Shown here one piece after another: positions 1 to 42,343 of a DNA stretch of 42,343 nt. Under the pieces are notes generated by a model. That model did not search any database, was not told the DNA's origin, and worked only from the letters and a program-made list of their open reading frames with translations. Numbering within the stretch: the stretch's first letter is position 1; each line of letters opens with the position of its first letter. Position numbers and translations under genes: made by a program. Origin of the DNA: an uncultured Paraprevotella sp. (lineage in GTDB: Bacteria > Bacteroidota > Bacteroidia > Bacteroidales > Bacteroidaceae); the NCBI GenBank assembly GCA_944319925.1, contig CALUFQ010000026.1, positions 1-42,343 of the forward strand. Direction: 5' to 3'.

Positions 1-290
1 TGTTGCCGCTCCACGAGGTAGCCGTCCGGGGTGAGTAGCTCCACGTAGAGGATGCGGCTCAGGTCGGTCAGGGTGTGTTGGTCTCCGGCCCGCACGACAT
101 ATCCCTTGTACCAAATCGTGTCGCCGAGGAAATAGCAGGTGTTGTCCATGTGCAGATAGACTTTCTCCTGCGGCAAGCCGATACCGAAGTCCCTCACCTT
201 GTGGTAGAGGGAATCGGTGTCGGCTTGTGGCTGGGCCATATTTGGTATGGTGAGTATGGTGAAAACAAAAATGAACAGGAATGTTTTCAT
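1..290 (-). CDS. MG2-domain-like surface protein, N-terminal part only
   Basis: The frame starts at an ATG whose complement is at 288-290 and runs off the left edge without a stop, giving about 96 residues. The start (MKTFLFIFVFTILTIPNMAQ) is a good Sec signal peptide. Residues 40-65 (QEKVYLHMDNTCYFLGDTIW, then YKGYVV) match the opening of a large Bacteroidota family annotated as MG2/alpha-2-macroglobulin-like, sometimes with a C-terminal TonB plug-like domain. I infer an exported, envelope-associated protein. Function is unknown, and the C-terminal domains that would define the subfamily lie outside the window. The 119 bases to the next gene upstream contain no convincing TAnnTTTG box, so it could be read with that gene. 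Confidence 0.75.
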   Translation of the reverse strand, partial: MKTFLFIFVFTILTIPNMAQPQADTDSLYHKVRDFGIGLPQEKVYLHMDNTCYFLGDTIWYKGYVVRAGDQHTLTDLSRILYVELLTPDGYLVERQ

Positions 291-409
291 TGGTTGTGCT
301 GTTGTCAAAATGGTATTTTGAAAGTCATAATATGAAATGATTTGGTGATTGAAAAAACTCTTTTAGGACTTATTGATAGTATGACACGGGGAGATACTCT
401 AAGAATTGG

Positions 410-1081
410 TTAATATGCTCTAAATCCAGGATGTATCCATCTGGAGGTTTCAAAAACATAGGTAACACTACTATAGTGCATGATTTCGCATGTGAATGTC
501 ACATAAAGTTCGGAACCGCGAATGGAAAAACTAGTATTTGATGCTCCTACATGAAAACCGTTTCGTTCCATTTCTGAAGATAGAGAAAGTTGTCCTCCGA
601 CACTTACAGACGGACATTGATACCTGTTTCCATCATAGACTTGTGTCCAATGAACAGACCATGTTAAAGTTCCGTACGAAATATTGTTGGAAATGTTTAG
701 TGTTTCTGTGATTGTTTCTAATCGTTTGAATGGCATTCTGCGAGTTTGGTAAATAATTTCATTCTCAGTAGAATCTATAATTTCCATGGGAGCGGATACG
801 CAAGCTTTTATTAAAGCGATATTTTTGAATATTGTTTCCATTTCCTCCATGGAAGCTAATTCCGTTTCTGATTCAGTGATGAATTTTACATTGGGGATGC
901 CATATTGTTTTGCCATGGAGCGTAAGGTGGCGATTTCACTTGCGGAATATCGGTAAAAAGGTTGTTCGTTGCCTTCTATTTCATCTTGACTGCAACTCCA
1001 TACGGCAATGCCGCTGAAGATAATGATTGTGAGTGCGATGAAACTTTTCATTTTCTTTTTTAAGGATGTGTTGAATTTCAT
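410..1081 (-). CDS. Hypothetical lipoprotein (223 aa)
   Basis: Not recognised as a named family. A charged start, a hydrophobic stretch (about residues 13-27) and Cys30 in the setting AVWSC suggest a lipoprotein with a loose lipobox. Residues 45-125 look helical; the C-terminal 90 residues are rich in Ser/Thr/aromatics in alternating pattern and probably form a beta sandwich. The ATG at 1081 was kept over the internal ATG at 1051 because the bases just before it (ATTCATT) match those before the starts of the other two module-driven genes at 2668 and 4642. It is driven by promoter module A (1120-1151). Base composition is clearly more AT-rich than the core genes to the right. Confidence 0.6.
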   Translation of the reverse strand: MKFNTSLKKKMKSFIALTIIIFSGIAVWSCSQDEIEGNEQPFYRYSASEIATLRSMAKQYGIPNVKFITESETELASMEEMETIFKNIALIKACVSAPMEIIDSTENEIIYQTRRMPFKRLETITETLNISNNISYGTLTWSVHWTQVYDGNRYQCPSVSVGGQLSLSSEMERNGFHVGASNTSFSIRGSELYVTFTCEIMHYSSVTYVFETSRWIHPGFRAY

Positions 1082-1119
1082 AATGAATTAAGTTTAATGT
1101 GAATAATCTGATTTTGCTG

Positions 1120-1151
1120 CAAAATTACAGCTTCTGGATGTTTCCATCAAA
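1120..1151 (-). promoter_or_regulatory. Promoter module A
   Basis: On the minus strand TTTG (1148-1151), 20 bases, then TAATTTTG (1120-1127) fits the Bacteroides housekeeping promoter (TTTG at -33, TAnnTTTG at -7). The -7 box lies 39 bases before the lipoprotein ATG at 1081. A conserved ATTTGTCAAC sits just upstream (1159-1168), as in modules B and C. Confidence 0.7.
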
Positions 1152-1345
1152 TTTTTGGGTTGACAAATGGACTTTGAAACATGCTATGAATGAGTGACTT
1201 ATGCTTTCGGTTAAAGACGAACAGTTGAATTAACGTTTGCAGACGGTCGTTTCCTTTCAAAATGAGTTATTCCACGCCACATCAGGGCGTTTTCCAACGC
1301 CGCGTCAAAGTGGTTTCTCATGATGGTGCGTTTAAGACTGTACGA
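1120..1345 (-). repeat. Promoter-module repeat, copy A
   Basis: This block can be aligned by eye with 2694-2968, and its promoter-proximal part with 4684-4835. Conserved pieces on the plus strand include GTTGACAAAT, CTTATGCTTTC, and a stretch around 1230-1262 ending in CAAAATGAG. Its upstream end overlaps the last codons of the 100-aa membrane protein and contains ATGAGAAACCACTTT, the same start as the decayed lipoprotein in copy B, but 51 bases covering the signal peptide are missing. Confidence 0.6.
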
Positions 1346-1620
1346 TTGAGTGTGAGGACAATGGTTGCCGCAGCCAAAAGGAAAAGAAGTGATTTCATCC
1401 ACCGTCCATTCAAGCTCCAAATCAGTTCGAACCATCCGTAGGACATGAGCGGCAGGCCGTAAATCCGGAAGGGAGTGTTGTCGTCATGCAATCCTGCGAC
1501 GGGAAAGACCGGCTTCAAACGATAGATACCAATGGCTGCGCCATAAAGTATCAGAGGCAACAAAGCCCTGAAGATTGGCTTGATGTGGTTTGCTACGCTG
1601 TCTTGGGTCACTATTGTCAT
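1318..1620 (-). CDS. Small membrane protein (100 aa), unknown
   Basis: No family recognised. Two hydrophobic segments are visible: about residues 16-33 (FRALLPLILYGAAIGIYRL) and 74-90 (WMKSLLFLLAAATIVLTL). The region between them has several aromatic residues. It starts 21 bases after the preceding 80-aa membrane protein and is probably the last gene of the operon led by the lipoprotein at 2668. Its final codons lie inside repeat copy A, so the repeat may have supplied the present C-terminus. Confidence 0.5.
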   Translation of the reverse strand: MTIVTQDSVANHIKPIFRALLPLILYGAAIGIYRLKPVFPVAGLHDDNTPFRIYGLPLMSYGWFELIWSLNGRWMKSLLFLLAAATIVLTLNRTVLNAPS

Positions 1621-1641
1621 ATTAGTTTTATGATTTTATAT

Positions 1642-1884
1642 TCAATCTTGCGGGAAAACCCAAAAATCTCTGGAACAGGATGCATACAGACAAAAGAGGA
1701 GCAACCCTATGGCGATGACATAATAACCCACTCTCGCCCACTGCGACCTTGGCCTGAACATCGGTGCGCCGATAGAAAAGAGAATGATGGCCAGGTTGTT
1801 CCTTTCTGTCAACAAGTAAAGTCCCCAGCACAATGTACCAATTGCCCAAGTCCAAGAAAGGGCTTCTATGATTTTATCTTTCAT
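1642..1884 (-). CDS. Small membrane protein (80 aa), unknown
   Basis: No family recognised. Hydrophobic segments at about residues 10-26 (WTWAIGTLCWGLYLLTE) and 52-70 (GYYVIAIGLLLFCLYASC) suggest two membrane helices around a short basic loop. Its ATG overlaps by one base (TAATG) with the stop of an open frame that continues the upstream lipoprotein gene in the -1 frame. This implies it was once, or still is, translationally coupled to that gene. Confidence 0.5.
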   Translation of the reverse strand: MKDKIIEALSWTWAIGTLCWGLYLLTERNNLAIILFSIGAPMFRPRSQWARVGYYVIAIGLLLFCLYASCSRDFWVFPQD

Positions 1885-2038
1885 TAGAATTGTACGACAG
1901 TATTTCCTTTCTTATCATATATTATGGTATTGGTTTTTGGCGGGTCTCCCGGCATATCTCCTGGCATGGTTATGGTTTTCACTGTAATTCCCCCTTTTCT
2001 TGCGGCTGTATGAATTTTACTCGAAACATCAGATACAA

Positions 2039-2668
2039 TCAGCCTGCTGCTGTACACGCTGCAGTATATAGTACTCCAACGGCCGGTGGAAAAGTAACCG
2101 ATATCCCCATGCTGATAACACCAGCTACGGCAAGTTGCATAGATGTTGTGTGTGAATGTTGTTCGTAATAATCTAAGGCACCGTCAGAATTTGTATAGGT
2201 TGTGGTTTGCGTCTGTCCCCAATAATCGTATTCTGTCACACTTTCATAATTTTCTCCCTTCTCAATGGTTTCATAAATAGAACGTTTGCGAGGAAATGAG
2301 TTCATACTAAAGTCTGTTGGATACAATTCTCCGTTCACGACAAACAAAGTACCGTTTTCTATCAATCGGTTATTCTCAGCAATACCTCTTACAAAAATTC
2401 TAAAAAGCCGATCTGAGATTTTCAATTCTTTCCCTGATGTAGCCGTTAAAACAAGTAACCCGTTTTTGACTTCTACATAAGGCTTTATACGTTTGTTGGC
2501 CTTTGTTAGAATTTCAATGTCTTCAGAGGGAATATCTGTCAAGTCAAGGAATTTCTCCTCTGTTATATTTGCAGCTTGCGAATGAGGAGATAGAACGTCC
2601 GTATTATTACACCCTGTCGCTAACAAAAGTGCTAAAAGCAAACTAATTAAATTACATGTTTTTTTCAT
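2039..2668 (-). CDS. Hypothetical lipoprotein (209 aa), probably frameshifted near its 3' end
   Basis: Clear lipoprotein signal: MKKTCNLISLLLALLLATGC, with lipobox LATGC and acylated Cys20. The mature part has no recognised domain; the end is a hydrophobic, Gly/Ala-rich stretch (about residues 180-209). The present frame stops at 2039, but the -1 frame remains open from there to 1884 for 52 more sensible codons and ends in a TAATG overlap with the next gene. That pattern suggests a one-base loss (true, or a sequencing error) and an original length near 260 residues. It is driven by promoter module B and probably heads an operon with the two small membrane proteins downstream. Confidence 0.6.
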   Translation of the reverse strand: MKKTCNLISLLLALLLATGCNNTDVLSPHSQAANITEEKFLDLTDIPSEDIEILTKANKRIKPYVEVKNGLLVLTATSGKELKISDRLFRIFVRGIAENNRLIENGTLFVVNGELYPTDFSMNSFPRKRSIYETIEKGENYESVTEYDYWGQTQTTTYTNSDGALDYYEQHSHTTSMQLAVAGVISMGISVTFPPAVGVLYTAACTAAG

Positions 2669-2693
2669 AATTCATTCTTTTTAGATTTCACTA

Positions 2694-2725
2694 CAAAATT
2701 AATGCTTCCGATTGTTTCCGCCAAA
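2694..2725 (-). promoter_or_regulatory. Promoter module B
   Basis: On the minus strand TTTG (2722-2725), 20 bases, TAATTTTG (2694-2701). The -7 box lies 26 bases from the ATG at 2668. The upstream ATTTGTCAAC is at 2733-2742. Layout is the same as modules A and C. Confidence 0.7.
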
Positions 2726-2833
2726 TTCTCAAGTTGACAAATGGATTTTGAAACATATTATGGTTGAACAACTTATGCTTTCGGTCATAGACGAACAGTT
2801 GAATTGATGTTTGCAGACGGTCGTTTCCTTACA

Positions 2834-2947
2834 AAATGAGTTGTCCCCCGCCACAATCAAGGCATTTTCCAGGGCCGCATCTTCCGTGTAGGCGCATCCC
2901 GTGAACAGGCATAAGGCGGTGCATCCCCATAAAAAGTGGTTTCTCAT
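2834..2947 (-). pseudogene. Decayed lipoprotein gene start
   Basis: From the ATG at 2947 the frame reads a classic lipoprotein signal, MRNHFLWGCTALCLFTGC, then AYTEDAALENALIVAGDN. The segment AALE.AL..AGDN resembles the beginning of a common Bacteroides lipoprotein family (typically followed by RAELEKVL), but similarity stops there and the frame runs on into promoter-repeat DNA. I read this as a 5' remnant left when the module was copied. A short functional peptide cannot be excluded. Confidence 0.4.
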
Positions 2948-3024
2948 GATGGTACGTTTAACGACTGTACAAATAAGGATGCGTCACCGACCAGCCCTAA
3001 TGGCGCAGGACGGTGACGCTCCGT

Positions 3025-3627
3025 TTATTCCAAAGTGATTTGTTTCTGCAACTTCACACTCTTGCTCGACCTTTCAATTTTGGTCAATTGGAAAACGCCC
3101 AGCAAGAAACTTCCGACAGGATCGTACACGATGCGGCCTTCTTTCTCTGCTACGCAAGGCACAGTGACCGTCTTCCCTTGACAGGCATATTGCATGTCTA
3201 TCACGACCATCCCTTTCTGCACCGCCGAGTCAAGGTGCGCCCGTGCGGTGAGAACGAAAGGATAGCTGATGCCTTGCGTGTCGCACATTTCCCGGAGTTG
3301 GCCCAAGGTCACGAACCCCTCCTCCTTCATCGCGGACGTGTAGGTGCGGTCTGCGGTCAATTCCTTTTTCACGCTTTCCAGTTTCTCCGCCGTGTCGATT
3401 TCCCCTTTGTAGGTGTAGCCCATGAAGAGCACCTTGTCCTTCGCTCCTGACTTTTGCATTTCCAAGGAGAGCCGTTGTGCATAGGCCACACTCTCTATCC
3501 AATCTTTGGGGTTTGCGTTCCATAACGCTTCCAGATTGCCGGATGTCTTTTCTTGCAGATGCTGCGCCTTGATTGATTGGGCGCACACAAGAAGCGGAAA
3601 GATCAACAAAAACATCTTCTTTCGCAT
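3025..3627 (-). CDS. Hypothetical secreted protein (200 aa), paralogue of the upstream lipoprotein
   Basis: The start MRKKMFLLIFPLLVCAQSIKAQ at 3627 is a good signal peptide. An ATG 36 bases upstream (3663) would overlap the previous gene and place a polar stretch before the signal, so it was not chosen. The body aligns with residues about 50-195 of the upstream 328-aa lipoprotein: shared spacing of Y(T/E)YKG, a helix with VK..L, TIG/TLGQ(L/I)R..C near the middle, then GM.VI followed by VA.K(E/D)G.I.Y. Function is unknown. It lies 28 bases downstream of the 328-aa gene, so the two probably form one transcript from promoter C. Confidence 0.6.
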   Translation of the reverse strand: MRKKMFLLIFPLLVCAQSIKAQHLQEKTSGNLEALWNANPKDWIESVAYAQRLSLEMQKSGAKDKVLFMGYTYKGEIDTAEKLESVKKELTADRTYTSAMKEEGFVTLGQLREMCDTQGISYPFVLTARAHLDSAVQKGMVVIDMQYACQGKTVTVPCVAEKEGRIVYDPVGSFLLGVFQLTKIERSSKSVKLQKQITLE

Positions 3628-3655
3628 AACTGTAACTTTTGATTGCGTATTAATT

Positions 3656-4642
3656 CTAATCATTTACTATCCTGTGGGTTTCCGTTCCGGTTTCTCCATC
3701 AGCTCCACCGGAGATGGTGAAGCCGACTTTATTAAATGTCAATTCCACCGTGGCCAGGGCTGAATAGGCATATCCCCATGCAAACGTATGAAATTTGGTT
3801 GAATCAATAATCCCACCTGTGGTTTGGATGTCCGCAGTTCCACTCCAACCTATTAAAGTATGATATTGGGCATACATATCAACCGCTCTTAAAACGCCAT
3901 CTCGGTAGAAGCTTGATTCGCAAAAGAATTCATACGACATTACGGATAGTCCCCAAAAAGTTGTTCCTGATCCCGAATAATAGAAAACAGGAGCATACGG
4001 GTCGCTTTCAGTTCTCTTCTTTATTCTGGGTATATTAGTTTCAATTTCAGTTGAGGCCGTGGGGTTGTCTTCCAATAGATAGTAGCCAATGGTTTCATAT
4101 AATATACTACCATCTTTGTGAGCTACGGCTGTTGAAGTGTAGCTATTGCCATTATAATTCCATGTGCATTCTATCACTTCCATTCCTATTTGAAGGCTGT
4201 CATCAAGGACTTTACTTACGGAGTCCAGTTTCATAGGAATGCCCGCTTCAGCACACCGTTGTCTTATCTCCCCGATTGTGACAATCTCGTATTTTTTATT
4301 TGCCAAGTCACTGTAGAGCACAATATAGGCATTATCACCGCATAATTTATCTTTTACTTCTACTAGGTCCTGTTCAGATAATATGGAACCTTTATATTCG
4401 TAGCTTTCAAGATAGATTGATGCTGATTTTGCATTGCGGGTTTTTATGGCTTTTGCACCATGGAATTTCAATGCATACTCCATTTGCTCGGGCCAAGTTG
4501 TTGGACGGTAATCGGAAGCCTCATGATTTGGCGTGTTTGATGCGTCTGTGAAAGAGTATTCTGGCATCAACTCATTCGTACAGGAACTTAATCCCCAAAA
4601 ACCGATTGCCATGAAGGCAAATAAGCGAATCTCTTTTTTCAT
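3656..4642 (-). CDS. Hypothetical lipoprotein (328 aa)
   Basis: Lipoprotein signal MKKEIRLFAFMAIGFWGLSSC, Cys21 in LSSC. Residues about 50-195 form a domain repeated in the downstream 200-aa protein. Residues about 215-328 are a separate, aromatic- and Gly-rich, probably beta region (YYSGSGTTFWGLSV ... GFTISGGADGETGTETHR). Function is unknown; localisation to the outer membrane or its inner face is inferred. It is the first gene after promoter module C and is AT-rich relative to the core genes. Confidence 0.6.
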   Translation of the reverse strand: MKKEIRLFAFMAIGFWGLSSCTNELMPEYSFTDASNTPNHEASDYRPTTWPEQMEYALKFHGAKAIKTRNAKSASIYLESYEYKGSILSEQDLVEVKDKLCGDNAYIVLYSDLANKKYEIVTIGEIRQRCAEAGIPMKLDSVSKVLDDSLQIGMEVIECTWNYNGNSYTSTAVAHKDGSILYETIGYYLLEDNPTASTEIETNIPRIKKRTESDPYAPVFYYSGSGTTFWGLSVMSYEFFCESSFYRDGVLRAVDMYAQYHTLIGWSGTADIQTTGGIIDSTKFHTFAWGYAYSALATVELTFNKVGFTISGGADGETGTETHRIVND

Positions 4643-4683
4643 AATGATTCTTTTTAGTTATAAATGATATTAAACCTTCACCG

Positions 4684-4715
4684 CAAAATTACAGTTCCTA
4701 GATGTTCCTACCAAA
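4684..4715 (-). promoter_or_regulatory. Promoter module C
   Basis: On the minus strand TTTG (4712-4715), 20 bases, TAATTTTG (4684-4691), 42 bases before the ATG at 4642. The conserved ATTTGTCAACCCG stretch is at 4720-4732. The module's similarity to A and B continues to about 4835. Confidence 0.7.
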
Positions 4716-4835
4716 TTTTCGGGTTGACAAATGTATTTTTGAATACATTGTGAATAAATAACTTATGCTTTCTACTATAGGCAAATCGTTGAATTGATGT
4801 TTGCAGGCGGATGTTTCCGTTCAAAATGAGTATCC
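4684..4835 (-). repeat. Promoter-module repeat, copy C
   Basis: Shares with A and B the promoter, GTTGACAAAT, CTTATGCTTTC, GTTGAATTGATGTTTGCAG and CAAAATGAG. The lipoprotein-start remnant present in A and B is absent; similarity ends where the dispersed repeat at 4855 begins. Confidence 0.55.
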
Positions 4836-4854
4836 CGGCCAGAAGAATGCACTT

Positions 4855-5006
4855 TCTTTGCTGCGATGGATTTTGTAATCCTGCGCAACTGAGGGGCGAA
4901 TTCCCGAATCCTTGGGGGTCGTAAGGGCTTACATGTGGCAGGCACTGTTTCGTGCAAAAATGTGGAAAGCTTTTTTCGGGTTGAAAATCCTGATACTCAA
5001 TTGAGG
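4855..5006. repeat. Dispersed intergenic repeat (family 2), copy 1
   Basis: Blocks TGCGATGGATTTTG..AATCC, GAATTCCCGAATCCTTGGGG, CGTAAGGGCTTA and AATCCTGATACTCAATTG recur in the same order at 10740-11010 and 41856-42080. No coding potential was recognised. Confidence 0.55.
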
Positions 5007-5018
5007 GTGTAGCAAAAT

Positions 5019-5158
5019 AAACTCCTCCACCTTGCAGGGGAGGTGGCGCGAAGCGGCGGAGGGGTCTTATGTCCACAAAGACATACTTTATGTGTGTGTC
5101 CGTGGGTGTGAAACCCCTCAGGCCCGTTGGGCCAGCTCCCCTACAAGGCGGAGCAGTT
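5019..5158. repeat. Large imperfect palindrome (family 1), copy 1, short form
   Basis: The left arm starts AAACTCCTCCACCTTGCAGG and includes GGTGGCGCGAAGCGGCGGAG; the right arm ends CTACAAGGCGGAGCAGTT and is its approximate reverse complement (arms about 55 bases). The centre is short and holds a single self-complementary core (ACATA..TATGT, around 5091-5104). It lies just downstream of the HTH-regulator gene stop (5217), so it could form an RNA hairpin at the end of that transcript. Confidence 0.65.
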
Positions 5159-5216
5159 CCTTCTCGCAGGTTTTGATACACCCTTGACAAAGCAGTTCCG
5201 CTTTGCCGGGGACAGT

Positions 5217-6680
5217 TCATTGTGGTGAAGGGATGTCTTTCCCGCTTAGTTTCAGTTCGATGCGGACCCGCCTTTTGGAGACGCTGCTTTTGGTGCGCGC
5301 CATGAGGGTGGCGATGTCCGTGGGACGGACTTCCAGCCGGAAGAAGCAGCAATACACGGTGTCTTCCTCCGTCAGTCCCGGCGTGATGTCCATCAGTCCA
5401 GTGGCGAAGCGGTTGAAGCACCTGTCCATCTCGGCCAGGAATGCTTTTTGGCGGTCTGTGGCGACGAGCAAGCCGTCGAAGTCTTCCTTTTGCGGTTTGT
5501 GCGGGTTGCCGGGTGCGGGCAAACGGCGGCCGACGGGCATATCGTAGAGGTGGCTGCGGCGGATGTCCGCTTCGGTCTCCGTCCATTCGCGTTGTTTCTG
5601 TTCGAGCTGTTTGCGCAGGTTTTCCATTTCCTCCATTTGTCGGGAAAGGTCTTCCAACCGCTGGCTTTTGTTGTGCAGGAGTTCCGCCATCTCTTTCAGT
5701 TTGCGTTCCCGTTGCGCCAATTCCTCCATTTGCCGCGTTTTCTCTTGGATTTGATGTCGCAGGGATGCCGAGTCCTCTTTTTCCCGTTCCAGGATTTGGA
5801 TGGCTTGTTCCTTTTGGTATAGGATTGTCCGGATGCGGTCTAATTCGTGTCGGCGGCGGTATTCGGCGGCAGTGTAAATGCCACCGCCGAGTAGGAGGGC
5901 GAATGCAACCAGAATAGCAGACAACCATCGTTGTTGTAAATCTTTAGTGGCATTGAATTCTTCTTCCCGCAAGTTCTGCTCCCGAGTCATGCGATTGGTG
6001 TAGGAAATCAACTCTTGTGTCCACATACTGTCCTGTTGTTGCAAGGCTAAATATGCGTATTGACAGCCCATATTTTTCCCTTCCTGAATGGCCAGCCACT
6101 TCAACGCTTCCGCTTGCCATACGTTTGTAGTGTCTGCAGCTAATCGTTGTAAGTCAAAAGACAAGGAATCCGGCAAGATACCCTTTTGCAACATCTTGCC
6201 CGAGACTGCCAGCAACCGTTTTTGTTCCAAGCCTGTGGTCAAATCGCTTCGGAATCCTTTTACCATAGCTATTGAATCCGCTTTTTGCAAGTGGAATAAA
6301 GCCTGAGCATATACTCCGTTTTGGTAGGCGATGTCGGAAAGTCCTGTTAAGGCGATGAATTGGGCGGTGTCAAGCGAATGTCTTTGGGCGAAATCCCGGA
6401 TTTTTTCAAAGTTTTCTTTTGCATCCTGAAGTCTATGGTTCATGAAATAAATTTTCCCTTCACCATACATGGCTTTCCACCAATAGGGGATGCTGTCAGC
6501 CTCACGTGCTGACCCGGAGGAGATATTGTAATACAAGAGGGCTTGCGTCATATCTCCGCGTTCCATGCACTCTTCTGCGTATGTGTAAGCTTCTGCCGTC
6601 CACGAAGCTTTATTTGCCGTGCAACCCAATAAGGAAAAGGCAATCAAAAGAATAGCTCCTATTTTCTTATATTCTATCAT
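5217..6680 (-). CDS. TPR / coiled-coil membrane regulator with C-terminal HTH
   Basis: A member of the Bacteroidota TPR-transmembrane-HTH regulators (487 aa). The start has a lipobox-like LLGC (Cys20). Residues 30-215 are TPR-like helices; 253-271 (LSAILVAFALLLGGGIYTA) is a membrane helix; 275-375 is a strong coiled coil rich in Glu/Gln/Arg. Residues 436-476 (LTEEDTVYCCFFRLEVRPTD, then MARTKSSVSKRR) resemble the LuxR-like HTH that ends this family. The TPR part probably senses in the periplasm and the HTH acts in the cytoplasm, but DNA binding by a membrane-held protein is inferred. Its ATG overlaps the previous stop (ATGA), making it the last gene of the operon 9951-5217. Confidence 0.75.
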   Translation of the reverse strand: MIEYKKIGAILLIAFSLLGCTANKASWTAEAYTYAEECMERGDMTQALLYYNISSGSAREADSIPYWWKAMYGEGKIYFMNHRLQDAKENFEKIRDFAQRHSLDTAQFIALTGLSDIAYQNGVYAQALFHLQKADSIAMVKGFRSDLTTGLEQKRLLAVSGKMLQKGILPDSLSFDLQRLAADTTNVWQAEALKWLAIQEGKNMGCQYAYLALQQQDSMWTQELISYTNRMTREQNLREEEFNATKDLQQRWLSAILVAFALLLGGGIYTAAEYRRRHELDRIRTILYQKEQAIQILEREKEDSASLRHQIQEKTRQMEELAQRERKLKEMAELLHNKSQRLEDLSRQMEEMENLRKQLEQKQREWTETEADIRRSHLYDMPVGRRLPAPGNPHKPQKEDFDGLLVATDRQKAFLAEMDRCFNRFATGLMDITPGLTEEDTVYCCFFRLEVRPTDIATLMARTKSSVSKRRVRIELKLSGKDIPSPQ

Positions 6681-7747
6681 TTGTTCAAAGTTTCAATATA
6701 ATTGGCAGTTTCTTTGATATTGTTTTGGAAAACCAACGTGTCGTTCTTAAACACGCAAACCAGTTCAAATTTGGGATAGGTTTGTGTCCGCTCCCAAAAT
6801 TCGGTCGGGTTATCAACCTTTAGCAATGGAAGGGTGAAATGTTCCGTCTCATATACACTGAAAGGATTGTTTTCCGCAGTGTACTCGTCGGGCACTATCC
6901 CCAAAAGCATGAATGAAAGCAAGGGGTTGTATTGATGGCGCAAGGCCAGCTTTTCGAAATCTTGGACGTAGAATTTGGAGTTGTTGTTTGTTTCCACATT
7001 CCACATCAGGCAGACTTGATAACGGGTGGGAAAGTCGGATAAGGTTTTCTGACGACCTTCCGAATCGGACAGCTTCATGTTGATTACCTGTTGTGTTGCT
7101 CCCTTGGGGCTTCCATATAAGAGGTATGTTTCCACGATACGAGGCAGACAGATAGCGCACCAAGTAGAAGCGGAAAGGATGAAGAGACCGGAAATGACCC
7201 GTTGCCTCATATTCCGGCATAGGCAAAACAAATATCCTAACAGGCTTCCGACTACCAGCAAACACAAATAGGCTATCAAATGATACCTCTCATGCCAAAA
7301 GTTTTTCCAAAAGTAGGACTCCCAACCGTTAAGGGCAAGGATAAGGAGGATTGTCGCGCCTGTTGAGATGAACACTCTATAAGTGCGTTTTCCATGCAGG
7401 CATAGAAGATTCCAAAAATAGACAGTTGCCGCAACGGTCGTTATGTAGATGAAGTTGAAAAGGCTTTCCCTTTCCTCTTCCATTTCAGCACCAATGAATA
7501 TGGTGTATATCACGTGGGGCATGACAAGCAAGAATACACCAAGCAGGAAATCTTCTCTTATTCGCCTTGACGCCAACGCGAATAAGAGAATGAGACCTTC
7601 CATAAGGATAAGATTCGGATAAAAACCATGTATCCGATTCCATCCTTGCGAGGTGAAGATTACATTGGAGAATACAAATATCACCCAAAGGCTTGTCGCC
7701 CACAAGAAGTACTTCAGTCTAAAGTCGTGTTTCTTTCTTTCCATCAT
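6677..7747 (-). CDS. Polytopic membrane protein with thioredoxin-like C-terminal domain lacking CxxC
   Basis: 356 aa. Residues 12-215 contain about six hydrophobic segments. Residues 230-356 look like a TlpA/thioredoxin fold: MKLSDSEGRQKTLSDFPTRY, then CLMWNVETNNNSKF. The place where CxxC is expected after the strand carries NVETNN instead, so redox activity is unlikely; a binding or structural role is inferred. The start overlaps the preceding gene by 29 bases (ATGs at 7747 and 7744 are both possible), and the stop overlaps the next ATG. Bacteroides genomes often pair TlpA-like proteins with O-antigen-ligase-like genes in such operons. Confidence 0.65.
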   Translation of the reverse strand: MMERKKHDFRLKYFLWATSLWVIFVFSNVIFTSQGWNRIHGFYPNLILMEGLILLFALASRRIREDFLLGVFLLVMPHVIYTIFIGAEMEEERESLFNFIYITTVAATVYFWNLLCLHGKRTYRVFISTGATILLILALNGWESYFWKNFWHERYHLIAYLCLLVVGSLLGYLFCLCRNMRQRVISGLFILSASTWCAICLPRIVETYLLYGSPKGATQQVINMKLSDSEGRQKTLSDFPTRYQVCLMWNVETNNNSKFYVQDFEKLALRHQYNPLLSFMLLGIVPDEYTAENNPFSVYETEHFTLPLLKVDNPTEFWERTQTYPKFELVCVFKNDTLVFQNNIKETANYIETLNK

Positions 7748-8378
7748 ACCATATTCTTGTGCAAGTGCCTCCCCATGTGCCTTTGCAATCTCCCTTTGTG
7801 CAATCTGAATCTCTTTGTAAGTTGCAGTCGCAATCCGGTGTTTTTATGCTTTCTGATTTCGTAAGGTTTCTCTTTTTCTGAACAATCGTATAAGTACCGT
7901 CACGATTGGTCATGCGGTTGCCTGTATTGGCAATGCCATAAATTTGTTCTTCCGTCCAGTTCAAGTCTATCATTGCGTCATTTTTCCATTGGTAGGCAAA
8001 ACGGGCGAAGGCATCGTTTTGAATGGAATCGTTTAGTGATTCTTCCGTGTATAAATCCGGATGTTCGTCCAAGTATTGGTACAACTTCATGAGATGTCGC
8101 ATTTCCGCTTCGTTCCATTCGAGCGTGGTCATCACCTCTTTCAGCTTGTCTTTCCAGAAGAGCAGCTTTTGGTCGGGGGTAAGGGCGTTGAAGGCCGGGT
8201 TCTTGTAGTCCTCGTCCAGCTGCAGCCAGGCCTCGCGGTCCATGGAGCGTATGGCTTTCAGGTTCTGGTGCGCCCATTCGTTCAAGCGTTTGTCGCAGCT
8301 ATACACTTCTTCGTTTTCTTGCTGGCAGGCGCACACCAGCACGGCGGCCAGTACGGCCAGGATAATGGTTCTTTTCAT
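7719..8378 (-). CDS. Lipoprotein with Cys-rich C-terminus, possibly fulvocin-C-related
   Basis: 219 aa. Signal MKRTIILAVLAAVLVCAC gives a lipoprotein (Cys16 or Cys18). Residues 35-150 are helical, with many Trp, Leu and charged residues. The tail (PDCDCNLQRDSDCTKGDCKG, then TWGGTCTRIW) has six cysteines and resembles in spacing the tail of Bacteroidota proteins annotated 'bacteriocin fulvocin C-related'. That name is historical and does not prove antibacterial activity. It starts 4 bases after the O-antigen-ligase stop. Confidence 0.6.
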   Translation of the reverse strand: MKRTIILAVLAAVLVCACQQENEEVYSCDKRLNEWAHQNLKAIRSMDREAWLQLDEDYKNPAFNALTPDQKLLFWKDKLKEVMTTLEWNEAEMRHLMKLYQYLDEHPDLYTEESLNDSIQNDAFARFAYQWKNDAMIDLNWTEEQIYGIANTGNRMTNRDGTYTIVQKKRNLTKSESIKTPDCDCNLQRDSDCTKGDCKGTWGGTCTRIWYDGKKETRL

Positions 8379-8382
8379 TTGA

Positions 8383-9951
8383 TCAATTGTTTTTTAAGAT
8401 GGAATATTGATGTTTCATTTTCGCGATGATGACCCGCACCTGTGGCGAGTCCACCTTGACGGGCTTGCGCAGGATGGCTTCCGCCACGCGGCGCATGGCC
8501 GGGGTGTCGGCCCGCGCCTCATGGAGTTGGTAAAGTTCGTGGAGCGGCACGAAACGGTTGGGGCACATTTGGGCGGCCTGTTTCAGGTGGCGTTCCGCCT
8601 CGACAGGCCGTCCCAGCTTCCGGCAGTTGTCGGCTTGGAGCAACTGGGTGAAGTAGTCTGCCATCCGTGCCTCGCATTCCCGCCCCACGCGCAGGCTTTG
8701 GGCATACCGACCGGCCACGTTCAGCTCGGCGGCATAGTTGTAGAGGAAGAGCGGCTCGTCTTTCAGTTCGCCGTAGAGCTCGTAATAGTCCGGCAACACT
8801 TCTTCCGTTCGCCCGCAGAGCGAGAGGTTGGCCGTCTCGCACCAGCGCATCTCGGCCTGCATCCGCCGCAGGACGGCAGGCGAGGCCGCGACGGCGCAGC
8901 CCGCAAGCGGAACGGCCACCCACCGCCATGCCGTCGGGGACGGAGGCCACGCGTTGCGGAGCAGCACGGCGGCGCAGAGGCCGCAGAACAGCCACGTGTG
9001 GGCGTAGCGGAAAGGATAGGAAAACAGCGAGAATACGGCCACTGCGAGCAGGCAGAGCATGGCCGGGCGCGAACTTCCGACGGGATGCCTGCGCCATGCC
9101 CGGAAAAGCAGGACGGCGAGGGCGGCAAGCACGAGGCCGCCCGCGAGGCCGAAGTCCGTCAGCAGCCCGAGGTACTCGTTGAAAGGGGCTTTCACGTCGT
9201 CCGCCAGCCGGGCATAGGGGCTGTCGGGATGTGCCCGGAAATAGTCGGCCTGCGCGTCCATGTAATGGGCTTGGAAGCCGCCGGGGCCGTGCCCTGCCAA
9301 GGGGCGTTCCTTGATGAGTTCCCACGTGCACTGCCAGATGAGCAGCCGCCCGTCGGCGGAGTCCTTTTTATAATGGTAGAGGAAGACGGACGCGGCAGCA
9401 ATGACGGCCAGCAAGGCCAAAGCCAACGGCCTGCGGATGCTTGCCCGTCTCGTCGGGAGACAGGCGAGGCATACGGCGCACACGGCCAGCATGCCCGACC
9501 GCGACCCTGAGGCCACGACTGCGGCGGTCACGAGGACAACTGCCGTCCAAGTCGCCTTTCTCAACACGCCTTGGCTGTTTTCCGCCAGGTAGAATCCAAA
9601 CGGCACACTGAAAGCCAGGGTCGAGGCCAGTCCGGCGGGATTGTCGAAACTGCCGCAGGCGGGAAACACTCCGCAGGAATCGCACACGCCCCCCCATTGC
9701 AGCAGGGCATAGGCGGCTTGCGAGGCGGCACAGAGCAGGATGGCGGCGGACACGGTGGTGAAACGCGCCCCCGTCCGCCGTATTTCCGGAAGGAAGAAGG
9801 CCGCCACAGCGCAAACGACACAGAAAACCGCCGTCCCGAACATGGCGAAGAACCATTTCGGGACAATCTCGCTGTCTATGAACTGGGAGGAGACCCACCA
9901 AAACGAGCCTCCGAACCAAACGGCGAAATAGGAGAAAATCCATTTGCTCAT
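8383..9951 (-). CDS. O-antigen ligase / Wzy-type membrane protein with TPR tail
   Basis: 522 aa. About ten hydrophobic segments surround a large periplasmic loop. The Wzy_C signature is clear: FDNPAGLAS (102-110), SGSRSG (148-153), GRLLIWQCTWELIKERPLAG (201-220), HGPGGF (221-226), NEYLGLLTDFGLAGG after the loop. The last ~130 residues look like TPR helices. The family joins or polymerises glycans at the periplasmic face; the substrate here is unknown, and protein O-glycosylation or a surface glycan are both possible. The gene is strikingly GC-rich compared with the lipoprotein block on its left. It is the first gene of the four-gene operon; a TAACTTTG -7 box lies at 9975-9982. Confidence 0.8.
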   Translation of the reverse strand: MSKWIFSYFAVWFGGSFWWVSSQFIDSEIVPKWFFAMFGTAVFCVVCAVAAFFLPEIRRTGARFTTVSAAILLCAASQAAYALLQWGGVCDSCGVFPACGSFDNPAGLASTLAFSVPFGFYLAENSQGVLRKATWTAVVLVTAAVVASGSRSGMLAVCAVCLACLPTRRASIRRPLALALLAVIAAASVFLYHYKKDSADGRLLIWQCTWELIKERPLAGHGPGGFQAHYMDAQADYFRAHPDSPYARLADDVKAPFNEYLGLLTDFGLAGGLVLAALAVLLFRAWRRHPVGSSRPAMLCLLAVAVFSLFSYPFRYAHTWLFCGLCAAVLLRNAWPPSPTAWRWVAVPLAGCAVAASPAVLRRMQAEMRWCETANLSLCGRTEEVLPDYYELYGELKDEPLFLYNYAAELNVAGRYAQSLRVGRECEARMADYFTQLLQADNCRKLGRPVEAERHLKQAAQMCPNRFVPLHELYQLHEARADTPAMRRVAEAILRKPVKVDSPQVRVIIAKMKHQYSILKNN

Positions 9952-9974
9952 GCGACGATTCCTTTGTCCGGTTG

Positions 9975-10023
9975 CAAAGTTAAGTCCTTTTTGGCTTTCA
10001 ACGGGATTTGCGGGTTGACAAAT
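9975..10023 (-). promoter_or_regulatory. Probable promoter of the O-antigen-ligase operon
   Basis: TAACTTTG (9975-9982, minus strand) fits the -7 box, 24 bases before the ATG at 9951; there is no good TTTG at 19-20 bases. ATTTGTCAACCCG (10011-10023) is the same motif that lies upstream of promoter modules A and C. Confidence 0.5.
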
Positions 10024-10314
10024 TCAGCTGTTTTGGCGAGGCTAAATGGATATGCAACAGGGAGAAACGAATTTTAGAAGACCGGGGATGGTTGAATTAA
10101 CATTCCGGAAAATGCCGGAATGCTTTTATGCAGGCGGCTTGCATAAGAGTTCACGCGTTCTTCGAATATTCGTTTGTGGTCAAGCGTGTTGCTTCCTATC
10201 GTTTGTCCGTCCGGAGGAAAAGCGGAACTGTTCCTAATCTTGGGGGGTTAACAACTGATGAATATTCATTTGTAATCAAGTGCCCTGCTTCCCGTCACTT
10301 GCCCATGCGGAGAA

Positions 10315-10630
10315 AAACTCCTCCGCCTTGCAGGGGAGGTGGCTCGAAGAGCCGGAGGGGTTTCCCACCCACGTGTCATTCCGCAAAGGGAACAAAACGG
10401 CCATTATGGCCGCCGCAAGGGGAACAAAACGGCCATTATGGCCGCCGCAAGGGAAACAAAAGGGTCGTTACGACCCTCCGCATGGCGAACAAAACGCCAT
10501 TATAGCCGCCGCGAGGGAAACAAAAGGGCACTATGGCCGCCGCACGGCGAACAGAAGGGGCGTTACGCCCCGTGGGTGTGAGACCCCCTCCGCCCCTTCG
10601 GGGCTCGTCCCCCTGCAAGGCGGGACAGTT
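10315..10630. repeat. Large imperfect palindrome (family 1), copy 2, with six-unit internal array
   Basis: Inverted arms of about 55 bases bound the element: left AAACTCCTCCGCCTTGCAGG..., right ...CTGCAAGGCGGGACAGTT. Between them, six contiguous units of 31-33 bases run from 10381 to 10571 (starts 10381, 10413, 10445, 10478, 10509, 10540). Each is a conserved half like CCGCAAGGGAAACAAAA plus a self-complementary core. Cores 1 and 2 are CGGCCATTATGGCCG, 3 is AGGGTCGTTACGACCCT, 6 is GGGGCGTTACGCCCC; 4 and 5 are imperfect. There is no ORF and no spacer as in CRISPR. Similarity with copy 3 continues about 35 bases to the left and about 110 bases to the right. Confidence 0.8.
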
Positions 10631-10739
10631 CATTCCTGGCGGCTTTGACTGCCGACATTCAGAAGTTTGTAAAAGCAGGAACTCTGTATTACTCAATTCG
10701 TTTTTCTAGATGGTGTTAAATCCCCAAGAATGCGGGCTG

Positions 10740-11010
10740 TCCCCTTTTGGAGCAGTAGGAATATAGTGGGGAACGGTTTCATGCTTCCCTGCTGTTATGC
10801 TGCGACGGATTTCCGAATCCGGCGCAATCCGAGTTGCGGATTTCTGAATCCTTGGGGGCGCAAAGGCTTTCTTATGACGCGAGTGAATACAAATAGGATT
10901 TATTTTTGCGGATTATAAATCCTGATACTCTATTGCGGGGGATTCCAAATCCCCCGCAGCAGAAAAACCTGATACTCAATTTCGTGGGATTGCAACTCCC
11001 ACGCATTTGA
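10740..11010. repeat. Dispersed intergenic repeat (family 2), copy 2
   Basis: Contains ATAGTGGGGAACGGTTTCAT, CGGATTTCCGAATCC, TTCTGAATCCTTGGGG and two AATCCTGATACTC / ACCTGATACTC blocks. Each of those is followed by a hairpin (10935-10957 with arms GCGGGGGATT/AATCCCCCGC; 10983-11003 with arms CGTGGGA/TCCCACG). Between 9952 and 11087 I see only repeats, the operon promoter and the GH43 terminator. Confidence 0.55.
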
Positions 11011-11038
11011 GATAAACCAAAACAAATTCTGAAAGTGC

Positions 11039-11074
11039 AGCCTGCCATACGGGTTATTCCCGTGTATGCAGGCT
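11039..11074 (-). terminator. Probable terminator of the GH43 gene
   Basis: Read on the minus strand, AGCCTGC...GCAGGCT pairs perfectly and the inner part (ATACACGGG/CCCGTATG) pairs nearly so around a short loop. It begins 14 bases after the GH43 stop. The T-run after it is weak. Confidence 0.55.
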
Positions 11075-11087
11075 TGACCTTCATGTG

Positions 11088-12131
11088 CTACTTGCCGCGT
11101 TTCGACTTTTTCAGCGGCTTCACCCCCTCGTGGGTGGGCACGACAGGCTTGATGGTGCCGTCGGCGTTGAACTCCATGCGGTCGATGCACACTTCGCGGT
11201 GTACGCCCGGCTGGTGTTTGATGTAGTTTTTATTGATGCGGTGATAGACGATGTACCACTCGTCCTTGCCAGGCACTTGCAACACCGAGTTGTGCGCCGG
11301 GCCGTAAATCTCCTGGTCGGGACGCTGGATGAGCACGACGGGGTCTTTGGCCACCTCAATGGGGCCGAGGGGCGAGCGCGAGGTGCCGTAGGCCACGTGG
11401 TAATTGGGCGAGCCGGTGTCGTCCACGCTCCACAGGAAGTAATAAAGCCTTTTTCGGTAGAACACGTAGGGGGCTTCGCGGTAGGCATAGTCCTGCAACG
11501 TGCCGCCCGGCGGGGTCATGAGCGTTTCCGTCTCGGGCTTGATGCCCGTCATGTCCTCCTGCAGTTCGGCTCCGGCCATGTAGCCGTTGCCCCAGTAGAG
11601 GTAGCATTTCCCGCTCACAGGGTCTTCAAACACGTCCACGTCGATTTGCTGGCCGTGGGGCTGGCCTTCGGGCCGGCGGTCGATGATGGGCCGGCCGAGG
11701 TCGGTGAACGGCCCGCAGGGATGGTCGGCCGTGGCCACGCCGATGGCTTTCCCCTTGTCGGGCGTGTTACCGCTGTAATAAAAGAAGTATTTCCATTTTC
11801 CGTCCATCTTCTTTTCGATGATGCAGGGTGCCCAGGCATTGCCGTCCGACCAGCGCACCTGGTCAGTCCCCAAGTCGAGCATGATGCCTTCGTGCCGCCA
11901 GTCGGTCAGGTCGTCCGAGCTGAACACGGTGAAGTAATAGCCGCCCCATCCGGGTGTGCCGTCCGTGGTGGAGTAGATGTAATACTTGCCGGTCTGTTCG
12001 GCATACAGGATTTCGGGGTCGGCATGGTATTCCGGAAGCACCGGGTTGCCGGTGGCGGGGCGTTGTGCCGCCATGTCAGCCGGGAGGCCTGCCAGGCAGG
12101 CTGCGGCGAGCAGAAAAAATGCTTTCTTCAT
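11088..12131 (-). CDS. Glycoside hydrolase family 43 protein
   Basis: 347 aa with signal peptide (MKKAFFLLAAACLAGLPADM, cleavage near AAQ). Five-bladed propeller family; members cleave arabinose- or xylose-containing glycans. The expected catalytic triad can be placed: general base Asp38 in YHADPE, pKa modulator in DVDVF (164-168), general acid Glu219 in REAPY. The length suits a catalytic domain without carbohydrate-binding modules. Lys/Arg-rich end (LKKSKRGK). It lies 34 bases downstream of aroB and is probably cotranscribed, though the two have no evident common pathway. Exact substrate is not predictable. Confidence 0.85.
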   Translation of the reverse strand: MKKAFFLLAAACLAGLPADMAAQRPATGNPVLPEYHADPEILYAEQTGKYYIYSTTDGTPGWGGYYFTVFSSDDLTDWRHEGIMLDLGTDQVRWSDGNAWAPCIIEKKMDGKWKYFFYYSGNTPDKGKAIGVATADHPCGPFTDLGRPIIDRRPEGQPHGQQIDVDVFEDPVSGKCYLYWGNGYMAGAELQEDMTGIKPETETLMTPPGGTLQDYAYREAPYVFYRKRLYYFLWSVDDTGSPNYHVAYGTSRSPLGPIEVAKDPVVLIQRPDQEIYGPAHNSVLQVPGKDEWYIVYHRINKNYIKHQPGVHREVCIDRMEFNADGTIKPVVPTHEGVKPLKKSKRGK

Positions 12132-12165
12132 TGGTTTTTTATGATTAGGGTTAATTGCCTGCGTT

Positions 12166-13227
12166 CTAGCATCCCATGGTTTCGCGGTAGAAATCCAGCA
12201 TGTTGAAGATCTCTTCCTTGCCGGCCGTTTGGTCGATGAGGATGTCGCCCACGTCGCACAGGAGGGTGAAGTTGACGTGTCCCGCCGTGTTCTTCTTGTC
12301 GTGGGTCATGAACTGGTAGAGTGTCTCGTATGCCTTGCAGTCGAAGGCGAACGTGCCATAATTCTCTTTGATGAAATTGACCGTCTGCCGCATTTTGTCT
12401 TTGGGGAAACCTTCGCGCACACAGCTCAGATAAAGCTCGCACACCAGTCCCCAGGCCACGGCATAACCGTGGAGCACGGTGCGCCCTTCCTGCAGGGCGA
12501 GGCTTTCGATGGCATGCCCCGCCGTGTGTCCCAAGTTGAGGGCTTTGCGAATGCCTTGCTCGCGCGGGTCCTGCGCCACAATGTTTTCCTTGACGGCCAC
12601 GCTTTGTCCCACCATGTCCTGCAGGCGATGGTAGTCGATGGTTTCCAAGTCGAACCCCACTAGTTCTGCCCAATGTTTTTCGGTGCTGATGAGACCGTGC
12701 TTCAGCATTTCGGCATATCCGGAGCAGATGTTTTCCCGGTCCAACGTGCGCAGGAATTCCGTGTTGATGAGCACGGCCGCAGCCGGGCAGAACGCGCCGA
12801 TTTCGTTTTTCAGGCCGTTGAAGTTGATGCCGGTCTTTCCGCCCACGGCGGCATCCACCATGGAGAGCAGGGTCGTGGGGATGTTGATGTAGCGTATGCC
12901 CCGCTTGAACGTGGCGGCGGCGAAGCCCCCGAGGTCGGTCACCATGCCCCCGCCCAGGTTCACCAACAGGGAATGGCGGGTGGCACCTTGCCTCCCCAGT
13001 TCTGTCCACACGGCGGAAAGGGTTTCCAGGTTCTTGTGTTCGTCCGTGGGGCCGATGACGATGTGCGTGGCGTCGGCCATGCAGGGGAACTCGGCCACGA
13101 GTGGCCAGCATTTTTCCTGCGTGGTGCGGTCGGTCAGGACGAAAAGCTTGTCGTGCGGGCAGTTGCCGGTGGCCTTTGCCAGGCTTTCTTCCAAATGTCG
13201 CGAGATGATGATTTCTTGCTCTTGCAT
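12166..13227 (-). CDS. aroB: 3-dehydroquinate synthase
   Basis: 353 aa, usual length. Converts DAHP to 3-dehydroquinate, second step of the shikimate pathway, cytoplasmic, NAD- and metal-dependent. Recognisable motifs: GGGMVTDLGGFAAATFKRG (NAD site), PTTLLSMVDAAVGGKTGIN, KNEIGAF, the metal Glu in GYAEMLKHG and the metal His in NLGHTAGHAIE. The first gene of a short minus-strand unit with the GH43 gene; a TAACTTTG -7 box is at 13257-13264. Confidence 0.95.
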   Translation of the reverse strand: MQEQEIIISRHLEESLAKATGNCPHDKLFVLTDRTTQEKCWPLVAEFPCMADATHIVIGPTDEHKNLETLSAVWTELGRQGATRHSLLVNLGGGMVTDLGGFAAATFKRGIRYINIPTTLLSMVDAAVGGKTGINFNGLKNEIGAFCPAAAVLINTEFLRTLDRENICSGYAEMLKHGLISTEKHWAELVGFDLETIDYHRLQDMVGQSVAVKENIVAQDPREQGIRKALNLGHTAGHAIESLALQEGRTVLHGYAVAWGLVCELYLSCVREGFPKDKMRQTVNFIKENYGTFAFDCKAYETLYQFMTHDKKNTAGHVNFTLLCDVGDILIDQTAGKEEIFNMLDFYRETMGC

Positions 13228-13256
13228 GATTCCTTCTTGCTGATGGTTCTGTTTTG

Positions 13257-13264
13257 CAAAGTTA
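13257..13264 (-). promoter_or_regulatory. aroB -7 box
   Basis: TAACTTTG on the minus strand, 30 bases before the ATG. No clear TTTG at -33. Confidence 0.5.
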
Positions 13265-13309
13265 GCTTTTTTTGAGAGATATTGGTGCGTTTTTGTGTCA
13301 GGGATTCCT

Positions 13310-13317
13310 TAATTTTG
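13310..13317 (+). promoter_or_regulatory. Possible -7 box for the outer-membrane barrel gene
   Basis: TAATTTTG on the plus strand, 128 bases before the ATG at 13446, implying a leader of about 120 bases. Upstream TTTG spacing is poor. The 218-base divergent region 13228-13445 otherwise shows nothing recognisable. Confidence 0.4.
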
Positions 13318-13445
13318 TATCCGGTTAGGTGGATTGTACCTTTATTTTTGTTAAATGTGGAGGCGTGGATTAAACCGGAAGCGCGACGCTCCGTCTTATC
13401 CACGTGTGGCTTTTTATAGACGAATGTAAGAATTAGGATAGAACC

Positions 13446-16424
13446 ATGAGGAAAAAGAGATGCCTGTTGACTTTCATGCTGTGCCTGCTGGGCACATGCT
13501 TGTGGGCACAGAAGGTGACGGTCAGCGGAACCGTGATTGAGGAAGATACCGACGAGCCCGTGTTTTCGGCTTCGGTCGTGTTGTTGAAACCCGACAGTTC
13601 GTTGGTGACGGGAGTCAGTTCGGACATGAACGGCAAGTTTGCCATCCGTAACGTGAAGCCGGGGAAATACATCTTCCGCATTACTTTTGTGGGCTTTAAA
13701 CCCTATTATAAGGACTTGCAGCTGAAAGCTTCCCAAAAGGACGTGCCCATGGGCACCATCAAGCTGGCCACCAACGCCGTGCTGATGAAGACCGCCGAGG
13801 TGACGGCCAGGCAGGCGCAGGTGGAGATGAAGGCCGACACATTCGTTTATAACGCGGGGGCTTACCGTGTGCCCGAAGGGTCGGCGTTGGAAGAGCTGGT
13901 CAAAAAACTTCCGGGCGCGGAAGTGTCGGACGACGGAACCATCACCATCAACGGCAAGGAAGTGAAGAAAATCATGATTGACGGCAAGGAGTTTTTCGAC
14001 AACGACACGAAGGTGGCCATGAAGAACCTGCCCACCAACATGATTGAGAAAATCAAGTCCTACGAGCGGCAGAGCGACTACACCCGCATGACGGGCATCG
14101 ACGACGGCGAGGAAGAGACCGTCATCGACTTGTCCGTGAAGCCGGAGATGAAGAAAGGATGGCTGGCCAACGTGGACTTGGGCTACGGCACGGAAAAACG
14201 CTATACCGGACGCTTCATGGGCAACCGCTTCACGGACAAGCTCCGCTTGACGATGTATGGGAACGCCAACAACGTGAACGACCGCGGGTTTTCCGGTGGG
14301 TTCCGCGGCGGTTGGGGCGGCAACGGAGGCCTCGTGGCCAACAAGGAAGCCGGCATGGACTTCACTTGGGAAAACGGGAAGCGGGAGAACGAGGCCGGGC
14401 GCTTGCGCTTGGGCGGCAACGTGCGCTACCGCTACCGGAACACCGACCAGCTGACCACGTCCAACTACGAGACGTTTCTCACGTCGGCAGGCGGCAGCTC
14501 GTTCGGCAACAGCAGCAGCCAGTCGCGGTCGGGCAACATGAGCGTGAACTCCAACTTCCGCCTCGAATGGTCGCCCGACACGATGACCCGCATCATGTTC
14601 CGCCCGAACTTCTCCTATTCGGAGAACTACAGCAACTCATGGAGCAACAACGTGACGTTCAACGAAGACCCGTATGCCTGGGGCATGGCCGACCCGCTGG
14701 CGCAATACCAGGCTTATGTGAAAGACAGCATCGTGGTGAACAGCAACCTCCGCCGCAACCACAGCGACGGGAAAAGCATGTCCGCGGACGGGATGTTGAT
14801 GGCCAACCGCCGGCTGAACAGCAAGGGGCGCAACCTCACCTTGCGCCTGCGGGGAGGATATTCAGACTCGGACAACAAGTCGTTCAGCATTTCCGACGTG
14901 AACTATTACTTGCAACGCAAACCCGGCGGAGGGCATGAAAGCAATTACATGCACCAATACAACGTGAACCCCTCGAAAAGCTACAACGCCAGTGCCGACC
15001 TGAGCTATAGCGAGCCGTTGTTCGCCGGGGCGCACCTGCAGTTCAGCTACCGCTACCAGTACCGCTATTCCGATTCCGACCGTTCGATGTATTCCCTGGA
15101 CAGCTTGGTGGCCAAAGGGATACTTTCATTGGATCAATTGAGGGAATACCCGCTGGAATACATCCCGGGCGTGGACTGGCTGGAGCTGTCGCGCAATTTC
15201 CAAAACAGCCAGTATGCCACTTACGAGGAACACAACCAGGATGCCACGGTGATGTTCCGTTACCGGAAAGACAAGATACGCTTCAACGCGGGTGTGTCCG
15301 TGCAGCCGCAAAAGACTTATATGGACTACACCAAGGGAAGCCTGGACACGTCCATCGTGCGCAACGTGCTCAACTGGTCGCCGCGCGTTGACTTCCGCTA
15401 CAAGTTCTCCGAGACGGGGCAAGTGCGCTTCCGCTACAACGGGCGTTCCTCGCAGCCCTCGATGACGAACCTGCTCGACGTGACCGACGACTCCGACCCG
15501 CTGAACATCTCGCGGGGTAACCCGGGGCTGAAGCCTTCATGGACCAACAGCATGAGCATTTTCTACAATAACTACCTCCCCGACCTGCAGCGCGGGTGGA
15601 TGGTGAACGCCCGTTGGAACATGACGAACAACAGCATCAGCACCGCCATGCTCTATGACGAGGATTCCGGGCGGCGCACCACCATGCCGATGAACATCAA
15701 CGGGAACTGGAACGCCCAAGGCGAAGTGCTGTTCAATACGGCCATGGGCGAGAAGAAATACTTCAACGTGTTTACCTTCACAAGTTACAGGTACACGAAC
15801 GATGTGGGCTACATCAGTTCGGACGGCAATCTTGGCGGTTCGCGGGTGACACCGGAACAAATCGCCGCCTTGTGCCAGAAAAGCACCACGAAGACCTCTA
15901 ACATCAGCGAGCGGCTGAACTTTAACTTCCGCAACGACCTGCTGGAGGTGGGCGTGAACGGCAGCATCAGCTACCAGCACGCGCGCAACGACCTGCAGGA
16001 GAACGCCAACCTGGACACGTATAACTTTTCCTACGGTGGAAACGTGCAGGTGAACATGCCTTGGAACATGAGCCTGGCCACCAACATCGGCCAAAGCAGC
16101 CGCCGAGGATACGACGACGCGACGATGAACACCGACGAGCTGATCTGGAACGCACAGCTTTCGCAGAGTTTCCTGAAAGGCAACGCCGCCACGGTGTCCG
16201 TGCAATGGTACGACATCCTGCGCGAGCGGAGCAACATCAGCCGTGCGCTTTCGGCCACCCAACGTACCGATACGTGGACCAACGCCATCAACAGTTATGT
16301 GATGGTGCACTTCATCTACAAGCTCAATCTCATGGGCGGACGCAACGGCTTCGGGATGGGCGGCCCCGGCGGCCCTGGCGGACGTGGCCCGCATGGTGGC
16401 GGTTTCGGCGGCCCGCGTTTCTGA
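13446..16424 (+). CDS. Outer-membrane beta-barrel protein with carboxypeptidase-regulatory-like N-terminal domain (TonB-receptor-like)
   Basis: 992 aa. Signal peptide MRKKRCLLTFMLCLLGTCLWAQ. Residues 24-105 are a CarboxypepD_reg-like domain (VSGTVIEEDTDEPVFSASVV, DMNGKFAIRNVKPGKY). Residues 120-215 look like a reduced plug (LEELVKKLPGAEVSDDG, INGKEVKKIMIDGKEFF). The remainder is a long barrel with alternating aromatic residues. It matches the 'outer membrane beta-barrel family' relatives of SusC; no SusD-like partner is adjacent. The last ~30 residues are a Gly/Pro-rich tail (FGMGGPGGPGGRGPHGGGFG) ending in Phe. It probably acts in transport or assembly at the outer membrane; substrate unknown. 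Confidence 0.8.
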   Translation: MRKKRCLLTFMLCLLGTCLWAQKVTVSGTVIEEDTDEPVFSASVVLLKPDSSLVTGVSSDMNGKFAIRNVKPGKYIFRITFVGFKPYYKDLQLKASQKDVPMGTIKLATNAVLMKTAEVTARQAQVEMKADTFVYNAGAYRVPEGSALEELVKKLPGAEVSDDGTITINGKEVKKIMIDGKEFFDNDTKVAMKNLPTNMIEKIKSYERQSDYTRMTGIDDGEEETVIDLSVKPEMKKGWLANVDLGYGTEKRYTGRFMGNRFTDKLRLTMYGNANNVNDRGFSGGFRGGWGGNGGLVANKEAGMDFTWENGKRENEAGRLRLGGNVRYRYRNTDQLTTSNYETFLTSAGGSSFGNSSSQSRSGNMSVNSNFRLEWSPDTMTRIMFRPNFSYSENYSNSWSNNVTFNEDPYAWGMADPLAQYQAYVKDSIVVNSNLRRNHSDGKSMSADGMLMANRRLNSKGRNLTLRLRGGYSDSDNKSFSISDVNYYLQRKPGGGHESNYMHQYNVNPSKSYNASADLSYSEPLFAGAHLQFSYRYQYRYSDSDRSMYSLDSLVAKGILSLDQLREYPLEYIPGVDWLELSRNFQNSQYATYEEHNQDATVMFRYRKDKIRFNAGVSVQPQKTYMDYTKGSLDTSIVRNVLNWSPRVDFRYKFSETGQVRFRYNGRSSQPSMTNLLDVTDDSDPLNISRGNPGLKPSWTNSMSIFYNNYLPDLQRGWMVNARWNMTNNSISTAMLYDEDSGRRTTMPMNINGNWNAQGEVLFNTAMGEKKYFNVFTFTSYRYTNDVGYISSDGNLGGSRVTPEQIAALCQKSTTKTSNISERLNFNFRNDLLEVGVNGSISYQHARNDLQENANLDTYNFSYGGNVQVNMPWNMSLATNIGQSSRRGYDDATMNTDELIWNAQLSQSFLKGNAATVSVQWYDILRERSNISRALSATQRTDTWTNAINSYVMVHFIYKLNLMGGRNGFGMGGPGGPGGRGPHGGGFGGPRF

Positions 16425-16452
16425 ATCCGCTTTTGGGATAAAAAAGATTGGA

Positions 16453-16486
16453 ACGGCTTCGCTCTTTGCAGAGCGGAGCCGTTTTT
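16453..16486 (+). terminator. Rho-independent terminator
   Basis: AACGGCTTCGCTCT - TTGC - AGAGCGGAGCCGTT followed by TTT: a 14-bp stem with one mismatch, 28 bases after the barrel-gene stop. Confidence 0.85.
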
Positions 16487-16613
16487 CCGATATGACGTGC
16501 ATGTCCGGAGGAAAAACTGTGTTTTTAGGCTAAGGAGACAGAATGTCTTTGCTAACATGGAAGTTTTTGTTTTCTTTTTTTCCTTTTGCGGACGGATTTT
16601 CAATAGTTTTTCG

Positions 16614-16621
16614 TAAGTTTG
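16614..16621 (+). promoter_or_regulatory. cls -7 box
   Basis: TAAGTTTG on the plus strand, 24 bases before the chosen GTG start at 16645. It lies inside the longer open frame, which argues against the upstream ATG at 16543. Confidence 0.5.
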
Positions 16622-16644
16622 CTATACGCAAAGGAATAGGAACC

Positions 16645-18108
16645 GTGTTTGATGTGGTAATTTATAGTGTGCTCGGCACTTTCTATCTCATTGTGGTGTT
16701 GAGCCAGATGCTGGTTGTGATACTCGAAAACCGCCAGCCTGTGAAGACTGTGGCTTGGCTGATGGTGCTTTTCTTCCTGCCCGTCGTGGGGTTGGCACTT
16801 TATTTCTTCTTCGGGCGCAACCGCAAGCGGGAACATTTCGTGAGCAAGGCTTGTGCCAGCCAATTGGCCCGTCGTGCGGCCGTGCGGTTCTACCAGGGTG
16901 GTTTTCCCGACCTCTCCGGCGATTTCCGTCCCCTCGTCAAACTGTTCCGCCGGCAGAGCGGCGCCTTTCCCTATTCAGACAACAAGCTCCGCATCTTCAC
17001 ATCCGGGACGGACATGCTGGACAACCTGTTGCGCGACATTGCAAGGGCGCAACACCACATCCACGTGGAATTTTACATCATTGAAGACGACCGCATAGGG
17101 CGCATGGTGCGCGAAGCTTTGGCGGCCAAGGCGCGCGAAGGGGTGAGTGTGCGGCTGATTTACGACGACGTGGGATGCTGGAACGTGAAAAACCGCTTTT
17201 TCCGGGAGATGGAAAAAGAAGGGATTCAAGTGGGGGTGTTCCTGCCCGTGCGTTTCCCGAAACTTACCAGCAAAGTGGATTTCCGTAACCACCGGAAAAT
17301 CGTGGTCATTGATGCCATTGCGGGCTACGTGGGCGGGATGAACCTGGCTGAACGCTATTTTTATCCCGGGGCGAAGGGGCCTGCATGGCGCGACACCCAC
17401 ATGCGCATGATGGGCAATGCCGTGGCAGGGTTGCAACGTGCATTTCTATCAGACTGGTACGTTGCCACCGGCCAGACGATTACCGACCAAGTTTATTATC
17501 CGAAGGAGGATGAGTGTCGTAAAATCCTGAATGCCGACAGTGAGCCTTTTGTCAGCCGCACGGCGTTGATACAGATTGTCACGTCCATCCCCACTGCCCC
17601 TTGGCCGGACATCATGCAGGGAATGGTGCTGGCCGTGTTGCGGGCGAAGCAATACTGCTACCTGCAAAGTCCTTATTTCATGCCCACGGAGCGCATGCTG
17701 TTTGCCCTGCAGACGGCGGCTCTCGCCGGGGTGGACATCCGCCTGATGATTCCCGAGCGCACGGACAAGCGTTTTCTCACGTGGGCCTCGCGCTCGTTCC
17801 TGCAGGATGTCGTCCGTGCCGGGGTGAGGGTCTATCTTTACCAGGCGGGATTCCTGCACTCGAAGACGCTCGTGTGCGACGACATGCTAGCTTCGTGCGG
17901 TTCCACGAACATAGACTTCCGCAGCTTTGAGCGCAATTTCGAGGTGAATGCGTTTATTTACGACCGTGAGGCGGCCTTGGCCATGAAAAGGATTTTTCTC
18001 GACGACCAAAGACATTGCCGCCTGCTGAATCTTGAAGCGTGGGAGAAACGTTCCATCGGCCGCCGGGTGGCGGAGTCTTCCATCCGCCTGTTGTCGCCTT
18101 TGCTTTGA
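16645..18108 (+). CDS. cls: Cardiolipin synthase (phospholipase D family)
   Basis: Condenses phosphatidylglycerol to cardiolipin at the inner membrane. From the GTG at 16645 it is 487 aa, the usual family size. The frame is open back to an ATG at 16543, but a -7 box lies between, and AAGGAATAGG is well placed before the GTG. Two N-terminal membrane helices (SVLGTFYLIVVLSQMLVVIL; VAWLMVLFFLPVVGLALYFF), a PLDc_N pattern, then two HKD motifs: HRKIVVIDAIAGYVGGMN and HSKTLVCDDMLASCGSTN. It is flanked by a strong terminator upstream and converges with rsmD downstream. Confidence 0.9.
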   Translation: MFDVVIYSVLGTFYLIVVLSQMLVVILENRQPVKTVAWLMVLFFLPVVGLALYFFFGRNRKREHFVSKACASQLARRAAVRFYQGGFPDLSGDFRPLVKLFRRQSGAFPYSDNKLRIFTSGTDMLDNLLRDIARAQHHIHVEFYIIEDDRIGRMVREALAAKAREGVSVRLIYDDVGCWNVKNRFFREMEKEGIQVGVFLPVRFPKLTSKVDFRNHRKIVVIDAIAGYVGGMNLAERYFYPGAKGPAWRDTHMRMMGNAVAGLQRAFLSDWYVATGQTITDQVYYPKEDECRKILNADSEPFVSRTALIQIVTSIPTAPWPDIMQGMVLAVLRAKQYCYLQSPYFMPTERMLFALQTAALAGVDIRLMIPERTDKRFLTWASRSFLQDVVRAGVRVYLYQAGFLHSKTLVCDDMLASCGSTNIDFRSFERNFEVNAFIYDREAALAMKRIFLDDQRHCRLLNLEAWEKRSIGRRVAESSIRLLSPLL

Positions 18109-18160
18109 GGGCGTGGCAGGCTTTAGGGTAAGAACGTGCTTGAAATTCCGAAAATGCAGG

Positions 18161-18727
18161 CTATCCCTGAATTGTTACCCCAGGCTCAGGCTGAGCCTTG
18201 AAAAAGGAGAAGTTCACGCTGCCGTAGGCACGGTGCTCGGCGCATTGCGGATGATGGGAGAAGTCGTTGGCCTTGCCATGTTCCAGCACGAACAGGCCGC
18301 CCGGCTTCAGCAGCCCGCGGTCGAGCACCAAAGCGGGAAGCTCTTCCAGGCGGGGAAGAGCGTATGGAGGGTCGGCAAAAATGAAGTCGAACTGTTCGCG
18401 GCACGTTGCGAGATAGCGGAATACATCCGCCCGGAGGGGGATGCAGGACTTTTCGCCCAATGCCGCAAGGTTTTTGGCAATGAAACTGAAGTGCATCGGG
18501 TCGCGTTCCACCGCCACCACTTTCCCGCAACCGCGCGAAAGCAGTTCCAGCGTGATGCTGCCCGTGCCGGCGAAGAGGTCTAAAGCCTCGGGCGCTTCGT
18601 CGAAGTCAAGGTAGCCGTTCAGCACGTTGAACAGGTTTTCCTTGGCGAAGTCCGTGGTGGGGCGGGCCTTGAAGTTACGGGGCACCTCGAAATGCCGCCC
18701 TTTGTATTTTCCGGTAATTATTCTCAT
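18161..18727 (-). CDS. rsmD: 16S rRNA (guanine966-N2)-methyltransferase
   Basis: 188 aa from the ATG at 18727 (MRIITGKYKGRHF), the usual RsmD start; the frame is open further upstream but only as antisense to the neighbour. Motifs: RPTTDFAKENLFNVL, SAM-binding LDLFAGTGSITLELLSRG, catalytic DPPYALP. Methylates G966 in the 30S subunit. It lies 13 bases after DUF3822, an arrangement frequent in Bacteroidales. Confidence 0.9.
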   Translation of the reverse strand: MRIITGKYKGRHFEVPRNFKARPTTDFAKENLFNVLNGYLDFDEAPEALDLFAGTGSITLELLSRGCGKVVAVERDPMHFSFIAKNLAALGEKSCIPLRADVFRYLATCREQFDFIFADPPYALPRLEELPALVLDRGLLKPGGLFVLEHGKANDFSHHPQCAEHRAYGSVNFSFFKAQPEPGVTIQG

Positions 18728-18740
18728 GATGGCGTGTGGT

Positions 18741-19559
18741 TTAGATGATATTGACCCACAAAGACAACAAGTCGAATGGCATTTGCGGATTTTTGGCCAA
18801 TGTGGAGCGGCGATAAACGTCGGTCGCGCATAGCTCTTCCACGTGGGCCAAGTATCTTGACAGGATTTGCGCCACATGGGGCTTGATGACGTGCCCGCCG
18901 AGCAATACGCATTCATCGGCTTGTGCGTCCATTCCCAGGTTTTTCCATACGGAAAGAAGGAAATAGACGGCATTTTCCAACACGTCGGCTTGAAATGAAT
19001 TGGCATACGCCAACCGTTGTTCCCGGTAGGCGAACACGAACATCTCCTTTTCCAGGAAACAAGCGTAAAGCCTTCTCACGCTTTGTTTCTCAAGCATCCA
19101 CATCTTTTCCAATATCATCGTGTGGCTGTGGTAGAACCGTATGCCGGGGAAGCGTTGGCAAAGGATTTTTTCGGCTTCGTTGTCGATGGTGAATATCTGG
19201 GCGACCTCCAAATGGGGGAGGATGTTGTAGTACACCTTCCCCTTCCGTTCCCCGGAGCTGTAGGTGAGACGGTAGAGGGCGTGTGCTTCTTCTTTATGGA
19301 AACAGTCGAGGGGCACCTGCATGGCCGGACTTTGCGTCAGGGCGCAGGTCATGAGCCGGTCGCCTTCCCATCGTGCTATGGCAGACTGGTCAAGTGCCTC
19401 GCGCAGGGTTTCTATCGGGTCTTTTCCCGGCACAAAAGGATAGGTCTCACACGCCACGCGCCCGTTGGCGGGGCGGTAGCCGAAAAAAGAAAGTCCATCC
19501 GCGTGCAGGCGGATGGACAAACTATATGGTTGGTTCGGATTATTCCCAGTTGCCTGCAT
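18741..19559 (-). CDS. DUF3822 family protein
   Basis: 272 aa from the ATG at 19559 (MQATGNNPNQPYSLSIRL). An ATG 27 bases further upstream is possible but overlaps the previous gene more. The chosen start overlaps the preceding stop by 20 bases. The family is restricted to Bacteroidota and usually sits next to rsmD; it has an actin/hexokinase-like fold by report, but no function is established. ACFLEKEMFVFAYREQRL and the GLY-rich ECVLLGGHV segment are characteristic. Confidence 0.75.
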   Translation of the reverse strand: MQATGNNPNQPYSLSIRLHADGLSFFGYRPANGRVACETYPFVPGKDPIETLREALDQSAIARWEGDRLMTCALTQSPAMQVPLDCFHKEEAHALYRLTYSSGERKGKVYYNILPHLEVAQIFTIDNEAEKILCQRFPGIRFYHSHTMILEKMWMLEKQSVRRLYACFLEKEMFVFAYREQRLAYANSFQADVLENAVYFLLSVWKNLGMDAQADECVLLGGHVIKPHVAQILSRYLAHVEELCATDVYRRSTLAKNPQMPFDLLSLWVNII

Positions 19560-20214
19560 TGTTGTTCGGGGTCGTGAGGTCACCAATCTTTAAGCCGGGG
19601 AAACGCACTTGTTTTTCGGCTGCGTCTATCAGGTTGTAGATCTCGCGCGAGTTCAGGCCTTGCAGGTAAACGGCATACGGCGCACGGCATTCCATGACGT
19701 TCTGCGTCACGCCGGAACGGCCTACGTGGATGGTTTTTTCCAATTCAAACGTAGCCCCGTTGCCGTAAGGGATGTATTGGAGTGAGTCCGGGTCGCCGTT
19801 CGGGCCTACCACGGCTTCGGCCATGGGAGACCATGTGGTGTCGCGGCGGAATCCTTCCAAACCGTTGGCGGCGATGGCTGCGGCATCTCCGCTGGCCACG
19901 ATGGCTGCGGCTTTTGCATCGGTCAAGCCTTTTTCCAGCTGATCGTCGCTCAATTCGCCCACTTTGTTCACGTGCGGAATCCTGGCCGTCTTGATGAAGT
20001 TAATCAGTACACTGAAGGAATCGCAGAACTCGCCCTCGTGCTGTTGGCGGTAGAGGTCTTCCGCATTCCTGATCTGAAGGAGACGTGCCTTCACCGCATT
20101 TTCGCGAATTTCTCTCTCCTCGTTGAAGTGGATGGGAGCCATGATGCTTTCGTAGCAGAGGTACAGCAAAACCAGCGCGCATAAGCCCAAAATGACATTA
20201 ATCGCTTTTTTCAT
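19540..20214 (-). CDS. Conserved Bacteroidales membrane-anchored protein, unknown (224 aa)
   Basis: Start MKKAINVILGLCALVLLYLC at 20214, an uncleaved N-terminal helix followed by a soluble domain presumably in the periplasm. Residues 25-75 are helical and charged (FNEEREIRENAVKARLLQIR), giving a layout like a pseudopilin or type-IV-pilin-like protein, although no prepilin cleavage site is visible. Function is not recognised. The last 20 bases overlap DUF3822, so the three minus-strand genes form one unit. The frame stays open upstream of 20214 only as a shadow of the helicase gene. Confidence 0.65.
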   Translation of the reverse strand: MKKAINVILGLCALVLLYLCYESIMAPIHFNEEREIRENAVKARLLQIRNAEDLYRQQHEGEFCDSFSVLINFIKTARIPHVNKVGELSDDQLEKGLTDAKAAAIVASGDAAAIAANGLEGFRRDTTWSPMAEAVVGPNGDPDSLQYIPYGNGATFELEKTIHVGRSGVTQNVMECRAPYAVYLQGLNSREIYNLIDAAEKQVRFPGLKIGDLTTPNNNAGNWE

Positions 20215-20250
20215 GATACATTTATAATTTTTATTGTTACATTCGCATCG

Positions 20251-20258
20251 CAAAAGTA
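20251..20258 (-). promoter_or_regulatory. -7 box for the 224-aa protein / DUF3822 / rsmD unit
   Basis: TACTTTTG on the minus strand, 37 bases before the ATG at 20214. Confidence 0.5.
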
Positions 20259-20310
20259 AGATAAATAATTTTAATATCCGACATTTCGGGAAACTTTTTC
20301 TCTCAGTTTT

Positions 20311-21729
20311 ATGATAAAAAAGGATTTGGTGCGGTTTATCGAAGGGAATTTCCCTTTCTCTGTCACCGGCGGGCAACACGAGGCGGTAGACGTGCTGGCC
20401 GGCTTCCTGCTTTCGGGCGACAAGGACAGCGTGTGCCTTTTGCGGGGATATGCGGGCACGGGCAAGACGTCGGTGCTTGCCGCCTTGGTCCGTGCGTTGG
20501 ACGGGCTGAAGCGGAAAACGGTGTTGTTGGCGCCTACCGGGCGGGCGGCCAAGGTGTTCGCCCTCCATGCGGGGCATCCGGCGTTCACCATCCATAAGCG
20601 CATTTACAGGCAGAAAGCCTTTTCGGGCGAGATGGACAATTTCTTGCAGGATGTCAACCTGATGAAGCATGCCTTGTTCATCGTGGACGAGGCATCCATG
20701 ATTTCGGACGGGGGCGGAAGCGGGTTCGGCACGGGACGATTGCTGGACGACCTTGTGCAGTTCGTTTATTCGGGAGAAGGATGCCGCCTGCTGCTGGTCG
20801 GTGACGCGGCGCAGCTGCCGCCGGTGGGCGAGGAGGAGAGCCCGGCTCTTTCGGGGGAGGTGTTGGCCGGATATGGCTTGCATGTGTGGCAGGCGGAACT
20901 GGCGGAGGTGGTGCGCCAAGAAGCGGGGAGCGGCATTTTGTGGAACGCCACCCGGCTTCGCCGGTGGATTGTGGCGGGGGAGTGTGGCGTGTGGCCTTCG
21001 GTGCGTTTCGCGGGTTTCCCCGATGTGCGGCGTTTGCCAGGGAATGAATTGATAGAGGCTTTGGAGGAAGCCTATGCCCGGTGTGGGGAAGACGAGACCA
21101 TCGTGGTGACGCGGTCGAACAAACGGGCCAACATATATAATAATGGCATAAGAGGGCGTATTCTCGGGCGGGAAGAAGAACTGACCGGAGGCGACCGCCT
21201 GCTGATTGCCAAGAACAACTATTTCTGGAATGCAGGGCAGGAAGACCGCGCTTTCGATTTCTTGGCCAATGGAGACATGGCCGAAGTGCGGCGGGTGCGT
21301 CGGCAACGCGGGATGTATGGTTTCCGTTTCGTGGATGTCTTGTTGCGCTTTCCCGATTATGGGGATGCCGAGTTGGAGGCCACGGTGTTGCTTGACACGT
21401 TGCAAAGCGAGGCGCCTGCCTTGACGCGGGAACAGTCCGACCGCTTGTTCCGTGCGGTGGAAGAAGACTATGCCGACGTGACGGTGAAGCGCGAACGGAT
21501 GAAGAAAATCAAGGGCGACCCGTACTTCAACGCTTTGCAGGTGAAGTACGCATACGCCGTGACTTGCCATAAGGCACAAGGCGGGCAGTGGAGGCGCGTG
21601 TTTGTGGACCAAGGGTATGTGGCGGCAGACATGCTCACGCCTGATTATTTTCGTTGGCTTTACACGGCCTTCACCCGGGCTACGGAAACGCTTTACCTTG
21701 TAAACTGGCCGGAGAACCAGACCGGATGA
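20311..21729 (+). CDS. RecD-like ATP-dependent DNA helicase / AAA-family exonuclease-like
   Basis: 472 aa, superfamily 1B. Walker A GYAGTGKT near residue 48, APTGRAAK (motif Ia), DEASMI (Walker B), GDAAQLPPVGEEES (motif III), HKAQGGQWRRVFVD (motif V) and YTAFTRATETLYLVN (motif VI, UvrD_C_2-like). There is no RecB/RecC context, so a stand-alone helicase of the short RecD2-like kind found in many Bacteroidota is likely. It is transcribed away from the 224-aa protein across a 96-base region. Confidence 0.85.
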   Translation: MIKKDLVRFIEGNFPFSVTGGQHEAVDVLAGFLLSGDKDSVCLLRGYAGTGKTSVLAALVRALDGLKRKTVLLAPTGRAAKVFALHAGHPAFTIHKRIYRQKAFSGEMDNFLQDVNLMKHALFIVDEASMISDGGGSGFGTGRLLDDLVQFVYSGEGCRLLLVGDAAQLPPVGEEESPALSGEVLAGYGLHVWQAELAEVVRQEAGSGILWNATRLRRWIVAGECGVWPSVRFAGFPDVRRLPGNELIEALEEAYARCGEDETIVVTRSNKRANIYNNGIRGRILGREEELTGGDRLLIAKNNYFWNAGQEDRAFDFLANGDMAEVRRVRRQRGMYGFRFVDVLLRFPDYGDAELEATVLLDTLQSEAPALTREQSDRLFRAVEEDYADVTVKRERMKKIKGDPYFNALQVKYAYAVTCHKAQGGQWRRVFVDQGYVAADMLTPDYFRWLYTAFTRATETLYLVNWPENQTG

Positions 21730-21829
21730 CGCGGGGGAGTGTTTGTGACATGAACGTAATTTGACCGGATTTTGCAGCTTTTTCCATAACAAAATGCGGA
21801 AAATTGTCGGGAATATTCATTTAATGTAT

Positions 21830-21837
21830 TACCTTTG
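21830..21837 (+). promoter_or_regulatory. gldL operon -7 box
   Basis: TACCTTTG, 40 bases before the gldL ATG; the best upstream TTG (21804-21806) is 23 bases away, slightly long. Confidence 0.55.
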
Positions 21838-21877
21838 TGCGGTAATAACATGAATCGGATTTCAAATTGACCCGTAA

Positions 21878-22357
21878 ATGAGCAGATTTTCAAAGTTCTT
21901 GTCAAGCCGTGCAGGCCGCCGCCTGTTTAATGTGGCTTATTCGTGGGGGGCGTGTTTGGTGATATTGGGTGCTACGTTCAAGATAGCGCATTATCCTTAC
22001 GACGACCTGTTCCTGACGATAGGTATGGTGACCGAGATTGTGATATTCTTTCTCTCCGGATTCGAAGAACCGCCTCGTGAATACAGGTGGGAACAGGTGT
22101 TTCCCCAGTTGTCGGCGGGGGAAAAGCCGGCGGGGCATCCTGATGCGGATGCGGCATTCCGCCACATCGCGGAGAATATTGAAAACATTAACAAGGCTTA
22201 TGCGGAGGAAGTCAGGTTCTTGGAGTCCCGCCTGGCGCGTTTGCGGGAGGCTGATGCCTGCCAAGCGGAGATGAACGAACGTCTGCGGGCGATAGATGAA
22301 CAGTACCGCCGGATTATGGAGGTGGTCTGCATGACCAAAAATAACCAAACGAAATAG
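21878..22357 (+). CDS. gldL: GldL/PorL-like motor protein
   Basis: 159 aa, shorter than known GldL/PorL (about 215-310). GldL and GldM form the proton-driven rotary motor that powers type IX secretion and gliding. Two membrane helices, about residues 17-35 (LFNVAYSWGACLVILGATF) and 44-61 (LFLTIGMVTEIVIFFLSG), with the family pattern GATFKI.HYP between them. The second helix keeps the membrane-buried Glu (Glu53 in TEIVIFFLSGFE) equivalent to the essential proton-coupling Glu of characterised GldL. The cytoplasmic tail (70-159) ends in a helical, coiled-coil-like region. It is the first gene of a three-gene operon, 9 bases before gldM; no gldK precedes it. Confidence 0.85.
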   Translation: MSRFSKFLSSRAGRRLFNVAYSWGACLVILGATFKIAHYPYDDLFLTIGMVTEIVIFFLSGFEEPPREYRWEQVFPQLSAGEKPAGHPDADAAFRHIAENIENINKAYAEEVRFLESRLARLREADACQAEMNERLRAIDEQYRRIMEVVCMTKNNQTK

Positions 22358-22366
22358 CAAAACACG

Positions 22367-23611
22367 ATGGCTGCTTTTCATTTGCCTCCCCGGCAAAAGA
22401 TGATTAATCTTATTTATGTCGTGCTCTTGGCCATGATGGCCATTAATGTGTCGAGCGACGTGATGAAGGGTTTTTCGGTGCTGAACATGAATACGGATCG
22501 GCAGATTAGCGAATTGGGTGTCAGGCACCGTCTCTTGTGGGAACAATGTAAGGAAGTGGGAGATTCGGCAATCGTGCAGAAGGCGGACAGCATCCGCATG
22601 CTGACCGCTTCGTTGTGCCGTTTGTCGGCTTCGCTGCGCGAGAAAATCATCCGTCAGGCCGACGGGGAGGATTATGTTCGCGGCCGCCTGGTGAAAGCCG
22701 AGGACATGAAGGCGGTGCCCTATATCATGTTGGCACCGACCCAAAGGGGCGGCGAGGATTTGCGCAAGGAAATGGAGCGTCTTCGCGGTTTCCTGTTTGC
22801 AGCCTTGCCCGATACGGCGGGGAGGGGGCTTTTGGCCACTTATCTTTCCACTACCAGCCCGTCGAAGTATTCGTGGGAACGCGAGATGTTTTCCACGCTT
22901 CCGGCCGTGGGCGGCGTGTTGTTCTTGAACCAGGTGGAGATGAACGTCTTGTCGGGCTCGAATCTTGTGCTTGCTGCTTTGTTGGGGACGGGGGCGGAAA
23001 TTTCCGAAGAGACAATGGCGGCGGGCGACACGGTTTGGATATGGCCGCACGGCATGAATATTATCTATGCAGGCATTACGAACGCATTGGACGTGCATGC
23101 ACAGGATGGCGGACGGATGGACTTGAAGGTGTCCAACGGGCGGGCTTACAAATCAAAAGGGCGGTGGTATGTGTCGCAAGCCAAGGTGGGGAAATGCGTG
23201 GTGGAGGCGAAAATGGACGGCGTTTCCTGCGGGCGCAGCGTGTTGCGCGTGTTGGAACTTCCTTCCCCGTCGGCATCGGTCGTTTACAAGTCCAGGGGGA
23301 CTTCTTTGCGCTACCAAGGCCGCACTCCCATCAAAAAGGCGGATTTCCTGAAAGCCGAGGGCTTGGAAGCCCAGTATTCTGACGGGCATCTTAATTATAC
23401 TTCCCGCGTGATAGGGTTCGAGATGATTTTCATCGCGTCAAACGGAAAGGTGACCACCTTGGATGCGCGGGGAAACCGTTTCACGGCCGGCCAATTGGAC
23501 AAGGTGCGCACTTGTGCCCCGGGCGAGAAGTTCTATATTTCATCCATTATGGTGGAGCTCCCGGACGGTCGCAAGAAAGAGATTGAGCCGATGGAGGTTA
23601 TATTGATTTGA
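22367..23611 (+). CDS. gldM: GldM/PorM-like motor protein
   Basis: 414 aa, about 100 residues shorter than classical GldM (~515). The N-terminus is diagnostic: LPPRQKMINLIYVVLLAMMA, with Arg9 at the position of the conserved Arg that meets the GldL Glu, and one membrane helix (15-33). The rest is periplasmic: a helical first domain (about 40-230) then beta-rich domains up to YISSIMVELPDGRKKEIEPM. The size suggests that one periplasmic domain is reduced or missing. In the known system the periplasmic tip contacts the GldK/N ring, which is not encoded here; the following OmpA-like protein is the obvious candidate partner (inference). Confidence 0.85.
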   Translation: MAAFHLPPRQKMINLIYVVLLAMMAINVSSDVMKGFSVLNMNTDRQISELGVRHRLLWEQCKEVGDSAIVQKADSIRMLTASLCRLSASLREKIIRQADGEDYVRGRLVKAEDMKAVPYIMLAPTQRGGEDLRKEMERLRGFLFAALPDTAGRGLLATYLSTTSPSKYSWEREMFSTLPAVGGVLFLNQVEMNVLSGSNLVLAALLGTGAEISEETMAAGDTVWIWPHGMNIIYAGITNALDVHAQDGGRMDLKVSNGRAYKSKGRWYVSQAKVGKCVVEAKMDGVSCGRSVLRVLELPSPSASVVYKSRGTSLRYQGRTPIKKADFLKAEGLEAQYSDGHLNYTSRVIGFEMIFIASNGKVTTLDARGNRFTAGQLDKVRTCAPGEKFYISSIMVELPDGRKKEIEPMEVILI

Positions 23612-23627
23612 GTAAAAATAGGAATAT

Positions 23628-24821
23628 ATGGTGAAAAAAGTGAGCGCAAGAGGATTGATAGCCCTTGCGATGTTATTGCTTTGGGGGTCTGGCGTGGCTA
23701 CGGCCCAAAGTTGGAAAAAGGAAAGGGAAAACCGGAAGGAGTTCTCTTATCGGTTCTGGAAGGACGTGTATTTTGGTGTTTCGGGCGGATGGGGTTTCCG
23801 CCTTTCTCCTACGGATTTCAACAATTCGCCGGAAGGTTTTGGCGGTCAAAGCAGTTATCGTTTTTCCGCTTCGGTCGGGAAGTGGATTCGTCCGTCTTAT
23901 GCGTTGCAGGTTTCCTATCAGGCAGGGGAGATTTCTCATTTTGACCGTCAGCTGCATGCTTTTTCGATGGACGCATTGTGGGATGTGTGCGCTTCTCGGA
24001 AAGGGTATCACAAGGCCGGGCGGCGTTTCCGGTTGGTGCCTTTTGCCGGTTTGGGGGTGATGTTCAGTTCTGCCGCAGCGGGCAATTACAGTCTGCTTTT
24101 TTCTTACGGCGCACAGGGGCGTGTTCGCGCAGGCCGTAGTTTCGAGTTCTTTGGCGAGGTGCGGGGGCAGCTGACCAGCGATTGTATCTTTTACCAGGCT
24201 TCAGCTCCTTCGGTCAGTCCCCTTTTCGCCTTACAGGCTGGCATCGCTTATACGATACCTGCGAGAAAACGTCCTATCGCTCAGGATGTTGCGCCTGCTC
24301 CGTGGCGTGAAGAGGTGAATCGGCTATCGCGTCACATTGCCGAGTTGCAGGACGAGGTGTCGGCTTTGCGTGACAGCTTATCGCGTTTGCGGCCTTTGTC
24401 ATCGTCGGTGAGGCCGATGGTTGACAGCACGGCAAAAATGAGCCGCTGGGTGACTTCGATCCTGGAAGGGCGCATGAAGGACGGGATGTATATGGAAGTG
24501 CGTTTCCCGAAATTCAGTTATTTCTTGGGCGAGGCGGAGAAAAAGAATATGGCACGTGTGGCGGAATGGGTGCGCCATGCACCGGATTTTGACATCTGCG
24601 TCAGTGCCTTCGGGGAAGGGACGGGTGATGTGGACTTTGGCCGTGCCTTGAGCCAGCGCCGCACGAATGCGATTTTGGAAGTCTTGGTGAAGGAATGTGG
24701 TGTGCCTGCCGATAAAATCCACGTGTTGGATGCCCAAGCGGCGGGGATGCCGGCCGAAGGGGAAGCTTTTATCTTTTTCATTCCTTCCCAGGCGCAGGAT
24801 GGCGGGGAAGAGGTGGAATGA
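23628..24821 (+). CDS. OmpA-like outer-membrane protein (barrel plus peptidoglycan-binding domain)
   Basis: 397 aa. Signal peptide to about residue 26 (ATAQ). Residues 45-215 look like an eight-stranded barrel (YFGVSGGWGFRLS, SFEFFGEVRGQL, FALQAGIAYTI). Residues 228-260 form a short coiled coil (EEVNRLSRHIAELQDEVSAL). Residues 275-388 are an OmpA-C-like domain (FSYFLGEAEKKNMARVAEWV; DVDFGRALSQRRTNAIL, with the Asp and Arg that bind diaminopimelate). It starts 16 bases after gldM. It therefore bridges outer membrane and cell wall directly beside the GldLM motor. The C-terminus is acidic (GGEEVE). Confidence 0.8.
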   Translation: MVKKVSARGLIALAMLLLWGSGVATAQSWKKERENRKEFSYRFWKDVYFGVSGGWGFRLSPTDFNNSPEGFGGQSSYRFSASVGKWIRPSYALQVSYQAGEISHFDRQLHAFSMDALWDVCASRKGYHKAGRRFRLVPFAGLGVMFSSAAAGNYSLLFSYGAQGRVRAGRSFEFFGEVRGQLTSDCIFYQASAPSVSPLFALQAGIAYTIPARKRPIAQDVAPAPWREEVNRLSRHIAELQDEVSALRDSLSRLRPLSSSVRPMVDSTAKMSRWVTSILEGRMKDGMYMEVRFPKFSYFLGEAEKKNMARVAEWVRHAPDFDICVSAFGEGTGDVDFGRALSQRRTNAILEVLVKECGVPADKIHVLDAQAAGMPAEGEAFIFFIPSQAQDGGEEVE

Positions 24822-24878
24822 TTTTATGACCGCATAGGGCGAATGCTTTTTTGCTTTGTCACTTGCCCGTGCGGAGAA

Positions 24879-25102
24879 AAACTCCTCCGCCTTGCAGGGG
24901 AGGTGGCTCGAAGAGCCGGAGGGGTTTCCCACCCAAGTATCATTCCGCAAGGGAAACAAAACGGCCATTATGGCCGCTGCAAGAGAAACAAAAGGGTCGT
25001 TACGACCCCGCAAGGGAAACAAAACGGCCACATTATGGCCACGTGGGTGTGAGGCCTCCTCCGCCCCCTTTCGGGGCTTGTCCCCTGCAAGGCGGGACAG
25101 TT
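24879..25102. repeat. Large imperfect palindrome (family 1), copy 3, with three-unit internal array
   Basis: Same inverted arms as copy 2. The centre (24945-25043) has three units with cores CGGCCATTATGGCCG, GGGTCGTTACGACCC and GGCCACATTATGGCC. Flanks match copy 2: ACTTGCCC.TGCGGAGAAA on the left, and CGGCTTTGACTGC.GACATTC and GTGTTAAATCCCCAA.AATGC on the right (to about 25215). The 490-base gap 24822-25312 holds only this block and the alaS terminator. Confidence 0.8.
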
Positions 25103-25246
25103 CTTTCCTGCCGGCTTTGACTGCGGACATTCGGGGTCTGTAGAAACAGAAACTCTGCACCACCCAATTGCCTCTATTCATTTTTCCATTAGTGTTAAAT
25201 CCCCAAAATGCGAACTGTTCCGAGGAAAAGGTTTTTTGTAGAATTT

Positions 25247-25290
25247 CAAAAAAACATGCCCGGAAACGCATGGACTGGTTTCCGGGCATG
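25247..25290 (-). terminator. alaS rho-independent terminator
   Basis: On the minus strand CATGCCCGGAAAC - 10-base loop - GTTTCCGGGCATG, a perfect 13-bp stem followed by seven T. It begins 22 bases after the alaS stop. Confidence 0.9.
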
Positions 25291-25312
25291 ACTAATCAAG
25301 AATAGGTTCTTC

Positions 25313-27928
25313 TTACAGCGCGGCCAGCTCAATGAACTTGTCCACGGCAGCTCCCAGTCCGTCGGGGTTTTTCCCGCCGGCTGTGGCGAAGTGAGGCTGT
25401 CCACCGCCTCCGCCTTGGATGAGTTTGGCTGCCTCGCGGATAATTTTGCCTACGTTCATGCCGTGCTCCTTCACCATGCTGTCTGAAGCAGCGGCGGTGA
25501 GCATGGGTTTGCCTTCGTGGATGCTACCAATGATGACCAATGCGTTTTCCGTTTCATTGCGCAGTTGGAACGCCATGTCCTTTACCACATCGGCGGGCAT
25601 GGGGATGACACTCCGATAGACGGTGACGCCGTTGACCATCGCAGCATGCTTGATGATTTCCTTTTTCACCTGGGCGGCTTTCTCGCGCACGGTTTCTTCC
25701 AGTTGTTTTTTCAGACTGGCGTTCTCGTCCACGGCCTTGTGGATAGCTGCTTTCACGTCCGGCGCGTTGTTGAACATGGCACGCAGTTCGTTGGTCAGGT
25801 CCTGCATGGCATAGAGCATGTCTTCCACTTTCTTACCCGTGATGGCCTCGATGCGGCGCACCCCGGCAGCTACGGAACTCTCGCTCAGAATTTTCACCAT
25901 GCCGATACGGCCGGTGGACTTGGCATGGCAACCGCCGCAGAACTCCACGCTGTCGCCAAACTGCACGACGCGTACGCGGTCGCCGTATTTCTCTCCAAAG
26001 AGGGCGATGGCACCCAGTTCCTTGGCTTTCTCGATGGGCATGTCGCGGTGGTCTTGGAGCGGGATGTCCTCGCGGATTTTCTCATTCACCATGCGTTCCA
26101 CTTCGCGCAGCTGTTCGTCCGTCACCTTTTGGAAGTGGGAAAAGTCGAAGCGCAGGTATTCGGGTGTGACGAGCGAACCTTTCTGTTCCACGTGGCTGCC
26201 CAGGACGGTGCGCAAGGCTTGGTCGAGCAGGTGGGTACAGGTGTGGTTGGCCTCGCTGGCCGCCCGCAGGTCGGTGTCCACGCAGGCCATGAAGTCGGCT
26301 TCCGGGTGTTGAGGTAGTGTCTTGGCGATGTGTACCGGCAGGTTGTTTTCCCGCTTCGTGTCAATGATGTCAATGGTCTCGTATTCCGAGCAGAGTGCAC
26401 CGCGGTCGCCCACCTGTCCGCCCATTTCGGCGTAGAACGGGGTCTTGTCGAGCACAATCTGATAGAAAGACTGTTTTTTCTGGGTTACCTTGCGGTAACG
26501 CAGGATGCGGCACTCGTATTCCGTGTAGTCCCAGCCCACGAATTCCGTCTCCCCTTCGGCCACGACCACCCAGTCGCCGGTTTCCACGGCGGCGGCGTTG
26601 CGGGCGCGTTCTTTCTGTTTCTGCATTTCGGCGTTGAAGGTCTCTTCGTCCACCGTCATGCCGTTTTCACGGCAGATTAGCTCGGTCAGGTCGAGCGGAA
26701 AACCATAGGTGTCGAAGAGCGTGAAAGCCTCTTTGCCGTCAATGACGCTTTTTCCGGAAGCTTTTGTGTCGGCCATCACGCGGTCGAGCAGGCGTATGCC
26801 CGTCTCCAAGGTGCGGAGGAAAGCGTCTTCCTCTTCTTTCATCACTCTGGAGATAAGCACTTTCTGTGCCTCCAGCTCGGGGTAAGACTTGCCCATCTCC
26901 TGGACGAGCACGGGGAGCAGCTTGTACATGAACGCCTCCTTTTGTCCGAGGAAGGTGTAGGCGTAGCGCACGGCGCGGCGCAGGATGCGGCGGATGACGT
27001 AGCCTGCCTTGGCGTTGCCCGGCAACTGCCCGTCGGCAATGGAGAAGGCGATGGTGCGCAGGTGGTCGGCCACGACGCGCATGGCCACGTCTTTCTTCGG
27101 GTCGTCGCCGTAGCGGCATCCGGACAGTTCACCGATGACCTTGATGATGGGTTGGAACACGTCGGTGTCATAGTTCGAACGTTTGCCTTGCATCACGGCG
27201 CAAAGGCGTTCGAAGCCCATGCCCGTGTCAATAACTTTGGCGGGAAGCGGTTCGAGCGACTGGTCTGCCTTGCGGTTGTACTGCATGAACACGAGGTTCC
27301 AGATTTCGATGACCAGCGGGTTGTCCTTGTTCACCAGCTCGCGGCCCGGCACTTGGGCTTTCTCCTCTTCGGGGCGCAGGTCGATGTGGATTTCCGAGCA
27401 GGGGCCGCAGGGGCCGGTGGCACCCATTTCCCAAAAGTTGTCGTGCTTGTTGCCGTTGATGATGTGGTCCTCGGGCAGGTATTGCGCCCAGTAGCCGGCG
27501 GCCTCATTGTCGCGCTCCAGACCTTCTTCGGGCGAGCCTTCGAATACGGTGGCATAGAGGTTCCGCTTGTCAATCTTGAGCACGTCCACCAGGTATTCCC
27601 ATGCCCATGCGATGGCTTCCTTCTTGAAGTAGTCGCCGAAGCTCCAGTTGCCGAGCATCTCGAACATGGTGTGGTGGTATGTGTCGTGCCCCACCTCTTC
27701 CAGGTCGTTGTGCTTGCCGCTCACGCGGAGGCACTTCTGGGAGTCGGTGCATCGCTTGCTGGTGGCCGGTCGGTTGCCGAGTATGATGTCCTTGAATTGG
27801 TTCATGCCCGCGTTGGTGAACATCAGCGTCGGGTCATCCTTGATGACCATCGGCGCGGAGGGCACGATGAGGTGTCCTTTAGACTCGAAGAACTTGACGA
27901 ACGAGTCGCGGATTTCATTTGCAGTCAT
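25313..27928 (-). CDS. alaS: Alanyl-tRNA synthetase
   Basis: 871 aa, full length. Charges tRNA-Ala in the cytoplasm. Domain order: class II catalytic core ([43 protein letters not shown]), editing domain with zinc ligands ([11 protein letters not shown] near residue 565, then [13 protein letters not shown]), a linker helix region, and C-Ala ending with [19 protein letters not shown]. Nothing unusual in length or motifs. It is transcribed from a promoter that overlaps that of the merR-like gene. Confidence 0.97.
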
Positions 27929-27965
27929 TCTTTCCTATTTTATGTGTTACTATTTCCAAAAAAGT

Positions 27966-27997
27966 TTTGCAAAGATAGCCTGTTTTGCCTATTTTTG
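27966..27997 (+). promoter_or_regulatory. Promoter of the MerR-family gene
   Basis: TTTG (27966-27969), 20 bases, TATTTTTG (27990-27997) on the plus strand, 41 bases before the ATG at 28038. The two divergent promoters occupy the same 36 bases, so only one polymerase can sit there at a time. Confidence 0.7.
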
Positions 27998-28001
27998 CAA
28001 G
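27970..28001 (-). promoter_or_regulatory. alaS promoter
   Basis: CTTG (27998-28001), 20 bases, TATCTTTG (27970-27977) on the minus strand; the ATG is 42 bases downstream. It lies across the merR promoter. Confidence 0.65.
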
Positions 28002-28037
28002 TAATAGGCTGGAAACGACTGATAAAAGAATTGAATT

Positions 28038-28385
28038 ATGCCCTTGAACCCGAATAAAGACCTGAAACTGTATTACTCCATCGGCGAGGTGGCGGAGATG
28101 TTCGGCGTGTCCGAAACGTTGTTGCGCTATTGGGAAAAGGAGTTTCCCTCCATTTCCCCCAAAAAGGCGGGGCGCAACATCCGCCAGTATTCGCAGGAAG
28201 ACATTGAGCAGGTGCGCCTGATTTACAACTTGGTCAAAGTGAAGGGCATGAAACTGGCTGCCGCGCGCCGCGCACTGGAAACCGCACACGACGATGTGAA
28301 CCGCAACGTGGAAGTGGTCACACGGCTGCAGGCCGTGCGCGAGGAGTTGGCGCAATTAAAGAAAGCCTTGGACGGGTTGGTGTGA
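28038..28385 (+). CDS. MerR-family transcriptional regulator
   Basis: 115 aa. Winged-HTH of MerR type at residues 10-80: YYSIGEVAEMFGVSETLLRY, WEKEFPSISPKKAGRNIRQY, then a long helix LVKVKGMKLAAARRAL and a coiled-coil dimerisation tail. There is no effector-binding domain and no Cys for metal sensing, so the signal is unknown. This short form is conserved in Bacteroidales. Its position opposite alaS with overlapping promoters makes self-regulation and effects on alaS possible (inference). Confidence 0.85.
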   Translation: MPLNPNKDLKLYYSIGEVAEMFGVSETLLRYWEKEFPSISPKKAGRNIRQYSQEDIEQVRLIYNLVKVKGMKLAAARRALETAHDDVNRNVEVVTRLQAVREELAQLKKALDGLV

Positions 28386-28548
28386 TTCTTATGGATTTGC
28401 CTCATTAAGGTAACATGCCATAAAACCGCCTGGCATTCATAATCGCATCAACTTGGAAATACAATCCAAAAGGACAGGATTGAGATTGGTAAACTTCCCG
28501 GATAGAAAACTATTAGCTTGGCTTAAATTCCAAAGGGTGGGAAATCAG

Positions 28549-29496
28549 TTATAGTTCAGCAATGGCTTCGGGGGTAAGACCGGTGATTTGGGCAATCAAT
28601 TCGGGTGAAATACCCGCCGCTTTCATCCCACGCGCGTTCTTTAGTTGTGCTTTCTCATAGCCTTTTTCCATTCCTTCGGCCAATCCTTTTTCCATTCCTT
28701 CGGCCAATCCTTTCTCCATTCCTTCAGCTAATCCTTTCTCCATTCCTTCAGCCAATCCTTCCGCACGTCCTTTCTCCCTGCCTTCCTGTTGTGCAAAGGC
28801 CATTTCGGCGAGCCGGTCGCGGTAAGTCTTCAGGCTCTCGTCATATTTTTCCCGTTCTGCTCTCGTCAGGGAAGAGAGCGTCACCACCTCTTCCAGCTTC
28901 TCGAACACGGACTTCCGCGCCCGGAACGGCATCCTCTTCAATGTATCCATATTCTTCAACACATAAATCCAACGTTCGAAATCGTTCACGCACTCGTCCT
29001 CCTCCTTGGCGAAGGAAGGCAACTCGATGAAGATGTAGCGCATCTTGTCGCTGAACAGCTCGTGCGTGTCGCGGTCGGAGAGCACGATGTCCATGCGCAG
29101 CTTGTGCGCCTTCGTGCCGGGCATGGGGAAGTTCAGGAAGAACACGCCATAGACGGCCTTCAGGTCGTACATCCACTTGCTGCCCCTCTCGCCCTGCCGC
29201 GCGATGGCCTGAGAAAGATAATACACCGTCCGGCTCCTGAAGTTCAGGTGGCTCTGGTTTTGCATCTCCACGATGAACTGCTCGTCGTTCTCGTCCGTGC
29301 AATAGACGTCGTAGATCAGCTTGCGGTCGTCCTCGAAGACCGGCAACTGTTCCTTGTCCAGGAAGGTGATGTCCTTCACCTGCCGCTCGCCCTCCAACAA
29401 TGCGTTAAGGAAGTCAACAAGAAGGTCCTTGTTGATTTCCTGCCCGAAGATGCGCTTGAAGCCCACGTCGGTGAAGGGGTTGATGAACTTTCCCAT
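28549..29496 (-). CDS. Rpn-family PD-(D/E)XK nuclease / transposase-like protein
   Basis: 315 aa. The start MGKFINPFTDVGFKRIFGQE is characteristic of the Rpn/'PD-(D/E)XK nuclease family transposase' proteins that are common and often multi-copy in Bacteroidales. Nuclease core: DVYCTDENDEQFIVEMQNQ (Asp then Glu-x-Gln) at about residues 63-82. The family has recombination-promoting or endonuclease activity in enterobacteria; here function is inferred. Near the C-terminus four octapeptides of the type GLAEGMEK repeat in tandem, encoded by four 24-base repeats. No terminal inverted repeats or target duplications were seen. Confidence 0.85.
   Translation of the reverse strand: MGKFINPFTDVGFKRIFGQEINKDLLVDFLNALLEGERQVKDITFLDKEQLPVFEDDRKLIYDVYCTDENDEQFIVEMQNQSHLNFRSRTVYYLSQAIARQGERGSKWMYDLKAVYGVFFLNFPMPGTKAHKLRMDIVLSDRDTHELFSDKMRYIFIELPSFAKEEDECVNDFERWIYVLKNMDTLKRMPFRARKSVFEKLEEVVTLSSLTRAEREKYDESLKTYRDRLAEMAFAQQEGREKGRAEGLAEGMEKGLAEGMEKGLAEGMEKGLAEGMEKGYEKAQLKNARGMKAAGISPELIAQITGLTPEAIAEL
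28663..28758 (-). repeat. Four 24-bp tandem repeats inside the Rpn-family gene
   Basis: Units start at 28663, 28687, 28711 and 28735; units 1 and 2 are identical, 3 and 4 differ by a few silent changes. The unit length is a multiple of three, so copy-number change lengthens the acidic helix without changing the frame. Confidence 0.9.
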
Positions 29497-29527
29497 AGCT
29501 TTCTGCTTTTATACTCCGTCCTGCCTA

Positions 29528-29558
29528 CAAAGATAATGCAAACCGGGCGCAGAACAAA
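29528..29558 (-). promoter_or_regulatory. Promoter of the Rpn-family gene
   Basis: TTTG (29555-29558), 19 bases, TATCTTTG (29528-29535) on the minus strand, 31 bases before the ATG at 29496. The remaining part of the 312-base gap 29497-29808 has no gene; it carries two TTTCAGGCCTTGAAA-like imperfect palindromes around 29720-29755. Confidence 0.7.
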
Positions 29559-29808
29559 ACAAACCCGTTTGTTTTTTATGCCGAGGTGCAGCTTATCTTA
29601 TCAAAGGAACGGTTTTTGAACAGCCTGACGGGTTTTGATGGAAGTAGTACTTACTTTGCCAAGTCTGTATCTTTGGGGAGGATTTCCTTCCACTCCCAGG
29701 CGATGAAAATTTCAAAGCCTGGAACACCCTGTTTCAAGGCCTGAAACTCTAGTCCGCTTTTTCCAAGAAGCAATTTTACCGCAGAGGCATGTCATTCGGA
29801 AAGAAAGT

Positions 29809-32082
29809 CTAGTCGATTCTCGTCACTTCTTCAATGCCTTGTATGCCTTTCAGCTTGTTACAGATGGTCTTGACGTCTTCCACGTCGTGGACTCCCAACT
29901 GGATTTCACCGTCGAAGATGCCGTCCTGTGTGGCGACAGTCAGCCTTCGGATGTTGATGTTAAGCTGCTCGGAGAGGATGCCTGTGATTTCATGCAAGAC
30001 ACCGACATTGTCAATGCCGCTGATTTTGATGGTGGCGGGGAAGAACAGCTTCTTGTGCACGTCCCACGTGGCCGCAAGGATGTGGTTGCCGTCACTGGTC
30101 TTGAGCTTGGTGGCCACGGGACACTGGCGTTTGTGGATATAGACACGCCCGTCTTCGGCCTGGTAACCCAGCACGTCGTCGCCCGGGATGGGGTGGCAGC
30201 AGTCGGCGATGGTGAAGTTCGGCATGGTCTCTTCGTTCAGGACGATGACTTTCTTCCTGTCGATGGCAGGAGCCGGGGCTGATTGTGGCGAGGTTTCGTT
30301 TTCTTTCTTGTTTTTCCCGCCTGGCACTTTTTTCTTCAGGAAAGGAATGAAGTGTGTCCAACCGCCGGATGACTTGGTGCCCGGTGTCTTGTCGTGGAGC
30401 ACATTTAAGTCGGCATCGCCCAACACGATATTCTTGCTGCCGATGGCCCGGAACAGCTCCTCGCGGAACTTGATGTGGTGCAGGTCGCACAGTTTGTCAA
30501 TGTTGATGCTGTTCGGCTCGATGTCGGCCTTCTCGAAAAATTCGTTGAGAAGGTCTTCTCCTTCTTTCTGCTGCTCGCGTTCTTCGCGGCGCAGGATGGC
30601 CTGTATTTTTCCTTTGGCTTTTGCCGTGGTGGCAAAGTTAATCCATTCTTTCTGTACCCGTTGGGTCTTGGAGGTCAGGATTTCCACTTGGTCGCCACTG
30701 TGGAGCTTGTGGCTGAGGGGGACCAGCTTGTGGTTGACTTTGGCACCAATGCAGTGACTTCCCAGGAAGGTGTGTATGCTGAAGGCGAAATCGAGCGCGG
30801 TGCAGTCCGCCGGCATAGTCTTGAACTCGCCTTTTGGGGTGACCACGAAGATTTCCGACGCGTAAAGGTTAAGCTTGATGGCATCGAGGAAATCCAAGGC
30901 GTTCGGTTGCGGGTCATCCAGGATTTCTTTGATGGTGTGCAACCATTTTTCCAATTCGTCCTCGCTGTCGGCCGTGGTCTTGCCGCCTTCCTTGTATTTC
31001 CAATGTGCCGCGAAGCCTTGTTCCGCCATTTCGTCCATGCGTGTGGAGCGGATTTGCACTTCGATCCACTGTCCGGTGCGGCTCATCAGGGTGACATGCA
31101 ACGCTTGGTAACCGTTGGCCTTCGGGTGGTTCAGCCAGTCGCGCAGACGCTCGGGATGCGGCTTGTAAATGCGGCTGGCGCAGACGTAAATGCGGAAGCA
31201 TTCGTTGATTTCGTCTTCCTGGTTCTGCGGCTCGAAGATGATGCGCACGGCCAAGATGTCATAGACCTCCTCGAACTCAATATGCTTGTTCTGCATCTTG
31301 CACCATATAGAATAAGGTGTCTTGATGCGTGCCTTGATGGTGTAGTTGATGCCCATGCGGTCCAGCTCCTCGCGGATGGGGCGTGTGAAATCCTCGAAGA
31401 GGCTCTCGCGGTGTTCCCGCGTCTGGGCTAGCTTTTCGATGATTTGCTGGTATTCTTCCGGATGTTCATACCTGAAGCTCAGGTCTTCGAGTTCTTCCTT
31501 GATTTTGTTCAATCCGAGCCGGTTGGCCAGCGGGGCGTAAATATAGAGCGTTTCGCCCGCGATCTTGTATTGTTTGTTGGCCGGTTGCGAGCCGAGGGTG
31601 CGCATGTTGTGCAGACGGTCGGAAATCTTGATGAGGATGACACGGATGTCATCGCTCATAGTGAGCAGGAGCTTTTTGAACGATTCCGCCTGGGCGGAAG
31701 CCTTGTCGCCGAAGATGCCGCCTGAAATCTTGGTCAGCCCGTCCACGATTTGCGCGATTTTCGGGCCGAAGATGTTGGAGATGTCTTCCACCGTATAGTC
31801 GGTGTCTTCCACTACGTCGTGCAGCAGCGCGGCACAGATGGAGGTGGAGCCAAGGCCGATTTCGCTACACACGATTTGTGCCACGGCAATGGGGTGCATG
31901 ATGTAAGGCTCTCCCGAAAGGCGGCGTACGCCCTTATGGGCCTGCCGGGCGAAATTGAAGGCTTTGGTGATGATTTCCACTTTCTTGCGGTGGCGTGAAG
32001 CCAGATAGGTGTCCACCAAATGCTGGAACGCGTCGTCCACCATTTTTTCTTCATCATACATCTTTTTTGTTGTATCGTCCAT
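29809..32082 (-). CDS. Bifunctional (p)ppGpp synthetase/hydrolase (RelA/SpoT family)
   Basis: 757 aa. Makes and degrades ppGpp, the stringent-response alarmone. The hydrolase HD domain keeps HDVVED (88-93), so it should be active. The synthetase domain spans about 240-380 (YQALHVTLMSRTGQWIEVQI and AEQGFAAHWKYK). TGS domain at about 405-470, and C-terminal ACT domain (about 680-757, ending LKGIQGIEEVTRID). Length and order are as in the family. It starts 43 bases after mltD in the long minus-strand run from parA; it may be read with it. Confidence 0.93.
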   Translation of the reverse strand: MDDTTKKMYDEEKMVDDAFQHLVDTYLASRHRKKVEIITKAFNFARQAHKGVRRLSGEPYIMHPIAVAQIVCSEIGLGSTSICAALLHDVVEDTDYTVEDISNIFGPKIAQIVDGLTKISGGIFGDKASAQAESFKKLLLTMSDDIRVILIKISDRLHNMRTLGSQPANKQYKIAGETLYIYAPLANRLGLNKIKEELEDLSFRYEHPEEYQQIIEKLAQTREHRESLFEDFTRPIREELDRMGINYTIKARIKTPYSIWCKMQNKHIEFEEVYDILAVRIIFEPQNQEDEINECFRIYVCASRIYKPHPERLRDWLNHPKANGYQALHVTLMSRTGQWIEVQIRSTRMDEMAEQGFAAHWKYKEGGKTTADSEDELEKWLHTIKEILDDPQPNALDFLDAIKLNLYASEIFVVTPKGEFKTMPADCTALDFAFSIHTFLGSHCIGAKVNHKLVPLSHKLHSGDQVEILTSKTQRVQKEWINFATTAKAKGKIQAILRREEREQQKEGEDLLNEFFEKADIEPNSINIDKLCDLHHIKFREELFRAIGSKNIVLGDADLNVLHDKTPGTKSSGGWTHFIPFLKKKVPGGKNKKENETSPQSAPAPAIDRKKVIVLNEETMPNFTIADCCHPIPGDDVLGYQAEDGRVYIHKRQCPVATKLKTSDGNHILAATWDVHKKLFFPATIKISGIDNVGVLHEITGILSEQLNINIRRLTVATQDGIFDGEIQLGVHDVEDVKTICNKLKGIQGIEEVTRID

Positions 32083-32125
32083 AAGTCACCTCCTCATTAT
32101 TCTTGTTGCGCCTCTAGTGCGGCGT

Positions 32126-33397
32126 TTATCTGACTCTGATTCGTTTTCCGGCCCGGATGCTGGTGCCTTTGATGCCATTCAACCGCTTGAGTTTGGACAC
32201 GGTAGTCCCATGCCTTTTGGCAATGGTGGACAACGTGTCTCCCTGGCGGATGACGACGGTTTTAGCCCGGCTGCGGCTGCTCTTGCGCGAGCTGCGGCTT
32301 GCCGGCTTCTGGTTGACGGCCACTTCGCTGCGGTTGGTGAACAGTTCGTCCGATTTGTAGTTATAGACGGAGTCTCCGGCAGCGATGAACGCGCTGATGC
32401 CGTGGGTGGGCAGCCTCAGGATGCAGCTTTTCTTAGAGCCGGGAATCAGTCCCGTGCGGTACTGCGGGTTGAGGACTTTGACCTCTTCCGCCTTGACGTT
32501 GCAGAGTGCCACGATTTGGTCGAAGTGCACGTCGCGGTTGACGATTATCGTGTCGGTGCTGGGCGGGAGCGTGGCGTTCATCGGGCAGATGTTATGCTCG
32601 CAATAGTAGTTCATCACATAATTCGCGGCGATGAAGGCCGGCACATAACCACGCGTTTCGCGCGGGAGATAGGGATATATCTGCCAATAGTCACGGCTTC
32701 CTCCGGCCCTGCGGATGGCTTTGTTCACGTTGGCCGGGCCGCAGTTGTAGGCGGCGATGACCAGGGTCCAATCCCCGAAAATCTTGTATAAGTCCTGCAG
32801 GTAGTGGGCGGCCGCGTAGGACGACTTGATGGGGTCGCGCCGTTCGTCAATCAGGCTGTTCACGTCGAGGCCGTAGGATTTTCCAGTGGTAATCATGAAC
32901 TGCCAAAGTCCGGCCGCGCCCACCCGTGAAGTGGCACTGGGGTTGAGGGCGGATTCGATGACCGGCAGGTATTTGAGCTCAAGAGGAAGCTGGTAGCTTT
33001 CCAACGCCTCCTCGAATATGGGGACGTAGAAATTGTTTGCCCCCAGCATGTAAGAGACAGAGCGGCGCAGGCGAATGCAATATTGGTCAATGAATTTCCG
33101 CACCACTTCGTTATAGGGCATTTCGATGACGTTTGGCAGGCGGTTGAGGCGCGAGATGTATTCTTCCTTGCTGTATTCCGGGTTTTCGTCCGAACTTTCG
33201 CATTGTTCGTCAATGTTCAGGAAGTTCCTCGCGTTCCACTCGTTCAGCAGGCTGTCGATTTCATACGTCATGCCTTCGGGCAGGTCGATGATTTCGTCTT
33301 TCCCCGTCCTCTCGTCGTGCACGGTGATGTCGTTTTGGGCATGTAGTCCCATTGCGCCCCATGCCATCAAGCAGCATATTCCGATTTTTTTTATCAT
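32126..33397 (-). CDS. mltD: Membrane-bound lytic murein transglycosylase D-like protein with LysM
   Basis: 423 aa. Signal peptide MIKKIGICCLMAWGAMGLHA. SLT domain at about 120-270 with the catalytic Glu148 in VIESALNPSATSRVGAAGLW, GKSYGLDVNSLIDERRDP and AYNCGPANVNKAI. A weak LysM-like segment at about 285-325, a Ser/Arg-rich linker, and a clear LysM at 378-423 (VVIRQGDTLSTIAKRHGTTV). Cleaves peptidoglycan glycan strands with 1,6-anhydro products in the periplasm. There is no lipobox, unlike E. coli MltD. It lies 4 bases after the DUF5683 gene. Confidence 0.88.
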   Translation of the reverse strand: MIKKIGICCLMAWGAMGLHAQNDITVHDERTGKDEIIDLPEGMTYEIDSLLNEWNARNFLNIDEQCESSDENPEYSKEEYISRLNRLPNVIEMPYNEVVRKFIDQYCIRLRRSVSYMLGANNFYVPIFEEALESYQLPLELKYLPVIESALNPSATSRVGAAGLWQFMITTGKSYGLDVNSLIDERRDPIKSSYAAAHYLQDLYKIFGDWTLVIAAYNCGPANVNKAIRRAGGSRDYWQIYPYLPRETRGYVPAFIAANYVMNYYCEHNICPMNATLPPSTDTIIVNRDVHFDQIVALCNVKAEEVKVLNPQYRTGLIPGSKKSCILRLPTHGISAFIAAGDSVYNYKSDELFTNRSEVAVNQKPASRSSRKSSRSRAKTVVIRQGDTLSTIAKRHGTTVSKLKRLNGIKGTSIRAGKRIRVR

Positions 33398-33401
33398 CGT
33401 C

Positions 33402-34220
33402 TTAAAAGTTTAAATTACATTGGATGCCTACGGCCGCTTCTCCCCGTCGCTTTCCAAAGTTGAAAATGGCCGGTTCCACCTGCAGGCCCAAGTCTTTGGA
33501 GATGTCGAAGGAGGAAAGTTCCGCGTCCACGTATGCGTCCACAATGGATACCAAGTAAACCGCAATCATGCAAAAAATGCTCAGGTCGCGGTATCTTCGG
33601 TAAAAGTTCTTTTTGTTTTTGAAGATTTCCTTGTATTGGTCTTCGCGTCCCTCGATGCTGTAGTTCAGGGGGAGCATGTTTTCGTAGCTTTTGGTGTTGG
33701 GGTCGTCGTCCATGATGTCCAAATAAGCTTGCGAATAGTCGTTCAGCATCTGGTTGTTCCATGTCAGTGCGTAGAGGCATCCGAGGAATCCGCCATACAC
33801 GATGGGGATTTTCCATAATTTGCGGTTGTAGATTTGCCCCGCTCCCGGGATGACTAGTGAAAGCCACAAGGCGCGTTGGGGGTCGGGGACGAAGCGTTTC
33901 TCTGTCAGTGGCAAAGCCTTGAGGAGCGAATCGCTTTGCTGGCCGATGGCCGTGGTGTCCAGGGCGACAGCCGTTGCCGTGCTGTCGGGCAATGCATGCC
34001 GCGTGGTGTCTTGGAGCAATGTGGAGGCGGGCACACTGTCTGTGTCTGCCTTGAGGCGTAAGGTGTCTGCGGCCATGGCTTGCCTAGCCAGGCTGTCCGC
34101 ATGTTGCAGGCTGTCTTCGATGGCTGATGTGAGGCTCGAAGCAACGGCGTTCTCTCCGCACATCCATAAAATGGCCGGAAGAAGAAGAAAGCGGCAATAT
34201 GTCAGTAGAAAGTTTTTCAA
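33402..34220 (-). CDS. DUF5683 family membrane protein, TTG start
   Basis: 272 aa. The start codon appears to be TTG at 34220: it overlaps the parB stop (TTGA), an in-frame stop lies two codons upstream, and the next ATG would remove the signal sequence (MKNFLLTYCRFLLLPAILWM). The middle (115-165) carries the family signature WLSLVIPGAGQIYNRKLWKI, then GGFLGCLYALTWNNQMLNDY; another helix at about 210-228. Function is unknown. Its fixed place after parAB and before mltD in Bacteroidales suggests an envelope role. Confidence 0.8.
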   Translation of the reverse strand: MKNFLLTYCRFLLLPAILWMCGENAVASSLTSAIEDSLQHADSLARQAMAADTLRLKADTDSVPASTLLQDTTRHALPDSTATAVALDTTAIGQQSDSLLKALPLTEKRFVPDPQRALWLSLVIPGAGQIYNRKLWKIPIVYGGFLGCLYALTWNNQMLNDYSQAYLDIMDDDPNTKSYENMLPLNYSIEGREDQYKEIFKNKKNFYRRYRDLSIFCMIAVYLVSIVDAYVDAELSSFDISKDLGLQVEPAIFNFGKRRGEAAVGIQCNLNF

Positions 34221-35110
34221 TTCTTAATGCGGTCAAACAGTTCGATAATGCGTTCAAGTTCTCCTTCGTTGGCAAACGGGATACTGATTTTTCCTTTTCC
34301 TTTCTCGGAACAGGTAAGCTGAACCTTTGCCTGGAAAAATTTGGAAAGGCTGTCTCGTAGGGCGTTGTACTCTTCCGGAAGGCGTGCGCCCTTGGGGGTG
34401 ATTTTTTTCCCGCCGCTTCTCACGCTTTCCCCTTCGGTCAGGGCTTTCACCATCTCTTCCACTTTGCGCACGGAAAGTTTTTCCTTGATGATTTGCTGGA
34501 AGAGTTTGATTTGCAGGGTCGGGTTGTCCAACGCGAGCAAGGGGCGGGCATGCCCCATGTCGATTTCCTTGTTTTGCAGAGCCATTTGGATGGGTGCCGG
34601 CAGGCGGAGCAATCTCAGGTAGTTGGTGATGGTCGTGCGGTTTTTCCCGATGCGTTCGCTCAGTTTCTCTTGGGTAAGCCCGTATTGTTCTAGCAAGTGC
34701 TGATAAGCCAATGCGATTTCCACGGCGTTCAGGTCTTCGCGTTGGATATTCTCTATCAGGGCCATTTCCATCATGTTTTCGTCATCCGCCGTGCGGATGT
34801 AAGCGGGGATGGTGCGCAGTCCCGCTTGTTTCGAGGCCCGCCAACGCCGTTCGCCTGCAATGATTTGGAACGTCCCGTCATCCATCTTTCGCAGTGTGAT
34901 GGGTTGCACGATGCCGATTTCGGCGATGGAGTCGGACAGTTCTTTCAGGCTTTCCGTGTCGAAGTCCCTGCGTGGTTGGTTGGGATTGGGCACGATGTTG
35001 TCCAATTCAATTTCGTTGATGGTAGAGGAGCCTTCGGTCTGCACTTCATTGGTGGAAATCAGGGCATCCAGCCCGCGTCCCAATGCGGGGTATTTCTTGT
35101 GTACGGCCAT
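34217..35110 (-). CDS. parB: Chromosome-partitioning protein ParB
   Basis: 297 aa. Binds parS and spreads as a CTP-dependent clamp for chromosome segregation. N-terminal ParA-contact segment KYPALGRGLDALI; nuclease/CTPase-like domain with PNPNQPRRDF and IIAGERRWRASKQAGL; HTH GLTQEKLSERIGKNRTTITN at about 160-185; C-terminal dimerisation segment. Usual length. It follows parA by 3 bases. Confidence 0.95.
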   Translation of the reverse strand: MAVHKKYPALGRGLDALISTNEVQTEGSSTINEIELDNIVPNPNQPRRDFDTESLKELSDSIAEIGIVQPITLRKMDDGTFQIIAGERRWRASKQAGLRTIPAYIRTADDENMMEMALIENIQREDLNAVEIALAYQHLLEQYGLTQEKLSERIGKNRTTITNYLRLLRLPAPIQMALQNKEIDMGHARPLLALDNPTLQIKLFQQIIKEKLSVRKVEEMVKALTEGESVRSGGKKITPKGARLPEEYNALRDSLSKFFQAKVQLTCSEKGKGKISIPFANEGELERIIELFDRIKN

Positions 35111-35113
35111 GGC

Positions 35114-35878
35114 TTACTTGTTTTTTTCGATGATTTCCTTGGCCAAGGCCAAATGGTTTTTCGCCCCTGTGGAGTCTGTGTCATAAAGGATGACGGGAAG
35201 CCCGTGGCTCGGTGCCTCGCTCAATTTGACATTGCGTTGGATGACGGTCTTGAAAACCAGTTCCTGGAAGTGTTTTTTTACTTCGTCGTAGATTTGGTTG
35301 GCCAATCGTAACCGGCTGTCGTACATGGTCAGCAGGAAACCTTCGATTTCCAATGAAGGATTGAGCTTTGATTTGATGATTTTGATGGTGTTCAGCAACT
35401 TGCTGATACCTTCCAGCGCAAAATATTCGCATTGCACGGGGATGATGACCGAGTCTGCCGCTGTCAGGGCGTTCACGGTGATGAGGCCCAGCGAGGGGGA
35501 ACAGTCAATCAGGATATAGTCATATTCGCCTTTCATGGGAGCAAGGATTTCCGTAAGCACCTTTTCCCGGTTGGGCAGGTTGAGCATTTCGATTTCCGCT
35601 CCGACCAAGTCAATGTGGGAAGGAATGATGTCTAGCCCTTCGATGTCGGTGGTGTAGATGGCATCGCGCACGTCTGCGTGGTCTATGATGCATTCATAGA
35701 TTGAGCAGTCGATTTCAGACACGTCCACCCCGAGCCCGGAAGAAGCGTTGGCCTGCGGGTCTGCATCAACGAGCAATACTTTCTTCTCTAATGTCGCCAG
35801 CGAGGCGGCCAGGTTCATCGAAGTCGTGGTCTTGCCCACCCCTCCTTTTTGATTTGCTAAAGCAATTATTTTTCCCAT
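35114..35878 (-). CDS. parA: Chromosome-partitioning ATPase ParA (Soj)
   Basis: 254 aa from the ATG at 35878 (MGKIIALANQ); an ATG at 35917 is in frame but adds residues not typical of the family. Deviant Walker A KGGVGKTT at 11-18, LLVDADPQANASSGLG, DYILIDCSPSLG, and QCEYFALEGIS near 140. Together with parB it segregates the chromosome origin. Confidence 0.95.
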   Translation of the reverse strand: MGKIIALANQKGGVGKTTTSMNLAASLATLEKKVLLVDADPQANASSGLGVDVSEIDCSIYECIIDHADVRDAIYTTDIEGLDIIPSHIDLVGAEIEMLNLPNREKVLTEILAPMKGEYDYILIDCSPSLGLITVNALTAADSVIIPVQCEYFALEGISKLLNTIKIIKSKLNPSLEIEGFLLTMYDSRLRLANQIYDEVKKHFQELVFKTVIQRNVKLSEAPSHGLPVILYDTDSTGAKNHLALAKEIIEKNK

Positions 35879-36005
35879 ATCATAATGTTTGGTTAGCACA
35901 AAATTAACGCATTCCAACAGACCTTTGGCTCTCGCGGGCGGGCAGAAACGTTAAATTGTTGAAAACTCGACGATATTGTTAATAACTACGTGGAGCATTG
36001 TTCCG

Positions 36006-36013
36006 CAAAGATA
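36006..36013 (-). promoter_or_regulatory. parA operon -7 box
   Basis: TATCTTTG on the minus strand, implying a leader of about 120 bases before the ATG at 35878. The leader includes a degenerate parS-like sequence (35984-35998). Confidence 0.55.
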
Positions 36014-36055
36014 ATGTTTTTCAGCGAAAAAGCCTATCTTATAAACCTTTTTTCG

Positions 36056-36063
36056 TATTTTTG
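36056..36063 (+). promoter_or_regulatory. surE-lpxB -7 box
   Basis: TATTTTTG on the plus strand, 22 bases before the surE ATG at 36086. Confidence 0.55.
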
Positions 36064-36085
36064 TGGCTGCAAACATGAATGAAAA

Positions 36086-36856
36086 ATGAACGACAGGAAA
36101 CCATTGATTTTGATTTCGAACGATGACGGTGTGCAGGCCAAAGGGCTGAACGCACTGGTGGATATGTTGTCGCCGCTTGGCGACATTTTGGTGATGGCAC
36201 CCGACAAGGCGCGGTCAGGCTCGGCTTGCGGGATTACGTCCCATGAGCCGGTGCGCTATCGTGTGGTGGAGGAACGCCCGGGATTGAAGGTTTGCGCCTG
36301 TACGGGGACGCCTGTGGATTGTGTGAAACTGGCTTTGGACGCTGAAGCGGGGCGCAAGCCCGACTTTTTGGCGGGCGGAATCAATCATGGAGACAATTCG
36401 TCGATTAGTGTGCATTATTCTGGGACGATGGGTGTGGTGATAGAAGGGTGCATGAAAGGTATTCCTTCAGTGGGATTCTCGTTGTGTGATTTCGACGCGG
36501 ATGCCGATTTCTCTCCTGCCGCGCCGTTTGTGCGCGCCATTGCGGGGCGGGTGTTGCGTGAAGGCTTGCCCGAAGGGGTGTGCTTGAATGTGAATTTTCC
36601 CAAAGTCGGGGACTATGCCGGTTTGCGTGTATGCCGGATGGCGCGCGGGGCTTGGACTAACGAGTGGTGTGGTGCTGTCCATCCGCGCGGATATAAATAT
36701 TTTTGGCTCACGGGGGATTATGTGAACCTTGAACCGGAACGGCCGGACACAGACGCGTATGCGCTTCGCCATGGTTTCGTGGCGGTCACGCCTGTGCAAA
36801 TAGACATGACGGCTTATCAGGCCATGGCCGGGCTTAAAGACTTGGAGCGTCTATGA
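36086..36856 (+). CDS. surE: 5'/3'-nucleotidase SurE
   Basis: 256 aa, usual length. Dephosphorylates nucleoside monophosphates, metal-dependent, cytoplasmic. Conserved ISNDDGVQAKGLNAL with Asp13-Asp14, the Ser/Gly motif MAPDKARSGSACGIT, the metal Asn in GGINHGDNSSISVHYSGTMG. Its stop overlaps the lpxB ATG (ATGA), indicating coupling. Confidence 0.95.
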   Translation: MNDRKPLILISNDDGVQAKGLNALVDMLSPLGDILVMAPDKARSGSACGITSHEPVRYRVVEERPGLKVCACTGTPVDCVKLALDAEAGRKPDFLAGGINHGDNSSISVHYSGTMGVVIEGCMKGIPSVGFSLCDFDADADFSPAAPFVRAIAGRVLREGLPEGVCLNVNFPKVGDYAGLRVCRMARGAWTNEWCGAVHPRGYKYFWLTGDYVNLEPERPDTDAYALRHGFVAVTPVQIDMTAYQAMAGLKDLERL

Positions 36857-38007
36857 AATATTATCTGATAGTGGGCGAGGCCAGTGGCGACTTGCATGCC
36901 TCGCACCTTATGCGTGAACTGAAGATGCGCGATGCGGAAGCGGATTTCCGCTATTTGGGCGGTGATTTGATGAAAGCGCAAGGCGGCACGTTGGTGCGCC
37001 ATTACAAGGACTTGGCTTACATGGGGTTTATCCCAGTGCTTTTGCATCTTCCGCTTATCTTGCGCAACATGAGAGATTGCAAACGCGACATTTTGGAGTG
37101 GCAACCGGATGTAGTCATATTGGTGGATTATCCGGGGTTTAACCTGTCGGTGGCAGCGTTCGTGCATGGTCACAGTAAGATTCCTGTGTATTATTACATT
37201 TCTCCGAAGATTTGGGCTTGGAAAGAATATCGCATTAAGAACATCAAGCGTGACGTGGATGAGTTGTTTTCGATTTTGCCGTTCGAAGTGGCTTTTTTTG
37301 AGGGCAAGCATCATTATCCGGTACATTATGTCGGAAATCCCACGCTTGACGAAGTGGCGGCCTATCGCGCCTCGTCGGATGACACTTTCGAGTGTTTCGT
37401 CCGGGACAACGGGCTGACGGGGAAACCTGTGTTGGCTTTGTTGGCCGGAAGCCGGAAACAGGAAATTAAGGATAATCTCCCACTGATGGTGAAGGCTGCT
37501 TCCGCATACGCCGGCTGTTATGAACTCGTGTTGGCTGCGGCACCAAATATTCCGGAAAGTTTTTATGCGGATGTTTTGCGGGGCATGCGGGTGAAAGTCG
37601 TGTATGGCCAGACTTACCGGGTGTTGAGCCATGCTTGTGCGGCCTTGGTCACTTCTGGGACGGCCACGTTGGAAACGGCTCTGTTCCGTGTGCCGCAAGT
37701 GGTGTGCTATTATACGGCGTGCGGGAAATTGGTGTCTTTCCTCCGCCGGCATGTCCTGAAGGTGGAATACATTTCGTTGGTCAACCTTGTGGCGGGGCGT
37801 GAGGTGGTCAGGGAACTGGTGGCCGACGGGATGACGTTGGAGAATGTCCGCCGGGAATTGGACGCCATATTGCCTGGGCAGAAGGGAAGGGATGTCATGT
37901 TGGAAGGTTATGAGGAAATGGCAGCCAGGTTGGGCGAACCGGGAGCACCGGGAAACGCGGCAGGGCAAATGATAAAATTGTTGTCCCGCCGTGGAAGAGA
38001 GAGTTGA
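36853..38007 (+). CDS. lpxB: Lipid-A-disaccharide synthase
   Basis: 384 aa. Joins UDP-diacylglucosamine and lipid X to the lipid A disaccharide at the inner membrane. Family motifs: VGEASGDLHASHLM, DYPGFNLSVA, YYISPKIWAWKEYRIKNIKR, LLAGSRKQEIKDNLP, SGTATLETALFRVPQVVCY. GT-B fold glycosyltransferase family 19. Overlaps surE by 4 bases and converges with cdsA. Confidence 0.95.
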   Translation: MKYYLIVGEASGDLHASHLMRELKMRDAEADFRYLGGDLMKAQGGTLVRHYKDLAYMGFIPVLLHLPLILRNMRDCKRDILEWQPDVVILVDYPGFNLSVAAFVHGHSKIPVYYYISPKIWAWKEYRIKNIKRDVDELFSILPFEVAFFEGKHHYPVHYVGNPTLDEVAAYRASSDDTFECFVRDNGLTGKPVLALLAGSRKQEIKDNLPLMVKAASAYAGCYELVLAAAPNIPESFYADVLRGMRVKVVYGQTYRVLSHACAALVTSGTATLETALFRVPQVVCYYTACGKLVSFLRRHVLKVEYISLVNLVAGREVVRELVADGMTLENVRRELDAILPGQKGRDVMLEGYEEMAARLGEPGAPGNAAGQMIKLLSRRGRES

Positions 38008-38043
38008 AATTTTCTCTTTCATGACTTGCCGTACGCCCGGCAT

Positions 38044-38898
38044 TTATGCCCAAAGTGTAAGGCTGTAGAGGTAAATCGCCGTGGCGGGAATGGCCAGTAG
38101 CGAACTGTCGAAGCGGTCTAGCATACCGCCATGGCCGGGCAGGACATGTCCGCTGTCTTTCAGGCCGAGTTGGCGTTTGAGCAGGCTTTCCACCAAGTCG
38201 CCCCACGTGCCAAATATAATGACCACCAAGGCCATGCCCAGCCATTCCCAGCGGTTGAGCACCGTGTCGTAGGTGGCGAAAATCTGAGAGGCGGCGATGG
38301 CTACGAGGCTGCCGCCGACAGAGCCTTCCCATGACTTGTTGGGCGAGATGCGCGGGAACAGCTTGTGCCGGCCTAATAGTGAGCCGAAGCAATAAGCCCC
38401 GGTGTCGTTGGCCCATAAGAACACGAATACCGCCAGTGGAATCAGGCCGTGGTAAGACACGCCGAGGCTGAAAGACGTTTCAGGTTGGAAAGCCAATACG
38501 TTGAGCACGGAGAAGGGGAGGGCCACATACATTTGGCTCATCATCGTGAATGCCCAATTGTTGAGCGCGTGTTCGCTCTTCAGGTAAAGTTCGCTGACCA
38601 GCAGATAGACCACGGAGAGGAGATAGGGGATAAAAACCCCGGCTGGGGTGAACCCGCTGCAGAATCCGGACACGGCAAGAAACAAGTAAATGCCTGAAAC
38701 GGTGCAGATGGGAGCATTGACTTGTATGTCATCCCGCCTGTTCATGATGTGGCAGAATTCCCACACGCTCATGCCGGTGATGAGGGTGAAGAGCAGTTGG
38801 AAAGAGATGCTTCCCCATAGGATGCCTCCCACCATCACTGCGACAAAAGCGATGCCGGTCAGGGTGCGTGCTATCAGATTCTTCATCTTGTCGCTCAT
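38044..38898 (-). CDS. cdsA: Phosphatidate cytidylyltransferase
   Basis: 284 aa from the ATG at 38898 (MSDKMKNLIARTLTGIAFVA); the upstream ATG at 38952 would overlap ftsH by 41 bases. About eight membrane helices. Signature near the end: KSWEGSVGGSLVAI and GLKDSGHVLPGHGGMLDRFD. Makes CDP-diacylglycerol, the precursor of phospholipids including cardiolipin made by the cls gene in this window. It follows ftsH by 13 bases. Confidence 0.95.
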   Translation of the reverse strand: MSDKMKNLIARTLTGIAFVAVMVGGILWGSISFQLLFTLITGMSVWEFCHIMNRRDDIQVNAPICTVSGIYLFLAVSGFCSGFTPAGVFIPYLLSVVYLLVSELYLKSEHALNNWAFTMMSQMYVALPFSVLNVLAFQPETSFSLGVSYHGLIPLAVFVFLWANDTGAYCFGSLLGRHKLFPRISPNKSWEGSVGGSLVAIAASQIFATYDTVLNRWEWLGMALVVIIFGTWGDLVESLLKRQLGLKDSGHVLPGHGGMLDRFDSSLLAIPATAIYLYSLTLWA

Positions 38899-38911
38899 GA
38901 TGCGATTCTTT

Positions 38912-40990
38912 TTATGATTTCCCCGTGTCGTCTTTGTGCGTTTCCGGAGCATCTTTCAGGATGTCCGGGTTTTCGTTGGTGCCCGGTTCGTCCGTGGTGT
39001 CCGTGTTCGCTGTTGTTTCTTTGCCTTCGTCTTGCCCTTTGTCTTCGTTGTCATTCTCGGACAGGGCCTTTTGCTTTTGGGCTTCTTCGTTGAGAATCAA
39101 CAATTCCTCCGTGCGGCTGGTCCACGGGCGTTTGCCAAAGATTTTCTCCACGTCTTCGGCGAAGATGACTTCGCGCTCCACTAACACTTTGGCCAGTTGC
39201 GCGTGTCCGTCTTGGTGCTCTCGCAACAAGGCTTTTGCCCGTTCATATTGCTCGGCAATCATCTTTTTCACTTCTTCGTCAATGAGCTGTGCCGTTTGGT
39301 CGGAGTAGGGTTTCGTGAAGTTGTATTCGTCGTTGCGGTAATAACACAGGTTGGGCAGCCGGTCGCTCATGCCGAAGTAGGCAATCATGCTGTATGCCTG
39401 CCGTGTCACCCGTTCCAAGTCGTTCAATGCGCCGGAGGAGATATGCCCTGTGAAAAGCTCTTCCGCGGCACGTCCGCCCAGCGTGGCGCACATCTCGTCG
39501 AGCATCTGTTCCTTGGTGGTGATTTGCCGCTCCTCGGGCATGTACCACGCCGCCCCGAGGGCTTGCCCGCGCGGGACGATGGTGACTTTTACCAAGGGGT
39601 TGGCGTAGCGCAGGAACCACGAGATGGTGGCATGGCCGGCTTCGTGCAGGGCGATGGTTTGGCGTTCTTCGTTGGTCATGACCTTGGTTTTCTTTTCCAA
39701 CCCGCCGATAATGCGGTCCACGGCGTTCAGGAAATCGTCTTTGCTGACGGTTTTCTTGTCGTGGCGGGCGGCAATCAGGGCCGCCTCGTTGCACACGTTG
39801 GCGATATCAGCTCCCGAGAATCCCGGTGTCTGGCGGGCCAGCATGTCAATGTCCACTGTGTCGTCTGTCTTCACCGGGCGCAGATGCACTTTGAAGACTT
39901 CCTTGCGTTCGTTCAAATCCGGCAGGTCCACATGGATTTGCCGGTCGAAACGCCCGGCGCGGAGCAGGGCTTTGTCCAGGATGTCCACACGGTTGGTGGC
40001 GGCCAGGATGATGACACCGCTGTTGGTGCCGAAGCCGTCCATCTCGGTGAGCAACTGGTTGAGCGTGTTTTCGCGTTCGTCGTTGCCGCCCATGGCCGGG
40101 TTTTTACCGCGCGCGCGTCCCACGGCGTCGATTTCGTCGATAAAGATGATACACGGCGCTTTCTCTTTGGCTTGGCGGAACAAGTCACGCACACGGCTGG
40201 CCCCCACACCGACGAACATTTCCACGAAGTCGGAACCTGAAAGGGAGAAGAACGGCACGTTAGCCTCTCCTGCCACGGCTTTGGCCAACAAGGTCTTACC
40301 CGTTCCCGGAGGGCCTACCAGCAAGGCACCCTTGGGGATTTTTCCGCCCAAGTCGGTGTATTTCTTCGGATTCTTCAGGAACTCCACGATTTCTTCTACT
40401 TCCATTTTTGCCCCGGCTTGTCCGGCCACATCCTTGAAAGTGACTTTCGTTCCTTCGCCCTTTTCAATCAGCCGCGCCTTGCTCTTGCCCACGCTGAACA
40501 CGTTGCTTCCTGCCGGGCCTCCGCCTCCCATGCGGCGCATGATGAAAATCCAAACGGCGATGAGGATGAACAGCGGAAAGAAGTTCCAAAATATGTTGCC
40601 CACCATGTCGTTGCTTTGTTCGAAGCGCAGGTCACCCTCGAATTTCTTTTCCTGTTGGGCCTTGTCGATGAGTTCCATCAGTTTGTCGTTGGAGGCGTAT
40701 TCGGCTTCGACATACGGGTTGATGCCAAGTTTGCTCACGTCGCCCTTGAACACGTCTTTTACATGTTCCCTTTTGACGTACATTTTCAACACGCCCTTGT
40801 CTTTGGCGGCCACGATGTTTTTGGCATATCCTTCATTCACGTACCTTTCGAACTGCGTGTAGCTGATGCTTTGCGAATTTCCACCTTCGTTTCCCGTGAA
40901 CAACAGGTAAAGCAGCACCACCACGATAATGCCATAAATCCAGCTGAGGTTGAACTTGGGCGCTTTGTTCTTATTGTTTTTTTCGTCCAT
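38912..40990 (-). CDS. ftsH: ATP-dependent zinc metalloprotease FtsH
   Basis: 692 aa. Two membrane helices (about 16-31 and 134-151) enclosing a periplasmic domain, AAA domain with Walker A GPPGTGKT (226-233), Walker B IIFIDEID (281-288), second region of homology [20 protein letters not shown], zinc site HEAGH (449-453). The C-terminal ~55 residues are acidic, Thr/Glu/Asp-rich and low in complexity. Degrades membrane and regulatory proteins. It sits between rsfS (15 bases upstream) and cdsA. Confidence 0.97.
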
Positions 40991-41005
40991 CTGGTTGCAA
41001 GTTGG

Positions 41006-41365
41006 TTAGTCTATGTCGGGGAGATACGTCAGTTTGGCATCTTCCCATAAGTGCTCTATGTCATAAAAGTCATGTGCGGCGGGCAGGAAAACGTGTACGA
41101 TGATGTCGCTGTAGTCCATGGCCACCCATTCGGCATTGCGCAGGCCGTCAATGGCTGCGGGTTTCACTTGTTTTTGCTTGCGGGTGAATTCCACAATGGA
41201 ATCCGCGATGGCTTCCACCTGCGAAGGGGAGTTGCCTTGGCAGATGATGAAGTATTGGCAGATGGTGTCGCCGATGCTTCTTAAGTCTGCCACAACGATT
41301 TGTTTTCCTTTTTTTTCTTGTATGCCTTCAATAATGGCTTTTACCAATTGTTGTGTTTCGTCCAT
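41006..41365 (-). CDS. rsfS: Ribosome silencing factor
   Basis: 119 aa, usual length (RsfS/Iojap family). Binds ribosomal protein uL14 and blocks subunit joining in starvation. Motifs: GKQIVVADLRSIGDTICQYF, ICQGNSPSQVEAIADSI, NAEWVAMDYSDIIVHVF. It is the first gene of rsfS-ftsH-cdsA. Confidence 0.93.
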   Translation of the reverse strand: MDETQQLVKAIIEGIQEKKGKQIVVADLRSIGDTICQYFIICQGNSPSQVEAIADSIVEFTRKQKQVKPAAIDGLRNAEWVAMDYSDIIVHVFLPAAHDFYDIEHLWEDAKLTYLPDID

Positions 41366-41391
41366 TCGTTAATTTATGCGTAAATGTCGGA

Positions 41392-41423
41392 CAAAGATAG
41401 CATATAATATGTTATCATTTCAA
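41392..41423 (-). promoter_or_regulatory. rsfS-ftsH-cdsA promoter
   Basis: TTG (41421-41423), 21 bases, TATCTTTG (41392-41399) on the minus strand, 26 bases before the ATG at 41365. Confidence 0.6.
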
Positions 41424-41562
41424 TTTTTGCGCCTAAAACAAGCCGCTTTTTATCTTTTTTAGGTAATATGGTCAGTTATCGCTGTTTGCAACGGAAGTGC
41501 AACTGCCACATGCCGTCAGGAAGGCTGGAATGATTTTGGAAAGTGAAAAAAGCAAATAAAAA

Positions 41563-41593
41563 TTTGCGGGTTCAAAAAAAGTAGCTACCTTTG
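41563..41593 (+). promoter_or_regulatory. tRNA-Gln promoter
   Basis: TTTG (41563-41566), 19 bases, TACCTTTG (41586-41593), 17 bases before the first tRNA. Confidence 0.75.
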
Positions 41594-41610
41594 CAGTCGA
41601 AATGCGGAAT

Positions 41611-41681
41611 TGGGCTATGGTGTAATGGTAACACAACAGATTCTGGTCCTGTTTTTCCAGGTTCGAGTCCTGGTAGCCCAA
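41611..41681 (+). tRNA. tRNA-Gln (CTG), copy 1
   Basis: 71 bases fold as a full cloverleaf: acceptor TGGGCTA/TAGCCCA, D stem GTGT/ACAC, anticodon loop TTCTGGT with CTG, T arm CCAGG-TTCGAGT-CCTGG, discriminator A. U1-A72 is typical of tRNA-Gln. The base pair 31-39 of the anticodon stem is A-C, a mismatch. CCA is not encoded. Confidence 0.93.
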
Positions 41682-41699
41682 CTTGGAAAGTATTTGAAT

Positions 41700-41770
41700 T
41701 GGACTATGGTGTAATGGTAACACAACAGATTCTGGTCCTGTTTTTCCAGGTTCGAGTCCTGGTAGTCCAA
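41700..41770 (+). tRNA. tRNA-Gln (CTG), copy 2
   Basis: Identical to copy 1 except for acceptor pair 4-69, which is A-U instead of G-C (TGGACTA/TAGTCCA). An 18-base spacer separates the copies, and no second promoter is visible, so both should come from one transcript. It keeps the 31-39 A-C mismatch. Confidence 0.93.
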
Positions 41771-41855
41771 CAGAAAAAGGAGGCGGCTTGACGCGGAAGC
41801 AGGGCGGTGTCTCCTTTATTTTGTTATATTTCATGCGTTTTGCGGGGCTACAGGA

Positions 41856-42080
41856 TGAGACAGTGGAAATTTAGTGGAGAACGGTTCCATGCTTCCCCGC
41901 CGGTACGTTGTGCAGATTACAAATCCGTCGCAATTGAGGTGCGGATTTCCGAATCCGCAAGCCCGTAAGGGCTTAGTTGCGTGAAGCCTAGGTCTATGCA
42001 ATCAAACGGTATGTTTTTTGGGGATTAAAAATCCTGATATTTAGTTGCGTGGGATTGCAAATCCCACGCGGCAAAAAATC
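41856..42080. repeat. Dispersed intergenic repeat (family 2), copy 3
   Basis: TTTAGTGGAGAACGGTTCCA, TTACAAATCCGTCGCAATTG, GCGGATTTCCGAATCC, CGTAAGGGCTTAG and AATCCTGATATTTAGTTG occur in the same order as in copies 1 and 2. It ends with the hairpin at 42047-42069 (arms GCGTGGGATT/AATCCCACGC). Confidence 0.55.
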
Positions 42081-42279
42081 AAAATGTCATGAAATGCTTG
42101 TGAGAATAGACAATTTGTTCCGTTTTAGGCAATTTTCATGACGAGACTTTTGCGCAATCCGGCCCAAATAGCAGATTTTTGCGCGATTTTTCTGCACAAA
42201 ATGGGGCTTCTGTGCAAGGCTTTGTCAAAGTCATTCATTTTTTGGAGCAGTCTGACGGGAAATTTCAGGGCTGGAACGC

Positions 42280-42323
42280 GAAATTCCGAGCCCCGGAATT
42301 CTTTTTTCGGGGCTCGGAATTTC
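42280..42323. repeat. Perfect 16-bp inverted repeat plus direct repeat
   Basis: GAAATTCCGAGCCCCG (42280-42295) and CGGGGCTCGGAATTTC (42308-42323) are exact reverse complements around 12 bases; CGGGGCTCGGA returns at 42329-42339. No gene was seen between 41771 and the right edge. Bases 42100-42270 contain short repeats of TTTTGCGC and TGTGCA type but nothing assignable. Confidence 0.75.
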
Positions 42324-42343
42324 TTTTTCGGGGCTCGGATGAA

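Follow-up and report, generated by a model that had tools for sequence, protein, structure and literature searches.

A tandem array of palindromic units in Paraprevotella is very probably the interior of a non-autonomous ISAon1-type MITE

The window, that is, the whole stretch of DNA analyzed here, comprises 42,343 nucleotides and corresponds to contig C26 of the 3.11-Mb draft genome (105 contigs) of an uncultured Paraprevotella sp., referred to as G000 or the source genome. At positions 10315–10630 the sequence matches the description given in the original prediction, which had placed six units of 31–33 bases between inverted arms. TRF located the tandem array at 10381–10553 with a period of 32, and the units are 32, 32, 33, 31, 31 and 32 bases long in order. 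The GC-rich arms aligned with 47 matches in 60 columns and a score of 32, compared with 16 or less in 500 shuffles. Sequence, TRF and arm shuffles thus confirm that the described array is real. The feature is larger than the original description, since the element (element 1) runs on to terminal inverted repeats outside the arms (Table 1). The right terminal repeat agrees with the left end of the same element at 21 of 30 positions. The cores of units 4 and 5 are 14 nt long and not self-complementary (CGCCATTATAGCCG and GGGCACTATGGCCG). Folding of the array region was better than that of shuffled sequences (z -5.6; 0 of 100 as good), an effect driven mainly by the arms. According to the ORF lists, element 1 is devoid of a transposase gene of its own.

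Table 1. Coordinates of the two array-bearing elements in the window and of their parts.
Feature	Position	Strand	Remarks
Element 1, probable ISAon1-type MITE, 520 bp	10224..10743	+	End-to-end homology to other copies; both ends found by script
Left terminal inverted repeat, element 1	10224..10253	+	GGAACTGTTCCTAATCTTGGGGGGTTAACA; 22/30 vs left end of the intact ISAon1-type IS L194
Right terminal inverted repeat, element 1	10714..10743	-	Minus-strand reading GGGACAGCCCGCATTCTTGGGGATTTAACA; 26/30 vs right end of L194 and L195
Left GC-rich arm	10316..10373	+	Pairs with reverse complement of right arm
Right GC-rich arm	10571..10630	-	Same arm alignment
Unit 1	10381..10412	+	Core A, CGGCCATTATGGCCG
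Unit 2	10413..10444	+	Core A
Unit 3	10445..10477	+	Core B, GGGTCGTTACGACCC
Unit 4	10478..10508	+	Broken 14-nt core
Unit 5	10509..10539	+	Broken 14-nt core
Unit 6	10540..10571	+	Core C, GGGGCGTTACGCCCC; last-unit type with AACAGAA spacer, at right arm
Terminator-like hairpin and T-run of unit 3	10459..10479	-	Pattern match only
Element 2, second copy	24858..25221	+	Lacks the left end; contains three units, at 24945, 24977 and 25008

Further repeats were observed in the window. A 183-bp repeat at 5003–5185 displays GAGGGTGTATCAAAA-type ends and related GC-rich arms and is without units. An interspersed repeat of about 600–700 bp (CAAAATCAGGATGTCATG...), present at 42080–42343 and at L014, L016, L021 and other loci, often starts right at a unit. 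Two tandem tRNA-Gln(ctg) genes at 41611–41771 lie within an 89-bp repeat.

A search of the whole genome for the unit pattern, as suggested in the original prediction, revealed 97 matches to the spacer CCGCAAGGGAAACAAAA with up to two mismatches (some of the two-mismatch matches resemble chance by eye) and 0 matches to the reversed control, so the pattern is not due to chance. The left arm matched at least 44 times. In the stretches fetched from the source genome we counted 64 arrays with 145 units: 25 arrays have a single unit, 16 have two, 14 three and 5 four, and one each has five, six, seven and eight units. Comparison of 21 genomes with element 2 gave matches in four of them (G000, G010, G001 and G008); among the matches listed, those of G001 are confined to the arms, and two come from G008. 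In G001 (L094, about 1272–2061) the arms occur twice with a DUF559 gene between them. When one genome per species was scanned for the unit pattern, 40 stretches were found, 28 of them in uncultured Paraprevotella BRZ_KA__bin9, one in Paraprevotella BRZ_EI__bin2 and 11 as single matches in unrelated organisms, which were taken as chance by estimate rather than by a control. Plasmid and phage collections contained no match to the element. According to the gene calls of our own script, 0 of 55 copies lie inside genes. At the orthologous sites L016/L152 and L017/L146 of G000 and G010 the number of units differs by one, showing at two sites that gain and loss proceed in steps of a single unit. Stretches of 1.6–1.9 kb were 100% identical between G000 and G010 at L024 with L151 and at L017 with L152, and others were 81–98% identical; the identical stretches suggest recent exchange. 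The element appeared more conserved than its flanks at L047/L183, an observation that was set aside since other stretches are 100% identical between both species.

Alignment of the flanks revealed sharp borders shared by the copies: the left border reads GGAACTGTTCCTAATCTTGGGGATTTAACA, and the right one, in inverted orientation, GGAACAGCCCGCATTCTTGGGGATTTAACA or GGAACAGTTCGCATTTTGGGGGATTTAACA. Exact 8-bp target duplications were present in 7 of 33 two-ended rows, and in 10 of 33 when one mismatch was allowed, compared with an expectation of 0.06 from mispaired flanks; the 8-bp flanks of the other 23 rows have two or more mismatches. These rows span 200–729 bp and derive from G000 and G010, L034 and L191 being listed twice with alternative left ends and L047 and L183 representing the same site. 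In a run counting elements in both orientations, the excess of exact duplications was at 8 bp, and other lengths gave none beyond 3 bp. The copy in the window (element 1) shows no 8-bp duplication (7 mismatches) and, by eye, sits inside remnants of other repeats. A search with joined flanks for 12 sites in seven genomes yielded one clearly empty site, one occupied site (L047) and 10 uninformative ones. The empty site is the G010 counterpart of the L050 copy, where the flanks form 308 continuous bases. A mobile element had been among the roles initially proposed for the array, and the sharp ends, the 8-bp duplications and the empty site bear this out. The features expected of a MITE are all found: a short length within the range of 50–1000 bp, terminal inverted repeats, a target duplication and presence or absence at an orthologous site. 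A second repeat family with GGGGCAGTAGAAATT... ends gave no sign of mobility; its 4 two-ended rows at 2 loci (a stricter run yielded 1) include 0 with a duplication. Likewise, among the 14 two-ended rows of 183-bp repeats with GAGGGTGTATCAAAA ends in the fetched loci, duplications of at least 3 bp were absent.

On contig C60 of the source genome, a terminal repeat of the first family is followed by a protein broken into three pieces. Searched singly, the pieces match NCBIfam ISAon1_upstream with E-values of 7e-6, 3e-6 and 2e-5, none of which reaches the cut-off of the family, and the protein is, judged by its sequence, a dead ISAon1 N-terminal remnant. Contig C23 carries a 65-aa C-terminal transposase remnant. 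Searches of G000 and G010, both of which are drafts with assemblies breaking at repeats, yielded no intact transposase of the ISAon1 family. The C60 remnant was matched in 21 of 349 genomes of the family, including two of other genera with 91% over the length of the remnant. Among these matches, L194 (genome G158) holds an intact insertion sequence of 1428 bp, which is flanked by GTTAATAT twice. Its orfA (122 aa) matches NF049916 with an E-value of 3e-40, and its orfB (327 aa) matches both NF049917, ISAon1 family transposase, with 472 bits and PF01610 (DDE_Tnp_ISL3) with an E-value of 1e-50. In L195, orfB is split across two frames. The ends of L194 and L195 agree with the MITE consensus at 24 of 30 positions on the left and at 26–28 of 30 on the right; for the copy in the window the values are 22 and 26. 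Six copies of the insertion sequence were inspected for 8-bp duplications, which are exact in L194 and L198; L196 and L199 each deviate at one position, L195 at two and L197 at six. An intact ISAon1 element in G008 has different ends resembling the second repeat family of the source genome. Thus, the ISAon1-family insertion sequences (NCBIfam NF049916/NF049917) and the MITE have terminal repeats and an 8-bp duplication in common, as expected for an ISAon1/ISL3 derivative, whereas the MITE is without a transposase gene and its arms and units are absent from the insertion sequence. In the literature searched, no paper names ISAon1. DUF559 (PF04480) was also considered as a mobilizing nuclease and rejected, as it has no match in the source genome; of 18 genomes of the genus, 3 contain it.

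Owing to the target duplications, the empty site and the ends shared with the intact insertion sequence, we consider it very likely that the array is the interior of a non-autonomous MITE belonging to the ISAon1 branch of ISL3-like insertion sequences. An ISAon1-family transposase supplied in trans would have recognized the terminal repeats, and the copies would have been inserted with 8-bp target duplications. The interior would be passenger DNA, in which imperfect GC-rich inverted arms surround a minisatellite. The variety of cores would stem from three founder palindromes and point change, and some two-sided changes may have arisen by template-switch repair of quasi-palindromes. The element represents an undescribed MITE family that differs from BrickBuilt and BOX elements in sequence, unit, ends and arms, while its kind, a MITE with an inner tandem array, is known.

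For the analysis of the core palindromes, 199 cores that are 15 nt long and centred on TTA were taken from the fetched loci (122 from G000 and 77 from G010; 195 after merging identical contexts). Cores of other length were dropped, among them two of the window array and the 14-nt core GGGCATTATGGCCG with 10 copies in G000, and this choice favours a reading in which the fold is selected. Perfect palindromes accounted for 114 of the 199 cores, compared with a mean of 43.9 and a maximum of 66 for re-paired halves. The cores formed on average 6.39 of 7 pairs, compared with 5.13 for re-paired halves and a maximum of 5.45 in 2000 shuffles. There are 51 distinct sequences, and the three founders make up 110 of the 199 cores (A 54, B 38 and C 18). 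The original prediction that the core changes from unit to unit and yet in most units stays self-complementary was therefore correct in its second part, as self-complementarity exceeds that of shuffles, and incorrect in its first, as the three founder sequences account for most cores. The same cores recur at many loci and the variable part draws on a limited set of palindromes common to them, in agreement with the view that the array is unlike CRISPR. The idea of a core rewritten during transfer finds no support in this small pool, in which point changes and half-hybrids are seen instead. Core changes showed a strand asymmetry, 24 being C>T and 14 G>A, which was too weak for use.

Compared with the nearest founder, 76 changes are one-sided, 50 of which lose the pair and 26 of which become G-T, and 4 are two-sided. 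Independence predicts about 4.9 two-sided changes, and all 4 that were observed keep a Watson-Crick pair. One explanation is that template-switch correction in replication keeps the two halves of a palindrome alike without selection. As far as the cited account of this mechanism goes, template switching at hairpins can yield paired changes without selection (PMC8794818). The half-hybrid core GGGTCGTTACGCCCC (18 copies) occurs beside the perfect cores B (38) and C (18), and CGGTCATTATGACCG, CAGCCATTATGGCTG and GGGACGTTACGTCCC are perfect two-sided derivatives, both of which would fit such correction. However, just 4 changes are two-sided, none of them is polarized on a tree, and the hybrids persist in both genomes, so that we regard this explanation of the palindromes as somewhat unlikely.

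An ongoing selection on the fold of a structured RNA or a row of DNA hairpins, in which paired changes would be compensatory, could account for the high number of perfect palindromes and for the two-sided changes that retain pairing. It would also agree with three other measures: 86.0% of cells were paired compared with 76.8%, the covariation score was 0.351 compared with 0.202 (0 of 500 shuffles as high in either case), and cells changed on both sides exceeded all 500 shuffles, with the sliding control falling off too; all three measures are inflated by kinship. Measures robust to kinship did not exceed the shuffles. Pairs with a two-sided change numbered 4 compared with 3.3 (212 of 500 shuffles as high), and pair types numbered 13 compared with 12.1 (156 of 500 as high). 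Moreover, the orthologous cores at L047/L183 differ by unpaired, one-sided changes, broken 14-nt cores such as GGGCATTATGGCCG are common and had been removed before counting, and the element has no match among the curated RNA families of Rfam. With one-sided changes in such excess, selection on the fold is improbable, and the claim that the fold and not the sequence is maintained could not be upheld. The one-sided excess, the robust measures within the range of shuffles, the unpaired differences between orthologues and the gain and loss of units show that the palindromes are real and old and that the variation seen today mostly reflects a few founders that have decayed and mixed.

A platform on which a palindrome-binding protein or a recombinase could land had been proposed as well. 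Conserved palindromes, a constant spacer and an invariant TTA centre, which was itself a selection criterion, would suit this role, but the three founder cores are unlike each other and broken copies are numerous, which makes it very improbable. REP/REPIN-like elements mobilized by a RAYT (Y1) transposase would share the high copy number, intergenic location and palindromic nature of the units, but hardly come into question, as the initial distinction from ordinary REP elements had implied: PF01797 is absent from the source genome, one of 18 genomes of the genus matches it (G010, partial, 31.8 bits), and DDE-type 8-bp duplications and 30-bp terminal repeats suit another transposase.

Apart from its probable origin as the interior of a MITE, the array may have an effect on transcription. 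Read along the minus strand, every unit of the element consists of a 6-bp GC-rich stem and a UAA loop, followed by TTTTGTTT or a similar sequence. Folding energies of the unit hairpins ranged from -9.2 to -11.5 kcal/mol. A hairpin in which five or all of the 6 pairs form and which is followed by 8 bases containing five or more T was present in 159 of 195 units on the element minus strand and in 0 on the plus strand. A terminator consensus scan gave 3 sites in the region compared with a shuffle mean of 1.3, and the sites coincided with minus-strand unit hairpins in 2 of 3 cases for element 1 and in 4 of 6 for element 2. The spacer, which was not used in detection, adjoins 170 of 177 cores, and the positions of its A-run are 93–99% constant, except for one at 75%. 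Since the T-run is confined to one strand, a one-way terminator effect is plausible, and an intergenic copy might, as a tentative reading of the sequence, function as a series of weak intrinsic terminators effective in one direction. For 32 copies with both neighbours called by our own script, the strands of the flanking genes in element orientation were -- in 12, ++ in 9, +- in 9 and -+ in 2 cases; the gene on the right points towards the array in 21 of these 32 copies and the gene on the left in 18. Placement driven by terminator function was rejected, as there is no clear orientation bias relative to the flanking genes. The scarcity of divergent sites would fit purging from promoters.

A lone exact unit outside any MITE was observed in G008 (L008, 1502–1522, and the same in L123), where it forms the 3′ end of lgt. 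The stop codon of this gene (TIGR00544, 149 bits) lies within the hairpin loop of the unit. The end of lgt in G009 (L157) differs from that of G008. It is conceivable, if rather doubtful, that the MITE spreads ready-made one-way terminator rows of up to eight per copy and so serves as a portable insulator, and that the unit was captured from or donated to a gene end as in lgt of G008.

The element adds an undescribed MITE family linked to ISAon1 insertion sequences and provides a record by which the spread of MITEs in Paraprevotella can be dated. Its approximately 200 short palindromes with known relatives are a natural set for separating compensatory selection from template-switch correction. 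If the terminator reading is true, a transposon-borne unit would reshape transcript ends in gut bacteria.

The closest resemblance in architecture is to known MITEs with inner repeats. BrickBuilt from Porphyromonas gingivalis is described as a high-copy, strictly intergenic MITE with an inner minisatellite of variable unit number between leader and tail (PMC4596501). Like BrickBuilt in this account, the present element is a Bacteroidales MITE with an inner minisatellite, high copy number, varying unit number and an intergenic location. BrickBuilt is, according to the same source, composed of 23-nt repeats without a spacer, and has terminal repeats like those of the IS5-family elements ISPg1/ISPg9 and duplications of uneven length (PMC4596501). 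In contrast, the present element has a period of 32 with hairpin units of 31–33 bp, ISAon1/ISL3-type ends, 8-bp duplications and GC-rich inverted arms; neither a 23-nt repeat nor IS5-type ends were found, which sets it apart from BrickBuilt as described there. BOX elements of Streptococcus contain, in the cited description, a variable tandem series of self-folding boxB modules enclosed by outer modules that pair (PMC3049150). In S. suis an inner module is reported with other outer modules, and here arms and units recur in several repeat families. Sequence and host are unrelated, BOX elements are described as AT-rich MITEs whereas the present element is GC-rich, and boxB, unlike the present unit, is not characterized in that description as a hairpin with a T-run (PMC3049150). 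SPRITE from pneumococcus is presented as an interspersed repeat like a Rho-independent terminator, with a single 18-bp duplex and a U-rich tract (PMC3049150, PMC10969869). In these accounts it shares with the present element the nature of a terminator-like interspersed repeat, whereas the present element consists of tandem short hairpins inside a MITE.
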